Origin: Xylanimonas protaetiae
Lineage (GTDB): Bacteria; Actinomycetota; Actinomycetes; Actinomycetales; Cellulomonadaceae
DNA length: 64,000 nucleotides
Reading direction: 5' to 3'
Assembly (NCBI RefSeq): GCF_004135385.1
Contig: NZ_CP035493.1
Location: 1,798,001-1,862,000, forward strand
How positions within the stretch are numbered: position 1 is the stretch's first letter; each line of letters starts with the position of its first letter. Of this stretch, positions 1 through 64,000 are shown one piece after another. The translations under genes were made by a program, and so were the position numbers. A model generated the notes under the pieces. It did no database searches. It worked only from the letters and a program-made list of their open reading frames with translations, and was not told the DNA's origin.

Positions 1-505
1 ACCCGGTCAGGGCCTGTGGGGTGTTCAGGGGGCGGAACAGGCCGCGCCTGCGGGCGATGTCGTCGGCCACGCTGGTGAGCGTGTTCAGCAGCTCCCACCT
101 GGCTTCGGCCGGGGTGTACCGGTAGGGCAGGGTGACGGGTCCGGCGTCGGTGGTCATGCCGTCGCGTTCGCCGACGGTCACGGTCTGCCCGTGCGCGATG
201 CGGTCCTCGGCGTCGGACAGGAGGCCTGGTCGGATGCGGGCGGGGCCGGTGCGGCGCAGCGGGTTGAGGTCGGGGTGGCCCAGGGTGCGGCGCTGCTCGA
301 GGGGGAGGTCGCAGTCGGGGCAGTGTTCGTGGTGCGGCTTGTGCGGGTACGTCAGCACGCGGACGTCGGGTTCGCGGGTATCGCCGAGCGCGGCGAGCAG
401 CTCGGTCAGGCGGGCGCCGCAGACCTCGCAGGCATAGGTCGTATCCGGCACATCGCGGTCGCAGCCGTCGACCGTGCAGGGCTGCATCGAGCGGTGCTGG
501 TTCAC
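1..505 (-). CDS. Phage protein with paired Cys motifs, partial (3' end outside window)
   Basis: The frame opens with GTG at 505, overlapping the upstream stop as GTGA, and stays open to the window edge (168 codons visible). Near the N-terminus there are CTVDGC, CEVCGA and CPDCDL motifs, suggesting one or two zinc ribbons. A helical, Arg-rich region follows. Small proteins like this with several CxxC pairs are common in actinophage early operons. The function is unknown; nucleic-acid binding is only a guess from the ribbons. Confidence 0.7.
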   Translation of the reverse strand, partial: MNQHRSMQPCTVDGCDRDVPDTTYACEVCGARLTELLAALGDTREPDVRVLTYPHKPHHEHCPDCDLPLEQRRTLGHPDLNPLRRTGPARIRPGLLSDAEDRIAHGQTVTVGERDGMTTDAGPVTLPYRYTPAEARWELLNTLTSVADDIARRRGLFRPLNTPQALTG

Positions 506-849
506 AGGCTGTCGCCCTTCGTCGTCGTGGTGATGGGTGCGGAGGTGATGCGGTCACGGACGTGGTGGAGCGCGTCGAGGATGGAGATGTTGCGTGTGCG
601 GGCCAGGTCTTCCGCCTCGACGACCGCGTCCGGACCGCCAAGGAGCGTGAGCTGGTGGGCGGCTTCGGCCACCTGGGCGACGTAGGGGGTCACAGGCCGT
701 TCACCGCTCTGGTGTCGGTGGTGCGGGGCGGCATGGTCATGCCGTGCGGGGCGTGCGACCTGCCGCAGCACGCGGTGGGCTCGGCGCCAGATGCGACGGT
801 GGTGCCGGTTGCGCCACGCGGCGGCCAGGGCGGCGAGAACCCACCTCAC
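502..849 (-). CDS. Hypothetical phage protein
   Basis: The 115-residue frame starts with GTG at 849, overlapping the preceding stop as GTGA, and ends in a GTGA overlap with the next gene. The first 50 residues are very basic (Arg/His rich) and have weaker GC3 than the rest. The C-terminal 63 residues look like a normal soluble helical protein. A shorter product from the in-frame GTG at 693 is therefore possible. Function not recognised. Confidence 0.5.
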   Translation of the reverse strand: MRWVLAALAAAWRNRHHRRIWRRAHRVLRQVARPARHDHAAPHHRHQSGERPVTPYVAQVAEAAHQLTLLGGPDAVVEAEDLARTRNISILDALHHVRDRITSAPITTTTKGDSL

Positions 850-992
850 GCCGCACCAGCCAGGACGACGTAGCCGATCGCGAGGATGATGAGCCCGGAC
901 GCGAGACGCACCCCGGACTCGCGGTGGTCGAAGATGCGGGCCCCGGCGACGACGGCGCAGTAGAGGCCCGCGACGACCATGACGACCCTCAT
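846..992 (-). CDS. Small membrane protein, 48 aa
   Basis: ATG at 992 overlaps the upstream stop as ATGA. The product has two hydrophobic stretches (about residues 3-16 and 33-47) separated by a charged loop, so a two-helix membrane hairpin is likely. No family is recognised. Tight coupling on both sides (ATGA upstream, GTGA downstream) supports it being translated. Confidence 0.6.
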   Translation of the reverse strand: MRVVMVVAGLYCAVVAGARIFDHRESGVRLASGLIILAIGYVVLAGAA

Positions 993-1600
993 GCGGCACC
1001 TCCGGCGATGAGTCGCAGCTGCGCCGGGACGACCTGCGGCACGAGGGCCTGCTGCTCCGGGGTCAGGTCCAGTGCGTCGAGGATCCGGCGGATGACCAAC
1101 GCGACGAGGTCACCCTGCTGCTCTGCGAGCCGCACCTTCCGCTCCTCGACGCCAGCCTTGAGCGCGGCCGAGCACACGGCCACGAGGTGCTTGCGCTCCG
1201 CCTCGTACAGGACGTACCAGATCGACGGCTTCGCCTCCTGCGTGGTACCGAAGTCGTCTCCACCGGTCTTCACCTTCGTGGTGCCCCACACGAGCTGGTG
1301 CTCGCCGTCGTCACCGTCACGCTGCGACTCGTCGAGCTCCTGCACTTTGGCGCGCAGCCACTGCACGTGACCGGCCGTCCACCGCACCTCCTCAAGCAGC
1401 GCATCCGTGGGCGTGATGTCCACCGGCAGGCCAAGCGTGCGGACCACCTCGGCCGCCTTCGCCTCCTCGACCCGACGCGCCGCAGCCGCCCTCGCCGCCT
1501 TCGTGCCCGACCCGTGGATGCTGCACGTCACCCCGCCCACGATCGCGGCACGTTTGCACTGCTCCCCGGACTGCTTCGACATCGCCGCACACCGGGCCAT
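989..1600 (-). CDS. Phage protein with N-terminal zinc-binding motif (terminase-small-like or regulatory)
   Basis: Starting at ATG 1600 (TGATG overlap with the upstream gene), the 203-residue product opens with a C-C-C-H set: MARCAAMSKQSGEQCKRAA followed by a CSIHG motif. This N-terminus is typical of a widespread actinophage family sometimes annotated as terminase small subunit. The rest is helical, with a conserved-looking region around residues 60-170. An alternative ATG lies at 1612. The family placement is from pattern only; no packaging role can be shown here because no large terminase is in view. Confidence 0.7.
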   Translation of the reverse strand: MARCAAMSKQSGEQCKRAAIVGGVTCSIHGSGTKAARAAAARRVEEAKAAEVVRTLGLPVDITPTDALLEEVRWTAGHVQWLRAKVQELDESQRDGDDGEHQLVWGTTKVKTGGDDFGTTQEAKPSIWYVLYEAERKHLVAVCSAALKAGVEERKVRLAEQQGDLVALVIRRILDALDLTPEQQALVPQVVPAQLRLIAGGAA

Positions 1601-1752
1601 CAGGCGCCCCATCCGTGAGGTGCCCGACCGCGGGTGCTGTCCATGAGGGCGGCCTCGCTCTCGGTGTGGTGGTTGGTCTCGCAGTCGCGGGCGAGGGACG
1701 GGACGGGGTGCTGGCGGCCGCAGGTGCCGCACGTCCAGGGGTCAGTGGGCAT
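1600..1752 (-). CDS. Small zinc-finger protein, 50 aa
   Basis: The ORF starts MPTDPWTCGTCGRQHPV and contains CGTCG, then a Cys and a His-His pair about 13-18 residues later, consistent with a single zinc site. It overlaps the end of its upstream neighbour (stop at 1742) and shares TGATG with the next gene at 1600. It is too short for most gene callers. Function unknown. Confidence 0.6.
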   Translation of the reverse strand: MPTDPWTCGTCGRQHPVPSLARDCETNHHTESEAALMDSTRGRAPHGWGA

Positions 1753-1984
1753 CGCGGGCCCCCTCGCCGGTCGCATAGTCGGGGTGCCAGATCAACCAGG
1801 TCGGCCAGACCAGCCAGTCGCGGTCGAGGGGCTGCCAGTGGCCCCACTCGCTGAGCCCGACCCAGTCGGCGCCGTCGAGCCGGAACACGCGGTCCAAGCC
1901 GTCGGGGCGGCGGATCAGGATGATGGACCCGGGCGGCAGGGTGTCGATCTCGTCCGGGTCGGTGATGGACTCAGGCGCGGGCAT
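1742..1984 (-). CDS. Hypothetical phage protein, Trp-rich
   Basis: 80 residues from ATG 1984. The middle and C-terminus are rich in Trp (WVGLSEWGHW, WLVWPTWLIWH). The first 35 residues contain a Pro/Gly turn and a beta-rich stretch that looks like a small SH3-like barrel. No homologue is recognised. It overlaps both neighbours by about 10-14 bases. Confidence 0.65.
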   Translation of the reverse strand: MPAPESITDPDEIDTLPPGSIILIRRPDGLDRVFRLDGADWVGLSEWGHWQPLDRDWLVWPTWLIWHPDYATGEGARDAH

Positions 1985-2243
1985 CGCTGGCCTCCTCGGC
2001 GTCGGCGCGGGCGTCGAGGAAGTCGCCCACGAACCCGAGGTTCGAGTACGCGCGCGCCGACGCCGCCGCCTCCCGCCACGCCTGCGCCCGGATGGCGGGG
2101 CCGACAGCGAGCAGGGTGGCACGGGCATCACGTCGGTGCGCGCCCCTCATCTCACATTCGTCCCAGGTGGTGTACTTGTCCCGGCACACCGCCCGTGCCG
2201 CCGCCTCCACCTGCTCGTCGGTGGGCGTCCAGTCACTCGCCAC
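1971..2243 (-). CDS. Hypothetical phage protein, 90 aa
   Basis: The likely start is GTG 2243 (VASDWTPTDEQVEAAARA), overlapping the upstream stop by about 11 bases; an in-frame upstream start at 2270 exists. The pattern 'TDEQVEAAARAVCRD...W.... ARATLLAV' is a helical motif seen in many small phage proteins that pair Asp/Glu-rich helices with an Ala-rich tail. Function unknown. Confidence 0.65.
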   Translation of the reverse strand: MASDWTPTDEQVEAAARAVCRDKYTTWDECEMRGAHRRDARATLLAVGPAIRAQAWREAAASARAYSNLGFVGDFLDARADAEEASDARA

Positions 2244-2400
2244 GGTCGGCCTCCGTCTGCTCGGACCCAACCCACTCCGACGCCAGCGCGACCCGCTTGC
2301 ACCAGGCGCAGATGAAGACCGGGTGGCCCATGAGCGTGGGCATCGTCGGGTAGCCCTGCTCGCTGCCGCAGTGTGGGCAGGCTGGTCGGGGCGCGCTCAT
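2233..2400 (-). CDS. Small zinc-ribbon protein, 55 aa
   Basis: ATG 2400 overlaps the stop of the upstream gene (ATGA). Two CxxC pairs (CPHCGS and CAWCKR) are 20 residues apart, the classic spacing of a zinc ribbon. The protein is too small to have more than this one domain. It may be a nucleic-acid-binding accessory or a structural zinc knuckle; no specific role can be assigned. Confidence 0.7.
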   Translation of the reverse strand: MSAPRPACPHCGSEQGYPTMPTLMGHPVFICAWCKRVALASEWVGSEQTEADRGE

Positions 2401-2747
2401 CGGTCGGTCTCCGTCTGCTCGGCACGGGCGATGACGGCGCACAGGTCGCACACGCACCCTCCCCGACCCCGGTCATGGGTCGCCGCCAGCGCCGCGACCT
2501 CCGCCAGCGCCGCCTCCGCGCGCTCGGCACGGGCACGCTCGATTTCCCATGCGATGCCGCGCCTCTCTCCGATGCGTGCGACAGCCTCCTGCCACGCGGA
2601 TCGCGCTGCCCGCGCCTCTGCCAGCGCGGCGGTCAGGCGGCGCACCTCGGCCCTCAGGTCACGGGTTTCCTCATCGAATGCCCAGGTGAGGTCGTCCACC
2701 CGCTCGGTGATCGCGTCCAGGTCCAGCGGGGTCGTCTGCTCAGTCAT
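2397..2747 (-). CDS. Coiled-coil phage protein, paralogous at its N-terminus to the next gene upstream
   Basis: 116 residues from ATG 2747. Residues 15-90 form a long Glu/Arg/Ala coiled coil; a CVCDLC motif follows near the C-terminus. The start MTEQTTPLDLDAI nearly repeats MTEQTPLDLDAL of the gene at 2740-3078, and the junction sequence around both starts is almost identical. This points to a duplicated gene junction. Function unknown. Confidence 0.7.
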   Translation of the reverse strand: MTEQTTPLDLDAITERVDDLTWAFDEETRDLRAEVRRLTAALAEARAARSAWQEAVARIGERRGIAWEIERARAERAEAALAEVAALAATHDRGRGGCVCDLCAVIARAEQTETDR

Positions 2748-3078
2748 CAGTGCCTCCGGTGGTGCGGGCGATCTTGGCGAAGTGCGCGGCCGGGTACAGG
2801 GCGCGGTGCCCGTGGGGGACGGCCTCGATCGCCTGCGCGATCCGCTCGGCCGCCGCCCGTGCCCCGCGCGCCTCCGCCTCGGCCACATCACCCAGGAGCC
2901 TCAGCGGCCCGCCCTTGCGTCCGAGCAGGGTCCCGCTGACGCGACCGGGCTCACCGGTCGCATCGGCCCACCGTGGTCCGGCCTCCGTGTCCACCTGCTG
3001 CCACGCGACACCGGTCCGGTCGAGCACCACGCTCCCCACGGGCAGCGCGTCCAGGTCCAGCGGGGTCTGCTCAGTCAT
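2740..3078 (-). CDS. Hypothetical phage protein, 112 aa
   Basis: ATG 3078; the N-terminus MTEQTPLDLDALPVGSVVLD resembles a family of actinophage proteins with a small beta domain (GSVVLDRTGVAWQQV) followed by an Ala/Arg-rich helix. The C-terminus ends TTGGTDD, the same ending as the upstream gene (TQTGGTDD), so both ends of this gene share sequence with a neighbour. Function unknown. Confidence 0.7.
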   Translation of the reverse strand: MTEQTPLDLDALPVGSVVLDRTGVAWQQVDTEAGPRWADATGEPGRVSGTLLGRKGGPLRLLGDVAEAEARGARAAAERIAQAIEAVPHGHRALYPAAHFAKIARTTGGTDD

Positions 3079-3424
3079 CGGTGCCTCCGGTCTGGGTGGT
3101 GCGCGGCAGTGCGGCGCGCAGCTCACGGGCAGCGGTCCCGCGGCGCAGTGCCGGGGTGGACTCCCACCGCCGCAGCAGCGCGCTGGCCTCGCGCGTCGCC
3201 TCCCGTGCCCCGCGCGCCTCGGCCCCCGCGAGCAGGTCGGTCCACCCGGCGAGGGTGGCGAGGTTCACCAGCGGCACGCTCCCGCAGCCCGGCTCATGGG
3301 CGCCGTAGTAGCCGTGAGGACCGACACCACAGGTACAGCCGTCGACCGCCTCCACGAGCCACGTGCCCTCGATGGACATCTCGGCGGGCGTCTCGGCCGC
3401 GCTCGTGATGCGCTCGGCGGTCAT
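3071..3424 (-). CDS. Hypothetical phage protein, 117 aa
   Basis: ATG 3424, ATGA overlap with the upstream stop. A CTCGVGPHGYYGAHEPGC segment may bind a metal. The C-terminal half is an Ala/Arg/Glu-rich helix similar in composition to the neighbouring genes. It ends in the repeated TGGTDD tail. No function recognised. Confidence 0.68.
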   Translation of the reverse strand: MTAERITSAAETPAEMSIEGTWLVEAVDGCTCGVGPHGYYGAHEPGCGSVPLVNLATLAGWTDLLAGAEARGAREATREASALLRRWESTPALRRGTAARELRAALPRTTQTGGTDD

Positions 3425-3909
3425 CGGGCACCGTCCATCAGGTGCGCGCGGAGCATCTCGACCTGGTGAGCCGCGAACCAGAACGTCGGCGCTCGGTCCA
3501 CGGACTCGTCCCACGGCGCCCCGCAGTTGCAGCCCGGCCCGCTCGGCAGGACGGTCAGCACGGGGTGGCGGCGCATGACGGCGCGCATCCCCTCGACGTC
3601 AGACAGCGCGGCGGCCAGGATGCTGCGAGCCGCCCCGGCGTCCCCGATGAGCATGCCCTCCTCGGTGGCGTAGTAGAGCCGCACTCGCTCGATGGCCCGC
3701 TCCAGCGGCGTCCCCTGCGCGGGCGCGGCAGACGACGACTGGTCGGGGGTCGGGGTGGGCTCCGAGCGGTGATCCTGGGCGTAGCGCTCCATCTGCTCGG
3801 CCACCTCGCGCTCGGCGATCAGGACATCGATCAGGCGGCGCACCTGCCCTGCCAGTCCGCCGGATGCCAGGTGCTCGCGGATCGCCCGCAGGTCGTCGGT
3901 GGTGTTCAT
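3421..3909 (-). CDS. Hypothetical phage protein, 162 aa
   Basis: ATG 3909, ATGA overlap. Helical N-terminal 55 residues (AIREHLASGGLAGQVRRLIDVLIAERE), a Pro/Ser-rich linker (PTPTPDQSSSAAPAQ), then a C-terminal domain with a CNCGAPWDES motif. The linker divides two small domains. The combination is not recognised. Confidence 0.7.
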   Translation of the reverse strand: MNTTDDLRAIREHLASGGLAGQVRRLIDVLIAEREVAEQMERYAQDHRSEPTPTPDQSSSAAPAQGTPLERAIERVRLYYATEEGMLIGDAGAARSILAAALSDVEGMRAVMRRHPVLTVLPSGPGCNCGAPWDESVDRAPTFWFAAHQVEMLRAHLMDGAR

Positions 3910-4064
3910 GCGATCACCACCAGGGTGATCAGCGCTGCGGTGGTCACGACGGTGCCGACCGCGAGGCCGGGCGTGATCGGCTCCCGCGGCTTGCCGACGC
4001 CGGCGATGACGATCAGCGCACTGAGGGCGAGGTACGTGATCAGGGCGATGCTGGGCCAGGTCAT
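3906..4064 (-). CDS. Small two-helix membrane protein, 52 aa
   Basis: ATG 4064 overlaps the macro domain gene stop (ATGA). Two hydrophobic helices (SIALITYLALSALIVIAGV and LAVGTVVTTAALITLVVIA) are separated by a short KPREPITPG loop. A holin is formally possible from this topology, but the position inside an early operon and the absence of a lysin argue against it. Confidence 0.65.
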   Translation of the reverse strand: MTWPSIALITYLALSALIVIAGVGKPREPITPGLAVGTVVTTAALITLVVIA

Positions 4065-4582
4065 CGGGCACCTCGCGTGAGGTCCCAGGCAGTGCGCATG
4101 GTCCGGGCGACGACATCGGGTGCGAGACCGCCCGCACCGGCGCCAAGGCCGGGGATCGCGATCGTGTGCTGGGCGTCGTCGTACGGGTTGGTGAGCACGG
4201 CGAGCGTCGCGAGGAGCACGTTCGACGGCGGGATGGTCTGCGGGGTCCGCATGGTCGGTGCGTAGACCAGCCACGGGAAGCGCTCATGCCCGGTGCGCAC
4301 GGTGACGCACGCGCCGACGGGGATGGTCCCGCCGAGGCTGGCCGCCGCCTGCCACTGCACCCGGTCCTGCACGTGCTGGCCGAGGAGGTCACGCACGGCG
4401 AGGTCGAGGCCGCCGTCCATGATCGCGTGGGAGTTCCCCGCGGTGACGAGGACGTCGTGTGCGGGCAGGTCAGTGAGGCTGGTGTGCGCGACGGTCACGT
4501 CGGGCACGTCGGCGAAGGCCTCGCGCCAGGCCGCGCACAGGGCGTCGTTGTGGTCGAACAGGGTGATGGCGGGGGTGCTCAC
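4061..4582 (-). CDS. Macro domain protein (ADP-ribose binding)
   Basis: The 173-residue product is almost exactly one macro domain. The ADP-ribose-binding landmarks are visible: VTAGNSHAIMDGGLDLAVRD (N and GG of the first loop) and IAIPGLGAGAGGL (the GxGxGG second loop). It starts with GTG at 4582 in a GTGA overlap. Macro domains bind ADP-ribose and many remove it from proteins or nucleic acids. In a phage this could undo ADP-ribosylation by host defences such as DarT-type toxins, or process tRNA-splicing by-products (Appr-1''-p), which would fit the RNA-repair genes at 11814-13840. The role is inference; the fold is well supported. Confidence 0.85.
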   Translation of the reverse strand: MSTPAITLFDHNDALCAAWREAFADVPDVTVAHTSLTDLPAHDVLVTAGNSHAIMDGGLDLAVRDLLGQHVQDRVQWQAAASLGGTIPVGACVTVRTGHERFPWLVYAPTMRTPQTIPPSNVLLATLAVLTNPYDDAQHTIAIPGLGAGAGGLAPDVVARTMRTAWDLTRGAR

Positions 4583-4920
4583 CGGGCTCCCTCCTGGGAG
4601 AGCAGGTGCACGGACGTGGCGCCGGCGATGCTGGCCTTGTCGGAGTAGCCGGGGCAGCCGTCGACGTCGTCGGGCTCGCCGTCACCGCGCGCCGCGGTGA
4701 TCGTCACGAGGTCGACGTGGGTGGTCGGGGTGAGCCGCCAGATGCCGTCGTAGCCGTACTCGACGTTGATGAGCACCTCACGGCCGTCAGCGAGGCCGAC
4801 GGACACGGTGTCGGGGATCGCGTCGCGCAGGCGCGGGTACAGCTCGTCGGAGATCTCGCCCTCGACCTCGATCAGGTCGTCGGACGCGCCGAAGATGTGC
4901 GTCAGGTTCGTCATGGTCAT
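4579..4920 (-). CDS. Hypothetical phage protein, 113 aa
   Basis: Start ATG 4920 (MTMTNLTHIFG) in ATGA overlap with the nuclease gene. The sequence looks beta-rich (VEGEISDELYPRL, VLINVEYGYDGIWRL, VDLVTITAA) with a small Cys-containing loop near the C-terminus. No family recognised. It separates the macro domain gene from the VRR-NUC gene within one operon. Confidence 0.7.
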   Translation of the reverse strand: MTMTNLTHIFGASDDLIEVEGEISDELYPRLRDAIPDTVSVGLADGREVLINVEYGYDGIWRLTPTTHVDLVTITAARGDGEPDDVDGCPGYSDKASIAGATSVHLLSQEGAR

Positions 4921-5294
4921 TCCTTCGTCTCGGTGGTGATCCGCGGTGCGAGCGCGGCGAGAATGCGGCCGGACAGCAGGTCGTCCGGTCGGAACACGTG
5001 CACTTCAATGCCAACGGCCTCGAGGTCGGCAAGCCACGCCTTCTGGTCGTCGGACACCCGCCCGTTCTGCCGCTTGAGCTCGATCGCGATGCGGCGGCCC
5101 TGGCGGACGTGGACAGCGAACAGGTCGGGCCATCCGGCGTTGATGCGCTGGACGTGGCCGCGCGCGTTCGGGCGGTTGTCGGCGGCGTGGAAGAACCGCC
5201 ACGACGTCTCACGCATGAGCGCTTCGACGTGCGCCTGCAGGACCTTCTCGGGCATGTCCTTCGCGACAGCGGCCGCGTACTCGGCCCGGTTCAC
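4917..5294 (-). CDS. VRR-NUC family nuclease
   Basis: 125 residues, start GTG 5294. The VRR-NUC signature is clear: GWPDLFAV, then IELKRQNGRVSDDQKAWLADLEAVG. These supply the catalytic D and ExK of a PD-(D/E)XK fold. Stand-alone VRR-NUC proteins are standard in phage replication/recombination regions and are thought to cut branched or structured DNA. Many phages place it beside a SNF2-type helicase; here the helicase is about 5 kb away in another operon. Confidence 0.88.
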   Translation of the reverse strand: MNRAEYAAAVAKDMPEKVLQAHVEALMRETSWRFFHAADNRPNARGHVQRINAGWPDLFAVHVRQGRRIAIELKRQNGRVSDDQKAWLADLEAVGIEVHVFRPDDLLSGRILAALAPRITTETKE

Positions 5295-5383
5295 CGGCGG
5301 GTCCGTTCGTCCCAGACGGCGTACCAGGTCAGGAGGGCGAGCGCGACGGTGGCGACGACCCAGCCGGCGGCGACGGCACCCAT
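5291..5383 (-). CDS. 30-aa single-span membrane peptide
   Basis: MGAVAAGWVVATVALALLTW followed by YAVWDERTRR. One transmembrane helix fills the first 20 residues and a charged tail follows. It starts directly after the stop of the upstream gene (5384) and overlaps the VRR-NUC start as GTGA. The perfect fit between two coupled genes is the main support for translation. Confidence 0.5.
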   Translation of the reverse strand: MGAVAAGWVVATVALALLTWYAVWDERTRR

Positions 5384-5626
5384 TCAGGCGGCCTTGGGCT
5401 TGCGTGTCAGTGCCGGGTTGGTCGCTCCGGCGGCGGCAAGGATCTTCTGCACGCCGGGCTGGGACAGGTGTCCGGCTTCGGAGAGTTCCTGCCGGGTGTG
5501 GCCGGCGGCGTGGGCGCGCAGGAGGTGGTGGTCTCGGCGTGCGCGTGACTGTCGCAGCTGCTCGGTGGCGTGGTCGACGGCGGTGGCAGCGTCTGCTAGG
5601 GCGTCGAGGGTGGTTCGTGCGGTCAC
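5384..5626 (-). CDS. Helix-turn-helix protein heading operon D
   Basis: 80 residues from GTG 5626. A C-terminal HTH is readable in HTRQELSEAGHLSQPGVQKILAAAG, which resembles the resolvase/invertase-type DNA-binding end. The N-terminal part is a helix (TTLDALADAATAVDHATEQL). It is the first gene of the leftward operon D, and an operator-like 12-mer lies only 17 bases upstream of its start, so it is probably repressor-controlled. Confidence 0.75.
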   Translation of the reverse strand: MTARTTLDALADAATAVDHATEQLRQSRARRDHHLLRAHAAGHTRQELSEAGHLSQPGVQKILAAAGATNPALTRKPKAA

Positions 5627-5642
5627 ACCCTCATACTACCGA

Positions 5643-5654
5643 ACGTTACCGAGT
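5643..5654. promoter_or_regulatory. Operator-like site ACGTTACCGAGT upstream of operon D
   Basis: One of three identical 12-mers in the prophage, each in front of a long minus-strand operon. Here it lies within a series of ACC elements about 10 bases apart (CTACCGAACGTTACCGAGT then TTTCACC), suggesting repressor contacts once per helical turn. Likely ligand: the product of the gene at 28695-29099 (inference). Confidence 0.6.
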
Positions 5655-5836
5655 TTCACCCCATGTTTTGCTGGTAGAAGTTCGGTGACGGGGGTTAGTT
5701 TCGGAGCATGGTCCAGATCAGGCCCCGCCCGCCACCAGCCTGGCCCCGAGGCATGCACGAGTGAACTGAATGAGCAGGTACCAGGCCTACGCGCGCTCGC
5801 CCCATGGGAGGCTGGTATGGCTCCGCTGCCACGCCA

Positions 5837-5883
5837 GAAGACCCCGACCCGGACGCCCACTACGGCGCCGGGTCGGGGTCTTC
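5837..5883. terminator. Bidirectional-looking terminator hairpin
   Basis: A perfect 16-bp stem (GAAGACCCCGACCCGG at 5837-5852 with its complement at 5868-5883) and a 15-base loop. It lies just past the stop of the minus-strand gene at 5896 and would end that transcript before operon D. Nothing coding is seen between 5655 and 5836. Confidence 0.75.
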
Positions 5884-5895
5884 GTGTTGGCTGGG

Positions 5896-6234
5896 TCAGG
5901 CCGCGATCGGCGAGACCCTCGCGCCCGCGGTGCCAGCGGCGGCGTCCAGTGCGGCGGCGTCGGCGAGGGACAGCGTGATGTTGTCACGCAGGGTGGTGGC
6001 CTCGTCGATGGGCAGGATGAGCGTCCGGTCGTCGTTGAGCCTGACGTGCACGAACGTTGCCCCGAGCTTGTGCTCGATGGTCGTGTAGGTGTCGATCTGG
6101 GATGGTGACCAGCTGCGGTCGTCGTTCTTGACGGATGGGTAGGCGCGGGTCGCGAGCGACCGCACGGTGGTCACGGTGACGTCGCCGTCATTGGCGTGGA
6201 TGTGTGACAATCGGCTAAACCTCTCTGGTTTCAT
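5896..6234 (-). CDS. Hypothetical phage protein under a possible SOS box
   Basis: 112 residues from ATG 6234. It has a lower-GC N-terminus (FSRLSHIHANDGDVTVTTV) and a mixed alpha/beta body, ending RVSPIAA. It is a short separate unit: terminators flank it at 5837-5883 and 6538-6582, and a LexA-type palindrome is about 120 bases upstream of the start. No family recognised. If SOS-controlled it might take part in induction, but nothing in the protein shows this. Confidence 0.65.
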   Translation of the reverse strand: MKPERFSRLSHIHANDGDVTVTTVRSLATRAYPSVKNDDRSWSPSQIDTYTTIEHKLGATFVHVRLNDDRTLILPIDEATTLRDNITLSLADAAALDAAAGTAGARVSPIAA

Positions 6235-6537
6235 GTGCGGCCCTCACTCATACCTTCTTGGCGGGAGCGTCTGAGTGAGGGTCGCTCTCTTGCTGGTGCC
6301 CAGCGATCGTATGCCAGCAGGTGCGCCCCCTTTGGGGGTGCCTGGCGGACCTCGCATCGAACAGGAGTTCGATTTCGTCCGTTCGCTGGCGCGGCAGGTC
6401 CGCTTCCGGACGATCTGGGCGCTAGATACCACACTGATGGCAGTAGGCGAGATCAGCGGATCTTCACCCGCTCGGAGAGCCTTGCTCCGCTGCTGTGACG
6501 GGGGTCCGTCATCGCGATCGCAGACGGCTCCCCTCGG
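6235..6537. other. 300-base intergenic region with SOS box and a G/C hairpin
   Basis: No convincing gene. Two minus-strand frames (6231-6434 and 6244-6432) are open but have poor GC3 or no ribosome binding site. The region holds a LexA-like palindrome at 6357-6372 and a small hairpin at 6323-6341 (GCGCCCCC, TTT, GGGGGTGC). It probably contains the promoter of the gene ending at 5896. Confidence 0.5.
6357..6372. promoter_or_regulatory. LexA/SOS box-like palindrome TCGAACAGGAGTTCGA
   Basis: A perfect inverted repeat of TCGAAC around AGGA. The actinobacterial/Gram-positive LexA box is built as CGAAC-N4-GTTCG, and this matches all ten fixed positions. It lies in a promoter-sized region upstream of the gene at 5896-6234. 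LexA control is inferred from the match. Confidence 0.65.
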
Positions 6538-6582
6538 GATGGTCGGGTCGGGCAGCAGTCACTGCTGCCCGACCCGACCATC
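6538..6582. terminator. Strong terminator hairpin after the gene at 6596
   Basis: A 22-bp perfectly paired palindrome centred on 6560 (arms reading GATGGTCGGGTCGGGCAGCA and its complement). It lies 13 bases past the stop codon of the minus-strand gene that starts at 6784. Formation would need a few central bases to open as a loop. Confidence 0.8.
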
Positions 6583-6595
6583 TGTCCAGGGGCGC

Positions 6596-6784
6596 CTACA
6601 TCAGCGGGATCGGCTCGTCGCCAGTGGCGCTGAAGAGGATCGCGAGCGCCACCTTGCAGCGGGTCTCGGCGTCGGCATCGCTGGTGAGGGCGATCGCGAT
6701 GAGCGCGTCACGCCGCTCGTGGTCCCTGACGGTGAGGGACTCGAAGGTGCCTCGGATCGCACACCCTGTAGAGTGCTGGTGCAT
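6596..6784 (-). CDS. Hypothetical small phage protein, 62 aa
   Basis: The preferred start is ATG 6784 (MHQHSTGCAIRGTFESLTV); an in-frame upstream ATG at 6844 would add 20 residues. The rest is helical (RDALIAIALTSDADAETRCKVALAI). It is a monocistronic unit with its own terminator. No family recognised. Confidence 0.6.
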   Translation of the reverse strand: MHQHSTGCAIRGTFESLTVRDHERRDALIAIALTSDADAETRCKVALAILFSATGDEPIPLM

Positions 6785-7273
6785 GTTGCTGGTGACCAAC
6801 TTCCGGTTGCTAGGGGCGGCCTGCGCACCTCGTGTTTCCGCCAAGACTCACCGAGGTCGCAGGCCGCCATTCCTGTCTGACGACAAGAATCGTAGCGCGA
6901 CATTCACGTGCTCGTGAACGCCTCCCACGGAGCGGCCCATCACCCGCCGGCTCCCGCCCCTCGTCGCCGTCCCGGCAGCGACCGCAATGGCGCGTGCGGC
7001 GAGCCGGAACTGGATTCAACCGGACTGCTCCTGACCAATCCGCTTCAACTGTCTCCGAACTCAGCGAACGCAGCGTCTGGCCAGTTGGAGCGGGGTGGAG
7101 TCAAGCGAGTTGGTCCCAGGGAGCTCCGACTGGACGCAGATCGGTTGGGACTTGCGAACCTCGAAGCTGGGACCTCCAAGCAGGGACTCAGGTTGCTGGC
7201 TCCTCATTGCTAGCAACACGGAATGCGTTTAAACGCTCTGAACTGCACGTGCATTGCTGACCTAGTTGGAGAT
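6785..7273. other. 490-base non-coding region with three adjacent perfect palindromes
   Basis: No frame here has convincing coding bias; GC is visibly lower than in the flanking genes. At 7207-7253 three perfect palindromes follow each other: TTGCTAGCAA (7207-7216), GCGTTTAAACGC (7225-7236) and TGCACGTGCA (7244-7253), with centres 18-19 bases apart. AGCAAC motifs recur at 7212, 7277 and 7287. The region separates the end of operon B (WhiB) from the small gene at 6596 and may hold its promoter, or a replication or partition element. Confidence 0.5.
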
Positions 7274-7633
7274 TCAGCAACTACCAGCAACCAATGGGGA
7301 GCGTTCGGAAGTCAGTCCGGCCGACTCAGTTGGAAGTCCTGGTGAGTCCAGCGCGGATCGCTTCAGCATGGAAGTCCGCTCCTTGACTGTCGTGCCGCCG
7401 TAGATCCCGTGCGGCTCCCGCCGCGTCAGACCGACTGTGAGGCACGCCAGGCGGATCGGGCAGGTCGCGCAGAGTCGCTTCGGCTCCTGTGTGGAACCTC
7501 CCCGCTCCGGGAACCACGCATCCGGGTCAGCCTGCGCGCACGCAGCCTGGGCGGCCTCGTCGTCCGTCAGCCAGCGGCGCGGCTGGAAGTCGGCCGGCCA
7601 CACGTTCATCCGCGGCAGACGCTCCCGGGTCAT
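7274..7633 (-). CDS. WhiB-family iron-sulfur regulator (phage-encoded)
   Basis: 119 residues. The four WhiB cysteines are present: one in AACAQADPDAWF, then the CATCPIRLAC cluster giving CxxC and CxxxxxC, and one of the paired positions before them must be confirmed by alignment. The GIYGG turn and the basic tail (TTVKERTSMLKR) also match WhiB. Such proteins bind a 4Fe-4S cluster and act with the primary sigma factor. Phage WhiB proteins can interfere with host WhiB regulation (known for mycobacteriophage TM4). It is the last gene of operon B, overlapping the methyltransferase start. Confidence 0.85.
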   Translation of the reverse strand: MTRERLPRMNVWPADFQPRRWLTDDEAAQAACAQADPDAWFPERGGSTQEPKRLCATCPIRLACLTVGLTRREPHGIYGGTTVKERTSMLKRSALDSPGLPTESAGLTSERSPLVAGSC

Positions 7634-9366
7634 GCGGCCACCGCCTCGTCTGTGATGGCCTCGACGACCGTCGCGATCAGGTCGCGAGCCGCCGGCGGGG
7701 TGACTGCGTTCCCGGAGAGCTTGACCTGCTCACGTCGGGTGCCGACCATCACGTAGTCCGCGGGGAACGCCATCGCCTGCTTGATCTCCGAGGGCTCGAG
7801 CATGCGGAAGTAGACGTCGTTGACGTCGACGGTGGGGCGGTCGGCGGTGAGGACCGACTGGTGGCCGGCGGTCGTGACGGTGCGTATCGGCTCGCGCGCC
7901 GGTGTGGTCATCTCGGGGCCACCGCCGTTGTTGCGGTGGATCAGCCCGTACGCCTCCCGGGTCAGCATCGTCGGCATGGGGCCTGCGGCTGATCGGGCGT
8001 CCTCGTTCCATGTACCGCCCGACGGGGTGATGAGCGCGTGGCCGCCGCCGCCGGCAGTCGTCATCGTCGGCGCCGCTTCCCACGCCGGTCTGGCCCGGTT
8101 GCTGTGCGTGTTGGTCATGACAAGCGCGTGGTGGTTGCCCGACGCCGTGACCGTAGCCAACGCGTCAGATGCACGACGCGCGGTCGACCCGCCACCGCGC
8201 AGCTCGGCGATGAACGGCGGGTAGACGATGCCCGTCTCCGAGCGGGTCGTCATGGCCCGCGACGGGTACAGCATGGACCGTGCCCGATCCTCCGCAGCCC
8301 GTCCCTCAACCGGCACCAGCATCGGGTGTGTGGCGATCGCCTTGGTGCCGTCCGTCGCCGGGATGGTGCGCAGCACGTCCGACGTCGGCCACGCCCGGTA
8401 GTAGGACGACGGGTCCCCGAACCCCGGGTGCTTCGGGTCTGCAGCGTCGTACCCGTTGACCATCTCGACCGTCAACGGCTGCCAGTACCGTTCGATCCCC
8501 ACCTCGATGCGACGCATCGTCTTCGGCGACAGCGGCTTGTCCCGGTCACCGATGCGCACACCCAGGTTCGACCAGTCGATGATGCTCGAGGCGGGCAGCC
8601 ACGCCGGCTCGACGACCTGGTTGCGGCACGCCGTGTTCGGGCAGCGGTACAGGTACTGGGCCCGGTACCGGCCTGGTCGGCGGCCGTCGCCCTTCTTCCA
8701 CCACTGCCGCGCCTCCACGACGCGTTCGCAGGTGGGGCACCACGCCTGCGGGCGGAGCATCTGCTCGAAGTCCGGGGCCCGCTCGCCGCGGCGCCAGAAC
8801 ACGATGTAGACCCGGTCGCGGGACTGCGGTGCGGGCAGACCGAGGCGCTGCGCGTGCATCGAGTTGAGCGAGATGACGCGGTGCTGGTAGCCGAGGTTGC
8901 GCATCGCGAGGAGCCACGCGTCGAACAGGCCGCCCCGGGCGGTGCCGTCGTCACCCCAGTCGGCGACCTCGACGACGTTCTCCACGATGACGGCCCGGTA
9001 CCGGTGCGCCTCGGTGAAGCGGACGACGTCCCACATGGTGGCGCGGGAGCGTCGTACGGCGTCCTCGGAGATCGTCTCGCCGAACAGGTCCGGCTGCGCG
9101 GCGATCTTGCGGCCCTTGGCCCGCGAGTGGTTGGTGCACTCGGGTGACGCCCAGAGCATGTCCGTGTGGGGCACGTACCGGGGGTCGGTGTTCGAGATGT
9201 CGGCCTGCAGGTGGTCGGTGTCGGGGTGGTTCGTGTTGTGCGTCTCGATGGCCCGCGCCCAGTGGTTCGCGGCCAGGCGGACGGTCACCCCTGGGACCGC
9301 CACGGCGCCCGTCGAGCTGCCGCCGGCGCCGCAGAACAGGTCCGTGAGCGTGAGGTTGGCGGTCAT
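7630..9366 (-). CDS. DNA (cytosine-5-)-methyltransferase
   Basis: 578 residues. Landmarks in order: motif I DLFCGAGGSSTG near residue 9, motif IV SPECTNHSRAKG with the catalytic Cys (SPEC in place of the usual PPC, as in actinophage relatives), motif VI VENVVE, motif VIII QSRDRVYIVF, a target-recognition region with a Cys cluster (CPTCE, CPNTAC), and the C-terminal motif X LSGNAVTPPAARDL. The enzyme would methylate phage DNA to evade restriction. No cognate endonuclease is adjacent. It overlaps the second methyltransferase at 9363. Confidence 0.93.
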   Translation of the reverse strand: MTANLTLTDLFCGAGGSSTGAVAVPGVTVRLAANHWARAIETHNTNHPDTDHLQADISNTDPRYVPHTDMLWASPECTNHSRAKGRKIAAQPDLFGETISEDAVRRSRATMWDVVRFTEAHRYRAVIVENVVEVADWGDDGTARGGLFDAWLLAMRNLGYQHRVISLNSMHAQRLGLPAPQSRDRVYIVFWRRGERAPDFEQMLRPQAWCPTCERVVEARQWWKKGDGRRPGRYRAQYLYRCPNTACRNQVVEPAWLPASSIIDWSNLGVRIGDRDKPLSPKTMRRIEVGIERYWQPLTVEMVNGYDAADPKHPGFGDPSSYYRAWPTSDVLRTIPATDGTKAIATHPMLVPVEGRAAEDRARSMLYPSRAMTTRSETGIVYPPFIAELRGGGSTARRASDALATVTASGNHHALVMTNTHSNRARPAWEAAPTMTTAGGGGHALITPSGGTWNEDARSAAGPMPTMLTREAYGLIHRNNGGGPEMTTPAREPIRTVTTAGHQSVLTADRPTVDVNDVYFRMLEPSEIKQAMAFPADYVMVGTRREQVKLSGNAVTPPAARDLIATVVEAITDEAVAA

Positions 9367-10376
9367 GCTGCGCCTCCCTCGTAGTCGCCGGCAGGGTCGG
9401 AAGTGCCCAGATCGAACAGGCCGAGGTCGTTCTCCTGCATGTCGATGTCCTCGTCCACGGCCGCAAGGTTGCGGATCGCCTGTGTGAAGTAGGACGGCTT
9501 GAGCTCAGCGCCGATCCCGTACCGGCCCATGCGCACGGTGGAGTAGACCTCGGACCCGACACCCATGAACGGGGTCAGGACACGCTCGCCGGGAAGGGTG
9601 CGCATGTCGAGGTATCGCTCGATGACGTCAAGCTGCAGCGGGTGGACGTGCTTCTCGTCGTCCTCGTCACGGGCGTCACGGAATGGCAGGACGCGGTCGA
9701 TGCGCACGTCGTCCCACACGCTTGACGCGTAGCGGCGCCAGATCCAGTGGGAGTAGCGGTTGGACTTCTGGTCTCCGTCCCACCCTCGGTACTTGAGGAG
9801 GTCGGACGGTATCGGTTCTGCGCCGGCGTACCCGTTCTCGAACCCGTGTAGGTGTTCGAGTGGTACGACGGAGTCGCCTGGCTTGCGGAAGATCAGCAGC
9901 TCGTCGGGCGCTGCGACACCGCCGTACGAGGAGTCGGTGACGATGGTCTTGTGTGCCAGGTTCTTCGCCATGGTTCGGTTGCGGACCGCGAGGGGTTCCT
10001 TCCAGATGACGTGGCGGGCGACGAACTGCCAGCCGGCGGCCTGGTGGATGCGGATGACGTCACCGGGGAAGTCGGTGAGGGCGTCCTTGCCGGTGTTCCC
10101 TGTCGGGACGACGGCGGCGTGGACCCCGGTGGTTCGCCCCGGCATAGTCACGCGCAGCTTCTCCGCGACGAGGTAGCCGTACATCTCGCGGAACTCGTCG
10201 TAGTCGCGGGCGTTGGAGAAGTCCCGGTCGTCGCTGCTGTAGTGGTACAGCCCGGCGAACGGCGGGGAGTAGATCGACCCGTGCACGGACTCGTCTGGCA
10301 GGGCGGCGAGGACGTCCATGCAGTCGGCGTTGTAGATCGCGTACCGGTCGGTAACGCGCTGGTTCAGTGCACCCAT
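9363..10376 (-). CDS. DNA methyltransferase, N6-adenine/N4-cytosine type
   Basis: 337 residues from ATG 10376. The catalytic motif IV is IYSPPFAGLY (SPPF instead of DPPY/SPPY), and the AdoMet motif FMGVGSEVYS is near the C-terminus, giving the order IV before I that is typical of beta-class enzymes. It overlaps the helicase stop by 13 bases. The base methylated cannot be told from sequence alone. The pair of methyltransferases in one operon suggests two layers of protection of phage DNA. Confidence 0.88.
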   Translation of the reverse strand: MGALNQRVTDRYAIYNADCMDVLAALPDESVHGSIYSPPFAGLYHYSSDDRDFSNARDYDEFREMYGYLVAEKLRVTMPGRTTGVHAAVVPTGNTGKDALTDFPGDVIRIHQAAGWQFVARHVIWKEPLAVRNRTMAKNLAHKTIVTDSSYGGVAAPDELLIFRKPGDSVVPLEHLHGFENGYAGAEPIPSDLLKYRGWDGDQKSNRYSHWIWRRYASSVWDDVRIDRVLPFRDARDEDDEKHVHPLQLDVIERYLDMRTLPGERVLTPFMGVGSEVYSTVRMGRYGIGAELKPSYFTQAIRNLAAVDEDIDMQENDLGLFDLGTSDPAGDYEGGAA

Positions 10377-11746
10377 GACGGGATCTCCAGAGGCTGGTCG
10401 TAGGTGTGGCGGGCGACGTCGCGGGCGCCGTTCATGTGTTCGATGAGGGCGGCAAACATGCCGTCGGCCTGTGTCGCCTTCCGCTGCAGGTTCGCCAGCG
10501 CCTTCTGTCCGCCGGTCGTGGTGATGACGTCGACGTAGACAGGGCTGGTCTGACCGAAGCGCCACATGCGGCGTACGGCCTGGTAGTACTGCTCGTACGA
10601 GTGGCTGGGGAAGTACGTCATCCGGTGGGCGTGCTGCCAGTTCAGGCCCCACGCTCCGATTGACGGCTTCGTGACCAGGACACGGATCTCTCCGCGCGTG
10701 AACGCGGCGAGCTTGTCCTCCTTCTCGCCTGGGCTGTCGGCTCCGGCGACCTCCACCGCTCCGTCGATCAGTTGCGTGAGCAGGTGGGACTCGTCGTTGA
10801 GGTGGCACCATGCGACCGCGCGGTCGGTGTGCTCGAGTGTGGCGGCCGCGGTTTCGCAGCGTTCGGTCAGGGTGCGGCGGGTCTCTTCACGTTCCTCAGC
10901 CAGACCCGATGCCGGCACGTCAAACAGCGTGCCTTCGCGGGGGTGGGTCGCCTCGATGACGGTCTGCCGCTCTAGCAGCTCGGGCAGCACGTACCCGTCG
11001 TCGTCGAAGCCGATGTCCGAGGGGCGGCGAACGGCGCGGGCCCATGAAGAGACCCACCGCCAGAACGGCTCCGCAGCGTGGCCCTTGAGTCGCCAACCGA
11101 CGTCCCGTCCGGCGGCCGCGAACCTAGCCCGGTTCGTCGTCGTGCGCTGGTTGTTCACGAAGAACCTCGACAGCATGTCGACGTACCCGAGTCGGCCGAG
11201 CGACTCCGACGAGGTGCCGAGCTCAGTCCAGTCGTTCGGTGCCGCTGTGGCGGTGCCGAGCAGCCGGTACGGGATGCGGCGCATGAACTCGGTGACAGCG
11301 GCCCGGGTCACCCCATCGAAAGCCTTGATCGCGGACGACTCATCCGCGACGACGCCTGCGAAGTCGGACGGGTCGAACTTCCCCGCAACGAGCTGCTCGT
11401 AGTTCGTGACCGTGATCGCCGCGGCGACTCGACCGGACCGGGAGAGTCCGGCGTCGTGACCGAACTTCTCCGCCTCGCCCATGACCTGAAACCCGACAGC
11501 CAGCGGGGTCAGCAGCAGCACGGGGCGCCCAGTGTGCCTATGCACCTGCTCTGCCCAGGCGAGCTCCATCGGAGTCTTCCCCAGGCCGCAGTCCGCGAAG
11601 ATGGCGCCGCGGCCAGAGTGCACCGCCCACTCGACCAGGGCCCGCTGGAAGCCGAACAGGTGGTCGGGAAGGTTGGCTGGCTCGAACCCGCCGGTGTCGG
11701 CCGCCTGCGCCTTGCGCTCCAGAAGTGCGCGGTACTCGGCGTTCAC
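10364..11746 (-). CDS. SNF2-like superfamily 2 helicase
   Basis: 460 residues, GTG 11746. Motifs: Walker A FADCGLGKTPM, motif II VADESSAIK (DESS), motif III GTATAAPNDW, and the C-terminal QAVRRMWRFGQTSPV (motif VI, with arginine finger). This architecture matches phage SNF2 helicases that pair with VRR-NUC nucleases in DNA processing or replication restart. It is coupled by GTGA to a 23-residue upstream ORF. Confidence 0.9.
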   Translation of the reverse strand: MNAEYRALLERKAQAADTGGFEPANLPDHLFGFQRALVEWAVHSGRGAIFADCGLGKTPMELAWAEQVHRHTGRPVLLLTPLAVGFQVMGEAEKFGHDAGLSRSGRVAAAITVTNYEQLVAGKFDPSDFAGVVADESSAIKAFDGVTRAAVTEFMRRIPYRLLGTATAAPNDWTELGTSSESLGRLGYVDMLSRFFVNNQRTTTNRARFAAAGRDVGWRLKGHAAEPFWRWVSSWARAVRRPSDIGFDDDGYVLPELLERQTVIEATHPREGTLFDVPASGLAEEREETRRTLTERCETAAATLEHTDRAVAWCHLNDESHLLTQLIDGAVEVAGADSPGEKEDKLAAFTRGEIRVLVTKPSIGAWGLNWQHAHRMTYFPSHSYEQYYQAVRRMWRFGQTSPVYVDVITTTGGQKALANLQRKATQADGMFAALIEHMNGARDVARHTYDQPLEIPSWVH

Positions 11747-11814
11747 TCTGCTGCCTCCTGCCGGCCGTGGGGGGAGAGGCGGCGGTCGACATCGACGGTG
11801 ATCTCGTGGGTCAT
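11743..11814 (-). CDS. Possible 23-aa coupled micro-ORF
   Basis: MTHEITVDVDRRLSPHGRQE plus AAE. Its ATG overlaps the stop of the kinase gene (TGATG at 11814) and its stop overlaps the helicase start (GTGA at 11743-11746). It could be a real micropeptide or a translational relay that carries ribosomes between the kinase and the helicase. Confidence 0.4.
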   Translation of the reverse strand: MTHEITVDVDRRLSPHGRQEAAE

Positions 11815-12758
11815 CAGAACGTCCCCTCCGCGACCTGGAAGCAGGTGAGGCCCATGGCGCGCCAGAGCTTGACGACCTGGTCGCGGTCGTCGAGCGCCCA
11901 CAGGACGTGGAACGTCTCGCGTACGTGGTGGTCGAAGAGCTCGGCCTTCACGATGTAGTCGGGGCGCGTGTCGCCGTCGGCGCGCATGAACAGATGCACG
12001 GTCGGGTCGCCGGCCGGGTTCCAGCCGGTCTTGTCCAGGAGCCAGCGCGTGGTCTCGGCGCGGGCGCGCTCGTTGCGCCCGGACATGAACACGATGTGCA
12101 CGGGCTCGTCAGGCCCGTCCGAGAGGCGGGCGACCGCCAGGCGCACGTTGGCAACGACGTCGTCCTCGTACACGCGGTCGAGGCCGACACCGTAGAACTC
12201 CCGGCCGGTGACGTTGCGGGCGAGGGTGCCGTCGAGGTCGACGATGATCGCCTCAGGCTTGTTCGGGTCGGGCACGTAGCGCGCCGGCGCGTCGTCAGGC
12301 TGCCGCGGGGTGGGCTTCACCTCAGGCCAGGGCTGTGGGTAGCGCCCGGCGAAGTTGCTGATGACGTCGGCGCCGACGTTGCGGTGCCCGGTCATGCCGC
12401 GGTGCTCGTCGCGGGCGATGGCCTCGTCGACAGTGGTGGTGATGTCCCAGACCTCGAAGTCGACGCTGAGCCGGACCGCGAGGTCAGCCCAGGAGCGGGC
12501 GTTACGGAGGCGCAGGTTGGTGTCGTCGATGACGACGTCGCGTCCGGTGCGCAGGAGCGCCTCGGTGGCGGCGTGCTGCGCCTTGGTGACGGCCTGCTCC
12601 TGCTCGTAGGTGAGTCCGGTGTGCCTGCCGTACAGGGCGTGGCGCAGGTCGTCACGGTTGACGCGGGCCCGGTCGGAGGGCTTCGCGTTGACCCACTGCA
12701 GGGCGCGGGTTGTCTTGCCGGAGCCTGGGTACCCGCGGGTGATGGCGAGGGTGGTCAT
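11814..12758 (-). CDS. Polynucleotide 5'-kinase/3'-phosphatase (T4 Pnkp-like)
   Basis: 314 residues, ATG 12758 in ATGA overlap with the RNA ligase. The N-terminal kinase has a P-loop (TRGYPGSGKTTRALQW) and a VIDDTN motif. The C-terminal HAD phosphatase has IIVDLDGTLARN (DxDGT nucleophile region) and FMSGRNERAR. The domain order kinase then phosphatase matches T4 PseT. The enzyme heals 2',3'-cyclic phosphate and 5'-OH ends left by anticodon nucleases so that the partner ligase can seal them. Confidence 0.93.
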   Translation of the reverse strand: MTTLAITRGYPGSGKTTRALQWVNAKPSDRARVNRDDLRHALYGRHTGLTYEQEQAVTKAQHAATEALLRTGRDVVIDDTNLRLRNARSWADLAVRLSVDFEVWDITTTVDEAIARDEHRGMTGHRNVGADVISNFAGRYPQPWPEVKPTPRQPDDAPARYVPDPNKPEAIIVDLDGTLARNVTGREFYGVGLDRVYEDDVVANVRLAVARLSDGPDEPVHIVFMSGRNERARAETTRWLLDKTGWNPAGDPTVHLFMRADGDTRPDYIVKAELFDHHVRETFHVLWALDDRDQVVKLWRAMGLTCFQVAEGTF

Positions 12759-13840
12759 GCCGTCTCCTCGGAGGATGGGCGCATCGGCGTGGCGCCGACG
12801 GGGCGGAGGGTCTTCCAGATGGCAGGGGAGGGGTCGCGGCCGTCGAGGAGCTGGAACAGCAGCGCACGGTGCGGAGACTCGGCGGCCGCGGCGGCGTACT
12901 CGCGGCGCTCGAAACCGTCACCGAGGACGTCGAGGATCTCCTCGTGCCGGGCCTGGGCGGCACCGAATGCGATCGCGTGCCGGTCGCGCAGCGCCTCGGC
13001 CTTGTCGGTGACCCACCCATGGAACTCGTCGGGGATCGACTCGAGCAGACCGGTGTACGTGCCGCCGTTGCTGGCGAGGTGTTCCCACACGGAGCGCTCG
13101 GACAGGCCGGTGATGATGCGGTGCAGGGCGAGGTAGTCGTCCTGCTTGACCTTCACGCGCATGTCGCCCTCGAACAGGACGACGACTCCCTCTGCGTTCG
13201 GGCGCGGCGGCATGGCGAGCGCGTCGGCCAGGGTCTCCGCAGGAAAGACTGTGGTGCGGGGGCCGGGCCAGTCGGGCTCGGTGTTGGGAAGCCAGGCGTC
13301 GGCTCCGGTCTCGATGTCCACCGCGCCGAGGAGGACGAGGTCGTCCCGCTGCCCGTAGTCGACGACGATCCGGTTCTCGGGGTACACGATCTCGAACAGG
13401 TACGTCGACCACGGATCGGACGGCTGCCAGTCTGCGTACTTCGTGCGCAGCAGCTGTGTCGCATGGATCGCCTGCTCGGAGGCGAACGACCCGCGGGTGG
13501 CGATCGCCGGCTCGCCGTCGGGCGCCCAGTAGAGGATCCCGAGGGAGCCGTCCATCTTGTCGGTCACCTGCACGGGGGCCTGCAGGTCGAGCGCCTTGTC
13601 GGGGTGCTGCCCGTAGTTGAAGAACTTTGCCCAGGGGCGGGCGACGACGTACCCGTCGCGGTGGATCAGTCCCCGGCAGTTGCGGGTCGCGGGCGTCCAC
13701 ACGTTCTCGTACTGGGCGCGCTCGGTGTAGTTCAGGATCCGCAGCGCCGGGTCGTCAGGGTGGGTGCGCTCCCGCACGAACCCGCCGTCGATCGCCTGCT
13801 CGAGGTCGATTGGGTCGAGGATGTCGTCGAGGTGCGTCAC
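12755..13840 (-). CDS. RNA ligase (T4 Rnl1-like)
   Basis: 361 residues, GTG 13840. The nucleotidyl-transferase motifs are present: motif I DKMDGSLGI (lysine nucleophile), a motif III region LFEIVYPENRIVVDY, motif IV AEGVVVLFEG, and motif V RVKVKQDDY. The C-terminal ~110 residues are helical, as in Rnl1 where they confer tRNA specificity. With the kinase/phosphatase next to it this is a complete RNA-repair pair. In T4 the pair restores tRNA-Lys cut by the host PrrC defence. Confidence 0.92.
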   Translation of the reverse strand: MTHLDDILDPIDLEQAIDGGFVRERTHPDDPALRILNYTERAQYENVWTPATRNCRGLIHRDGYVVARPWAKFFNYGQHPDKALDLQAPVQVTDKMDGSLGILYWAPDGEPAIATRGSFASEQAIHATQLLRTKYADWQPSDPWSTYLFEIVYPENRIVVDYGQRDDLVLLGAVDIETGADAWLPNTEPDWPGPRTTVFPAETLADALAMPPRPNAEGVVVLFEGDMRVKVKQDDYLALHRIITGLSERSVWEHLASNGGTYTGLLESIPDEFHGWVTDKAEALRDRHAIAFGAAQARHEEILDVLGDGFERREYAAAAAESPHRALLFQLLDGRDPSPAIWKTLRPVGATPMRPSSEETA

Positions 13841-14250
13841 ACGGTCACCTCCACGCGGACGCCGCGCTCGACGAGGCGGCGGGCGAGCACCGTGGCATCA
13901 GCGGTCAGCGACATGCCCCAGAGCAAGGTCGAAAGCGCCTTGACCTGCTCCTCGTCCACGGGCGGGTGCTTCTCGACATGGTCGGCCATCGCCAGAAGAG
14001 CGATGGCGTACTCGCGCAGCTGAGCGGGGTTCTCGGACGACTCGACGTAGGTGTTGGCGTGCACCTGCTCGCCACCGTCGATGTACTCGACCGGCGGGAG
14101 GTCCTTGCGGCTGATGACGATGGCGTCAAGCGGGGCGATCTTGACCTCGGTGTGGTCGCGCCGCTGGCCCATGTCGTACTCGTAGGCGAGGTTGGACCCG
14201 TCGGGCACGGGGACGACTGCGCCGCCGCGGTACTCGAAGTAGCGGGTCAT
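13837..14250 (-). CDS. Hypothetical phage protein, 137 aa
   Basis: ATG 14250 (MTRYFEYRGGAVVPVPDGSN). An N-terminal beta region contains a possible two-strand motif (TEVKIAPLDAIVISR) and the C-terminal half is helical (LREYAIALLAMADHVEKH). It precedes the RNA ligase with a GTGA overlap, so it may be linked to RNA repair, but nothing in the sequence shows a function. Confidence 0.7.
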   Translation of the reverse strand: MTRYFEYRGGAVVPVPDGSNLAYEYDMGQRRDHTEVKIAPLDAIVISRKDLPPVEYIDGGEQVHANTYVESSENPAQLREYAIALLAMADHVEKHPPVDEEQVKALSTLLWGMSLTADATVLARRLVERGVRVEVTV

Positions 14251-14762
14251 GCCGCCACCGCCTTGCCGGTGTAGAACTCGTGGGCGCGGTGGTACTCGGA
14301 CGCGAGGATCTCGGTCCAGTAGTCGGCGGTCCGCTCGGTATCGCCCTCGTCGTGATGGGCGGGCTGCGGGAGGCTGTAGTAGGCGGCGCCGTCCCAGACG
14401 AACGCGCGCGGGTACAGGAAGTGGCTCTGGTCCGCGGAGAACATGATCGCCGGAAGCCCCGGGATGGCGGGCAGCTTGACGAACGTCGCCTCGAACTCCT
14501 TGTTGACCGGGTTCGACTTGTACGGGGCGTACCCGTGTCCGTTGACCTTCCACTGGCCGTTGCCGGGCTTGATGGGCCCGGTGATGCCGTCGGCGTTGAA
14601 CCAGTCGATGCGGACGCCGGCATAGGCGCTGGGCTTCTCCGCGTCGGAGTACTTCGCGGCGAACGCGAGGACCTGGTCGTGGCCGCGCTTCCGCTCGGAC
14701 CACCAGAGATCGACGGCCGCGAGCACGTCGGGGTGGGTGGACTTGCCGTGCTGGGGGATCAC
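14247..14762 (-). CDS. Hypothetical phage protein, 171 aa
   Basis: Start GTG 14762 (VIPQHGKSTHPDVLAAVDLW), GTGA-coupled. It contains many aromatic residues and Gly/Pro turns (WFNADGITGPIKPGNGQWKV, FLYPRAFVWDGAAYYSLPQP), suggesting a beta-rich fold. Ends with a helix (EYHRAHEFYTGKAVAA). No family recognised. Confidence 0.7.
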   Translation of the reverse strand: MIPQHGKSTHPDVLAAVDLWWSERKRGHDQVLAFAAKYSDAEKPSAYAGVRIDWFNADGITGPIKPGNGQWKVNGHGYAPYKSNPVNKEFEATFVKLPAIPGLPAIMFSADQSHFLYPRAFVWDGAAYYSLPQPAHHDEGDTERTADYWTEILASEYHRAHEFYTGKAVAA

Positions 14763-14905
14763 TTCGTACCTCCGGTGCGGGGTTCGGTGTTGGTGACGGG
14801 CGCCCGTGTGGGGAGCGGCCGGCCGGGGATGAGGGGGCTGACGTCCTCTTCGAGTGCGGCGAGGAAGTAGGCGCGCTCGTCGGGGTCGCTGTGTCGCTGG
14901 GCCAT
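14759..14905 (-). CDS. Hypothetical phage protein, 48 aa
   Basis: MAQRHSDPDERAYFLAALEE, then a Pro-rich tail ending EPRTGGTK. It starts at ATG 14905 in a TGATG overlap and ends in a GTGA overlap with the next gene. Short, soluble and unassigned. Confidence 0.55.
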   Translation of the reverse strand: MAQRHSDPDERAYFLAALEEDVSPLIPGRPLPTRAPVTNTEPRTGGTK

Positions 14906-15297
14906 CAGCGGGCCCGCTCCCAGGCGTTGGCGGCGTCGACGAGCGCGGTGATGGACACCGGGTCGAGGCCAGACACACGGAACGCCTCGACGAACGCGAG
15001 GGCGGCGACGCTGGCGCGACCCACGGCCTTGGTGATGAGGTGCTCCAGCCCGGGCGGGACCTCACCGACCGGCTGGTCCTGGCTGGTGCCGGCCGCCAGG
15101 GCAGGGGAGGGCACCGCCCTGGCGGCCGGGGTCACGACCCTCAGCCGCGCCGCGGGGTGGAAGTGGAACCCGCCGTCGACGTCGACCTCGAGCCACCGGG
15201 ACATTCCGCGCAGCTCCTCGGCCATGACGGTGCCGGTGAGGGTGATGCCGTGGTGCTGCTCGAATGCGACGGTGTCGCCGATCTGAGGGGCGCTCAT
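14905..15297 (-). CDS. Hypothetical phage protein, 130 aa
   Basis: ATG 15297, ATGA overlap. The first 60 residues form a small beta barrel-like domain (IGDTVAFEQHHGITLTGTVM, WLEVDVDGGFHF), then an Ala/Pro linker, then a helical C-terminus. The N-terminal domain has the look of a KOW/SH3-like module. No function recognised. Confidence 0.68.
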   Translation of the reverse strand: MSAPQIGDTVAFEQHHGITLTGTVMAEELRGMSRWLEVDVDGGFHFHPAARLRVVTPAARAVPSPALAAGTSQDQPVGEVPPGLEHLITKAVGRASVAALAFVEAFRVSGLDPVSITALVDAANAWERAR

Positions 15298-15833
15298 CCC
15301 TGCACCGCCGTCAGTGCGCGGTGGGCGTCGATGAGGGCGCGGGCGGCCGGCCAGGCATCGAGGTCGATGGCCTTCGGGCCGTCCATGACGAGGAGGTCGG
15401 TCACGAGCGGACCAGCCGCGTCGAGGACTGCCTTGACGGCGGACTCGACAGCGTCGAGCTCGACGATGCTGCGCCGCCCGGTCGGGCCGACAGCGACCCG
15501 GTGCGCGGGGACGCGGTGGAGGGTCTCGTGCGCGCCGATCGGCGGGAGGCTCGCTGGGCCCGCGGCTGGTCGGCGGGTGTCGGCGCGGGACCAGGTGACG
15601 CAGTCAGGGGAGGCGGGCAGGAACCCGTCCCAGTACCGGTACGTCTCGTACCCGCTGTCGAGGGAGATCCGGTAGCGGCGGTCGTCCGGGTCATAGGAGG
15701 TGACGACGCCAGACCCGCACGGTGTGCCCTGCGCGTCCAGGACGGTGACGCGGGTGCCGTTCGCGATCTGCCCAGCGTGGTGGACGTGCTCGGCGCGGTG
15801 GCCGTCGTAGGCGGTCTCGGGCAGGTGGCTCAT
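15294..15833 (-). CDS. Hypothetical phage protein with SH3-like N-terminus, 179 aa
   Basis: ATG 15833, ATGA overlap. The N-terminal half contains GTRVTVLDAQGTPCGSGVV and DRRYRISLDSGYETYRYWDG, a beta pattern similar to the gene downstream. The C-terminal half is helical and hydrophobic (IDLDAWPAARALIDAHRAL). No family assigned. Confidence 0.68.
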   Translation of the reverse strand: MSHLPETAYDGHRAEHVHHAGQIANGTRVTVLDAQGTPCGSGVVTSYDPDDRRYRISLDSGYETYRYWDGFLPASPDCVTWSRADTRRPAAGPASLPPIGAHETLHRVPAHRVAVGPTGRRSIVELDAVESAVKAVLDAAGPLVTDLLVMDGPKAIDLDAWPAARALIDAHRALTAVQG

Positions 15834-16963
15834 CGGACACCACTCAGCGGCTCGCCGTCGAGCGACACCTCGTCGAGGACGTGCACCGTGGCGGCCTTGG
15901 CCTTGGCGGTGCCGCCGGGGATGGGGCGCAGGTCGGCGAGCGGGACGGTGACGCGCAGCATCCGCTTGGCGTCGCCGTAGTGGGCGAGCGCCTGGTGGGG
16001 GTGCGGGGACGCGTGGAGTCCGTACCCGCACCCGTGGTCGTCGCGCCAGTCAGGGGCGGTGACGTCCTCGCCGACCGGGTACGCGGTGAGGCGGTAGGAG
16101 TGCCCGGCGCGCAGCTCGTCGTCGACGGCCTTGTAGAGCACCACGCGGTCATCGATCACCTCGGCGCCCGTGTAGTCGACCCAGGTCTGCGGGTCGGTGA
16201 GGTCGAGCCCGGTGACGTCGATGACAACGCCGCCGGTGAGGGTGACGCGCGCGGAGTGCAGGTGCACGGCCACGTAGGGCGTCGCCTCGACGGTGGCCGA
16301 GTCGAACGCCCGGACGGTGGCCGAGTCGAACGCCTCGACGGTGGCCGAGTCGAACGCCTCGACGGTGGCCGAGCCGGACGCCCGGACGGTGGCCGAGTCG
16401 AACGCCTCGACGGTGGCCGAGCCGGACGCCCGGACGGTGGCCGAGCCGAACGCCCGGACGGTGGCCGAGTCGAACGCCCGGACGGTGGCCGAGTCGAACG
16501 CCTCGACGGTGGCCGAGTCGAACGCCTCGACGGTGGCCGAGCCGGACGCCCGGACGGTGGCCGAGCCGAACGCCTCGACGGTGGCCGAGCCGGACGCCCG
16601 GACGGTGGCCGAGCCGAACGCCCGGACGGTGGCCGAGTCGAACGCCCGGACGGTGGCCGAGTCGAACGCCTCGACGGTGGCCGAGTCGAACGCCTCGACG
16701 GTGGCCGAGCCGGACGCCCGGACGGTGGCCGAGTCGAACGCCTCGACGGTGGCCGAGCCGGACGCCCGGACGGTGGCCGAGCCGGACGCCCGGACGGTGG
16801 CCGAGCCGGACGCCCGGACGGTGGCCGAGCCGGACGAGCTGATCTTCAGCCACACCCCCGTGGGGGAGTCGATCAGGATCGTGGTCCGCCAGTCGGCGCC
16901 GTGCTCCTTCAGCGCGGCGTCCAGGTCGGCCTGGGTGGTGACGGTGATCGTCTGGTAGGTCAT
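15830..16963 (-). CDS. Phage repeat protein with 8-residue SATVxAxx repeats
   Basis: 377 residues from ATG 16963 (ATGA overlap). Residues about 1-45 form a small beta/alpha lead-in (TITVTTQADLDAALKEHG), followed by about 23 copies of an 8-residue unit (SATV-[RE]-A-[SF]-[GD]) that end near residue 225. A C-terminal globular domain of about 140 residues follows, with YKAVDDELRAGHSYRL and a HGCGYGLHASPHPHQAL motif. Regular 8-residue beta repeats suggest a solenoid or beta-helix. Related repeat proteins occur in other actinophages. No adhesin, tail or enzyme role can be shown; its early-operon place argues against a tail fibre. Confidence 0.8.
   Translation of the reverse strand: MTYQTITVTTQADLDAALKEHGADWRTTILIDSPTGVWLKISSSGSATVRASGSATVRASGSATVRASGSATVEAFDSATVRASGSATVEAFDSATVEAFDSATVRAFDSATVRAFGSATVRASGSATVEAFGSATVRASGSATVEAFDSATVEAFDSATVRAFDSATVRAFGSATVRASGSATVEAFDSATVRASGSATVEAFDSATVEAFDSATVRAFDSATVEATPYVAVHLHSARVTLTGGVVIDVTGLDLTDPQTWVDYTGAEVIDDRVVLYKAVDDELRAGHSYRLTAYPVGEDVTAPDWRDDHGCGYGLHASPHPHQALAHYGDAKRMLRVTVPLADLRPIPGGTAKAKAATVHVLDEVSLDGEPLSGVR
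16292..16843. repeat. Tandem 24-bp repeat array, about 23 units, with a 168-bp higher-order period
   Basis: The unit on the plus strand is GTGGCCGAG followed by one of a few variants of the remaining 15 bases. The order of unit types repeats every seven units (168 bp) three times, so blocks of seven have been duplicated. The array is in frame and each unit is a multiple of three, so changes in copy number would keep the protein intact. It is a tandem array without spacers and is not a CRISPR. Confidence 0.92.
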
Positions 16964-17289
16964 CGGGTTCCTCCGAGGTCTGTGATCTGCGGCCAGAGCC
17001 AGGTCTCGAACTCGCGGCGGGCGATCTCGTCGAGTGCGCGGGACACGCCCCGCTTGAACACGGCGAAGTCGGCCCAGTACTGGGCGGTGTCCGCCGTCGT
17101 CGGGTAGGTGTCCCGGGTGGTGGCGATGTGCCGCCACATGTCGACCGTCCACGTGTCGTCTCCGGTGCAGGGCGCGGCGGCGTGGCGGCCCGAACCCCGC
17201 ACGGCGGGTTCGGCGCCGTCGATCGTGGAGGCGTACCCGAACCCCATGGATGGGTTTGCCGGGTCGTGGTGCCGCCCGACGCCGCTCAC
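16960..17289 (-). CDS. Hypothetical phage protein, 109 aa
   Basis: Start GTG 17289, GTGA-coupled. Contains a Gly/Pro-rich N-terminus (HHDPANPSMGFGYAS) and a helical end (FKRGVSRALDEIARREFETW). No family recognised. It overlaps the repeat protein start by four bases. Confidence 0.65.
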   Translation of the reverse strand: MSGVGRHHDPANPSMGFGYASTIDGAEPAVRGSGRHAAAPCTGDDTWTVDMWRHIATTRDTYPTTADTAQYWADFAVFKRGVSRALDEIARREFETWLWPQITDLGGTR

Positions 17290-17576
17290 TCGGCCACGAC
17301 CTTGGTTCGGCGCTGGCGGGCGATCAGGCGGCGCCGGGACGCGAGGACGAGCTCGCGGGCTGCGGTGTGCGCGCGGGCGGTGTTGAGCGCGGTGGCCTTG
17401 TAGTCCTCGTCATCGCTGTCGATCTCGAGGGCCAGGTAGTCGGCGGCGCGCTCGGCGAGGAGGTCAGCGGCGACGGTGAGGATGTCGAACGCGTTGGTGT
17501 GCGGGCGCCGGTACTTCCTCTGCAGGCAGATGGCGCGGGCGGCGACATCACGCGGGGCCCAGTAGTCGTCGCCCAT
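17286..17576 (-). CDS. Hypothetical phage protein, 96 aa
   Basis: ATG 17576. It is mainly helical, with a central acidic stretch (LEIDSDDEDYKATAL) and a basic C-terminus (RRRLIARQRRTKVV). The Arg-rich tail may bind nucleic acid; no family recognised. Confidence 0.68.
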   Translation of the reverse strand: MGDDYWAPRDVAARAICLQRKYRRPHTNAFDILTVAADLLAERAADYLALEIDSDDEDYKATALNTARAHTAARELVLASRRRLIARQRRTKVVAE

Positions 17577-17842
17577 CAGGCCGCCTCCCCGTCCTGCCAG
17601 CGCCGCTGCTCGGCGCGCCGGGCGCGCTCGTTGAGGGCCATGCGGCCGTGGAACGTCGTCTCGAACGCGTTTCGCGCGGCACGCACCTCGAGGTGGAGCG
17701 CGGTGTGGTGGTGGGCACCGCGTGCAGTCGCGCTCTCGGCGTTGAGGTAGGCGGTGTACGCCTGCTGGTCGGCCACCTCCTGCGCCCCCGTCATGGGGGC
17801 GAGGTGGCGGCCACGGTGCTGCGGCCGGGTCGTGGTGGCCAT
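17576..17842 (-). CDS. Hypothetical phage protein, 88 aa
   Basis: ATG 17842 (MATTTRPQHRGRHLAPMTGA). Helical, with a His-rich middle (GAHHHTALHLEVRAARN) and basic ends. It follows the 50-residue first gene of operon B. No function recognised. Confidence 0.65.
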   Translation of the reverse strand: MATTTRPQHRGRHLAPMTGAQEVADQQAYTAYLNAESATARGAHHHTALHLEVRAARNAFETTFHGRMALNERARRAEQRRWQDGEAA

Positions 17843-17844
17843 GG

Positions 17845-17997
17845 TCAGCGGCCGCGGTTGATGGCGCGGGAGCGGCGGGCGGCGCGGTTCGCGGCGCGGC
17901 GCTTGGCGACGGTCGCGGCGGGGACGGTGCCGCCGTAGACGTGCTTGCCCTGCAGGGCCCGCAGGATCGTCTTGCCGTACGTCGGGGACTCGTTCAT
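17845..17997 (-). CDS. First gene of operon B: basic 50-aa protein
   Basis: MNESPTYGKTILRALQGKHV followed by a very basic C-terminus (KRRAANRAARRSRAINRGR). A good Shine-Dalgarno (GGAGTGA) lies just upstream. The charge suggests DNA or RNA binding. It sits 47 bases downstream of the conserved operator-like site. Confidence 0.65.
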   Translation of the reverse strand: MNESPTYGKTILRALQGKHVYGGTVPAATVAKRRAANRAARRSRAINRGR

Positions 17998-18043
17998 GGT
18001 GGTTCACTCCGGTGATCTGTGGTGGGTTGGTGCAACAACCCTC

Positions 18044-18055
18044 ACGTTACCGAGT
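18044..18055. promoter_or_regulatory. Operator-like site ACGTTACCGAGT upstream of operon B
   Basis: Identical to the sites at 5643 and 28509. Here the extended sequence is GTTACCGAGTGTCACCGAAC, two similar 8-mers (GTTACCGA and GTCACCGA) ten bases apart. The site is in the gap between operons A and B and points to shared repressor control. Confidence 0.6.
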
Positions 18056-18134
18056 GTCACCGAACGATGCAACCTCGAACCTGCGGTGTCAGTGGGTGAA
18101 GCCTCAGCGACATGCCAGCCGCCCCGGTGAGCTT

Positions 18135-18150
18135 CCCGACGGCGGTCGGG
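18135..18150. terminator. Short hairpin next to the DnaB stop codon
   Basis: CCCGAC, loop GGCG, GTCGGG. It begins immediately after the stop of the minus-strand DnaB gene and may end operon A before the operon B promoter. The stem is only 6 bp, so termination is uncertain. Confidence 0.4.
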
Positions 18151-19377
18151 TCAGCGCTGGAAGTTGTCCAGGCGCGCGTAGTGGCCGCGCTTGAGCAGTA
18201 GGAAGTCGCCCTTGGCGCCCCACCGGTTCTTGTCGACGATCGTCAGCGTCTCCTCCGGGTGGTCCGGGTTCTCCGAGAGCAGGATGACGACGTCGGCGTC
18301 CTGCTCCAGGGCCCCGGACTCCTTCAGGTCAGACATCATCGGCTTCGCGCCAGCCCTGGCCATCGGCCCACGGTTCAGCTGGGCGAGGACGAGGACCGGC
18401 ACGTGGAGCTCCTTGGCGAGGATCTTCAGGTCGCGCGAGAACTCGGCGACGACCTCGGACCGCATGCGCTTCCCACCGGAGGGATCGCGCATGAGCTGGA
18501 TGTAGTCCACGACGACGCCGGCGAGGTGGCCGCGGCGGGCGACGGTGCGCGCATGGGATCGGACGTCTGTTGTCGAGACCCTCGGGTTGTCGTCGATCGA
18601 CAGCGGGAGAGCGTTGACGTCGGGCACGACGCGGGCGACCTTCGCCCAGTCGTCCTCGGTGAGCCGGTGGTCGATGATCGCTCCCAGGTTCACCAGGGCG
18701 GTCTGCGCGACGATGCGGGCCATGACCTCGTGGCGGGACATCTCGAGGTTGTTCAGGGCGACGTGCCCGGTCGCGGCGAGCCCGAGAGCGGCCTGGACGG
18801 CCATCAGGGTCTTGCCCGCACCGGGTCGGGCGCCGATGACGTACATGCAGCCCGGCCGCCACCCGCCGATCAGGTGGTTCAGGTCAGCCCACGGGGTCGG
18901 GACCACCTTCGGCTGGGTTTCGAGCTGGTCGACGAAGTCTCCGAGGATGTCCGCCAGGTACCCGCCGGCGGACACGTCACGGGTCGTGGTGTCGATCCAC
19001 CCGCGGGCCATCTCGACGAGGTCGGCGGCAGGGATCTTCTCCTCGACGCCTTGCCGGATCCGGCCCGCGGTCTCGACGAGGCGCCGCCGGGTCGCCGCTT
19101 CCAGGACGAGGGACGCGTGATGCTCCGCCGATGCCCGGACTGGGGCGGCGGCGACCGCCTCGGCCAGCCAGACGCCGTCGACGCCGCGCACGTCCCCGGG
19201 CAGCGCGTCCAGGACAGTGATCGGGTCGGTCGGCTTCCCTAGGCCGCGCAGCCCGCGGATCGTGGCCCACACGGCCGAGCACCGCGGGTCGGTGAAGTCG
19301 TCCGGGTCGACGGCGATGTCGTCGGCGACGTCAGCGTGCAGGAGGGCCAGCCCGATCAGGGCGTGGTCCGCGGTCAT
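18151..19377 (-). CDS. Replicative DNA helicase, DnaB-like
   Basis: 408 residues (ATG 19377, or GTG 19380 in GTGA overlap). The N-terminal helical domain (MTADHALIGLALLHADVADD) resembles the primase-interaction domain of DnaB. The RecA-like core has Walker A GARPGAGKT, a DNLEMS-type motif (LNNLEMSRHEVMARI), Walker B VVVDYIQLMRD, the H4-type motif EFSRDLKILAKELHVPVLVLAQLNR, and SGALEQDADVVILL. As the last gene of operon A, after the initiator-like gene, it forms the phage replisome with the replication protein. Confidence 0.93.
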   Translation of the reverse strand: MTADHALIGLALLHADVADDIAVDPDDFTDPRCSAVWATIRGLRGLGKPTDPITVLDALPGDVRGVDGVWLAEAVAAAPVRASAEHHASLVLEAATRRRLVETAGRIRQGVEEKIPAADLVEMARGWIDTTTRDVSAGGYLADILGDFVDQLETQPKVVPTPWADLNHLIGGWRPGCMYVIGARPGAGKTLMAVQAALGLAATGHVALNNLEMSRHEVMARIVAQTALVNLGAIIDHRLTEDDWAKVARVVPDVNALPLSIDDNPRVSTTDVRSHARTVARRGHLAGVVVDYIQLMRDPSGGKRMRSEVVAEFSRDLKILAKELHVPVLVLAQLNRGPMARAGAKPMMSDLKESGALEQDADVVILLSENPDHPEETLTIVDKNRWGAKGDFLLLKRGHYARLDNFQR

Positions 19378-20461
19378 CACGGCCACATGCCACCGGCCTT
19401 CCTGGCCGCACGTCGGGCCGCCTGCTCCGCATCGCACTCCTCGCACTCTGGGTCGTGGAACGTCGTGCCGTGGTGGCAGCGGATCCCGGGTCCGAAACCG
19501 TACGTGTCGACCTCGGACACGTGGGGCACGCGAGGGGCTACGGACTGCTGCTGGGCCGGGCGGGTCCCTCCGGTTTCGGTCTCGCGTCGCAGCCAGTTCC
19601 GCCACGTCGCCACCCAGTCGAGCTTGACGCCCTTCTGCCCTGGCTGGGCCCGCCAGTAGTCGATGAACGCGGCCGTGGCCCGGCGTCCGTCCACGCCCGG
19701 GCACTCCTTCTGCGCCCAGGCGACCATCTCCGGGGTGATCGTGAACGGCTCAGGGAGGCGGGTGCCCTTCGATGCCGCAGGCTTCCGCGTCGTCGTCGGA
19801 GCGGCGTCAGCCGCGACCCCGAAGACGAAGTCTTCGGTGCCTGGTGTAGAGGTGCTGGTGTAGGTGCTGGTGTTCGGGGTGTGGAAACCGGTGTGGAACC
19901 AGGTGCCATCGTGTTCGGGGAAACCGATGCCGAAACCGTTGGCAAAACCGATGGGTAAACCGGTGCCGAAACGGACAGGACCGCGTGCCCCTCCTCGAAC
20001 GACAGGGAACGCCGATCGAGGAGCTCGGACACCTTGTCGACCCGCCAGGCCGCCCAGTCCGGGAACGTCTTCGACAGGCGCACCAACTGCCCGATGAGGA
20101 CCTGGCGGAGGGCCTTGGACTCCATCGCCTCGACGGCCTTCGCGAATGCGACGGCCATCTTGGGATGCTTGAGCAGCCCGTCGTGCTTCGCGAACGACCT
20201 GATCAGGACCTCCTCGTTCTCGTGGTCGATGAGGATGAACTGCCCGACCTCGAGCTCAGCCGCGAACGTCCGGACGAGGTCGGCCGTGAGTCCCTTCGCC
20301 TTCGTCGCGATCCGTCCGGGACGCCAGTCCGCGACGCCGGCGAACGTCAGGGTCGGCGAGGTGAGCAGGTACTCGTAGAGCCACTGCGCGCCGAACGACA
20401 GGTCGGTGTAGTCGTCGTCCGACCACATCGCGGGGCGGAGCTGGGCGTACTCGCGGGCCAT
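19377..20461 (-). CDS. Phage replication (initiator-like) protein, apparently frameshifted
   Basis: From ATG 20461 the frame reads a typical initiator N-terminus (MAREYAQLRPAMWSDDDYTD, winged-helix region through about residue 150). After about 19,990 the same frame becomes an Arg-rich shadow sequence. The frame one base earlier instead reads a low-complexity linker (FGTGLPIGFANGFGIGF) and a conserved C-terminus: FTITPEMVAWAQKECPG and WRAQPGQKGVKLDWVATWRN. The latter is the known C-terminal mark of these proteins. One missing base, for example in the C4 run at 19988-19991 on the plus strand, would join them into a 361-residue protein. Without repair, the product is 307 residues ending at 19538. 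The real C-terminus stops at 19377, next to DnaB. Confidence 0.7.
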
Positions 20462-21354
20462 CAGCGCGACACCTCGGCGGCCTCTGCGGCGACCTTGGCG
20501 GCCGTCTGCGCAATCGACTCGATCGTCTCCTTGGACCGTGCTGCGAGTCGGCGCAGGTCGTCCTGCATGTGTCGGGCCAGGCTGCGGGTGCGGGCGTAGT
20601 CGACGATGCCGTCGACGATCATCGAGTCGCTCAGGTCGTGGTGGACGCCGTCGCCGATCGAGAACCAGCCACCAGCCCAGTCGTCGGACGCCTTCTCGAC
20701 GGCGCGGACGATCGCGCGGATGCGGTCGGTGTGCGGTGACGACCAGGCGGCGCCCGCTTCGGCGGCACGATCGGCCGCCTTCTGTGCGCGTGCCTCGGCC
20801 GACTCGACGAGGTGCTTCTGGTAGTCGCGCTCACGTTCGAGTTCCCCGATGCGGTCCTGGGTGCGGTAGTGAGTCGCGGCCAGGATGCGCCGGAACGCAG
20901 GTCCGGTGTCGGCCGGGTGGAGGCGGGGAGCCTGCCGGATCACGGTCATGGTGCGGGTTCGGCGGCCGGACGGGGGCGCCATGATGCCCCACGCCTCGGG
21001 GATGTCGAGCCCGGCGACCAGGGCGGGGTCTGACACGGTGAGCCACCAGCGGGTGCAGTGCTTCGCCCACGGTTCAGCCTTCGTCGGGTCGGCGAGCTCG
21101 GCGAGGACGTCGGAGCGCGACACCTTGATCTCGTGTCCGACGATCTCGTACCCGCCGGCGATCGTGAGCGGCACCCACAGGGCGTCGGCGCGACGGGAGC
21201 CCTCGGGCGCCTGGATCTCCGTGACGAACGCGCCCGACGCGGGCCGGTTGTCGGGCAGGTAGTGGCGGCGCAGCATCTCCTGCACCGCGTGTGCGTCGAG
21301 TTTGCGGTCCGGCGCCTTGGCCGGCTCGGTGGCGGTGAACAGGTCGACGGTCAC
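20461..21354 (-). CDS. PD-(D/E)XK nuclease, MmcB-like
   Basis: 297 residues, GTG 21354. The nuclease core is in the first half: RRADALWV, then YEIVGHEIKVSRSDVLAELAD, where E and K of ExK and the following Ser/Asp match the MmcB/DUF-type endonuclease motif, and a KHCTRWWLTVSD strand. The C-terminal half is a long coiled coil (RDYQKHLVESAEARAQKAAD). It likely acts in phage DNA repair or host DNA processing. It precedes the replication protein in operon A (TGATG overlap). Confidence 0.8.
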   Translation of the reverse strand: MTVDLFTATEPAKAPDRKLDAHAVQEMLRRHYLPDNRPASGAFVTEIQAPEGSRRADALWVPLTIAGGYEIVGHEIKVSRSDVLAELADPTKAEPWAKHCTRWWLTVSDPALVAGLDIPEAWGIMAPPSGRRTRTMTVIRQAPRLHPADTGPAFRRILAATHYRTQDRIGELERERDYQKHLVESAEARAQKAADRAAEAGAAWSSPHTDRIRAIVRAVEKASDDWAGGWFSIGDGVHHDLSDSMIVDGIVDYARTRSLARHMQDDLRRLAARSKETIESIAQTAAKVAAEAAEVSR

Positions 21355-21357
21355 GGG

Positions 21358-21879
21358 TCACCGCCCTGGGGTGTGCGGCAGGAGGCCCTGGGCGATGGCG
21401 TCGCGGAGCGGCACGGCTGGTCGGTCGGCGCCCATCCACAGGGTGGCGTCGAGGGCGTCCTCGAGGATGTCCTCGGACGCGTCCTCGTCTTCGAGGTAGG
21501 TGTGGATGGCGAGGGCCAGGGTGTCGATGGTGTGGATGTGGTGGGTGAGCGCGGCCCTGCGGCGGGCGTGCTGCTCGTCCACGTCCCGGACAACGACGGG
21601 GTGGGCCTCGTCGAGGTCGGCAAGCCACGCCTTGACGTGCATCTCGTACGCCTTCTGCCCGGCGAGCCACCGGGCGTGGTCCTGCACGGCGAGGTCGCCG
21701 GCGACACGCTGGTTGGCCTTGATGGTGCGCTGGTCCTTGAGCTTGCCGAGCAGGGCGTGCAGGTCGGCGCGGACGCGGGTGGCTCCGACTTCGGCGGTGT
21801 AGGCGGCGCGTTCGTCGGGGCCGCTGCGGAGGGTCTGCTCGGTGCGGTTCGGGGGTGCGAAGTTCGCGGCGATCGTCAC
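21358..21879 (-). CDS. Hypothetical helical phage protein, 173 aa
   Basis: Start GTG 21879 (VTIAANFAPPNRTEQTL) in GTGA overlap. Mostly helical with long Ala/Glu/Arg stretches (RVRADLHALLGKLKDQRTIK) and an acidic tail region (TYLEDEDASEDILEDALDA). No family recognised. Confidence 0.68.
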   Translation of the reverse strand: MTIAANFAPPNRTEQTLRSGPDERAAYTAEVGATRVRADLHALLGKLKDQRTIKANQRVAGDLAVQDHARWLAGQKAYEMHVKAWLADLDEAHPVVVRDVDEQHARRRAALTHHIHTIDTLALAIHTYLEDEDASEDILEDALDATLWMGADRPAVPLRDAIAQGLLPHTPGR

Positions 21880-22127
21880 AGCGGTCTCCAGGTCCAGTGG
21901 TAGTTGTGGGCGGGGCAGGCAGGCTTGTGAGTGATGAACGGGCCGTCGATGAGGCCCGCGATCTGGCTCAGGTAGTCGCGGCATGCGGTGCAGGTGGGCA
22001 GGGTGTGGCGGCAGTCGTGGAGGTAGAGCGCCCAGTCGGCGTCGTGGTCGCAGTCGACGACGGAGCACGGCACGGTCTCGTCCAGGTCGACGTCGAGGTG
22101 CGCGAGCTCGTCGGTCGTGGTGCTCAT
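21876..22127 (-). CDS. Small Cys/His-rich protein, 83 aa
   Basis: ATG 22127, ATGA overlap. Motifs: CSVVDCDHDADW, CRHTLPTCTACRDY and CPAHNYHW. The Cys and His spacings allow two zinc sites. It resembles several other zinc-finger-like proteins of this prophage in layout only. Function unknown. Confidence 0.65.
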   Translation of the reverse strand: MSTTTDELAHLDVDLDETVPCSVVDCDHDADWALYLHDCRHTLPTCTACRDYLSQIAGLIDGPFITHKPACPAHNYHWTWRPL

Positions 22128-22726
22128 GCCGCACCGCCGCGGATGAGTCGCAGGACGGGCTTCGGTGGTGTGGGAGGCTTCCCGTCGGGTAGCGGCTTGC
22201 GGTACGGGGCGGCCCACGCCCACACGGCCATCCAGTCCGTGTCGAAGTAGCGGGGCAGGATGCCGCCCGCGTTCGCCGGCGGCTCGGGCCTCCCGTTCGC
22301 CTCCCACGCCTGGAACGTGGCCGCTCGGGCTCGCTCGTCGGGGATGCTGTAGTGGCGGGTGCAGCGACCCCACGGTGTCCGCACACCAGTGAGCGGGTCG
22401 ATCGTGTAGCCCGAGGCGTGTGTGCGCTTCCCGCAGGGTCCGTCACGGCGGATCATCGCGGCCGTGCAGCCGTTACCGTTGGGCGGCTCGTAGCGGGGGA
22501 CGTCGCGGGCGATGATGAACCTGAGCCGCTGGTTGACGTCCATGCCTGCCCGTTCGGCGATCTGCCGCCAGGACACGCCACGCTTCCGGGCCGGGTCGTG
22601 CAGCAGGGCCACGAGGATGAGCGCGACGAGCAGCAGGTCCCCGGTCAGGTCCGGGTCGGCGAGCATCGCATCGACCTCGTGGCGGAGGGCGAGCGCCTTC
22701 TTGACCTCGGTTCCGGTGACGGCCAT
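22124..22726 (-). CDS. Hypothetical phage protein, 200 aa
   Basis: ATG 22726. The first 75 residues contain a possible HTH (GVSWRQIAERAGMDVNQRLRF). The rest has a CTAAMIRRDGPCGKRTHASG cluster and a CTRHYSIPDE motif that may bind zinc, and ends in a Pro-rich tail. The HTH suggests DNA binding; no known family. Confidence 0.68.
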   Translation of the reverse strand: MAVTGTEVKKALALRHEVDAMLADPDLTGDLLLVALILVALLHDPARKRGVSWRQIAERAGMDVNQRLRFIIARDVPRYEPPNGNGCTAAMIRRDGPCGKRTHASGYTIDPLTGVRTPWGRCTRHYSIPDERARAATFQAWEANGRPEPPANAGGILPRYFDTDWMAVWAWAAPYRKPLPDGKPPTPPKPVLRLIRGGAA

Positions 22727-22974
22727 CAGAGGTCACGCCACTGCACGGGCGGCACGGGGAGGATGACCTCGTGCTCGTCGCAGACGATGAGCCCGTCCGG
22801 GTCGAGGAGGACGTCCAGCCATGCGGCGAGCAGTGCGGCCTGGTGTCCCCCGCAGACCGGGGCCGGGCCGTGGGCCCCAGGGCAGATGGTCACCCCGGAG
22901 ACCACGGCTGGTCGGGCGCACCCGTCGGCGGCGCACGTGAGCGTGAGCGTCAGGTCGACGTCGAGCGCGGTCAT
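22726..22974 (-). CDS. Small Cys-rich protein, 82 aa
   Basis: ATG 22974, ATGA overlap. Cys/His pattern: CAADGCARPAVVSGVTICPG, CGGHQ and CDEHEV, compatible with one or two zinc sites. The CxxxxC and CxxH pairs resemble those of the gene at 21876. Function unknown. Confidence 0.65.
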   Translation of the reverse strand: MTALDVDLTLTLTCAADGCARPAVVSGVTICPGAHGPAPVCGGHQAALLAAWLDVLLDPDGLIVCDEHEVILPVPPVQWRDL

Positions 22975-23192
22975 GCGCCGGCCTCGCAGTCGCACGGCTT
23001 CGTAAGCCAGCACGTCGTGCAGATGACCGGTGGTTGCTCCGGGTCGGCGTCCTCGCAGCCGTCATGGACGAATCCACCGACGGCGATGGTGTTGGAGTCG
23101 CCGGCCGAGTAGCGGATCATCTGCCCGCGCTCAATCGCCCCGCCACAGTCCGTGCAGCGGCCGGGGTAGCGGGCCTCGAACGCGCGGCTCAT
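22971..23192 (-). CDS. Zinc-ribbon protein, 73 aa
   Basis: ATG 23192, ATGA overlap. Starts MSRAFEARYPGRCTDCGGAI, the typical lead-in of a family with one zinc ribbon (CTDC ... CEDA), and has a second CTTC/CDCE set near the C-terminus. Small proteins of this type are widespread in actinophages. Role unknown. Confidence 0.72.
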   Translation of the reverse strand: MSRAFEARYPGRCTDCGGAIERGQMIRYSAGDSNTIAVGGFVHDGCEDADPEQPPVICTTCWLTKPCDCEAGA

Positions 23193-23686
23193 GACGCACC
23201 CCCGTTGGCGATGGCCAGCAGGACCGCCGCGTGACAGTGGTCGGGCTCGCCAGGCTCTGGCAGCGGGCACCAGCAGGCGAGATCGTGCCCGGCAAGGCGA
23301 GCCGCTGGCTCCCAGGGCTGCCACATGGGCCCAACCGTGAGGATCTGGCCGTCGGGCTTCCCATAGGAGCGGCACAGGTACCAGCCACCCCGGCGAACCA
23401 TCTCCCGGAACAGGTCCACAGCCTCCTCGGCGTCGGCGACCGTGTGGTTGCCGTCCCTGCTGAACCGCGGGTCACTCTCGGGCCAGTTCGCGGCAGGCGC
23501 GACGGCGCCGACCTTGAAAGGGTTGCCCCACACGGTGGTCCGGTCGACCTTGATCGCGCCCTCGGGCTTGCGCCAGCCGCGCGTGCGGCGGAGCTGGATG
23601 CGCTGCGGGGCGCTGGCGTCGACGTACCCGACGTCGGTCGGGATCGCCGAGCCAGCGCCGTACCGTGGCTCGCTCGTGGCGGTCAC
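23189..23686 (-). CDS. DUF4326 family protein
   Basis: 165 residues from GTG 23686 (GTGA overlap). The family marks are TVWGNPFKVG, the conserved EAVDLFREMV region, and the C-terminal LACWCPLPEPGEPDHCHAAV, where the Cys-Trp-Cys and Cys-His pairs are typical of DUF4326. The biochemical activity is not known, although the nucleotide-like binding motifs of the family have been noted. Confidence 0.85.
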   Translation of the reverse strand: MTATSEPRYGAGSAIPTDVGYVDASAPQRIQLRRTRGWRKPEGAIKVDRTTVWGNPFKVGAVAPAANWPESDPRFSRDGNHTVADAEEAVDLFREMVRRGGWYLCRSYGKPDGQILTVGPMWQPWEPAARLAGHDLACWCPLPEPGEPDHCHAAVLLAIANGGAS

Positions 23687-24042
23687 GAGGACACCTCCAC
23701 GGTCGAAGCCGGGTACTCCTCGGCGGATGCACGCAGGGCGCGGAGGAAGCCGAGCGTGGACTCGACGGTTCCCCACGACCCGCCACCGCGGACGTGCCGG
23801 TCGAACGCGCACGGGTCGGCGGCGATCCTCGTGATGGCGTCGTCGAGCGGGGCGATCAGGGCTCCCGCCGGTCGACGGTCGAAGAGGGTCAGGTCGAGGC
23901 CAACGGCACGCCACACACCCGCGGTGTTCGAGGTGTGGTTGTGCCAGGCGAGGTCGGGCGCGGTTGCCGGGTCGACGTGGTGCGCCCTGCAGTCCTGGTG
24001 CGGCTCCACGGTCGGTCGGCGGAACGAGACGTCGTAGCTCAC
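23683..24042 (-). CDS. Hypothetical phage protein, 119 aa
   Basis: GTG 24042, GTGA overlap. Contains HHVDPATAPDLAWHNHTSN, a His-rich stretch, and a helical C-terminus. The opening MSYDVSFRRPTVEPHQDCRA resembles a family of phage/bacterial proteins of similar length that start MSYD and carry NxTxN motifs. No function. Confidence 0.7.
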   Translation of the reverse strand: MSYDVSFRRPTVEPHQDCRAHHVDPATAPDLAWHNHTSNTAGVWRAVGLDLTLFDRRPAGALIAPLDDAITRIAADPCAFDRHVRGGGSWGTVESTLGFLRALRASAEEYPASTVEVSS

Positions 24043-24338
24043 GAGTCGACCCCCAGCGCCTCACGCAGGGCCCGGGCGTCGAGGGCCGTGCAGTTGGCGT
24101 ACGAGAGGTTGTCCTCCTTGCTGAGCACGACGGCGTCGCGCTCCCACTCGGCGGCCAGGTCGCGCACCCGCTGGATGACGGCGAGCAGATCGGGCACGTC
24201 GCACACGGAGTCCGTGAGCGCGTCGATGCCCTTCTGCGTGTACTCGCCCTTGGACGGCTTGGCGTCCAAGGCGCGCTGGTAGCGGGCTCCGATCGCTGCC
24301 ACGTCCACTGCTGGTCGGGAGGTGGTTGGCGCGGTCAC
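24039..24338 (-). CDS. Hypothetical phage protein, 99 aa
   Basis: Start GTG 24338, GTGA overlap. Helical (ARYQRALDAKPSKGEYTQKG, VIQRVRDLAAEWERDAVVL) and acidic at the end. It follows the small zinc-finger gene. No family recognised. Confidence 0.68.
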   Translation of the reverse strand: MTAPTTSRPAVDVAAIGARYQRALDAKPSKGEYTQKGIDALTDSVCDVPDLLAVIQRVRDLAAEWERDAVVLSKEDNLSYANCTALDARALREALGVDS

Positions 24339-24508
24339 TTCGTACCGTCCGCAGTCGGCGGGATAACGACGACGAGCGCACGCGGGTGCTTCGCCTGGAC
24401 GTGCTGGTGGAAGTCGTTCCGGGCGCGGGCCTCGGTGAAGCCGTGGAACTGCGCGCCGCACCCCGTGCAGGTGTACGTGTAGGGCGCGATCTGGATCGTG
24501 TCGGTCAT
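24335..24508 (-). CDS. Small C2H2-like zinc-finger protein, 57 aa
   Basis: ATG 24508. YTCTGCGAQF then FHQHVQAKH: two Cys and two His with roughly C2H2 spacing. It starts three bases after the TGA that would end a read-through SSB product. Could bind nucleic acid; unassigned. Confidence 0.7.
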   Translation of the reverse strand: MTDTIQIAPYTYTCTGCGAQFHGFTEARARNDFHQHVQAKHPRALVVVIPPTADGTK

Positions 24509-24546
24509 GGTCAGAACGGCGGCTCGTCGTTGAACTGGCCGCCGCC

Positions 24547-24993
24547 CTACGGGCGCCCGTCCGTCGCCCACGGGTCGTCCTGCTGCCGTCCACCGCCGCG
24601 CTGCTGGCGCTGCCCGCCACCGTCCTGCCGCTGCGCGCGTGTCACCTTCGCCGTCGCGTACCTCAGCGCCGGCCCGACCTCGTCCACCTGCATCTCGACG
24701 ACGGTGCGCTTCTCACCCTGCTGCGTCTCGTACGAACGCTGCGTCAGACGTCCCTGCACGATCACGCGCATGCCCTTGCTCAGGGACTCGGCGACGTTCT
24801 CCGCCGCCTCGCGCCACACCGAGCACCGCAGGAACAGCGCGTCGCCGTCGCGCCACTCGTTCGCGTTCTTGTCGAACGTGCGAGGGGTCGACGCGACGGT
24901 GAACGACGCGACACCAGCACCCGAGCTCGTAAAGCGCAGCTCCGGGTCAGCGGTCAGGTTGCCGACGACCGTGACGACGGTCTCTCCAGCCAT
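24547..24993 (-). CDS. ssb: Single-stranded DNA-binding protein, with amber codon before its C-terminal tip
   Basis: 148 residues from ATG 24993. The OB fold is clear: [40 protein letters not shown] and [21 protein letters not shown] Gln/Gly-rich linker follows, ending [10 protein letters not shown] at a TAG (24547-24549). In the same frame, 11 more codons read GGGQFNDEPPF and then TGA at 24511-24513. DEPPF is the conserved acidic tip by which SSB recruits partner proteins. So the protein as given lacks its tip, and a single Tyr-to-amber change (TAC to TAG) or read-through would explain it. The gene is in operon A, beside bet and YqaJ, where SSB would coat replication and recombination intermediates. 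Confidence 0.93.
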
Positions 24994-25010
24994 GGTGATT
25001 CCTTCCGGGG

Positions 25011-25283
25011 TCAGTCCTGCATGGCCGCGCACCGGGCGGCCTGCAAGGTCGGGGTGTCGCCGTGGGCGGCGACGATCTGGGGGAGCAGCGCGGTCGCCTC
25101 AGCGATCAGCGCCGCGGTCTCGGTACGGGCCTGACGGCGCAGGGCGGTGCGGGTCTCCTCGACCCGGGCCCGGCGCCGCTCAGCCGCCGCCTCGATGAGG
25201 TCGTGCTCGGTGCGGGCGAGGACGACAGCCGCGCGGCGATTCCGCTCGACCATCCGCCCGTACTCGATGGGTGTGGGCGCCAT
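25011..25283 (-). CDS. Coiled-coil phage protein, 90 aa
   Basis: ATG 25283 ([20 protein letters not shown]). Residues 10-70 are a long Arg/Glu/Ala helix ([20 protein letters not shown]). It lies 17 bases upstream of ssb. No family recognised; a small accessory of recombination is possible only from position. Confidence 0.68.
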
Positions 25284-25288
25284 CGGGA

Positions 25289-25435
25289 TCACTCGGAGCA
25301 CCCGCAGTAGGTGTTGCGGCACCGCTCGCCGTCACGCGCGCTGCCGAGGCAGACGGTCGTGGTGTGCATGCAGCAGCCGCAGTCCTCGCAGCGTGTGCCG
25401 TGGCAGTCGCCGTCGTCGTGCGGGTACTTGCCCAT
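25289..25435 (-). CDS. Cys-rich 48-aa protein
   Basis: MGKYPHDDGDCHGTRCEDCG begins a sequence with nine Cys in 48 residues, including CEDCGCC and a C-terminal CRNTYCGCSE. ATG 25435 overlaps the bet stop as ATGA. The number and spacing of Cys suggest two zinc sites. Function unknown. Confidence 0.6.
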   Translation of the reverse strand: MGKYPHDDGDCHGTRCEDCGCCMHTTTVCLGSARDGERCRNTYCGCSE

Positions 25436-26442
25436 CACGACGCCGCCGTCTGCGGCTCGCGCCCACCGAACACGTCCTCGGGCAGGTCGACCTGCTCCGG
25501 TGCCGTCGGCGGGTTCTCGAGCCGCATGACGACCGCGATCGCCTCGTCCTCCGTGAGGTCGTTCGCGCCGGTGATCTCGCGCCCGGTGACGTCCTCAGCG
25601 AGGGTCAGCATGGCGTTCTTCGTCAGGCCCTCCCGCTTCATCAGGCGGGTGATGGCGGCCTTCTGCGCCGGGGTGATCGGGTGCTCGATGACCTCGGCGT
25701 CGACGATCTCCTCGCCCTGCGCGGCCGGGTGCGCGGCCACCGCAGCTGCGAGCTTCGACGACCCCGACCGCGGGTTCCCCTGGGCAGGCGCCGGCGTCGG
25801 CGAGGCCTGCACGTGCGGCGCCTGGACGTTGTCCGCCTGCCCCATCTCCTCGGCGGTGTAGATGCCGGACAGGTCCTGCGGGAACGCCTTGCGCAGCGAC
25901 AGCGCCTCGGCGCACTTCGCGAGCTGGCCGGACCCCATACGACCCCACATGCTGTTCGGGCCGCCGTCACGGTTCGTCTGCACGTACTCGCGCCACAGCG
26001 CGATCGCGGAGAACCGCTTCCCGTTGCGCAGCACCGTCACCTTCGCCGCTGCCGGCGGCTGCTGCGACAGCCACACGTCCTTCCACTCGCCGTCCTCGCC
26101 GCACCAGACGGTGTCCTCGTACTCGAGGGTCTCCCCGCGGGAGTCGACGACTCGGCGGGCGATGAGCCGGTACCCGTCGATGCCCGTCTGGATGGTGTAC
26201 TTCGTCTCCCACTGGTTCGTGCGAGGGTTCTTCTGGTTGCGGCCGATCATGTAGATCTGTCGGGCGAACGGGTCCAGGCCCGTCCTGGTCGACTGGTGGA
26301 AGAACACGGCCAGGTCGGCGTTCGACGCATCCTGCACGCCAAGCTGCCGCAGGGCGCCGATCTGCTTGTCGGTGAAGAACGTCTGCCCGTCCGCGATGGC
26401 AAGGTCCGATGACGGGCCACGGGTGGTGATCTCGGTAGACAT
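25435..26442 (-). CDS. bet: Phage recombination protein Bet (RecT/lambda Beta-like annealase)
   Basis: 335 residues, ATG 26442 with a GGAG Shine-Dalgarno. The annealase core covers residues ~20-200 (LGVQDASNADLAVFFHQSTR, TGLDPFARQIYMIGRN, YTIQTGIDGYRLIARR, LAKCAEALSLRKAFPQDLSG), typical of the Bet/RecT family. A Pro/Ala-rich linker and a C-terminal helical extension follow. With YqaJ next to it, it forms a two-component single-strand annealing system. ssb is three genes downstream. Confidence 0.92.
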   Translation of the reverse strand: MSTEITTRGPSSDLAIADGQTFFTDKQIGALRQLGVQDASNADLAVFFHQSTRTGLDPFARQIYMIGRNQKNPRTNQWETKYTIQTGIDGYRLIARRVVDSRGETLEYEDTVWCGEDGEWKDVWLSQQPPAAAKVTVLRNGKRFSAIALWREYVQTNRDGGPNSMWGRMGSGQLAKCAEALSLRKAFPQDLSGIYTAEEMGQADNVQAPHVQASPTPAPAQGNPRSGSSKLAAAVAAHPAAQGEEIVDAEVIEHPITPAQKAAITRLMKREGLTKNAMLTLAEDVTGREITGANDLTEDEAIAVVMRLENPPTAPEQVDLPEDVFGGREPQTAAS

Positions 26443-26444
26443 GC

Positions 26445-27350
26445 TCACTCCTTCGGTTCGATGGACTTCGCGACCCCGACCAGGGAGACGCTGGTCTTGT
26501 TGCCCTGCCGCCTCGCGACGACCTGCCCGCCGTACACGGCGAGGCGGGTGTCTCCCATCGCGTCGAGCACCGCCGACTTCGCGGCCCGCTCCGCGGCCTC
26601 TGCCGCCTTCTTCGCGGCCTGCGCGTCGACGAACGCGCGTGCCATGTCCTCGGGGATCTCCACCTGCGAGTCGGCCTCGATGTCCGGGTGGAGCCGCTTG
26701 AGCGTGTCGAACGTCGCGACGTGGTCGTCGAGCGGCGGTGCCGCCTGCTCGTCGAGGGTGGACAGGTAGAACTCGTACGCGATCCGCGCGAGCGCCTTCG
26801 CGGTGTCCGGGTCGTAGTCGATGACGTACTCGCGGAAGTCGAGGCGGGTCGTCAGCAGGGCGATGTACGCGCGCTGAGCCCCGGTGACATGCATCTGCCA
26901 CTGCAGCTGGGCGGCGTAGTACGCGGGCACCTCGTCGGTGCCCGGCACCCCCCACTCGTCGTCGTTGCGGGACGTCTTCGCGTCCATGACGACGGCAGGT
27001 GCACGCCCGTCGCGCGGGCGCTGCACCGTCCAGGCTGCCGCATCCGGTGTCGCAGCAGCCCACGCCCCGAGCTCGGCGAACCACTGGCGGCGGACCCGCT
27101 TGAGTTCCGGGTGCCGGTCCTGCCACCACGAGATGAGGCCGTCTTCGAGGTAGTGGCCGCGGCTCTTGACGTCGGTGTTCTTCCCGTCGTCGGACGGGAC
27201 GTCGCCGCGCATCTTGTGCCAGATGGACCGGGGCGACTCCCACGGGGACAGGCCGAGGATCGCGGCCGCCTTGGACGCGGTGAAGATCCGCGCCCACGCG
27301 TCGGTGCCCGGCTTCGGGGGGACCGGGCGGGTGTCGATGGCGGTCATCAC
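26445..27350 (-). CDS. YqaJ-like viral recombinase (lambda-exonuclease family)
   Basis: 301 residues (GTG 27350 or ATG 27347). The YqaJ nuclease pattern is clear: DAWARIFTASKAAAILGLSP, SRGHYLEDGLISWW, AVVMDAKTSRNDDEWG (catalytic D and xAK), YYAAQLQWQMHVTG (Q-rich motif) and a Tyr-rich segment. The C-terminal third is a coiled coil. It would resect 5' ends and hand single strands to Bet. GTGA-coupled to the upstream HTH gene. Confidence 0.92.
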   Translation of the reverse strand: MMTAIDTRPVPPKPGTDAWARIFTASKAAAILGLSPWESPRSIWHKMRGDVPSDDGKNTDVKSRGHYLEDGLISWWQDRHPELKRVRRQWFAELGAWAAATPDAAAWTVQRPRDGRAPAVVMDAKTSRNDDEWGVPGTDEVPAYYAAQLQWQMHVTGAQRAYIALLTTRLDFREYVIDYDPDTAKALARIAYEFYLSTLDEQAAPPLDDHVATFDTLKRLHPDIEADSQVEIPEDMARAFVDAQAAKKAAEAAERAAKSAVLDAMGDTRLAVYGGQVVARRQGNKTSVSLVGVAKSIEPKE

Positions 27351-27679
27351 GCCCCCTCGCCGATCTGCTTCGCGAGGAACGCCACGAGCTCGGAGGTGGC
27401 GGCGTTGTGGCCGTCGGTGTAGCCCTTGCGGTACTCGGACGCCGTGTCCTGCGGCTGCCGCCCGAGCAGTGCACCGAGCGTGACCCCCAGCACGTCGGCC
27501 AGGTCGAGAGCCTCAGTGACCTCGACCTTCCGTCGCCCGTTGAGGACCTTGTAGACGGTGGTCTGGTGCCACTTGTGCCCGCGCTCCTGCATGGCCTTCG
27601 CCACCCAGTCCTGGGAGTGCCCGGATCGGTCGACGATCCGCGCGAGGTTCGCCCGCAGGGCGTCACGGATGCCCTTCAC
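27347..27679 (-). CDS. XRE-family helix-turn-helix regulator
   Basis: 110 residues from GTG 27679 (GTGA overlap). The HTH is in LARIVDRSGHSQDWVAKAM and TTVYKVLNGRRKVEVTEALD, followed by a helical C-terminus (SELVAFLAKQIG). It is a Cro/C1-type domain. It likely tunes operon A expression, possibly as a Cro-like antagonist of the divergent repressor. Confidence 0.85.
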   Translation of the reverse strand: MKGIRDALRANLARIVDRSGHSQDWVAKAMQERGHKWHQTTVYKVLNGRRKVEVTEALDLADVLGVTLGALLGRQPQDTASEYRKGYTDGHNAATSELVAFLAKQIGEGA

Positions 27680-28146
27680 TGGAGGGCGCCCGTCTTGATG
27701 ATGCGGGCGAGGAGTGCGAGCCCGGAGCCGATGAGGCCCCACCCGACGACGGCCTGACCGACCGTGCCGGCGGGCATGGACAGCAGGGCGATGAACCCGC
27801 CAGCGAGGCAGGCCATGATGACGGCGCCGACGATGGCAACCCCGGCACCGTGGGCGGACGCGTACCCCTCGGCGATGGCGCCGTCGGCAGGCAGCACGGA
27901 GTCGAGCTCGGCGTTCGGGGCGACGAACGACGCCGGCGCGATGACCGGCCAGTCCTCGTAGTAGGCGCCGGGGTTCTCGTCGGCCCAGGCACTGAACTCG
28001 CGGTCGTGCTCGTCGCACAGGCTCGCGGACAGGTCGACGTCGTAGGCGACGCCGACGGCGGTCTCGCAGACGAGGCACGTCGGCTCAGGCTCGGGGCGGT
28101 GCCGGGCTTCCTCCTGGCGGGAAAGCCAGGTCTCGTACGTGGTCAT
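27676..28146 (-). CDS. Membrane protein with N-terminal Cys motif, 156 aa
   Basis: ATG 28146 (GGAG Shine-Dalgarno; a GTG at 28155 is less likely). An N-terminal soluble part has CLVCETAVGVAY and CDEHDREF, a possible zinc site. Two hydrophobic segments near the C-terminus (VAIVGAVIMACLAGGFIALL and QAVVGWGLIGSGLALLARI) suggest two transmembrane helices. It could be a superinfection-exclusion type protein, but nothing is diagnostic. Confidence 0.72.
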   Translation of the reverse strand: MTTYETWLSRQEEARHRPEPEPTCLVCETAVGVAYDVDLSASLCDEHDREFSAWADENPGAYYEDWPVIAPASFVAPNAELDSVLPADGAIAEGYASAHGAGVAIVGAVIMACLAGGFIALLSMPAGTVGQAVVGWGLIGSGLALLARIIKTGALQ

Positions 28147-28236
28147 TCGATACACTCCGGGGCTAGTGGTGGGCCGTCATCCCGACTTGATCTGTGGTGG
28201 ATCTGGGGTGGCGGCCCGCTGCTGTGGGTGGGTGAG

Positions 28237-28437
28237 TCAGGCGTCGACGAGGGAGTCGCGGTACTCGACCGGCGACGTGGTGATCGCGTACTTCGACCGC
28301 AGCGCCAGGTCGGGGTTGTGCCGCTTGGCCTTGATGCGGCCCGCGAAGATGAGGTCGCGCACGCCCTGTGGGGACAGGCCCACGGCGGCGGCGAACTCCT
28401 GGACGGACCAGATGACCTTGTCGGTCTCCAGTGCCAT
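28237..28437 (-). CDS. Excisionase-like HTH protein, 66 aa
   Basis: ATG 28437. The sequence VIWSVQEFAAAVGLSPQGVRDLIFAG is a winged-helix/MerR-type excisionase HTH, followed by RIKAKRHNPDLALRSKYAI. It is the first gene of operon A, divergent from the repressor, and the integrase lies 0.7 kb away. It may help excision (Xis) or be a Cro-like regulator. Directionality control is inference from size and position. Confidence 0.78.
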   Translation of the reverse strand: MALETDKVIWSVQEFAAAVGLSPQGVRDLIFAGRIKAKRHNPDLALRSKYAITTSPVEYRDSLVDA

Positions 28438-28464
28438 GGGTGGCCTCCTGTGTGGCTGAACTTG

Positions 28465-28520
28465 ACCGAATCTCTCGGTGCTCCAACACGCACAATGATG
28501 CCACCGACACTCGGTAACGT
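28465..28520. promoter_or_regulatory. Repressor operator cluster between operon A and the repressor gene
   Basis: Two inverted repeats of ACCGA/TCGGT: ACCGA-N5-TCGGT at 28465-28479 and ACCGA-N3-TCGGT at 28503-28515. The second overlaps the 12-mer ACTCGGTAACGT at 28509-28520, which is the reverse complement of the sites at 5643 and 18044. Their place in a divergent intergenic region is what is expected of operators of the immunity repressor. Confidence 0.65.
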
Positions 28521-28694
28521 CCAGTAAGAGGGGAGTCGAACATCGAACTTCACCCCGTCGGCAGCGCACCGACGCGAGGCAAGGGGGTTCCGACACGCCA
28601 CAACAGGGGCCTACGGTGCTCGTGTACCCGTATCTCCGAGCAGGTGACACGATGAGCGCAACTGGAGTAACCGAATGAAACTGAGGGACCACCC

Positions 28695-29099
28695 ATGTCC
28701 GAGGGCATCGACCGCACCCCCGCAGAGCTGAGGGCCATCGAGGCCGTCCGGACCGCGATCAGCGAACGCGACTTCACGCCGACGGCGGCCGCGCAGGCAG
28801 CCGGCCTGGCGGACGTCACCGTGCTCGACTTCCTGCGGGGGAAGAAGTGGCCTCGCGCGAAGTCCCTGTCCCGCCTTGAGCAGTGGCTTGGCTGGCCGGT
28901 CGGGGCGATCAACCGGATCGTCGACGGGGGCAAGATCCCCAACGCATCTGAGGCCGTGTCGACGGACGGCCAACTCCAGCTGCCGCTGAAGGCCGGCGAC
29001 TACACCGACCTGGCTCCGGGCGAGCTCACAGAGGCGCTGACCGCGGCTGCGGCGACGTTCATGGAGCGGGTGCGGTCGATCCGCACGAGCAAGCAGTAG
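28695..29099 (+). CDS. Immunity repressor candidate (HTH protein)
   Basis: 134 residues, the only plus-strand gene of the prophage part. The first 60 residues contain a lambda-repressor-type HTH (FTPTAAAQAAGLADVTVLDF and LSRLEQWLGWPVGAI). The C-terminal half is unlike LexA and has no visible Ser-Lys dyad for self-cleavage, so this is probably not a RecA-cleaved CI. It is transcribed divergently from operon A and ends at a strong terminator shared with the integrase. Likely target: the ACGTTACCGAGT sites. Confidence 0.8.
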   Translation: MSEGIDRTPAELRAIEAVRTAISERDFTPTAAAQAAGLADVTVLDFLRGKKWPRAKSLSRLEQWLGWPVGAINRIVDGGKIPNASEAVSTDGQLQLPLKAGDYTDLAPGELTEALTAAAATFMERVRSIRTSKQ

Positions 29100-29105
29100 G
29101 AGACG

Positions 29106-29160
29106 ACGAAGAGGGCCCCGAACCATTAACTCTCGGTTAATGGTTCGGGGCCCTCTTCGT
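29106..29160. terminator. Bidirectional terminator between repressor and integrase
   Basis: A perfect 25-bp stem (29106-29130 paired with 29136-29160) around a 5-base loop TCTCG. The core is GAGGGCCCCGAACCATTAAC. It lies between the convergent repressor and integrase genes and would stop both. An extraordinarily long perfect stem for a terminator. Confidence 0.92.
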
Positions 29161-29175
29161 TCACTGGGCGGTACG

Positions 29176-30507
29176 TCAGGCGGCCTCGGTGCCGTCGGTC
29201 AGCAGCAGACTCGACGACTTCGCCAACGCCGCCCGCTTCATCTCCTGGTTCGCGTGCATGTACCCGCGGCTCGTGACGATCGACGAGTGACCCATGATCG
29301 CCTTGATGACCTCCGGGTCGACACCAGCCTCAAGGAGCAGGTTCGCGGTCGTGTGCCGCATCTCGTGGACCAGGTACGCACGGCCGGCGTCGTGCTCGAT
29401 GTCGAGCGCCTCGAGGATGGCGTACCAGGCATCACGGTCCCGGGTCGAGCTCTGCGGCCGCACCCGGGACTTGCCGGACGCAGTGACATGCGTGGAGGGC
29501 CACACGAGCCCCCAGGGGTTGGCGGGCGCGTTCGGCTTCCACTCGCGCAGCGCGGCTTCCATCCACGGGGTGAGCGGGATGATGCGCCACCCCGCTTGCG
29601 ACTTGGGCCGCACGAGGTGCTGGGCCAGGTGCAGTTGGCGCGCCTCATACCCGTCCGGGACGCGGAACGCGCGGGCGGGGCACCCGGACGGCTTGCGCCC
29701 GCACGACGGGCTGTCGTCGCCTCCGTCGCAGCCGTGCTCGTAGGGCAGGGCCTGCAGCTGCCAGTCGACGTCGAGGACGCCCTTGTCGAAGTCGACGCGG
29801 TCCCACGTCAGGCCGAGGCACTCGCCCTGCCGCATCCCGTTGAGGAGGGCGGCGACCCAGCGTGACCCGCCGGCGAGGGTGGACGCGTGGGCGAGGATCC
29901 GCTTCGCCTCCTCGTTGGGGATCGCGTCCCGGTCGGACACGGCGAGCTTCGGGGCCTTGGTCAGGAAGACGCGCTGCGGCACGAGGTGGCCTTCGGCGAC
30001 GGCGGAGCGCAGCATCCGCAGCAGGCAGCCCTGGACGCCGGACGCGGTGGTGGTGGAGCGGCCGCCCGCGGTCACAGCGCGGGTCACGTCCCGGACGTCG
30101 GCAGGGGTGAGGTCGGTCAAGCGCCGGGTGCCGATCGTGGGGATGATCCAGTGCCGCACGAACGACGCGTCGGTGGAGTAGTACTTCGGGCGGGCATGCT
30201 TCCTGTGCTCGGCGAGCCAGTCGGCGGACCACGCCTTGATGGTGGTCCCGGCGCGAACACCCTCGGTAGGTGTGCCGTGCGTCTCGATTTCGCGTCGTTT
30301 CGTCGCGAGCTTCCTCTTGACGGCGGTGTAGCCGCCGCACTTCTCGCCGCGGCAGCCGCCCTTGCAGGTGCACTTGGCGGACACGGTGATGCGCCGTTGC
30401 GTGCCACGGATGGTGGTGCCGGCGCCGATCGCACCCATCCAGCGGTGGTCGGAGGAGCGCTGGTAGATGCTGCCTGTCCCGTACTCGACCCGGCGTTCCT
30501 TCGTCAT
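29176..30507 (-). CDS. int: Tyrosine-type phage integrase
   Basis: 443 residues from ATG 30507. N-terminal: an arm-binding region with a Cys-rich insert (CTCKGGCRGEKCGG). Core-binding helices follow. Catalytic domain: NGMRQGECLGLTWD (first Arg), HEMRHTTANLLLEAGVD (HxxR), GHSSI, and Tyr in SRGYMHANQEMKRAA. It lies 117 bases from the tRNA-Tyr fragment, so it almost certainly acted at that site. An inverted TCGGT/ACCGA pair at 30566-30584 upstream may link it to the repressor. Confidence 0.95.
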   Translation of the reverse strand: MTKERRVEYGTGSIYQRSSDHRWMGAIGAGTTIRGTQRRITVSAKCTCKGGCRGEKCGGYTAVKRKLATKRREIETHGTPTEGVRAGTTIKAWSADWLAEHRKHARPKYYSTDASFVRHWIIPTIGTRRLTDLTPADVRDVTRAVTAGGRSTTTASGVQGCLLRMLRSAVAEGHLVPQRVFLTKAPKLAVSDRDAIPNEEAKRILAHASTLAGGSRWVAALLNGMRQGECLGLTWDRVDFDKGVLDVDWQLQALPYEHGCDGGDDSPSCGRKPSGCPARAFRVPDGYEARQLHLAQHLVRPKSQAGWRIIPLTPWMEAALREWKPNAPANPWGLVWPSTHVTASGKSRVRPQSSTRDRDAWYAILEALDIEHDAGRAYLVHEMRHTTANLLLEAGVDPEVIKAIMGHSSIVTSRGYMHANQEMKRAALAKSSSLLLTDGTEAA

Positions 30508-30565
30508 GAGACCTCCTGCGGTGTCAGCAATCCATGCAGCAGTCTCACCGTACTTATTTGCCTGA

Positions 30566-30584
30566 TCGGTGGCAACCTCACCGA
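30566..30584. promoter_or_regulatory. Possible operator upstream of integrase
   Basis: TCGGT at 30566-30570 and ACCGA at 30580-30584 with a 9-base gap, in the opposite (outward) order to the sites at 28465. The half-sites match those near the repressor, but the arrangement differs, so this is weak. Confidence 0.35.
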
Positions 30585-30623
30585 GCGATCTAGCGTCAGT
30601 GCTGGTCGAAGATGCGGTAACGT

Positions 30624-30679
30624 TTGACTGTAAATCAGACGCGAAAGCTTCGGGGGTTCGAATCCCTCACCTGGCACCA
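30624..30679 (+). other. Prophage attachment site: 3' fragment of tRNA-Tyr (GTA)
   Basis: The sequence reads from the anticodon arm (TTGACTGTAAATCAGA, anticodon GTA) through a long variable arm (CGCGAAAGCTTCGG), the T arm (GGGGGTTCGAATCCCTC) and the acceptor end CCTGGCACCA. No matching 5' half with acceptor GCCAGG precedes it; that sequence is phage-like. It is therefore the host tRNA 3' half left by integration. The crossover core begins somewhere in or before the anticodon arm. Confidence 0.85.
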
Positions 30680-30681
30680 GT

Positions 30682-30717
30682 GCGAAGGGTCCGGCCCGAC
30701 GGTCGGGCCCTTCGCCG
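30682..30717 (+). terminator. Terminator hairpin after the tRNA-Tyr fragment
   Basis: A GGCCCGA/TCGGGCC inner stem with loop CGG, extended outside by GCGAAG/CTTCGC with an unpaired bulge. It is placed as the normal terminator of the tRNA-Tyr gene. The stretch from 30718 to 30832 shows nothing further. Confidence 0.6.
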
Positions 30718-30832
30718 TGGGGGAGCCTCCACACCCGGTCCACGGGGCGGACGAGGCGCCCGTCACAGCCGCCAGGCGCGTGACGGAGCCGATTTCGCAG
30801 CCCGCCGGATCGCGTGTAGAGTCTCTCCCGCT

Positions 30833-30905
30833 GCCCCGATAGCTCAGTCGGCAGAGCATCTCCATGGTAAGGAGAAGGTCAAGGGTTCAATTCCCTTTCG
30901 GGGCT
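30833..30905 (+). tRNA. tRNA-Thr (GGT)
   Basis: Complete cloverleaf: acceptor GCCCCGA/TCGGGGC, D arm GCTC...GAGC, anticodon stem CTCC/GGAG with loop ATGGTAA (anticodon GGT), T arm AAGGG TTCAATT CCCTT, discriminator T. The CCA end is not encoded. Confidence 0.96.
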
Positions 30906-30917
30906 CTGTGATCACGA

Positions 30918-30957
30918 CGCGGGGCCGCCATCCGGAATGACGGACGGTGGCCTCGCG
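30918..30957. terminator. Hairpin between tRNA-Thr and tRNA-Met
   Basis: A stem of about 16 bp with G-U pairs: GCGGGGCCGCCATCCG pairs with CGGACGGTGGCCTCGC around the loop GAATGA. It may terminate the tRNA-Thr transcript or be processed from a tRNA-Thr/tRNA-Met precursor. Confidence 0.5.
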
Positions 30958-30972
30958 TTAAGTCACGTTTGT

Positions 30973-31049
30973 GGCGGGGTAGCTCAGCTGGTCAGAGCGC
31001 ACGACTCATAATCGTGAGGTCGCGGGTTCGAGCCCCGCCCTCGCTACCA
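30973..31049 (+). tRNA. tRNA-Met (CAT), elongator
   Basis: Acceptor GGCGGGG pairs with CCTCGCT (two G-U pairs). Anticodon stem ACGA/TCGT encloses CTCATAA, anticodon CAT. T arm GCGGG TTCGAGC CCCGC, discriminator A, and an encoded CCA. It precedes rpmG, the order typical of Actinobacteria. It lacks the 1-72 mismatch of initiator tRNA and is read as the elongator. Confidence 0.95.
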
Positions 31050-31152
31050 CTTCAGTTCCATGGGCCTCGTGGCCCGACGGCACGACCACCGGCGTCGTGG
31101 CCGACTCCGATTTGCACGTGGCGTCTTCCGGGGGCGCGAGAGGTGACTCACC

Positions 31153-31323
31153 ATGGCTGCCAAGAGCGCTGACGTCCGTCCGAAGATCACGCTCGCCTGC
31201 GTGGACTGCAAGGAGCGGAACTACATCACCAAGAAGAACCGCCGCAACAACCCGGACCGCCTGGAGCTGGCGAAGTTCTGCCCGCGTTGCGGCAAGCACA
31301 CGGCGCACCGCGAGACCCGCTGA
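31153..31323 (+). CDS. rpmG: 50S ribosomal protein L33
   Basis: 56 residues from ATG 31153: [20 protein letters not shown], ending TAHRETR. The CVDC and CPRCGKH pairs show this is the zinc-binding (C+) paralogue of L33. It directly follows tRNA-Met and precedes the HadA/HadB-like genes, as in other Actinobacteria. In organisms with both forms, the C+ form is zinc-dependent; no Zur box is seen upstream. Confidence 0.97.
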
Positions 31324-31350
31324 CCCAGCGGCGCACGCGCACAACAGAAC

Positions 31351-31809
31351 ATGACTGACACGCTGCCTGACACCGGCTTCGCCGGTCGCGAGTACCCCGC
31401 CACCGCCCCGTACCAGGTCGGCCGGGAGAAGCTCCGAGAGTTCGCGGCGGCCGTCGGTGCCCGGCACCCCGCCCACCTCGACCCCGAGGTGGCGCGGGGT
31501 CTCGGCTATCCGGACGTCGTCGCGCCGGCCACGTTCGCCGTCGTGGTCGCGCAGGCCGCCGAGGCGCAGTACGTCCAGGACCCGGCCGCCCGCATCGACT
31601 TCTCGCGCGTCGTCCACGCCGACGAGCGCTTCACGCACCACCGACCGATCGTCGCCGGCGACGAGCTCGTGACGGTGCTGCACGTGGACGCCGTCACCCA
31701 CCGTGCAGGCATCGCCATGGTGACCACCCGCTGCGAGATCCGCACCGTCGCGGGCGAGCCGGTCTCCACCGTGACCTCGACCCTCGCGGTCCGTGGGGAG
31801 GGCAAGTGA
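31351..31809 (+). CDS. MaoC/FAS1-type dehydratase subunit, HadA-like
   Basis: 152 residues, ATG 31351. Hot-dog fold features: YQVGREKLREFAAAVGARHP at the start, LGYPDVVAPATFAVVVAQA and ADERFTHHRPIVAGDELV. This is the non-catalytic-type N-terminal MaoC-like member, which pairs with the downstream hydratase. In mycobacteria HadA-HadB forms the (3R)-hydroxyacyl-ACP dehydratase of FAS-II. In a Micrococcales host without mycolates its substrate is unsure. GTGA-coupled to the next gene. Confidence 0.9.
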   Translation: MTDTLPDTGFAGREYPATAPYQVGREKLREFAAAVGARHPAHLDPEVARGLGYPDVVAPATFAVVVAQAAEAQYVQDPAARIDFSRVVHADERFTHHRPIVAGDELVTVLHVDAVTHRAGIAMVTTRCEIRTVAGEPVSTVTSTLAVRGEGK

Positions 31810-32243
31810 GCACCCCGTCGTTCGAGGACCTCGCCGTCGGCGACGTCGTCGCCACCGCGACCCTGCACTTCGACCGGCCGCGCCTGGTGCGCTACGCCGG
31901 GGCCAGCGGCGACTTCAACCGCATCCACTGGGACGAGGCGTTCGCCACGGGCGTCGGCCTCCCGGACGTCATCGTGCACGGCATGCTCACGATGGGCTCG
32001 GCCGTCGGCGTCGTCGAGGAGTGGGCCGGCGACCCGGGCCGCGTCGTCGACTACCAGACGCGCTTCACGCGCCCGATCCCGGTGCCGGCCGCCGACGTCG
32101 TCGCCGTCGAGGTCTCGGCCGCCGTCGGCGCGCTGGACGCCGAGGCGCGCACCGCGCGCATCGACCTGACGGTCATGCACGAGGGCGCCCGCGTGCTGGG
32201 CAAGGCCCAGGCGGTCGTCCGCCTCGAGAAGCACGGCCTCTAG
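31806..32243 (+). CDS. MaoC-family (R)-hydroxyacyl dehydratase, HadB-like
   Basis: 145 residues, GTG 31806. The hydratase-2 motif is intact: YAGASGDFNRIHWDEAFATG with the catalytic Asp and His, then DVIVHGMLTMG. It would form the active heterodimer with the preceding subunit. In mycobacterial clusters this position is followed by tRNA-Trp-secE; here about 9 kb of other genes intervene. Confidence 0.92.
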   Translation: MSTPSFEDLAVGDVVATATLHFDRPRLVRYAGASGDFNRIHWDEAFATGVGLPDVIVHGMLTMGSAVGVVEEWAGDPGRVVDYQTRFTRPIPVPAADVVAVEVSAAVGALDAEARTARIDLTVMHEGARVLGKAQAVVRLEKHGL

Positions 32244-32256
32244 GACACACCGACCC

Positions 32257-32295
32257 GGGGCCGGTGCCACGCGCTCACGCGCGCGGTGCCGGCCC
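32257..32295. terminator. Convergent terminator between hadB and the LacI gene
   Basis: GGGGCCGG at the left arm and CCGGCCCC at the right arm, enclosing a partly paired segment (TGCCACGCGC against GCGCGCGGTG). It overlaps the 3' end of the minus-strand LacI gene, so it could serve both directions. Confidence 0.55.
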
Positions 32296-33422
32296 CGTCG
32301 TCGTCCCCGGGACGAGGCTCACCGGCAGCGTCTGGACGGTGGGCTCGTCGCCGGCCAGCAGCCCGACGACGGCGCGGCCGAGCGCCGCGCCCTTCTCGCG
32401 CAGCGGCTGGCTGACGCTCGTGAGGACGTCGGGGACAGCCACGGCAGGTCCAGACCGTCGAAGCCCGCGATCGAGACGTCCTCGGGGACGCGCAGCCCCA
32501 GCTCGCGGGCCGCGATGACGGCGCCGGCCGCGAGCAGGTCGGAGTGGGCGAAGATCGCCGTCGGGCGCTCCGAGTCGGGCACCCACTGGCCGAGGATCTC
32601 CGTCGCGGCGTCACGCCCGTGCTCCACGAGCGAGGCGGGCGTCTCCCACGTGATGACGGGCTCGACGACGTCGCGCACGCCCGCGAGGCGGTTGCGGGCC
32701 GGGGTGCGGTCGGCGCGGGCGAGCCGCGTCTCGTCGACGGGCCCGGAGCGCTCGCCGCGCCCGAACGGCAGCGCGATCTCCGCGATGCGCGTGTGCCCGA
32801 GGTCGCGCAGGTGGCGGACCGCCTCGGCGGCCCCGGCCCGGTCGTCGATGCGCACGAGCGGGGCGCCGTCGATCGCGTGGCCCTCCCCGACGACGATGCG
32901 CACGCCGCGGCGCTGGAGCGCGGCGACGTTGGGGTCGTCGGTCACGACGCCCCACACGAGGACGGCGACGTCCATCGCCGCGGACTCGACGAGCGGGTCG
33001 ACGGGAGCGACGCGAGGGGCGTCGCCGGCGGGGATATCGGGTGCGTCGCCGTGCCCGGCGGCGTCGGTGCACGGGGCGTTCGCCGCGGGGCGGATCCCCG
33101 GCACGAGCAGCACGCCGAGCCGCTGCTCGCCGAGCACCTCCATGAGGCCGTCGAGCACCTTGACGGACACGGGGTCGCGGAACGCGCGCCCGGGGTTGTC
33201 GCCGATGACGACGCCGACGATGCCGGAGCGCCCCGAGCGCAGCTGGCGGCCCAGCGGGTTGGGGCCGGCGTAGCCGAGCTCGGCGGCGGCGGCGAGCACG
33301 CGGTCGCGCGTCTCGGGCGTGATGGGGCCGGCGCCGGAGAAGGCGAGCGAGGCCGTCGACACGGACACCCCGGCGCGCTCGGCGACCCTCGCGAGCGTGG
33401 GGCGGCCTGCGGGTCGGGCCAT
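32275..33422 (-). pseudogene. LacI-family transcriptional regulator, frameshifted near its C-terminus
   Basis: ATG 33422. N-terminal HTH (TLARVAERAGVSVSTASLAF) and periplasmic-binding-like core with GVVIGDNPGRAF, IVVGEGHAIDGAPLVRIDD and IAGFDGLDLPW. At residue ~329 the frame changes to [13 protein letters not shown], while the next frame reads LTSVSQPLREKGAALGRAVV and PVSLVPGTTT, which are the conserved LacI C-terminal motifs. One base missing from the G4 run at 32431-32434 (plus strand) explains it; a G5 run would give ...LPWLSPDVLTSVSQP and a 382-residue protein. As given, the product ends at 32319 with a wrong tail. Ligand unknown; no sugar operon is adjacent. Confidence 0.85.
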
Positions 33423-33640
33423 CGTGTCTCCTGTCGTCGTGGCGGCTCGTCGTGCGGCGCGTCCGGCTGCGTCCGGCTGCGGGCGGGGCTGTCGGCGGGG
33501 CTGCCGGCGGGGACGAGCGTGCCGCGAGCCTACCCGGGGCGTGCCGACCAGGCACGAAACGATTTGAGGTGGCCCACGACGTGGCGCGCGCCGTCGCAGC
33601 CCGCCGCCGGTGGGCGGGCGCGGGTGGCTACGCTGGGCGC

Positions 33641-34813
33641 GTGAGCATCTCCACCGCAGCACCGTCCCTGGCCGAGCTGACGACCCTGCGGGTGGGCGGC
33701 CCCGCGGACGCCTACGTCGAGGCGACCACCGAGGCCGAGCTCATCGACACGCTCCGTGCGGCCGACGACGCCGGGGCCCCGGTGCTCGTGGTCGGCAGCG
33801 GGTCCAACCTGCTCGTGGCCGACGAGGGGTTCGGCGGTGTCGTCGTGCGCGACGCGCGCTCAGGGTTCGCGCTGGACTCCGAGGACTCCTGTGGCGGGGC
33901 GAGCGTCACCGCCGTCGGCGGGCAGGACTGGGACGACCTCGTGGCGGCCGCCGTGGAGCACGGCTGGGTGGGCGTCGAGGCGCTGTCCGGCATCCCCGGC
34001 ACCGTGGGGGCCGCGCCCGTGCAGAACATCGGCGCGTACGGGCAGGAGGTGGCCGGGGCGCTGTCGACCGTCCGCACCTGGGACCGGCTGCGCGGCCGGG
34101 TGCGCACCTTCGCCGTCGGCGAGCTCGCGCTCGGCTACCGCGCGTCGCTGCTCAAGCAGTCGATGCGCGGCGCGCCCACGGCCGACGACCCGCAGGCGCC
34201 CTGGTACCCGACGCCGCGGTACGTCGTGCTCGACGTGACCTTCCAGATGCGGCTCGGCACGCACTCCGCCCCGGTCGGCTACGCCGAGCTCGCGAAGCGG
34301 CTCGGCGTCGAGGTGGGCGAGCGGGCCTCGTCGGCCGCGCTGCGCGAGGCCGTGCTCGAGCTGCGGGCCGGCAAGGGCATGCTCCAGGACGGCCGGTTCG
34401 GCTCCGCCCCGGGCGCCGACCACGACCGCTGGTCGGCCGGGTCCTTCTTCACCAACCCGATCGTGCACGTCGACCACGCCGACCTGCTGCCGCCCGACGC
34501 CCCGCGCTACCCCGTCCGCTCGGCGGTCCCGATGACGACGACGGGCCCCAGCCTCGGCGCGGTCGACCCCACCCTGGTCAAGACGTCGGCGGCGTGGCTC
34601 ATCGACCACGCCGGCTTCGGCAAGGGCTACGGCGTCGCCGGCCCGCACAGCGCCGCGACGCTGTCCACCAAGCACACGCTCGCCCTGACCAACCGCGGGG
34701 GAGCGAGCGCCGACGACGTCGTCGCCCTCGCCCGCACCGTCCGCGACGGCGTGCTGGACGCGTACGGGATCGCGCTCGAGCCCGAGCCGGTGCTGGTCGG
34801 CGTCTCGCTGTAG
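33641..34813 (+). CDS. murB: UDP-N-acetylmuramate dehydrogenase
   Basis: 390 residues from GTG 33641. FAD-binding motifs VLVVGSGSNLLVADEGFGG and GLSGIPGTVGAAPVQNIGAY are present, with LGYRASLLKQS, AGSFFTNPIV (active Ser), and a C-terminal domain ending EPVLVGVSL. It makes UDP-MurNAc for peptidoglycan. It is longer than the E. coli type I enzyme, which is usual in Actinobacteria. Ends five bases from the convergent L,D-transpeptidase. Confidence 0.95.
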   Translation: MSISTAAPSLAELTTLRVGGPADAYVEATTEAELIDTLRAADDAGAPVLVVGSGSNLLVADEGFGGVVVRDARSGFALDSEDSCGGASVTAVGGQDWDDLVAAAVEHGWVGVEALSGIPGTVGAAPVQNIGAYGQEVAGALSTVRTWDRLRGRVRTFAVGELALGYRASLLKQSMRGAPTADDPQAPWYPTPRYVVLDVTFQMRLGTHSAPVGYAELAKRLGVEVGERASSAALREAVLELRAGKGMLQDGRFGSAPGADHDRWSAGSFFTNPIVHVDHADLLPPDAPRYPVRSAVPMTTTGPSLGAVDPTLVKTSAAWLIDHAGFGKGYGVAGPHSAATLSTKHTLALTNRGGASADDVVALARTVRDGVLDAYGIALEPEPVLVGVSL

Positions 34814-34817
34814 CGGC

Positions 34818-35786
34818 TCAGTAGACGAGCACGGGCGTGCCGATCGGCATGCCCCACGTGTCCCAGAGCCAGTTCATGGCGCCGTTGCTCACGCGCACGC
34901 AGCCGTGCGACGCGGGGTAGGGCGGGATCGACCCCGAGCCGTGCACGGCGATCGCGCCGTTGAAGTACTTGGGCCGCCACATGTCGCCGAGCTCCAGGGT
35001 GGAGGCGTGCATGCCGTTCTCCTGCGACGTCACCTTGAACGTGCCGCGGTTCGTCACGGCCCGGTAGCTGCGGCCCTTCGCCTCGAACGTCTTCCCGTTG
35101 CCGGACGAGGCGTTGATGATGCGCACCACGTGCCCGTCCTCGACGGCGAGCAGGATCTGCCGGTCGATGTCGATCTCCACGACCTTGCCCGACGACGAGC
35201 GCGCCTGCGACCGGAACCCCTCGTCCAGCAGCTGCTGCGTCTTCGGCCCGACGACGCCGTCGCGGCGCAGGCCCGCCGCCTTCTGGAACGCCCACACGGC
35301 CTGCTGGGTGCCGGAGCCGTAGTCGCCGTCGGCCTTGACGAAGCCGTAGCCGAGCTCCTGGAGCCGCTGCTGGAGGGCGAGCACCTCGGGGCCCGACGAC
35401 CCGCGCTGCGGGTACGACGGGGCGGGCGGATCGGTAGGGGTCGGGGTGGGCGTGGGCTCGGCCGGGGGTGCCTCGGTGGCGGGTGCCTCGGCCGGGGGTG
35501 CGGACGCGTCGGCGGGAGGCGGAGAGGCCTCCGGCGGCGCGGACGCCTCGGCCGGCGTGGTCGCGGACGCTCTCGGCGTCGGGTCCGACGGCGTGGGCGC
35601 CGGGCTGGGGGTGGCGCTCGGCGTCGCGGACGCGGGCGCGCTCGGACCGGCCTCCGGCTGCTCCGCGGCCTGTCCCGGCCACGCGCACGCCGCGAGGGCC
35701 AGGGCGAGCAGCGGCGCGAGCGCCTTGCCCCGCCGGGCGCGACGCGACGCCCCGGCGCCCTTGCTGTGCTTCTCCCGGTCCGTCAT
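34818..35786 (-). CDS. L,D-transpeptidase lipoprotein with peptidoglycan-binding domain
   Basis: 322 residues from ATG 35786 (GAGGAGG Shine-Dalgarno; an in-frame ATG at 35822 is less likely). Signal peptide with a lipobox LALALAAC. A Pro/Ala/Thr/Glu-rich linker spans about 35-125, then a PG_binding_1 domain (EVLALQQRLQELGYG) and a YkuD catalytic domain with HGSGSIPPYPASHGCVRV containing the active Cys. It would form 3-3 cross-links or attach proteins to peptidoglycan at the outer face of the membrane. Confidence 0.92.
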   Translation of the reverse strand: MTDREKHSKGAGASRRARRGKALAPLLALALAACAWPGQAAEQPEAGPSAPASATPSATPSPAPTPSDPTPRASATTPAEASAPPEASPPPADASAPPAEAPATEAPPAEPTPTPTPTDPPAPSYPQRGSSGPEVLALQQRLQELGYGFVKADGDYGSGTQQAVWAFQKAAGLRRDGVVGPKTQQLLDEGFRSQARSSSGKVVEIDIDRQILLAVEDGHVVRIINASSGNGKTFEAKGRSYRAVTNRGTFKVTSQENGMHASTLELGDMWRPKYFNGAIAVHGSGSIPPYPASHGCVRVSNGAMNWLWDTWGMPIGTPVLVY

Positions 35787-35991
35787 GCCCGTCGCCCTCC
35801 TCGTTCCGGTGCGACCGCGCACACCGGGCGTTCAGCCTGCCCGACTCGCCGCGCCGTCGCAGTGCGTGGCACGCATCGTCACGCAGTCGTGATCTCCACC
35901 GTCCCACGTCGTCCGTGCGTGGGTGCTCGGTACCTAGAACGTCCCAGGGGGCGGAAACGTTGTCCGGTGCTGGGCGTCGCCCCGGCCCCGG

Positions 35992-36204
35992 CTACCGACC
36001 GTCGGCCGGGGGCTTGTGGCCGATGCCGGCCGGCTCGGGGGCGGATGCCTCCGAGGCCCTCGGGGCTCCGGACGGACGGTCGTGCGAGTCCCCGCGCCCC
36101 AGGGCCACCCCGACCACGAGCGCCAGCGACACGACGCCGCACAGGAACGCGACGACGAGCCACACGACGTCGACCGTGGGCCAACGTCGCTCGCCATGCC
36201 TCAT
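35992..36204 (-). CDS. Small membrane protein coupled to adenosine deaminase
   Basis: 70 residues, MRHGERRWPTVDVVWLVVAF. One transmembrane helix (VVWLVVAFLCGVVSLALVVG) and a soluble Pro/Ser-rich tail. ATG 36204 overlaps the deaminase stop as ATGA, so it is the second gene of that operon. No family recognised. The 205 bases up to the transpeptidase start show no gene. Confidence 0.6.
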   Translation of the reverse strand: MRHGERRWPTVDVVWLVVAFLCGVVSLALVVGVALGRGDSHDRPSGAPRASEASAPEPAGIGHKPPADGR

Positions 36205-37223
36205 GCCGGCGCATCCAACCAGGTGTCCACCCCGGCGAGCATCCGCGTCTTGCTGGCTGCCGACGCGCGCGACGCCCGGATCGAGCCGCGCGCCAGGTCG
36301 GCGAGCCCGGCGTCGTCGAACCCGTGCACCGTGCGCGCCGCCTCGTACTGGTCCACGAGCCGCGACCCGAACAGCAGCGGGTCGTCCGCCCCGAGCGCCA
36401 CCGTCGCCCCGGCGTCCACGAGCGTGCGCAGGGGCACCGCCGCGGCGTCCGCGTACACGCCCAGGCCCACGTTCGACGCCGGGCACACCTCCAGCGCGAT
36501 GCCGCGCGCGACGACGTCGGCGAGCACCGCCGGGTCCTCGCTCGCCCGGACGCCGTGGCCCAGCCGGTCGGGGCGCAGCTCGTCGACGAGCACGCTCACG
36601 TGGTCCGCGCCGAGCAGCTCGCCGCCGTGCGGGACGGCCGCCAGCCCGGCGTCGCGCGCGATGCGGAACGCGGGCGCGAAGGCGTCCGTGCGCCCCGACC
36701 GCTCGTCGTTGCTCAGCCCGAACCCGACCACCTCGCCCGGCCCCTCTCCCGCGTACCGGGCAGCCAGGCGCGCCAGCGTCCGCGCGTCCAGCGGGTGCCG
36801 GATCCGCGACGCCGCGACGACGACGGCCACCTCCAGGCTGTGCTCGGCGCTCGCGGCCTTCGCGGCGTCGAGCACGATCTCGACGGCCGGTGTGATGCCC
36901 CCGACGAACGGCGCGTACGACGTCGGGTCCACCTGGAGCTCGAGCCGCACCGACCCCTCGGCGGCGTCGGCCGCGGCGGCCTCGTCGACGATGCGGCGCA
37001 TGTCGGCCTCGGACCGCACGCAGGCGCGCGCGGCGTCGTACAGCCGCTGGAACCGGAACCAGCCGCGCTGCGTGGCGGGCACGCGCAGCGGGTCGCCGTC
37101 GAGCAGCGCGGCAGGCACCCGGATCCCGCGCGCGGCGGCCAGGTCGCGCAGGGAAGGCACGCTCAGCGACCCGGTGAAGTGCAGGTGCAGGTGCGCCTTG
37201 GGCAGCCGGGCAAGGTCACGCAT
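36201..37223 (-). CDS. add: Adenosine deaminase
   Basis: 340 residues from ATG 37223. Signature KAHLHLHFTGSLSV (metal ligands HxH and substrate contact), HGGELLGADHV, RLGHGVRA and the C-terminal VALGADDPLLFGSRL (GxDDP with metal ligand Asp). It deaminates adenosine to inosine. The short length and fold are typical; use of other aminopurines (aminofutalosine) cannot be excluded. Upstream lies a nested inverted repeat at 37249-37322. Confidence 0.9.
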   Translation of the reverse strand: MRDLARLPKAHLHLHFTGSLSVPSLRDLAAARGIRVPAALLDGDPLRVPATQRGWFRFQRLYDAARACVRSEADMRRIVDEAAAADAAEGSVRLELQVDPTSYAPFVGGITPAVEIVLDAAKAASAEHSLEVAVVVAASRIRHPLDARTLARLAARYAGEGPGEVVGFGLSNDERSGRTDAFAPAFRIARDAGLAAVPHGGELLGADHVSVLVDELRPDRLGHGVRASEDPAVLADVVARGIALEVCPASNVGLGVYADAAAVPLRTLVDAGATVALGADDPLLFGSRLVDQYEAARTVHGFDDAGLADLARGSIRASRASAASKTRMLAGVDTWLDAPA

Positions 37224-37248
37224 CGCCCGAGTCTCGCACCCTGCCACC

Positions 37249-37322
37249 CGATCGGAACGTGCCGTCGCGATCGGAGCGTGCGGTCCGCCGCACGCTCCGA
37301 TCCGAGACACACGTTCCGATCG
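37249..37322. repeat. Nested inverted repeat of CGATCGGANCGTG
   Basis: Four copies of one motif form two nested inverted pairs: outer CGATCGGAACGTG (37249-37261) with CACGTTCCGATCG (37310-37322), inner CGATCGGAGCGTGC (37268-37281) with GCACGCTCCGATC (37290-37302). It lies between the stop of the response regulator gene and the start of the deaminase, both on the minus strand. It could be a terminator of the first or an operator of the second. Confidence 0.6.
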
Positions 37323-37337
37323 CCCGTGCCGAGCCGG

Positions 37338-37958
37338 TCACGCCAGCCAGCCCCGGCGCCGCGCCTCCGTCACCGCCCCCGTGCGGTCGTCGGCGCCGAG
37401 CTTCGCGAACGCCCGCAGCAGGTGCGTCTTGACCGTCGCCTCCGCGATGAACAGCCGGCGGCCCACCTCCGCGTTCGAGCAGCCCTCCGCGACCAGCCCG
37501 AGCACCTCCGCCTCGCGCGGCGTCAGCCGCTCGGCCGACGTGCGCACCGACCCCACGAGCCGCGTCGCGACCGTCGGCGCCAGCACCGTCTGCCCCTGCG
37601 CCGCCGCGCGGATCCCGCGCACCAGCGCGTCCCGCGGCGTGTCCTTGAGCAGGTACCCGGTCGCCCCGGCCTCGACCGCACGCAGGATGTCCGCGTCCGT
37701 GTCGTAGGTGGTCAGCACGAGCACGCGCGGCCCCGTCCCGGCGATCGCCGTCGTCGCGCCGACGCCGTCGAGCCCCGGCATGCGCAGGTCCATGAGCACG
37801 ACGTCGGGGGCCAGCGCCGCGGCCAGCCGCACGGCCTCGTGACCGTCGCCGGCCTCGCCCACCACCTCGAGGTCCGGCTCGACCGCGAGCATGCCCACCA
37901 GGCCCGAGCGCACCACCGGGTGGTCGTCCACCACGAGCACCCGCACGACGCCGCTCAC
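37338..37958 (-). CDS. NarL/FixJ-family response regulator
   Basis: 206 residues, GTG 37958 in GTGA overlap with the kinase. Receiver domain with DDHPVV, phospho-acceptor in DVVLMDLRMPGLDG, conserved Thr and Lys (VLVLTTYDT, YLLKDTPRDAL). LuxR-type HTH LTPREAEVLGLVAEGCSNAE followed by VKTHLLRAFAKLG. It likely controls the adjacent ABC-2 transporter, with the kinase as its partner. Confidence 0.93.
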   Translation of the reverse strand: MSGVVRVLVVDDHPVVRSGLVGMLAVEPDLEVVGEAGDGHEAVRLAAALAPDVVLMDLRMPGLDGVGATTAIAGTGPRVLVLTTYDTDADILRAVEAGATGYLLKDTPRDALVRGIRAAAQGQTVLAPTVATRLVGSVRTSAERLTPREAEVLGLVAEGCSNAEVGRRLFIAEATVKTHLLRAFAKLGADDRTGAVTEARRRGWLA

Positions 37959-39361
37959 GGCGCGCCCCGCCCGGGCACCCGGCCCGCGGCCTGTGCCGGG
38001 GACGCGTCCGCCTCGCGCGCCGGAGACGCACCGAGGCCCCGCGCCGGCAGCAGCACGGTGAGCACCGTCCCGCCGTCGCCGCCGGACGTGACGGCGAGCG
38101 TGCCGCCGACGGCGACGACCCGGTCGCGCATGCCGCGCAGCCCGTACCCCTCGGGGGCGCCGGGCGGGATGCCGGCGCCGTCGTCGACCACCTCGAGCCG
38201 CACACGCTCGGCGCCGCCGCCGTCGAGCGTCAGCCACACCGCCGACGCCCCCGCGTGCCGGCGCACGTTGGTCAGCGCCTCCTGCGCGGCCCGCAGCAGC
38301 ACCACCTCGTCACCCGCCGCGAGGGGTCCGACGTCGCCGGCCTCGACCACCGCGCGCAGGCCCGTCTCCGCCGCCCAGCGCTCCGCAAGCCGCCGCAGCG
38401 CGTCGACCAGCGACGCGCCCTGGAGCGGGACCGGCGCGAACGCCGCCACCAGGGCGCGCGCCTCCGCGAGGTTGTCGCGCGCCGTCGTCTCCATCGTGGC
38501 CAGGCGCTCGCGGACGACGTCGTCGGCGCCGCGGTCCAGCGCGACGGACGCGACCTGGGCCTGCGTGACCACGCTCATGAACCCCTGCGCGAGCGTGTCG
38601 TGGATCTCGCGCGCGAGCCGCTCCCGCTCGGCCGCGACGCCCGCGGCGTGCTGGGTCGCCGCGAGCTCCGCCTGCGCGGCCCGCAGCGTGTCCACGAGCG
38701 CCGCGTACTCCGCGGACTGCCGCATCGTGCGTGCCACCCAGAGCCCCAGCCCGACGGCGAACGCGAGCGTCACCAGGAACTGTGGCGCCAGGTCGGTCAG
38801 CGTGGGAGCCGTCCAGCCCTGCGACCCCCAGATGGCCAGGAACGTGCCGACCGTGAGCACCACGACGACGGCGACGCCCTCGCGTCGTCGCTCGCTGAGC
38901 ATCCACGCGTGCGCGAAGGCGACGAACAGCAGCAGCGACGCCAGCTCGCCCTGGGCCGTCGCGACGGTCAGCCCGACGACCAGGACCGCCAGGTACGCCC
39001 ACCGGGCCGCGGGGTCGCGCCGGCGCGCCGCCCGGGCGCCGAGCAGCGCGTACGCCACGGCGATCGCCGCGACGCAGACGAGCTGCACCGTCAGGGCCCG
39101 CCCCCACGATCCGTCGAACACGAGCGACAGCGCGACGAGCCCGAGGCTCACGTAGAACGCGACGTCCCACCACACGACGAGCCGGTCCCAGTCGGTCAGC
39201 GGACCGCCCGGCACCGACCCGTCCGCCCAGAGGGGCGGCTCCGCTGCGCCTCCGGGATCAGCCGTGCCCGTTGCGGCTGAGCCCTGCGGCTCCGCTGCGG
39301 GCGAGTGCCTCGTGCCTCGGCCCTCACCCTCCGCTGCGCCTCCGGGATCAGCCGTCGTCAC
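37955..39361 (-). CDS. NarL-type sensor histidine kinase
   Basis: 468 residues. An N-terminal low-complexity segment (residues 1-45) contains a duplicated TADPGGAAE. Several transmembrane helices follow (~60-195). HisKA_3 dimerisation helix with ERERLAREIHDTLAQGF (phospho-His), and HATPase_c motifs NVRRHA (N box), DDGAGIPPGAPEGYGLRGM (G1/G2). The start ATG 39361 overlaps the permease stop. The N-terminus is uncertain because of the duplicated region. Membrane sensing is inferred; the ligand is unknown. Confidence 0.92.
   Translation of the reverse strand: MTTADPGGAAEGEGRGTRHSPAAEPQGSAATGTADPGGAAEPPLWADGSVPGGPLTDWDRLVVWWDVAFYVSLGLVALSLVFDGSWGRALTVQLVCVAAIAVAYALLGARAARRRDPAARWAYLAVLVVGLTVATAQGELASLLLFVAFAHAWMLSERRREGVAVVVVLTVGTFLAIWGSQGWTAPTLTDLAPQFLVTLAFAVGLGLWVARTMRQSAEYAALVDTLRAAQAELAATQHAAGVAAERERLAREIHDTLAQGFMSVVTQAQVASVALDRGADDVVRERLATMETTARDNLAEARALVAAFAPVPLQGASLVDALRRLAERWAAETGLRAVVEAGDVGPLAAGDEVVLLRAAQEALTNVRRHAGASAVWLTLDGGGAERVRLEVVDDGAGIPPGAPEGYGLRGMRDRVVAVGGTLAVTSGGDGGTVLTVLLPARGLGASPAREADASPAQAAGRVPGRGAP
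39239..39355. repeat. Direct repeat of 27 bp, 90 bp apart, at the kinase N-terminus
   Basis: Copies at 39239-39265 and 39329-39355 are identical for 27 bases. The spacing is 30 codons, so it duplicates TADPGGAAE-encoding sequence in frame. It may result from a duplication that extended a previously shorter N-terminus. Confidence 0.75.
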
Positions 39362-40199
39362 GACGCCGCCAGCGGAACGTGCGCACCCCGACCACCAGCC
39401 CGACCACCAGCCATGCGACCAGGATCGCAGCCGTCAGGCCGTGCTGCCACGACCCCGACACCTCGAGCAGCCTCGCCTCGTCGGGCAGGAACACCGAGCG
39501 CATGCCCTGGGCGGTCCACTTGAGCGGGAACACCGACGCGACGGTCTGCATCCACGTCGGCAGGCTGAAGAACGCGAAGAACACGCCCGAGACGAACTGG
39601 AGCACCAGCACGACCGAGGTGACGACGGGGGCCGCCGAGCGCCCCGAGCGCGGCACCGACGAGAACGCGACGCCCAGCACCGCCCCGGTCGCCGTCGAGA
39701 GCAGGAACACCCACGCGAACGTCGCCCACGCGGAGGCCGTCGTCGGCAGCGGCACGTCGAACCCGTAGTGCGCGAGCGCGAGCAGCGCCGCGACCTGCAC
39801 GACCGACACGGCGAGGATCTGCCCGACCTTGCCCAGGAAGTAGGCCGCGGCCGGCACGGGCGTGGCCCGCAGCCGCTTGAGCGTGCCGTCGTCGCGCTCG
39901 AGGGCCACGGAGACGGCCAGCGACTGGAAGCTCGTGAGCATGAGGCCCGTGGCGAGCATGCCGGGCAGGAAGTACTGCGCGAAGCCGACGGAGACCTCCC
40001 CGCCGCCGGTCTGGGCCACCTGCTGGTCCGCCCCGAAGACGCTCGCGAAGATCGCGAACATCACCACGGGGTAGGCCAGGATGAAGATCACCGCGTCGCG
40101 TTCGCGCAGGAACGCGCGCAGCTCGACGCCGGCGCGCACGAGGGCCAGCGGCAGGAGTCCCGGCAGGCGCGGGGCGGTGACGACGGTGGCGGTGCTCAT
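39348..40199 (-). CDS. ABC-2 type transporter permease
   Basis: 283 residues, ATG 40199. Six transmembrane helices are visible (VIFILAYPVVMFAIFASVFG first; LVAWLVVGLVVGVRTF last), with the typical ABC2_membrane segment FLPGMLATGLMLTSFQSLAV and a KRLRATPVPAAAYFLGK loop. It pairs with the ATP-binding subunit (ATGA overlap). Likely exports a drug, lipid or peptide. Confidence 0.93.
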   Translation of the reverse strand: MSTATVVTAPRLPGLLPLALVRAGVELRAFLRERDAVIFILAYPVVMFAIFASVFGADQQVAQTGGGEVSVGFAQYFLPGMLATGLMLTSFQSLAVSVALERDDGTLKRLRATPVPAAAYFLGKVGQILAVSVVQVAALLALAHYGFDVPLPTTASAWATFAWVFLLSTATGAVLGVAFSSVPRSGRSAAPVVTSVVLVLQFVSGVFFAFFSLPTWMQTVASVFPLKWTAQGMRSVFLPDEARLLEVSGSWQHGLTAAILVAWLVVGLVVGVRTFRWRRRDDG

Positions 40200-41101
40200 G
40201 ACGGGTCCTCCGGACGGGTGCGGATGAGGTCGAGGTAGACGTCCTCGAGGCTGGGCCGGGTGACGGTCAGGCCGTCGATCTCGCGGCCGGTCCCGGCCGC
40301 CGCGGCGAGCCGGGCGACGAGCGCCGTCGGCGTCGTCGTGCGCTCCGTGCGGGGCTGGCCGTCGTCGTACCAGCGGACGACGGGCGTGCGGGCCCCGGGC
40401 CCGCCGAGCGTCTCCGGCGTGCCGACGGCGACGACGCGCCCGGCGTTGACCACGGCGGCACGGTCGGCGAGCTGCGCCGCCTCGTCGAGGTAGTGGGTGG
40501 TGAGCAGGACGGTCGTGCCGTCGTCGCGCAGCGACCGCACGAGGTCCCAGAACGCGCGCCGTGCCTCGGGGTCGAAGCCCGTGGTGGGCTCGTCGAGGAA
40601 GAGCAGCTCGGGGCGCCCGACGATGCCGAGGGCGACGTCGAGACGACGCCGCTGGCCGCCCGAGAGCGTGCGCACGCGCTTCCCGGCCTTCTCCTCGAGC
40701 CCGACGGCGGCGATCACCTCGGCGGGGTCGCGGGGCGCGGGGTAGTAGCGCGCGGTGGCGCGGACCGTCTCCGCGACCGTGAGCTCCGTGAGGTCGCGCG
40801 CCTCCTGCAGGACGACGCCGAGACGCGCCCGCCAGTCCCGGCCCGCCGTGGCGGGGTCCTGACCGAGGACGCTCACCTCGCCGTCGTCGCGCGACCGGAA
40901 GCCCTCGAGGATCTCGACGGTGGTGGTCTTGCCGGCCCCGTTGGGGCCCAGGACGGCGAAGATCTCGCCGCGTGCGACGTCGAGGTCGACGCCGTCGAGC
41001 GCCTGGTGGGTGCCGTACCGCTTGCGCAGGCCGCGCACGCGGAGGGCCGCGGTGGACCCCGTGCGGGTGCCGGCCGCGGCCGGGAGAGCTGTCGTCGTCA
41101 T
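40196..41101 (-). CDS. ABC transporter ATP-binding protein
   Basis: 301 residues, ATG 41101. Walker A GPNGAGKTTTVEIL, Q-loop VVLQEARDL, signature LSGGQRRRLDVALG, Walker B LLFLDEPTTGFD, H-loop LTTHYLDEA. It is a DrrA/CcmA-like subunit with a helical C-terminal extension. The operon (ATPase, permease, kinase, regulator) is the common layout of actinobacterial multidrug exporters controlled by their own two-component system. Confidence 0.95.
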   Translation of the reverse strand: MTTTALPAAAGTRTGSTAALRVRGLRKRYGTHQALDGVDLDVARGEIFAVLGPNGAGKTTTVEILEGFRSRDDGEVSVLGQDPATAGRDWRARLGVVLQEARDLTELTVAETVRATARYYPAPRDPAEVIAAVGLEEKAGKRVRTLSGGQRRRLDVALGIVGRPELLFLDEPTTGFDPEARRAFWDLVRSLRDDGTTVLLTTHYLDEAAQLADRAAVVNAGRVVAVGTPETLGGPGARTPVVRWYDDGQPRTERTTTPTALVARLAAAAGTGREIDGLTVTRPSLEDVYLDLIRTRPEDPS

Positions 41102-41188
41102 GCCTCCACCGTGCCCGGCAGGGCACCTCGCGCGGGACGACCCGACGGTGGGACCTGGCGTCCACCGAACGGTGGACCGGGGACGTGG

Positions 41189-41218
41189 TTCGACCCATCC
41201 CTCCCCGTCGCGTACAGT
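41189..41218 (+). promoter_or_regulatory. Promoter for tRNA-Trp/secE
   Basis: TTCGAC (41189-41194), 18-base spacer, TACAGT (41213-41218). The start would fall about 65 bases before tRNA-Trp. The same -10 box (TACAGT) is used upstream of rplJ. Confidence 0.6.
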
Positions 41219-41290
41219 TGTCGCTCGGTGGTAGACGGCCACGATGCTCGACCACGCCCTAGGGCGGTGTCAGCAGGCTGTCGAGCTCCA

Positions 41291-41366
41291 AGGGTAGTGG
41301 CGCAATTGGCAGCGCAGCGGTCTCCAAAACCGCAGGTTGCAGGTTCGAGTCCTGTCTACCCTGCCA
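41291..41366 (+). tRNA. tRNA-Trp (CCA)
   Basis: Acceptor AGGGTAG/CTACCCT, D arm GCGC...GCGC, anticodon stem GCGGT/ACCGC with loop CTCCAAA (anticodon CCA), T arm GCAGG TTCGAGT CCTGT, discriminator G, encoded CCA. It precedes secE as in most bacteria. Confidence 0.97.
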
Positions 41367-41457
41367 GGGGTCTATGACCCGGAACGTCAAGGTGTCAGTG
41401 CCGCCCAGCGTCGCCGGCAGGCGACACGGGCGCCGTCGGAAGTGCGAGGTTGGGCCA

Positions 41458-41718
41458 GTGAGCGAGTCGACCGAAGCCGTTGCGTCTGGTGGCGCGCCGG
41501 CGAGCAAGAAGGCCGAGCCGTCGCGCAAGGGCGTCTTCGCGCGCATCGCGCTGTTCGTGCGCCAGGTGGTCGCCGAGCTCAAGAAGGTCGTCTCGCCGAC
41601 CCGTCAGGAGCTGTTCACCTACACGGGTGTCGTGCTCGTCTTCGTCGCCATCGTGATGGCGTTCGTCGGGCTGCTGGACTACCTCATCGGGCTGGGCGTC
41701 TTCCACCTGCTCGGCTGA
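41458..41718 (+). CDS. secE: Preprotein translocase subunit SecE
   Basis: 86 residues from GTG 41458. A charged N-terminus (SESTEAVASGGAPASKK), then the conserved amphipathic helix VVAELKKVVSPTRQEL and a single transmembrane helix TGVVLVFVAIVMAFVGLLDY. It is the short Gram-positive form with one membrane helix. An in-frame ATG at 41374 is too far upstream and lacks a good ribosome site. Confidence 0.94.
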   Translation: MSESTEAVASGGAPASKKAEPSRKGVFARIALFVRQVVAELKKVVSPTRQELFTYTGVVLVFVAIVMAFVGLLDYLIGLGVFHLLG

Positions 41719-41768
41719 CCGACGCCACCTCGCACCACCCACACCGCTAGCCGAAAGCAGGTTCGTTC

Positions 41769-42581
41769 GTGTCCCAGGAGCCTCTGGACCAGGAGAACGT
41801 CGACGCCGTGGAGCCTGTCGAGGCCACGGCCGACCTCGGCGCGCCCGCGGACGAGACCGCCGCCGACGTCGTCGAGGCCTCCGAGGACGCCGGCGACATC
41901 GCCGACGAGACGGACGACATCGCCGACGAGGCGGACGTCGAGGGTGACGAGACCGAGGGCGAGGTCGAGGAGGACCCGGCCGAGGAGTTCAAGCGCACCC
42001 TGCGCTCGCAGCTCGGCGACTGGTACGTCATCCACTCCTACGCGGGCTACGAGAACCGTGTGAAGGCCAACCTGGAGAACCGCATCCAGAGCCTGAACAT
42101 GGAGGACTACATCTTCCAGATCGAGGTCCCCATGGAGGAGGTGACCGAGATCAAGAACGCGCAGAAGAAGACCGTCCGCCGCGTCCGCATCCCCGGTTAC
42201 GTCCTCGTGCGCATGGACCTCACGGACGAGTCGTGGGGCGCCGTGCGTCACACGCCGGGCGTCACGGGCTTCGTCGGCCACACGCACCAGCCGGTGCCGC
42301 TGACGCTCGACGAGGTCTTCTCGATGCTCGCGCCCGTCATGGTCGAGGCGCCGGCTGCCGCGGGCAAGTCCACCGGGGCTGCCGCGAAGGCCAAGGCTGC
42401 CGCGGTCGTCGTGGACTTCGAGGTCGGCGAGTCGGTCACCGTCACGGACGGCCCGTTCGACACGCTGCCCGCCACGATCTCCGAGATCAACGTCGAGGCC
42501 CAGAAGCTCAAGGTCCTCGTCTCCATCTTCGGCCGGGAGACCCCGGTCGAGCTGTCGTTCAACCAGGTCGCCAAGATCTGA
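41769..42581 (+). CDS. nusG: Transcription termination/antitermination protein NusG
   Basis: 270 residues, GTG 41769. A long acidic N-terminus (residues 1-75, [20 protein letters not shown]) precedes the NGN domain ([48 protein letters not shown]) and the C-terminal KOW ([20 protein letters not shown]). An Ala/Lys-rich insertion ([16 protein letters not shown]) separates the domains, as in many Actinobacteria. Confidence 0.97.
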
Positions 42582-42599
42582 CCGCACGACGGCGCTGAC

Positions 42600-42621
42600 A
42601 GCCCGCGGTCTTCCGCGGGCT
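42600..42621. terminator. Hairpin between nusG and rplK
   Basis: AGCCCGCGG, loop TCTT, CCGCGGGCT: 9-bp perfect stem 19 bases after the nusG stop. It could be a partial terminator or attenuator that lets rplK-rplA be expressed apart from secE-nusG. Confidence 0.5.
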
Positions 42622-42682
42622 TCGGCATGCAACCGGTTCATCGCCCACGGCGTCGGACCACGAACAAGAAAGGGGAAGGCCC

Positions 42683-43114
42683 ATGCCTCCCAAGAAGAAG
42701 GTCGCCGGCCTCATCAAGCTCCAGATCAAGGCCGGTGCGGCCACGCCCGCCCCGCCGATCGGCCCCGCGCTCGGTCAGCACGGCGTGAACATCATGGAGT
42801 TCTGCAAGGCCTACAACGCGGCCACCGAGTCGCAGCGCGGCAACGTGGTGCCCGTCGAGATCACGGTGTACGAGGACCGCTCGTTCACCTTCATCACGAA
42901 GACGCCGCCGGCCGCCGAGCTCATCAAGAAGGCTGCAGGCGTCGCCAAGGGCTCCGCCACGCCGCACACCGTCAAGGTCGCCAAGCTGACCGCGGACCAG
43001 GTCCGCGAGATCGCCACGACCAAGATGGAGGACCTCAACGCGAACGACATCGACGCCGCGATGAAGATCGTCGCCGGCACCGCGCGTTCGATGGGCATCA
43101 CCACCGAGCTCTGA
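42683..43114 (+). CDS. rplK: 50S ribosomal protein L11
   Basis: 143 residues, ATG 42683. N-terminal [20 protein letters not shown], the thiostrepton-binding Pro loop, and the C-terminal rRNA-binding part ([20 protein letters not shown]). The AAAGGGGAAGG ribosome site is strong. Confidence 0.98.
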
Positions 43115-43191
43115 CCCTGAGCTCGATCTCTGTAACACCACCTGTGGCAGGGCCCGTCCGGCCCGCTACGACCACTCAAGGAGAAGCCATC

Positions 43192-43908
43192 ATGGCGAAG
43201 CACAGCAAGGCCTACCGGGCCGTCGCGGAGAAGATCGACCGCGACTCGTTCTACGCCCCGCTCGACGCGGTGCGCCTGGCCAAGGAGACGTCCACCACCA
43301 AGTACGACGCCACCGTCGAGGTCGCGTTCCGTCTCGGTGTCGACCCGCGCAAGGCGGACCAGATGGTCCGCGGCACGGTCAACCTCCCCCACGGCACGGG
43401 CAAGACCGCCCGCGTCCTGGTGTTCGCGAACGGCCCGAAGGCCGCCGAGGCCGAGGCCGCCGGTGCGGACATCGTCGGTGGCGACGAGCTCATCGAGCGC
43501 GTGGCCGCGGGCTTCACGGACTTCGACTCGGCCGTCGCGACCCCGGACCTCATGGGCAAGGTCGGTCGTCTGGGCAAGGTGCTGGGCCCGCGCGGCCTCA
43601 TGCCGAACCCGAAGACCGGCACCGTGACCATGGACGTCACCAAGGCCGTCACCGAGATCAAGGGCGGCAAGATCGAGTTCCGCGTCGACAAGCACGCGAA
43701 CCTCCACTTCATCATCGGCAAGGTCTCGTTCGACGAGGCCAAGCTGGTGGAGAACTACGCCGCGGCCCTGGACGAGATCCTGCGTCTCAAGCCGTCGACG
43801 TCGAAGGGTCGCTACCTGACCAAGGCGACGATCTCGACGACGATGGGCCCGGGCATCCCGGTCGACCCGTCGCGCACGACGAAGCTCACGGAGGAGACCC
43901 CCGCCTGA
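43192..43908 (+). CDS. rplA: 50S ribosomal protein L1
   Basis: 238 residues from ATG 43192 (AAGGAGA site; an in-frame ATG at 43144 is rejected). Landmarks: [59 protein letters not shown]. The last gene before the terminator at 43963, followed by the sigma/protease cassette. Confidence 0.98.
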
Positions 43909-43962
43909 GGCGGAGACGAAGCCTCATGCGGCCAGCAACCCGCCTGAGGCGGTTCCTCCTGA

Positions 43963-44002
43963 CGAAGGCCCGCCCCGTCCATCTGGACGGGGCGGGCCTT
44001 CG
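43963..44002 (+). terminator. Terminator after rplA
   Basis: 18-bp stem (CGAAGGCCCGCCCCGTCC with its complement) and a 4-base loop ATCT. It separates the L11-L1 unit from the sigma factor cassette. No T run follows, as is common in high-GC Actinobacteria. Confidence 0.85.
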
Positions 44003-44104
44003 CCGTTCCCGGAGGCGCTCCGAGCACATCCCGGAGATCGTGTATCAGACGGTCCTCGGACCGCTCCCTCCTCGTGACAGCAGCGGACCGACCTGGAGGG
44101 TGAA

Positions 44105-44866
44105 ATGCGGACCGACCGGCACTCCACCCCTCTCGTCGACACACGGACCCCCCTAGGCTCGTCGCGACCGGGAGGGGGCCAGGGTGCACCGGCGATCTCG
44201 TTCGAGGAATGGATGACTGCAGACGACGTCGTGCCCGCCGACCTTCCCGAGGACGACGACAGCATCCCGGTACCCGAGACGCTCGGGGACCGGGCGGCGG
44301 TCGCGCTCCTGGAGTTCCGGGAGGGTCGCACCGCGGCGCTGACGGAGCTGGTCCGCGAGGCCACCCCGCTCCTGTGGCACACCGTGCGCGCCCAGGGCGT
44401 CGACCGCGACACCGCGGACGACGTCGTGCAGGGCGTCTGGGCGGCGCTGGTGCGGCACGCGCACACGATCGCGGAGCCGCACGCCGTGCTCAAGTGGCTG
44501 CTCGTCACGGCCCGCCGGGCGGCGTGGGAGTCCGTGCGCCGCGCGCGCGAGGACCAGCGGCGCCGTTCGGAGCTCCCGGACGACTCGCCGACGAGCACCT
44601 ACGTGCTGCCCGCCCCCGAGCCCGGCCCGGACGCGCACGTGCTGCGCGACGAGCGCGACCGGGCCGTCTGGCGTGCCCTGGAGCGGCTCCCCGAGCGGTG
44701 CCAGGAGCTGCTGCGACTCGTCTCGCTCGCGAACCGTCCGGACTACCGGATGATCTCCGCGGCGATCGGCATGCCGGTGGGCAGCATCGGCGCCACCCGA
44801 GGGCGGTGTCTCGCGAAGCTGAGATCCGTCCTCCACGACATGGGGGAGGACCCATGGACAGCCTGA
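44105..44866 (+). CDS. ECF-type sigma factor heading the protease cassette
   Basis: 253 residues, ATG 44105 with a GGAGG site (alternative ATG at 44213 would drop 36 residues). Sigma-2 region: ALTELVREATPLLWHTVRAQ and DDVVQGVWAALVRH. Sigma-4 region: LERLPERCQELLRLVSLANR, MISAAIGMPVGSIGATRGRC with the HTH, then KLRSVLHD. The N-terminal 65 residues are acidic and extra to the ECF core. No classical anti-sigma factor is adjacent; the next gene, overlapping by 13 bases, is the only candidate regulator. Confidence 0.9.
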   Translation: MRTDRHSTPLVDTRTPLGSSRPGGGQGAPAISFEEWMTADDVVPADLPEDDDSIPVPETLGDRAAVALLEFREGRTAALTELVREATPLLWHTVRAQGVDRDTADDVVQGVWAALVRHAHTIAEPHAVLKWLLVTARRAAWESVRRAREDQRRRSELPDDSPTSTYVLPAPEPGPDAHVLRDERDRAVWRALERLPERCQELLRLVSLANRPDYRMISAAIGMPVGSIGATRGRCLAKLRSVLHDMGEDPWTA

Positions 44867-45354
44867 CCTTCTCGCCGGACGCGCCGCTCGACGACGGCGA
44901 CGTAGCCGTCCTCGCGTCGTTGGGGCGCGCGTTCGCGGAGCTCGACCCGGTCCCCGACGGTCTCGTGGAGCGGTCGCAGTTCGCGATGACGCTCGCGGCG
45001 CTGGAGGAAGAGGCTGCCGAGGTGATGGCCATGGCGCACGTCGAGGCGCTCGCGGGGGCGGTGCGTGGCGACACCGCGCCCGTCGAGGCGCGCACGATCA
45101 CCTTCACGCACGAGTCGCTCACCGTGATGATCGCGCTCTCGCCGTCGGACGACGGGCGCGTGCGCGTGGACGGCTGGCTGGCGCCGGCGGCACCGCTCGT
45201 CGTCGAGCTCCGTCAGCCGGACGGCGACCAGTCCACGACGGCCGACGACGACGGCCGCTTCTCGTTCGACGCGGCCGACCGCGGCCCCGCGTCGCTGCTC
45301 ATCCGGCTGGCCGACGAGGGTACGAAGGTGACGACCCCGGTGGTCGAGCTGTGA
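44854..45354 (+). CDS. Unknown protein between sigma factor and S8 protease, candidate regulator or substrate
   Basis: 166 residues from ATG 44854, overlapping the sigma gene by 13 bases. The N-terminal 65 residues are helical and acidic ([40 protein letters not shown]). The C-terminal part is beta-rich ([38 protein letters not shown]), similar to small carboxypeptidase-regulatory-like modules that present turns for binding. It could hold the sigma factor inactive or be a protease target, but there is no motif that proves either. Confidence 0.75.
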
Positions 45355-47252
45355 GCGGGGGCGAGCACCACGACCACCGGGGGTACGTCGCGGACCGGCG
45401 CGACCCGGACACGCCGCGCCGGCTCCAGTGGCGCACGCGCGCCCTGGACCCGACGACCGCGCGGCGGTCGGCGGGCCACGCGTCGCCGCAGCCCACGTGG
45501 TACGTGGGGGACCGCCTGCTGCTCGACGCCGCGGCCCCCGCGCCGGACGACGCGAAGGAGTGGCTGCGGCCGCTGAACCGCGTGGCGAAGCCGCTCGGCC
45601 TGCGCGTCGAGATCGAGCAGGAGACCTACGACGACCTGGAGCTGCTCGACGAGGCGGCGCAGGCCGGCGGGTTCGGCACCGAGCTCCGCGACCACCTGCG
45701 GCGCGTCATGGGCACGTCCGCCGTGCTCGTGCGCCGCTCGGAGGGCCAGCTCCCCGACGGCTGGGACCTGCTCGCCGCTGTGCGCGCGCTGCGCGACCAG
45801 TCGGCCGTCAACCCGGCCGCGCTGGGCGACCTGCCGGCACCGCACGCGGTCGCGCTCGACCACGTCATCGTCCCGGGCGCCATCGGCGGCGCCACGGGGG
45901 TCCAGCCGCAGCCCTTCACGGCGACGCAGCCCTTCATCGTCGGGCAGACCGCGACCATCGGGCACCCCGTCCTGGGGCAGACCGCCACGATCGGTCACCC
46001 GGCCACGATCGGGCACACCGCGACGATCGGCCACCCCGTGACGGGGCTGGCGGAGTACGCGGTGCAGGGCTGGGGTGGGCGCCAGCCCGTCGCCTGGACC
46101 GGCCCGGCGCCGCGGGGCACGATCCCGGCCGTCCCGGGCGACCCCTTCCGTGGTCCCGGCGAGCAGCGCCGCCCCGTGGTGGCCCTCATGGACACCGGGG
46201 TGGGGCCGCACCCGTGGTTCGGGCTCGAGGGGGAGAAGCGCCCGGCCCACGTCGCCTGGACGGAGGACGACCGGGCGCGCCCCGACGTCGTCGTCCGCCA
46301 CCCGCGCGTGCTCGGGCGCCCCATGGGCCTGTGCCCCGACCCGGCGACGCGGTACGAGGACACCGAGATCGGGGGCGTGTCCATCGACCCGCTCACCGGG
46401 CCGCTCGACCCGGTCGCCGGGCACGGCACGTTCATGGCGGGCCTGGTGCACCAGGCGTGCCCCGACGCCGTCATCCTCGCCCCGCGCGTGTACGCGGGCT
46501 CGGGCGTCGTGCCGGAGCGGGACCTGCTGCGGTCCCTGCGCCGGCTCCTGCTCTGGCACCTGCTCGGGCTGGCCGGCGTGACCGGGTACAGCCCCGTCGA
46601 CGTCGCGGTCCTCTCGCTCGGCTACTACCACGAGCGCCCCGAGGACGCCGCGTTCGACCTGCCGCTCGGCACCGTCGTCGACGAGCTGCGCCGCTGGGGC
46701 GTGCTGGTCGTGTGCTCGACGGGCAACGACGGCCAGGTGCGCGAGACCTATCCGGCCGCGTTCGCACCGCGCCTGGACCGACGCACGGAGCCGCCGACGC
46801 CGCGCGCGCCGCTCAGCCCGACCGAGCCGCCCGTCCTCGCCGTCGGGGCGCGCAACCCCGACGGGACGACGGCCCTGTTCAGCAACGACGGCGACTGGGT
46901 CACGTGCCTGCGCCCCGGCGCGTCGCTGATCAGCACGGCCCCGATCACGATCGACGGCGTGGTCGCCCCGACGCGGCACATGCCCGAGCTGTTCTCGCGC
47001 GGCGCGCGCGCCACGATCGACCCGGAGGGCTTCCAGGGCGGGTTCGCCGTGTGGAGCGGCACCTCGTTCGCGGCCCCGGTGCTCGCGGGCGAGCTCGCCG
47101 CGCTGCTGCTCGAGATCGGGATCCCCGCGCCGACCGCGCCGGTCGCGGGCGGCGACCCGGACCGGTGCCTGCGCGTGTGGCGTGCGGTGACCGCCGCGAC
47201 GGGCCTGACGTACGAGCCGGCCGGGACGTCCCCGGGAGGCGCCGTCGGCTGA
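45351..47252 (+). CDS. S8 (subtilisin-like) serine protease
   Basis: 633 residues, GTG 45351 in GTGA overlap. Catalytic triad in order: Asp281 in [14 protein letters not shown], His358 in [14 protein letters not shown], Ser572 in [14 protein letters not shown]; oxyanion Asn459 in CSTGNDGQV. The first ~180 residues form an extra N-terminal domain ([20 protein letters not shown]), then a repetitive linker of TATIGHP-type units (~195-230). There is no signal peptide, so the enzyme likely acts in the cytoplasm, unlike most subtilases. This fits the intracellular cassette. Confidence 0.92.
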
Positions 47253-47329
47253 CGCGAGCGGGTGAAAAACGGGGCCGGCATCGGGGAAAGCCCTCCCGGC
47301 GTCCGGGGGCTCCGTCGTACCCTCGGCTG

Positions 47330-49902
47330 GTGGTCCAGGCCATCGAGCACGCCCGGGCGCTCTACGAGACGGCCCACGCCGCCGACAACGCCGGACGCTT
47401 CTCCGACGCGCTCGACGGGTACCGCACCGTGGCCGAGGTCCTCGACGGCCCGGCCCTGGACGGACGGTCGCGCGACGCGTCGGCGCTGCTCGTGCGAGCG
47501 TGGCTCGGGCAGGCGCGGTGTCTCTACGAGCTGCACGGCGACAAGCCCGCGGCGTTCGCCCTGCTCGACGGCGCCGAGGAGCGCTGCGAGCGGGACGGTC
47601 TGCCCGACGACCTCCTGGCCGTCCAGGGGCAGCGGGGCCTCCTGCTGCTGCGCGCCGGCGACCTCGACGCCGCGATCGTCGCGCTGGACAAGGTGGCGCC
47701 CGGCCCGGACGCGGAGCTCACGCTCGACCTCGGCATCGTGATGCTCAACCGCGGCGCGTTCCACCTCGAGGCCGGCGACCCCGACGCCGCGGAGCCCGAC
47801 CTGCTCCTGGCCGCCGAGGTCGCGGAGAAGACCGGGTACGCCCCGCTGCTCGCGGCCGCCCGGCACAACCTCGGCTGCGCGGCCTTCCGGAAGGGCGACC
47901 TGCCGCGCGCGCTGCGGGAGATGGGCCAGGTCGCGGGCGACCTCGACCAGGCCGTCACGGCCCTCGACCGCGGGCGCGTCCTGGCCGACGCCGGCCTGGT
48001 GACCGACGCCGCCGCCGCGCTGGCGGAGGCGGCCACGCTCGCCGGGTCGGACGCGCTCACCGCCGCCGAGGCGCAGCTCGAGCTCGCGCGCTGCCTGCTC
48101 GACCTGCGCCGGCACGAGGAGGCTGCCGCGGCCGCCGCCCGCGCCGCACGCACCTTCGAGCGCGCGGAGAACCCGGGCTGGGCGGCGCGGGCGCGCGTCA
48201 TGGTGCTCGAGTCCGAGCTCGCCGCGGACCGCTTCACGCGGACGCGGGCCCGGGCGGAGACGCTGCGCGAGCGGGCCGCCCGCGCCGTCGAGCTGGCCGC
48301 CTACGGGGAGTCGGGTGGCCTCGTCGGCCGCCTGACGGTGGCGTACCCGTCGCTGCTCGCGGCCGCGGAGTGGTCGGTGCTCGCGGGCGACCTCGACGCG
48401 GCGCGCGCCCATCTGGGCCGCGTGCCCGCGACGCTCGACATGGCCCCGCTCACCCTGCGGCTCGCCCGGTCGGCCGTCGTCGCCCGCGTGGCCTTCGCGG
48501 AGGGCCGCCGGGCGGCGGGCCTGCGCGCGATCCGGCACGGCCAGACGGTCCTCGCCGAGCACCGCGGCCTGGGCTCCGTCGAGGCTGTCGCCGCGAGCGG
48601 CGTCCACTTCATGCACCTCAACCTCGTCGACACCCAGGCCGCCCTGGACACGGGCGACGCTGCCGCGCTCTTCGACGCGCTTGAGCGCGGCCGGGCCGCC
48701 GCGGCGGGCGCCGCCCGCCTGGTCCCGCCCGACGACGCGGTGCTCGCAGGGCTGCTCGAGCAGGCACGCGCCGAGCACCAGGCATCGCTCGCCCTCGGCC
48801 CGACGGGCGATCCCGACGGCCTGCGCCGCAAGCGCCAGCACCTCGTCCAGGCCCGCCGCTACGAGGCGGAGGCGCGCGAGCGGTCGTGGCAGATCGAGGG
48901 GGAGCGACGGCCCGTCGAGCCGACGACGGCGCGGGCCGTCCGCGCCGCGCTGCGCGACTCCGCCGCGGACGCGCGCCCGGTCGTCGTCTCCTTCGCCACG
49001 ATCGGCGGCCACGCGATGGCGGTGCGCGTCGACGCCAGCGGGCCGTCGCTGCACGCGCTCGGGCGGCGCGGCCAGGTCATGGAGCTGACCCGGCGCGCGC
49101 GCGCCGACCTCGCCGTCCTCGCCAACCCCCTCATCCCGCGGGCGCTGGGCGACGCCGCGGGTGCGTCCCTCGCCCGGACGCTCGGCCGCCTCGACGAGCT
49201 GCTGCTCGCCCCGCTCGGCGTCGACGGGGACCTGCACGTCGTCGCGCGCGGCCGCCTGCTCACGCTGCCCTGGTCGGCCCTGCCGTCCCGCGCCGGCCTG
49301 CGCACCTGGGTGCGGGACCGGGTCGACCTCAGCCCCGGCCTCGTCGCGGCCGGCGCCGCACGGTCGGGCGGCGTGGTCGTCGTCGCCGGGCCCGGGACGG
49401 ACGGCGGGTCCGACGAGGCGGAGGCCGTCGCCGGCGTGTGGCCGGGTGCCACGCTGCTCACCGGCCCGGGCGCGACGACGGCGGCGACGGCGGACGCGCT
49501 GCACGCCGCCTCTGTCGTGCACATCGCCGCGCACGGCGGCCACGCGGCGGACAACGCGATGTTCTCCACGCTGCGGCTCGCCGACGGCCCGCTGTTCGCC
49601 CACGAGCTCGACGGCATCGACCTCACGGGCGCCGTCGTCGTGCTCTCCGCGTGCGACCTCGGCCAGTCGACGTCCGACGTCGGGGGAGAGGAGCTCGGGT
49701 TCGCGAGCGTCCTGCTCCGCCACGGCGCCAGCGCGGTCGTCGCGGCCGTCGCCCCGCTGCGCGACGACGTCGCCGTCCGCGTCATGCCCCGGCTCCACGA
49801 GGGCCTGCGCGCCGGGTTGCCCCCGGCACGGCGCTCGCCGCCGCGACGGCGGGCGAGGCGCTGCCGGTGCCGCTGGTGTGCTTCGGCCCGCTCGTCGTGT
49901 GA
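47330..49902 (+). CDS. TPR-CHAT caspase-like protease (apparently frameshifted at 49814-49816)
   Basis: Start GTG 47330 ([19 protein letters not shown]). Residues ~1-480 are TPR-like helical repeats ([60 protein letters not shown]). A linker leads to the CHAT domain (~530-857) with the dyad His735 ([16 protein letters not shown]) and Cys775 ([11 protein letters not shown]). At GGG 49814-49816 the frame changes; the next frame reads [20 protein letters not shown] and ends GPLVV-stop at 49902, the usual CHAT C-terminus. One missing G explains it (857 residues if restored). As given, the frame has no stop and runs on through the L10 leader into rplJ. Confidence 0.88.
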
Positions 49903-49995
49903 GCCCGCCTGCCGTCTGAGCCCGCTCGTCGCACGAGCCCGCCTGCCGTGCGGAGCGCCGCCGGCGCGATGTGACCGGCGTCGCCCGGCGCCGGT

Positions 49996-50024
49996 TTCGG
50001 GTTCCGGCCTGCGTCCGGTACAGT
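49996..50024 (+). promoter_or_regulatory. Promoter for rplJ-rplL
   Basis: TTCGGG (49996-50001), 17-base spacer, TACAGT (50019-50024). The -35 is weak. It lies inside the cassette/L10 spacer, so L10-L12 synthesis can be independent of the cassette. Confidence 0.5.
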
Positions 50025-50224
50025 TCTCGGGTAACCCAAGACCGCCGGTCGTCTCCGGCTGCCCTTCCAGGGCGGTCGCTGACCGAAGTCCCGCAGAGCA
50101 CGCGGGGGCCTGCGCAGGTGACACCAGCTTGTACGAGCCCCGGTGCGCGCCTGCGCCGGGGCTCCTTCGTTTTCCGGGGCTTCGCCATCCTGGATCCGGC
50201 GGGACCACCATCGGAAGGATTGCC
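50025..50224 (+). promoter_or_regulatory. L10 leader (ribosomal protein autoregulatory region)
   Basis: A 200-base leader before rplJ, where the L10(L12)4-binding leader is found in bacteria. Its last large element is a terminator-like hairpin at 50135-50164: GAGCCCCGG and CCGGGGCTC with inner pairing, followed by CTTCGTTTT. L10 binding to this leader represses its own synthesis (established in other bacteria); the exact folding was not computed. Confidence 0.75.
50135..50173 (+). terminator. Attenuator-like terminator in the L10 leader
   Basis: 9-bp GC stem with further inner pairs and a following CTTCGTTTT run at 50165-50173. It is the only hairpin in this region with a T tract, which suggests conditional termination before rplJ. 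Confidence 0.6.
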
Positions 50225-50746
50225 ATGGCGAGGCCGGACAAGGCAGCCGCTGTCGCAGAGGTCGCGGACAAGCTCCGCGAGTCCAACGCGGCCGTGCTGA
50301 CCGAGTACCGCGGGCTCACCGTCAAGCAGCTCAAGGAGCTGCGGCGGGCGCTCGGCGGCAACGCAACCTACGCCGTGGTGAAGAACACGCTCACCCAGAT
50401 CGCGGCCAAGGAGGCGGGTGTCGAGGGTCTCGACGCCGACCTCAAGGGCCCGTCCGCCATCGCGTTCGTGACCGGTGACCCGGTCGAGTCCGCGAAGGCC
50501 CTGCGTGACTTCGCCAAGGCGAACCCCGCACTGGTCATCAAGGGCGGTGTCCTCGACGGGCGCCCCCTGACCGCTGCGGAGATCACGAAGCTCGCGGACC
50601 TCGAGTCCCGCGAGGTGCTGCTGGCCAAGGCGGCCGGCGCGATGAAGGCCAAGATCAGCCAGGCTGCCTACGCCTTCACCGCCAAGCCCGCCCAGGTCGC
50701 TCGCGTCATCGACGCCCTGCGTCAGAAGCAGGAAGCCGCTGCCTGA
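50225..50746 (+). CDS. rplJ: 50S ribosomal protein L10
   Basis: 173 residues, ATG 50225 with [27 protein letters not shown] start; central [19 protein letters not shown]; helical C-terminus binding L12 dimers ([17 protein letters not shown]). Note the upstream CHAT frame is in phase with it in the sequence as given. Confidence 0.98.
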
Positions 50747-50841
50747 CCCGCACCCGCGGGTCGTCCAGCGAAACCACTCAACCCCTCTGCTTCTGACCGG
50801 CGCCGAGCGTGCCAGGAAGCTGTGAACGAAAGGACGCCATC

Positions 50842-51225
50842 ATGGCGAAGCTCACCACCGAGGAGCTCATCGAGCAGTTCAAGGGTCTGACCCTCATCGA
50901 GCTGTCGGAGTTCGTCAAGGCCTTCGAGGAGACCTTCGAGGTCACCGCTGCCGCCCCCGTCGCCGTGGCCGCTGCCGGCCCCGTCGCCGCTGCCGCCGAG
51001 GCCGAGGAGGAGAAGGACGAGTTCGACGTCATCCTCACCGCCGCCGGTGACAAGAAGATCCAGGTCATCAAGGAGGTGCGCGCGCTCACGTCGCTCGGCC
51101 TCAAGGAGGCCAAGGACCTCGTGGACGGCGCCCCGAAGCCCGTTCTCGAGGCCGTCAACAAGGAGGCGGCTGAGAAGGCCAAGGCGCAGCTTGAGGGCGC
51201 CGGCGCCACCGTCGAGCTCAAGTGA
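50842..51225 (+). CDS. rplL: 50S ribosomal protein L7/L12
   Basis: 127 residues from ATG 50842. N-terminal dimerisation helix ([20 protein letters not shown]), Ala-rich hinge, C-terminal domain with [20 protein letters not shown] and [11 protein letters not shown]. Binds translation factors. Confidence 0.98.
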
Positions 51226-51287
51226 CCTGAGCGGCGTCAGCCGCTCGCGTCGCTGCCGCGACATCGTTCGTGGCGCAACTCACTGAC

Positions 51288-51324
51288 GAGACCCCGTCCC
51301 CACCTCGGTGGGGGCGGGGTCTTC
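51288..51324 (+). terminator. Terminator after rplL
   Basis: GACCCCGTCCCCAC/GTGGGGGCGGGGTC with one G-U pair and a CTCG tetraloop, followed by TTCGTC. Separates rplJL from rpoBC. Confidence 0.85.
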
Positions 51325-51680
51325 GTCTCGCCGGAGGCGTAGACTCTCCGGCACCGCTGTTCTTGGGCGGCATATGGCGGCCACCGAGACAACGCCTCGC
51401 AAACTCCCGGTCCCTGGGGTCTTCGACCCCACGGAATGTGACCGGCCCAGCCTGGCGTCCTTCGGCGCGCCCTCGCGCAGTGGACGAACTTGACAGGGTC
51501 GGTTATGCTAGCGCTTTGCGCTCGCGTGTGCCCTCGATGCCATCCCCGACCCCGTCAGCCGCCGCCACGTCCCCCGCTTCCCTGCAGTGGACACCGGTAT
51601 GACTTCTGACGCCCGGAGCGGTGGCCCGTTCGGTGCACGAAGCGTACAGCGTGCCATCGAACTGCAGGGAAGGACCCCTC
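51325..51680 (+). other. Non-coding region upstream of rpoB
   Basis: 356 bases without a convincing gene. Contains TTGACA at 51490-51495 and TATGCT at 51504-51509, only 8 bases apart, so they cannot be one promoter; TATGCT could use TGGACG at 51481-51486 (17-base spacer). The rpoB ribosome site AGGGAAGGA is at 51665-51673. Confidence 0.5.
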
Positions 51681-55181
<3,501 letters not shown>

Positions 55182-55212
55182 TAGCGACCCAGGTTTTAGG
55201 AAGTAGGACACT

Positions 55213-59088
<3,876 letters not shown>

Positions 59089-59100
59089 CCTAGCCAGACC

Positions 59101-59135
59101 ACGGCGGGCCCGGTCGTTTTGACCGGGCCCGCCGT
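59101..59135 (+). terminator. Terminator after rpoC
   Basis: 15-bp perfect stem (ACGGCGGGCCCGGTC and its complement) with loop GTTTT. Its right arm overlaps the -35 of the following promoter. Confidence 0.9.
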
Positions 59136-59148
59136 CGTCGTGTAAACT
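59119..59148 (+). promoter_or_regulatory. Promoter for rpsL-rpsG-fusA, overlapping the rpoC terminator
   Basis: TTGACC (59119-59124), 18-base spacer, TAAACT (59143-59148). The -35 lies in the loop and right arm of the terminator, so termination and re-initiation share sequence. A leader of about 200 bases follows before rpsL; no ORF is seen in it. Confidence 0.75.
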
Positions 59149-59355
59149 CCCTGGCTGTGCCTGGCGTGTCTCCGGACAAGGTCAGGTCCCGGAGTCCGCA
59201 AGGCCCGGGCCATCGAGCCGGTGGTACGTGGCTGCGGTCCCTGACGGTCTACTCGTGAGGGCTGCGCGCCGTGTCCTGTCCGGCACGCACAGCCTTTTCA
59301 CCTTTCGACGGGGGCCGGCCGGCCTCCGTGAGTCCAAGAAGACGACGGAGACGTA

Positions 59356-59730
59356 GTGCCTACGATCCAGCAGCTCGTCCGCAAGGGCCGGACCACGAAG
59401 CCGGGGAAGTCGAAGACTCCCGCGCTCAAGGGTTCCCCGCAGCGGCGCGGCGTGTGCACCCGTGTGTACACCACCACCCCCAAGAAGCCGAACTCGGCGC
59501 TCCGTAAGGTCGCGCGTGTGAAGCTCTCCTCCGGCATCGAGGTCACGGCCTACATCCCGGGCGTCGGCCACAACCTGCAGGAGCACTCGATCGTGCTCGT
59601 CCGCGGCGGCCGTGTGAAGGACCTTCCCGGTGTCCGTTACAAGATCGTCCGTGGTGCCCTCGACACGCAGGGCGTCAAGAACCGCAAGCAGGCTCGCAGC
59701 CGCTACGGCGCCAAGAAGGAGAAGGCCTGA
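59356..59730 (+). CDS. rpsL: 30S ribosomal protein S12
   Basis: 124 residues, GTG 59356. [19 protein letters not shown] start; [16 protein letters not shown] with the wild-type Lys associated with streptomycin sensitivity, and [14 protein letters not shown] with the second Lys. TGATG overlap with rpsG. Confidence 0.98.
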
Positions 59731-60200
59731 TGCCTCGTAAGGGTCCGGCCCCGAAGCGGCCGCTCATCTCCGACCCCGTCTACGGGTCGCCCGTCGTCAC
59801 GCAGCTGATCAACAAGATCCTGCTCGACGGCAAGAAGTCGACGGCCGAGGCCATCGTCTACAGCGCCCTCGAGGGTGTCCGTGCGAAGACCGACCAGGAC
59901 CCCGTCGTCGTCCTCAAGCGTGCGCTCGAGAACGTCCGCCCGGCCCTCGAGGTCCGCAGCCGCCGCGTCGGTGGCGCGACCTACCAGGTCCCGGTCGAGG
60001 TGCGCCCGACGCGCTCGACGACGCTGGCCCTGCGCTGGCTGACCGACTTCTCGCGCGCCCGCCGGGAGAAGACGATGACCGAGCGTCTCATGAACGAGAT
60101 CCTCGACGCCTCGAACGGCCTCGGTGCCGCGGTCAAGCGCCGCGAGGACATGCACAAGATGGCCGAGTCGAACCGCGCGTTCGCCCACTACCGCTGGTAA
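59730..60200 (+). CDS. rpsG: 30S ribosomal protein S7
   Basis: 156 residues, ATG 59730, coupled to rpsL. Typical [40 protein letters not shown] and the C-terminal [18 protein letters not shown]. Binds 16S rRNA at the head and is often the translational regulator of the str operon. Confidence 0.98.
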
Positions 60201-60273
60201 TCGTCGTCGGCCCTGGGGGTACCACCCCCGGGGCCGCAGGCGTCCCACCCTCTCCACCGACAAGGGGAACACC

Positions 60274-62391
60274 GTGGCACTTGACGTGCTGACGGACCTG
60301 AGCAAGGTCCGGAACATCGGCATCATGGCGCACATCGATGCCGGCAAGACGACGACGACCGAGCGGATCCTGTACTACACGGGCGTCAACTACAAGATCG
60401 GCGAGACGCACGACGGTGCCTCGACGACCGACTGGATGGAGCAGGAGCAGGAGCGTGGCATCACGATCACGTCCGCTGCTGTGACCGCCTTCTGGAACAA
60501 GGGCAAGCCGAACGAGACGCAGATCAACGTCATCGACACGCCCGGTCACGTGGACTTCACGGTCGAGGTCGAGCGCTCGCTGCGCGTCCTCGACGGCGCG
60601 GTCGCCGTCTTCGACGGCAAGGAGGGCGTCGAGCCCCAGTCCGAGACGGTGTGGCGCCAGGCGGACAAGTACGAGGTCCCCCGCATCTGCTTCGTCAACA
60701 AGATGGACAAGCTGGGCGCGGACTTCTACTTCACGGTCGACACGATCGTGAACCGCCTCAAGGCCAAGCCGCTGGTCATCCAGCTCCCGATCGGCTCCGA
60801 GAACGACTTCATCGGCGTCGTCGACCTGGTCGAGATGCGCGCGCTCGTGTGGCGCGGCGAGACCGAGATGGGCGCCAAGTACGACATCGAGGAGATCCCG
60901 GCCGATCTCGCGGAGAAGGCGGAGCAGTACCGCGCCGAGCTCCTCGAGGCCGTCGCGGAGACCGACGACGACCTGCTCGAGAAGTTCCTCGGTGGCGAGG
61001 ACCTGACGCTGGCCGAGATCAAGGCCGGCATCCGCAAGCTCACCGTCGCGGGCGAGGCCTTCCCCGTCCTGTGCGGTTCGGCGTTCAAGAACAAGGGCGT
61101 CCAGCCCATGCTCGACGCCGTCGTCGACTACCTCCCCTCGCCCCTCGACGTCCCGGCCATCCAGGGCCACGACGTCAAGGACCCCGAGGTCGTCGTCGAG
61201 CGCCACCCGGACGCCACGGAGCCGTTCGCCGCTCTCGCGTTCAAGATCGCCGCGCACCCGTTCTTCGGCAAGCTCACCTTCATCCGCGTCTACTCGGGCA
61301 AGGTGACGCAGGGCGCCCAGGTCATCAACTCGACCAAGGGCAAGAAGGAGCGCATCGGGAAGATCTTCCAGATGCACGCCAACAAGGAGAACCCTGTCGA
61401 CGAGGCGACCGCCGGTCACATCTACGCGTTCATCGGCCTCAAGGACGTCACCACCGGTGACACCCTGTGCGACGCGAACGCGCAGGTCATCCTCGAGTCG
61501 ATGACCTTCCCCGAGCCGGTCATCGACGTGGCCATCGAGCCCAAGACGAAGGCCGACCAGGAGAAGCTCTCGACGGCGATCCAGAAGCTCGCCGAGGAGG
61601 ACCCGACCTTCCGCGTCAAGCTGGACGAGGAGACCGGCCAGACCGTCATCGGCGGCATGGGCGAGCTCCACCTCGACATCCTCGTCGACCGCATGCGTCG
61701 TGAGTTCAAGGTCGAGGCCAACGTCGGCAAGCCGCAGGTCGCGTACCGCGAGACCATCCGCCGCACGGTCGAGAAGGTCGACTACACGCACAAGAAGCAG
61801 ACCGGTGGTTCGGGTCAGTTCGCCAAGGTCCAGGTGACCTTCGAGCCGCTCGACACGACCGAGGGCGAGCTCTACGAGTTCGTCAACGCCGTCACCGGTG
61901 GCCGCATCCCGCGCGAGTACATCCCGTCGGTCGACGCCGGCATCCAGGCCGCCCTCCAGCAGGGTGTCCTCGCGGGCTTCCCGCTCGTGGGCGTCAAGGC
62001 CACGCTGCTCGACGGTGCGTACCACGAGGTCGACTCGTCCGAGATGGCGTTCAAGATCGCCGGCTCGATGGTCCTCAAGGAGGGCGTCAAGCGCGCCGAC
62101 CCGGCTCTGCTCGAGCCGATCATGGCCGTCGAGGTGCGTACGCCCGAGGAGTACATGGGCGACGTGATCGGCGACATCAACTCCCGCCGTGGCATGATCC
62201 AGTCCATGGAGGACGCGACCGGCGTCAAGGTCGTTCGCGCCCAGGTGCCGCTGAGCGAGATGTTCGGTTACATCGGCGACCTCCGGTCGAAGACCCAGGG
62301 TCGCGCGGTGTACTCGATGCAGTTCGACAGCTACGCCGAGGTTCCTCGCAACGTCGCTGACGAGATCATCAAGAAGACCCGGGGCGAGTGA
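60274..62391 (+). CDS. fusA: Elongation factor G
   Basis: 705 residues, GTG 60274 with AAGGGG site. G1 [16 protein letters not shown]3 [10 protein letters not shown]4 NKMDK. Domains III-V complete, ending [17 protein letters not shown]. The canonical long-type EF-G of Actinobacteria. 73 bases after rpsG. Confidence 0.98.
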
Positions 62392-62515
62392 GTTCCCACT
62401 AGGTCGACCAGTTCCACCAATCACCCTGTAGGAAACCCCGTCGCCCCGCGAGGTAGGCTCTTGTGCCGAGTCTCGCAACGTTCGGGAACATCTACCCAGT
62501 CCCAGGAGGACCCCA

Positions 62516-63721
<1,206 letters not shown>

Positions 63722-63755
63722 TCTTGTGCTGATGGCTGGCTGACCTGATCAGCCG

Positions 63756-63793
63756 CGAAGGCCCCGGTTCCCGCGAGGGAGCCGGGGCCTTCG
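63756..63793 (+). terminator. Terminator after tuf
   Basis: A 16-bp stem CGAAGGCCCCGGTTCC with its near-complement (one G-U pair) and a short loop, ending the str operon. Confidence 0.88.
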
Positions 63794-63848
63794 TGCTGCT
63801 CCGGCACGTCGCCGGGCCGGCTCGGCCGCGGACCGGCAGGCTGGGTCC

Positions 63849-64000
63849 GTGGCTCGCATCGTCGTCGTCGGCTCCGTCAACGCCGACCTCGTCGCCCGTG
63901 TCGCACGGCATCCTCGACCCGGCGAGACCGTGCTCGGCGTCGACCTCGCGGTGCTGCCGGGCGGCAAGGGCGCCAACCAGGCGGTCGCCGCCGCGCGCCT
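63849..64000 (+). CDS. rbsK: Ribokinase, partial (PfkB family)
   Basis: 50 codons to the window edge from GTG 63849. [20 protein letters not shown] begins the PfkB sugar-binding region (GSxNxD), followed by PGETVLG and [14 protein letters not shown], the ribokinase signature 1. The rest lies beyond 64,000, so specificity for ribose is not proven. Confidence 0.9.

What the first reader, a model, noticed from the sequence alone, without database searches (positions are those of the whole stretch)
44105..49902. Sigma factor / unknown / S8 protease / TPR-CHAT protease cassette between rplA and rplJ
Seen: four adjacent plus-strand genes, the first three overlapping, encode an ECF-type sigma factor, a 166-residue unknown protein, a signal-peptide-free subtilase with full triad (Asp281, His358, Ser572) and a TPR-CHAT protease with His735/Cys775. 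They sit between L1 and L10 genes that are normally adjacent, with a terminator before and a promoter after. Known: in type III-E CRISPR, TPR-CHAT (Csx29) cleaves Csx30, which releases an RpoE-type sigma factor. Inference: this cassette may be a CRISPR-free protease-to-sigma switch, with the 166-residue protein as inhibitor or substrate. Two different proteases in one cytoplasmic operon imply a cascade.
Basis: partly seen in the sequence, partly recalled or inferred. Interest (0 to 1): 0.85.

Follow-up and report, generated by a model that had tools for sequence, protein, structure and literature searches.

The report
Autoregulated sigma factor with two proteases
An actinobacterium carries a conserved gene set (a transcription switch, its small partner protein and two protein-cutting enzymes) that looks as if it switches itself on; the gene grouping was already reported, but I found no paper in the library searched that tests how it works.

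Summary
The four genes are real and strongly linked: in 80 named loci found with P166 (the 166-aa protein) as bait, a sigma gene is present in 80, CHAT in 78 (both misses are cut contigs), S8 in 68. The grouping is not new: a review reports subtilase, "carboxypeptidase" and CHAT genes beside ECF54 sigma factors and proposes proteolytic control (PMC8999054, passages). Added here: (1) the core is sigma-P166-CHAT; S8 is optional, so an obligatory two-protease cascade is unlikely; (2) P166 shows no enzyme domain: two helices, a flexible linker with an Arg71 kept in 85 of 85 rows, and a beta-sandwich; (3) GTATC-N17-CTYY precedes the first cassette gene in 62 of 79 cassettes (shuffle mean 0.13), so the sigma probably drives its own operon; (4) 23 of 78 loci have a divergent copy, 18 of them before a trypsin-like, APH-like or HopA1-like gene. 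CHAT folds like Csx29, but membership in the CRISPR circuit fails. That P166 restrains sigma and CHAT cuts P166 is untested. The window's CHAT gene has a frame break near its 3' end.

The parts
43963..44002 (+). 18-bp GC hairpin after rplA, possibly a transcription stop before the cassette (no T run)
   Evidence: fold -54 kcal/mol, z -6.5; not listed by the terminator scan
44042..44067 (+). conserved promoter-like pair GTATC-N17-CTCC, 63 bases before the sigma start
   Evidence: present before 62 of 79 related cassettes, shuffle mean 0.13
44105..44866 (+). ECF-type sigma factor (ECF54-like gene context)
44854..45354 (+). P166: two helices (14-30, 37-66), flexible linker with invariant Arg71, beta-sandwich (79-166); likely sigma partner
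45351..47252 (+). S8 protease without an evident signal peptide (triad D281/H358/S572); optional member of the cassette
45942..46037 (+). TATIGHP-type peptide repeats between the N-terminal part and the catalytic domain of S8
   Evidence: seen in the sequence; too irregular to reach the threshold of the repeat test
47330..49902 (+). TPR-CHAT protease (H735, C775); frame break at about 49,820-49,830, tail in another frame to the stop at 49902

Best explanation
An autoregulated, ECF54-type sigma switch. P166 is made together with the sigma factor (overlapping genes) and most likely holds it inactive through its helical N-terminal part. On a signal sensed by its TPR part, the CHAT protease cuts P166 in the flexible linker, plausibly at Arg71, and frees the sigma factor. 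The sigma factor then reads GTATC-N17-CTYY and switches on its own operon, in some lineages also a divergent trypsin-like protease, APH-like kinase or HopA1-like gene. The S8 protease is more likely an output of the switch than part of it. Shown by computation: linkage, the core/accessory split, domain layout, the promoter-like motif and its position. Inferred: that this sigma reads that motif, that P166 binds sigma, that CHAT cuts P166, the signal, and the end effect.
For: P166-based search gives sigma in 80 of 80 loci, CHAT in 78 of 80. Sigma-P166 pairs also occur without a CHAT hit in the stretch held (6 of 20 wider loci), so P166 goes with sigma first of all. P166 model: linker 66-78 at pLDDT about 50 between two confident parts; Arg71 is the only residue outside the beta-sandwich that is invariant in all 85 rows. 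CHAT dyad present in 44 of 45 rows, the other row having a gap there at its contig end. Top PDB fold match of CHAT is chain B of the Cas7-11/Csx29/Csx30 entry 8eey, by its length Csx29 (E 1.4e-13); human separase is also among the best. Motif before 62 of 79 cassettes, at spacings 13-16 and 18-21 before 0-12, shuffles mean 0.13, maximum 2; it stands before S8 when S8 is first (8 of 11). Divergent copies in 23 of 78 loci against 0-3 at other spacings. In the Csx29 circuit the middle protein Csx30 also has two domains and a flexible linker, its N-terminal domain is enough to bind the sigma, and the sigma has motifs in its own locus (PMC10028731, passages).
Against: No binding, cleavage or transcript data. 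Arg71 is also kept in 7 P166-like proteins with no CHAT hit in the stretch held (L167-L171, L174, L176), so it need not be a CHAT site; 6 of those 7 genomes hold a strong CHAT hit elsewhere. P166 matches no known anti-sigma by sequence or among the 50 listed fold matches, none of which reaches E 0.001. Csx30 itself is cut in a loop of its C-terminal domain, not in the inter-domain linker, and its N-terminal fragment alone did not inhibit its sigma. The review that names ECF54 assumes no anti-sigma factor. The motif was found on the same upstream regions on which it was then counted, and those loci are related; in the wider set of 18 cassettes it is present in only 4. In the window's own genome the pattern occurs 3 times against 9 in the control, so no regulon beyond the cassette is shown. 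The window's own CHAT is frame-broken.
Confidence: 0.42

Rival explanations
1. Direct degradation, as proposed for ECF54: there is no anti-sigma factor; the proteases keep the sigma factor low by degrading it and a signal stops this.
For: Published proposal (PMC8999054 passage); two proteases encoded beside the sigma gene.
Against: P166, the likely 'carboxypeptidase' of that context, shows no enzyme domain; one protease is dispensable; one motif stands before sigma and proteases together, which fits an on-switch better than a degradation loop; sigma-P166 pairs occur without linked CHAT.
Confidence: 0.2
2. Proteases are outputs only: P166 senses the signal itself (its beta-sandwich binds a ligand) and controls sigma as anti-sigma or co-activator; CHAT, S8 and trypsin-like proteases are effectors of a response, perhaps against phage or damaged proteins.
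For: The cassette and divergent protease genes lie behind the same motif; in Cellulomonas a trypsin-like gene stands where S8 is missing (11 of 11 S8-less loci with CHAT); sigma-P166 pairs without linked CHAT exist.
Against: CHAT is kept with sigma-P166 in 78 of 80 close loci while S8 is not; an invariant residue in a flexible linker looks like a handling site rather than a ligand site. No PADLOC defence model matches well (best 6.7e-6).
Confidence: 0.28
3. S8 (not CHAT) activates the sigma factor by cutting P166, and CHAT activates S8 by cutting its peptide-repeat linker, a true cascade.
For: The repeats sit between N-terminal and catalytic parts of S8, where a zymogen would be cut, and keep their peptide while codons differ.
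Confidence: 0.1

Closest known systems
ECF54 group of ECF sigma factors (context: carboxypeptidase, subtilase, CHAT)
   Same: Gene context as described in PMC8999054 (passages); no classical anti-sigma gene
   Different: P166 shows no carboxypeptidase enzyme domain; core/accessory split, motif, divergent genes and peptide repeats are not in the passages I read; the source surveys (NAR 2021, J Bacteriol 2015) were not held, so they may contain some of this
Type III-E CRISPR protease circuit Csx29-Csx30-CASP-sigma
   Same: TPR-CHAT fold (top PDB match), ECF sigma, two-part middle protein with flexible linker, motif before its own genes
   Different: No RAMP match in the genome; P166 profile matches no PDB chain below E 0.2; Csx29 model 20.9 bits against a cut-off of 300
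Class V lanthipeptide dehydration pair (APH-like kinase + HopA1-like lyase; known to me from a search listing and recall)
   Same: APH-like or HopA1-like genes behind the divergent motif in some relatives; both, with a trypsin-like protease, in L162, where I did not check for a motif before them
   Different: No HopA1 match in the window's genome; no precursor peptide sought

Membership tests
ECF54 | ECF sigma with regions 2 and 4 | tested here: met
   Sigma70_r2 28.6 bits (cut-off 24); sigma70-ECF 62.3 bits (cut-off 42.9) over residues 78-242; the region 4 model alone is below its cut-off
ECF54 | neighbours with subtilase, CHAT and carboxypeptidase-type domains | tested here: met
   S8 and CHAT above Pfam cut-offs; the third only as a weak carboxypeptidase regulatory-like match, below cut-off
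ECF54 | match to the ECF54 model or its reference protein | not testable with these tools
   model and source papers not held
Csx29-Csx30-CASP-sigma (type III-E) | Csx29 family score over cut-off | tested here: not met
   20.9 of 300 bits
Csx29-Csx30-CASP-sigma (type III-E) | Cas7-11/gRAMP in the genome | tested here: not met
   no RAMP (PF03787) match in the own genome; the control rang in 4 of 14 genomes
Csx29-Csx30-CASP-sigma (type III-E) | Csx30 homologue | tested here: not met
   profile of P166 against PDB chains: best E 0.21, FlgD
Csx29-Csx30-CASP-sigma (type III-E) | TPR-CHAT fold with His/Cys dyad | tested here: met
   (fold of the relative L102)
Zinc-binding or membrane anti-sigma factor | Cys/His zinc motif or transmembrane helix | tested here: not met
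   P166 has no cysteine and no long hydrophobic stretch (read from the sequence; no predictor run)
Class V lanthipeptide cluster | APH-like kinase and HopA1-like lyase near the window cassette | tested here: not met
   no hit to the three family profiles in the window, no HopA1 match in the genome

The most novel reading that the evidence does not exclude
A widespread CRISPR-free counterpart of the Csx29/Csx30/sigma circuit: a caspase-like CHAT protease cuts a soluble two-part anti-sigma protein at an invariant linker arginine, the freed sigma factor fires GTATC-N17-CTYY promoters, and the output is a set of exchangeable serine proteases with tandem peptide arrays, in some lineages together with a kinase/HopA1 pair that may dehydrate Thr/Ser residues, possibly in those arrays.
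Probability: 0.22. Interest if true: 0.85.

Novelty: new member of a known kind. Interest (0 to 1): 0.58.

Why it matters
The only experimentally shown case known to me (from PMC10028731, and recall) in which a caspase-like CHAT protease controls a sigma factor is a CRISPR system. This cassette would show that the same logic exists on its own across many Actinobacteria, with a defined candidate promoter, a defined partner protein and a single testable residue. It would also turn the ECF54 group from a prediction made from gene neighbourhoods into a circuit that can be rebuilt in a test tube.

Tried and rejected
Regulon search: the promoter pattern in the own genome (3 sites against 9 control) and in 59 genomes is about as frequent as its control. 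One own site lies 69 bases before an aegerolysin/metalloprotease-like frame (L181), but a relative of that protein was found in only 1 of the 58 other genomes searched, and only to part of it, so I dropped it as chance. Arg71 as a CHAT-specific site: weakened. P166 as Csx30 relative: no match. Defence system by PADLOC: no good match. Genes between rplA and sigma, or CHAT and rplJ, in ten other loci (they look like GH18 chitinase, DUF4383, phosphatase and transporter genes; names recalled, no family search run) differ between genera. Natural sigma-P166 fusions: none in 80 loci. The codon analysis took repeat units by a fixed peptide pattern, so the near-zero difference at codon positions 1 and 2 is by construction; only the spread at position 3 (median 0.33 over 37 arrays) is informative. 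Automatic gene starts can miss sites: L047 has a match 123 bases before its S8 start (listed as G029:C10:45481) but was scored as missing. Selections: A5 holds the window and 61 of the 81 P166 frames; A6 holds the window and 44 of the 97 CHAT frames, with partial and frame-broken ones (such as L111, L122, L127) left out.
Full report
Observation. Sigma (44105-44866), P166 (44854-45354) and S8 (45351-47252) overlap; CHAT begins at 47330. Families: ECF sigma, S8 peptidase, TPR-CHAT; P166 has only a sub-threshold carboxypeptidase regulatory-like match at its C-terminal half. The S8 triad is invariant in 17 of 17 aligned rows and the CHAT His/Cys pair in 22 of 22, and in 44 of the 45 rows of a wider, selected set, the other row having a gap there at its contig end. 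One correction: the CHAT frame breaks near 49,820-49,830 when its two frames are held against relatives, and the open frame then runs into rplJ. This may be an assembly error.

Linkage. Among 59 genomes (own included), 22 match the S8 protein. I fetched regions for 20 of the 21 others (G040 was left as a short locus). Of these 20, 16 (L031-L046) hold sigma, P166, S8 and CHAT together (L033, L034 with CHAT cut by the contig end), and 12 of those 16 also show both L1 and L10. L047 holds all four with CHAT on the other strand and a weak P166 match, again beside L1 and L10; L049 and L050 hold sigma, S8 and CHAT without a P166 match; L048 none. Of 20 further regions taken at rplA in genomes without an S8 match, 4 hold sigma-P166-CHAT without S8 at the same place (L051, L052, L058, L063), two of them (L051, L052) from the window's own genus; of the other 16, 10 have the L1 and L10 matches less than 800 bases apart (for example L053 of the same genus), 4 further apart, and 2 show no L10 in the stretch. 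A named search with P166 as the only bait found 191 loci and kept the best 80: sigma 80 of 80, CHAT 78 of 80, S8 68 of 80 (in L131 the S8 hit belongs to a second version of the cassette); L1 and L10 hits are both present in 59 of 80. In Occultella, Phycicoccus, Actinopolymorpha and Rugosimonospora, for example, no L1 or L10 is near and S8 comes first, so the genes travel together.

Core and accessory. The 11 named loci with CHAT but without S8 are all Cellulomonas (a twelfth S8-less locus, L150, is a contig end). All 11 carry a divergent trypsin-like gene. L051 and L052 lack S8 and show no trypsin-like hit. Further out, 33 of 396 genomes of the phylum, own included, have a P166 match; of 20 regions examined from these, 19 have a sigma hit and 13 a CHAT hit in the stretch held. 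Sigma-P166 is therefore the smallest recurring unit.

P166. AlphaFold2 with 62 rows gives two helices, a linker at residues 66-78 with pLDDT about 50, and a beta-sandwich at pLDDT about 96; pTM 0.56 means the two parts are not fixed to each other. Arg71 is identical in 85 of 85 rows while its neighbours vary; the four other fully invariant residues (F84, G107, G134, F136) lie in the sandwich. Of these 85, 7 come from loci without a CHAT hit in the stretch held. I see no zinc motif and no enzyme domain. The word carboxypeptidase in the ECF54 description may come from this regulatory-like fold; I could not read the source surveys to check.

CHAT. The model of an intact relative (Oerskovia flava, L102) has pLDDT 90 and pTM 0.85. 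Its top PDB match is a Csx29 complex (8eey chain B, E 1.4e-13, TM-score 0.37 by query length), followed by a ciliary repeat protein, the anti-sigma factor DdvA and human separase. The DdvA match is probably through the repeat region (inference).

Promoter. Upstream regions of sigma share GTATC, 17 bases, CTC. Over 80 loci and both strands this spacing gives 94 sites in 67 loci; other spacings from 12 to 22 give 1 to 18 sites. Within 450 bases upstream of the first cassette gene, 62 of 79 cassettes have GTATC-N17-CTYY, against 0 to 12 at spacings 13-16 and 18-21 and a shuffle mean of 0.13 (first-order Markov shuffles, 100); 54 times before sigma and 8 times before S8 (of 11 S8-first). In the whole-genome relatives, some of which are the same genomes, it is 18 of 24; in the wider phylum 4 of 18, against 0-2 at other spacings and 0.03 in shuffles. 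The window's copy is at 44042-44067. The motif was found on part of these same regions and the loci are related, so these are not 79 independent events; the spacer between the boxes, however, varies freely. A second, divergent copy occurs in 23 of 78 loci, 0-3 at other spacings; the hit to a trypsin-like gene (11), an APH-like kinase gene (4) or a HopA1-like gene (3) begins 41-151 bases further on, with none assigned in 5 (one of the five, L145, does have a HopA1-like frame there). In L131 a trypsin-like gene has its own site 5.5 kb from the main sigma promoter, though directly behind the P166 of the second cassette version. Genome-wide, the pattern is not enriched over its control.

Peptide arrays. 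By a simple lag test (score 12 or more), 48 of 100 S8-bearing loci and 12 of 15 with the trypsin-like protein show tandem peptide arrays, mostly of period 6 or 5 (S8) and 4 (PFTE, PFTQ) (these counts include near-duplicate strains, the same genome fetched twice, and a few that look like chance, such as L132). The window's own TATIGHP repeats are visible but below that threshold. Units differ between lineages (PYTQPF, PFTSH, PMYAGH, GYGDGV ...). In 37 of 37 arrays examined the units are not all identical at DNA level, median third-position difference 0.33 (units picked by peptide). In S8 the array lies between the N-terminal part and the catalytic domain.

Working model. See best explanation. 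Shown: linkage, core/accessory split, layout, motif. Inferred: the molecular steps. The Csx29 circuit, as read in passages of PMC10028731, is the closest working analogue: an ECF sigma inhibited by a two-domain protein that a TPR-CHAT protease cuts, with sigma motifs in its own locus. Membership in type III-E fails on three tested features. Membership in ECF54 is likely from gene context but could not be tested with its model.

Literature. Searches for ECF54, for CHAT with sigma and protease terms, for the array peptides (no paper) and for subtilase/CHAT/HopA1 combinations listed no experimental study of this cassette in the held library, judged by titles and abstract starts. Read in passages: PMC8999054, PMC10028731 and PMC8195603, the last describing other caspase-type systems with ECF sigma genes. 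The class V lanthipeptide comparison rests on a search listing and recall.

Noticed in passing
window 49820-50746: After the CHAT frame break the open frame continues without a stop through the spacer and through rplJ, so the sequence as given could encode a CHAT-L10 read-through protein of 1,138 aa.
   Followed up: partly
L133:7245-9092 (-); also L128, L131, L135-L140, L142, L147, L153: Trypsin-like protease with weak NAL1-like N-terminal match and, in most copies, a PFTE/PFTQ repeat tail, divergent from the sigma operon and behind the same motif.
   Followed up: partly
L162:12464-16067 (+): Trypsin-like protease, APH-like kinase (also a weak hit to ternary complex associated domain 9) and HopA1-like gene in a row, divergent from S8-sigma-P166-CHAT.
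   Followed up: partly
S8 genes of many relatives; weaker in window 45942-46037: Tandem peptide arrays, mostly hexapeptide, whose unit differs by lineage, often with Pro-aromatic-Thr; codons differ between units.
   Followed up: partly
L041, L044, L045, L104, L107-L110, L112, L113, L115-L118: CHAT gene duplicated in tandem in Promicromonospora and Antribacter; in L111 and L122 the CHAT hits fall into several frames.
   Followed up: no
L131:1878-13084: Two different versions of the cassette side by side between rplA and rplJ in one Cellulomonas MAG.
   Followed up: no
L169:10220-12190: Frame beside a P166-like gene without a sigma hit begins with GHGLYPA repeats and continues like an AMP-ligase (likeness recalled, not searched).
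   Followed up: no
L181 (own genome 632762): Aegerolysin-like plus metalloprotease-like frame 69 bases after a GTATC-N17-CTCC match; not conserved, probably chance.
   Followed up: yes
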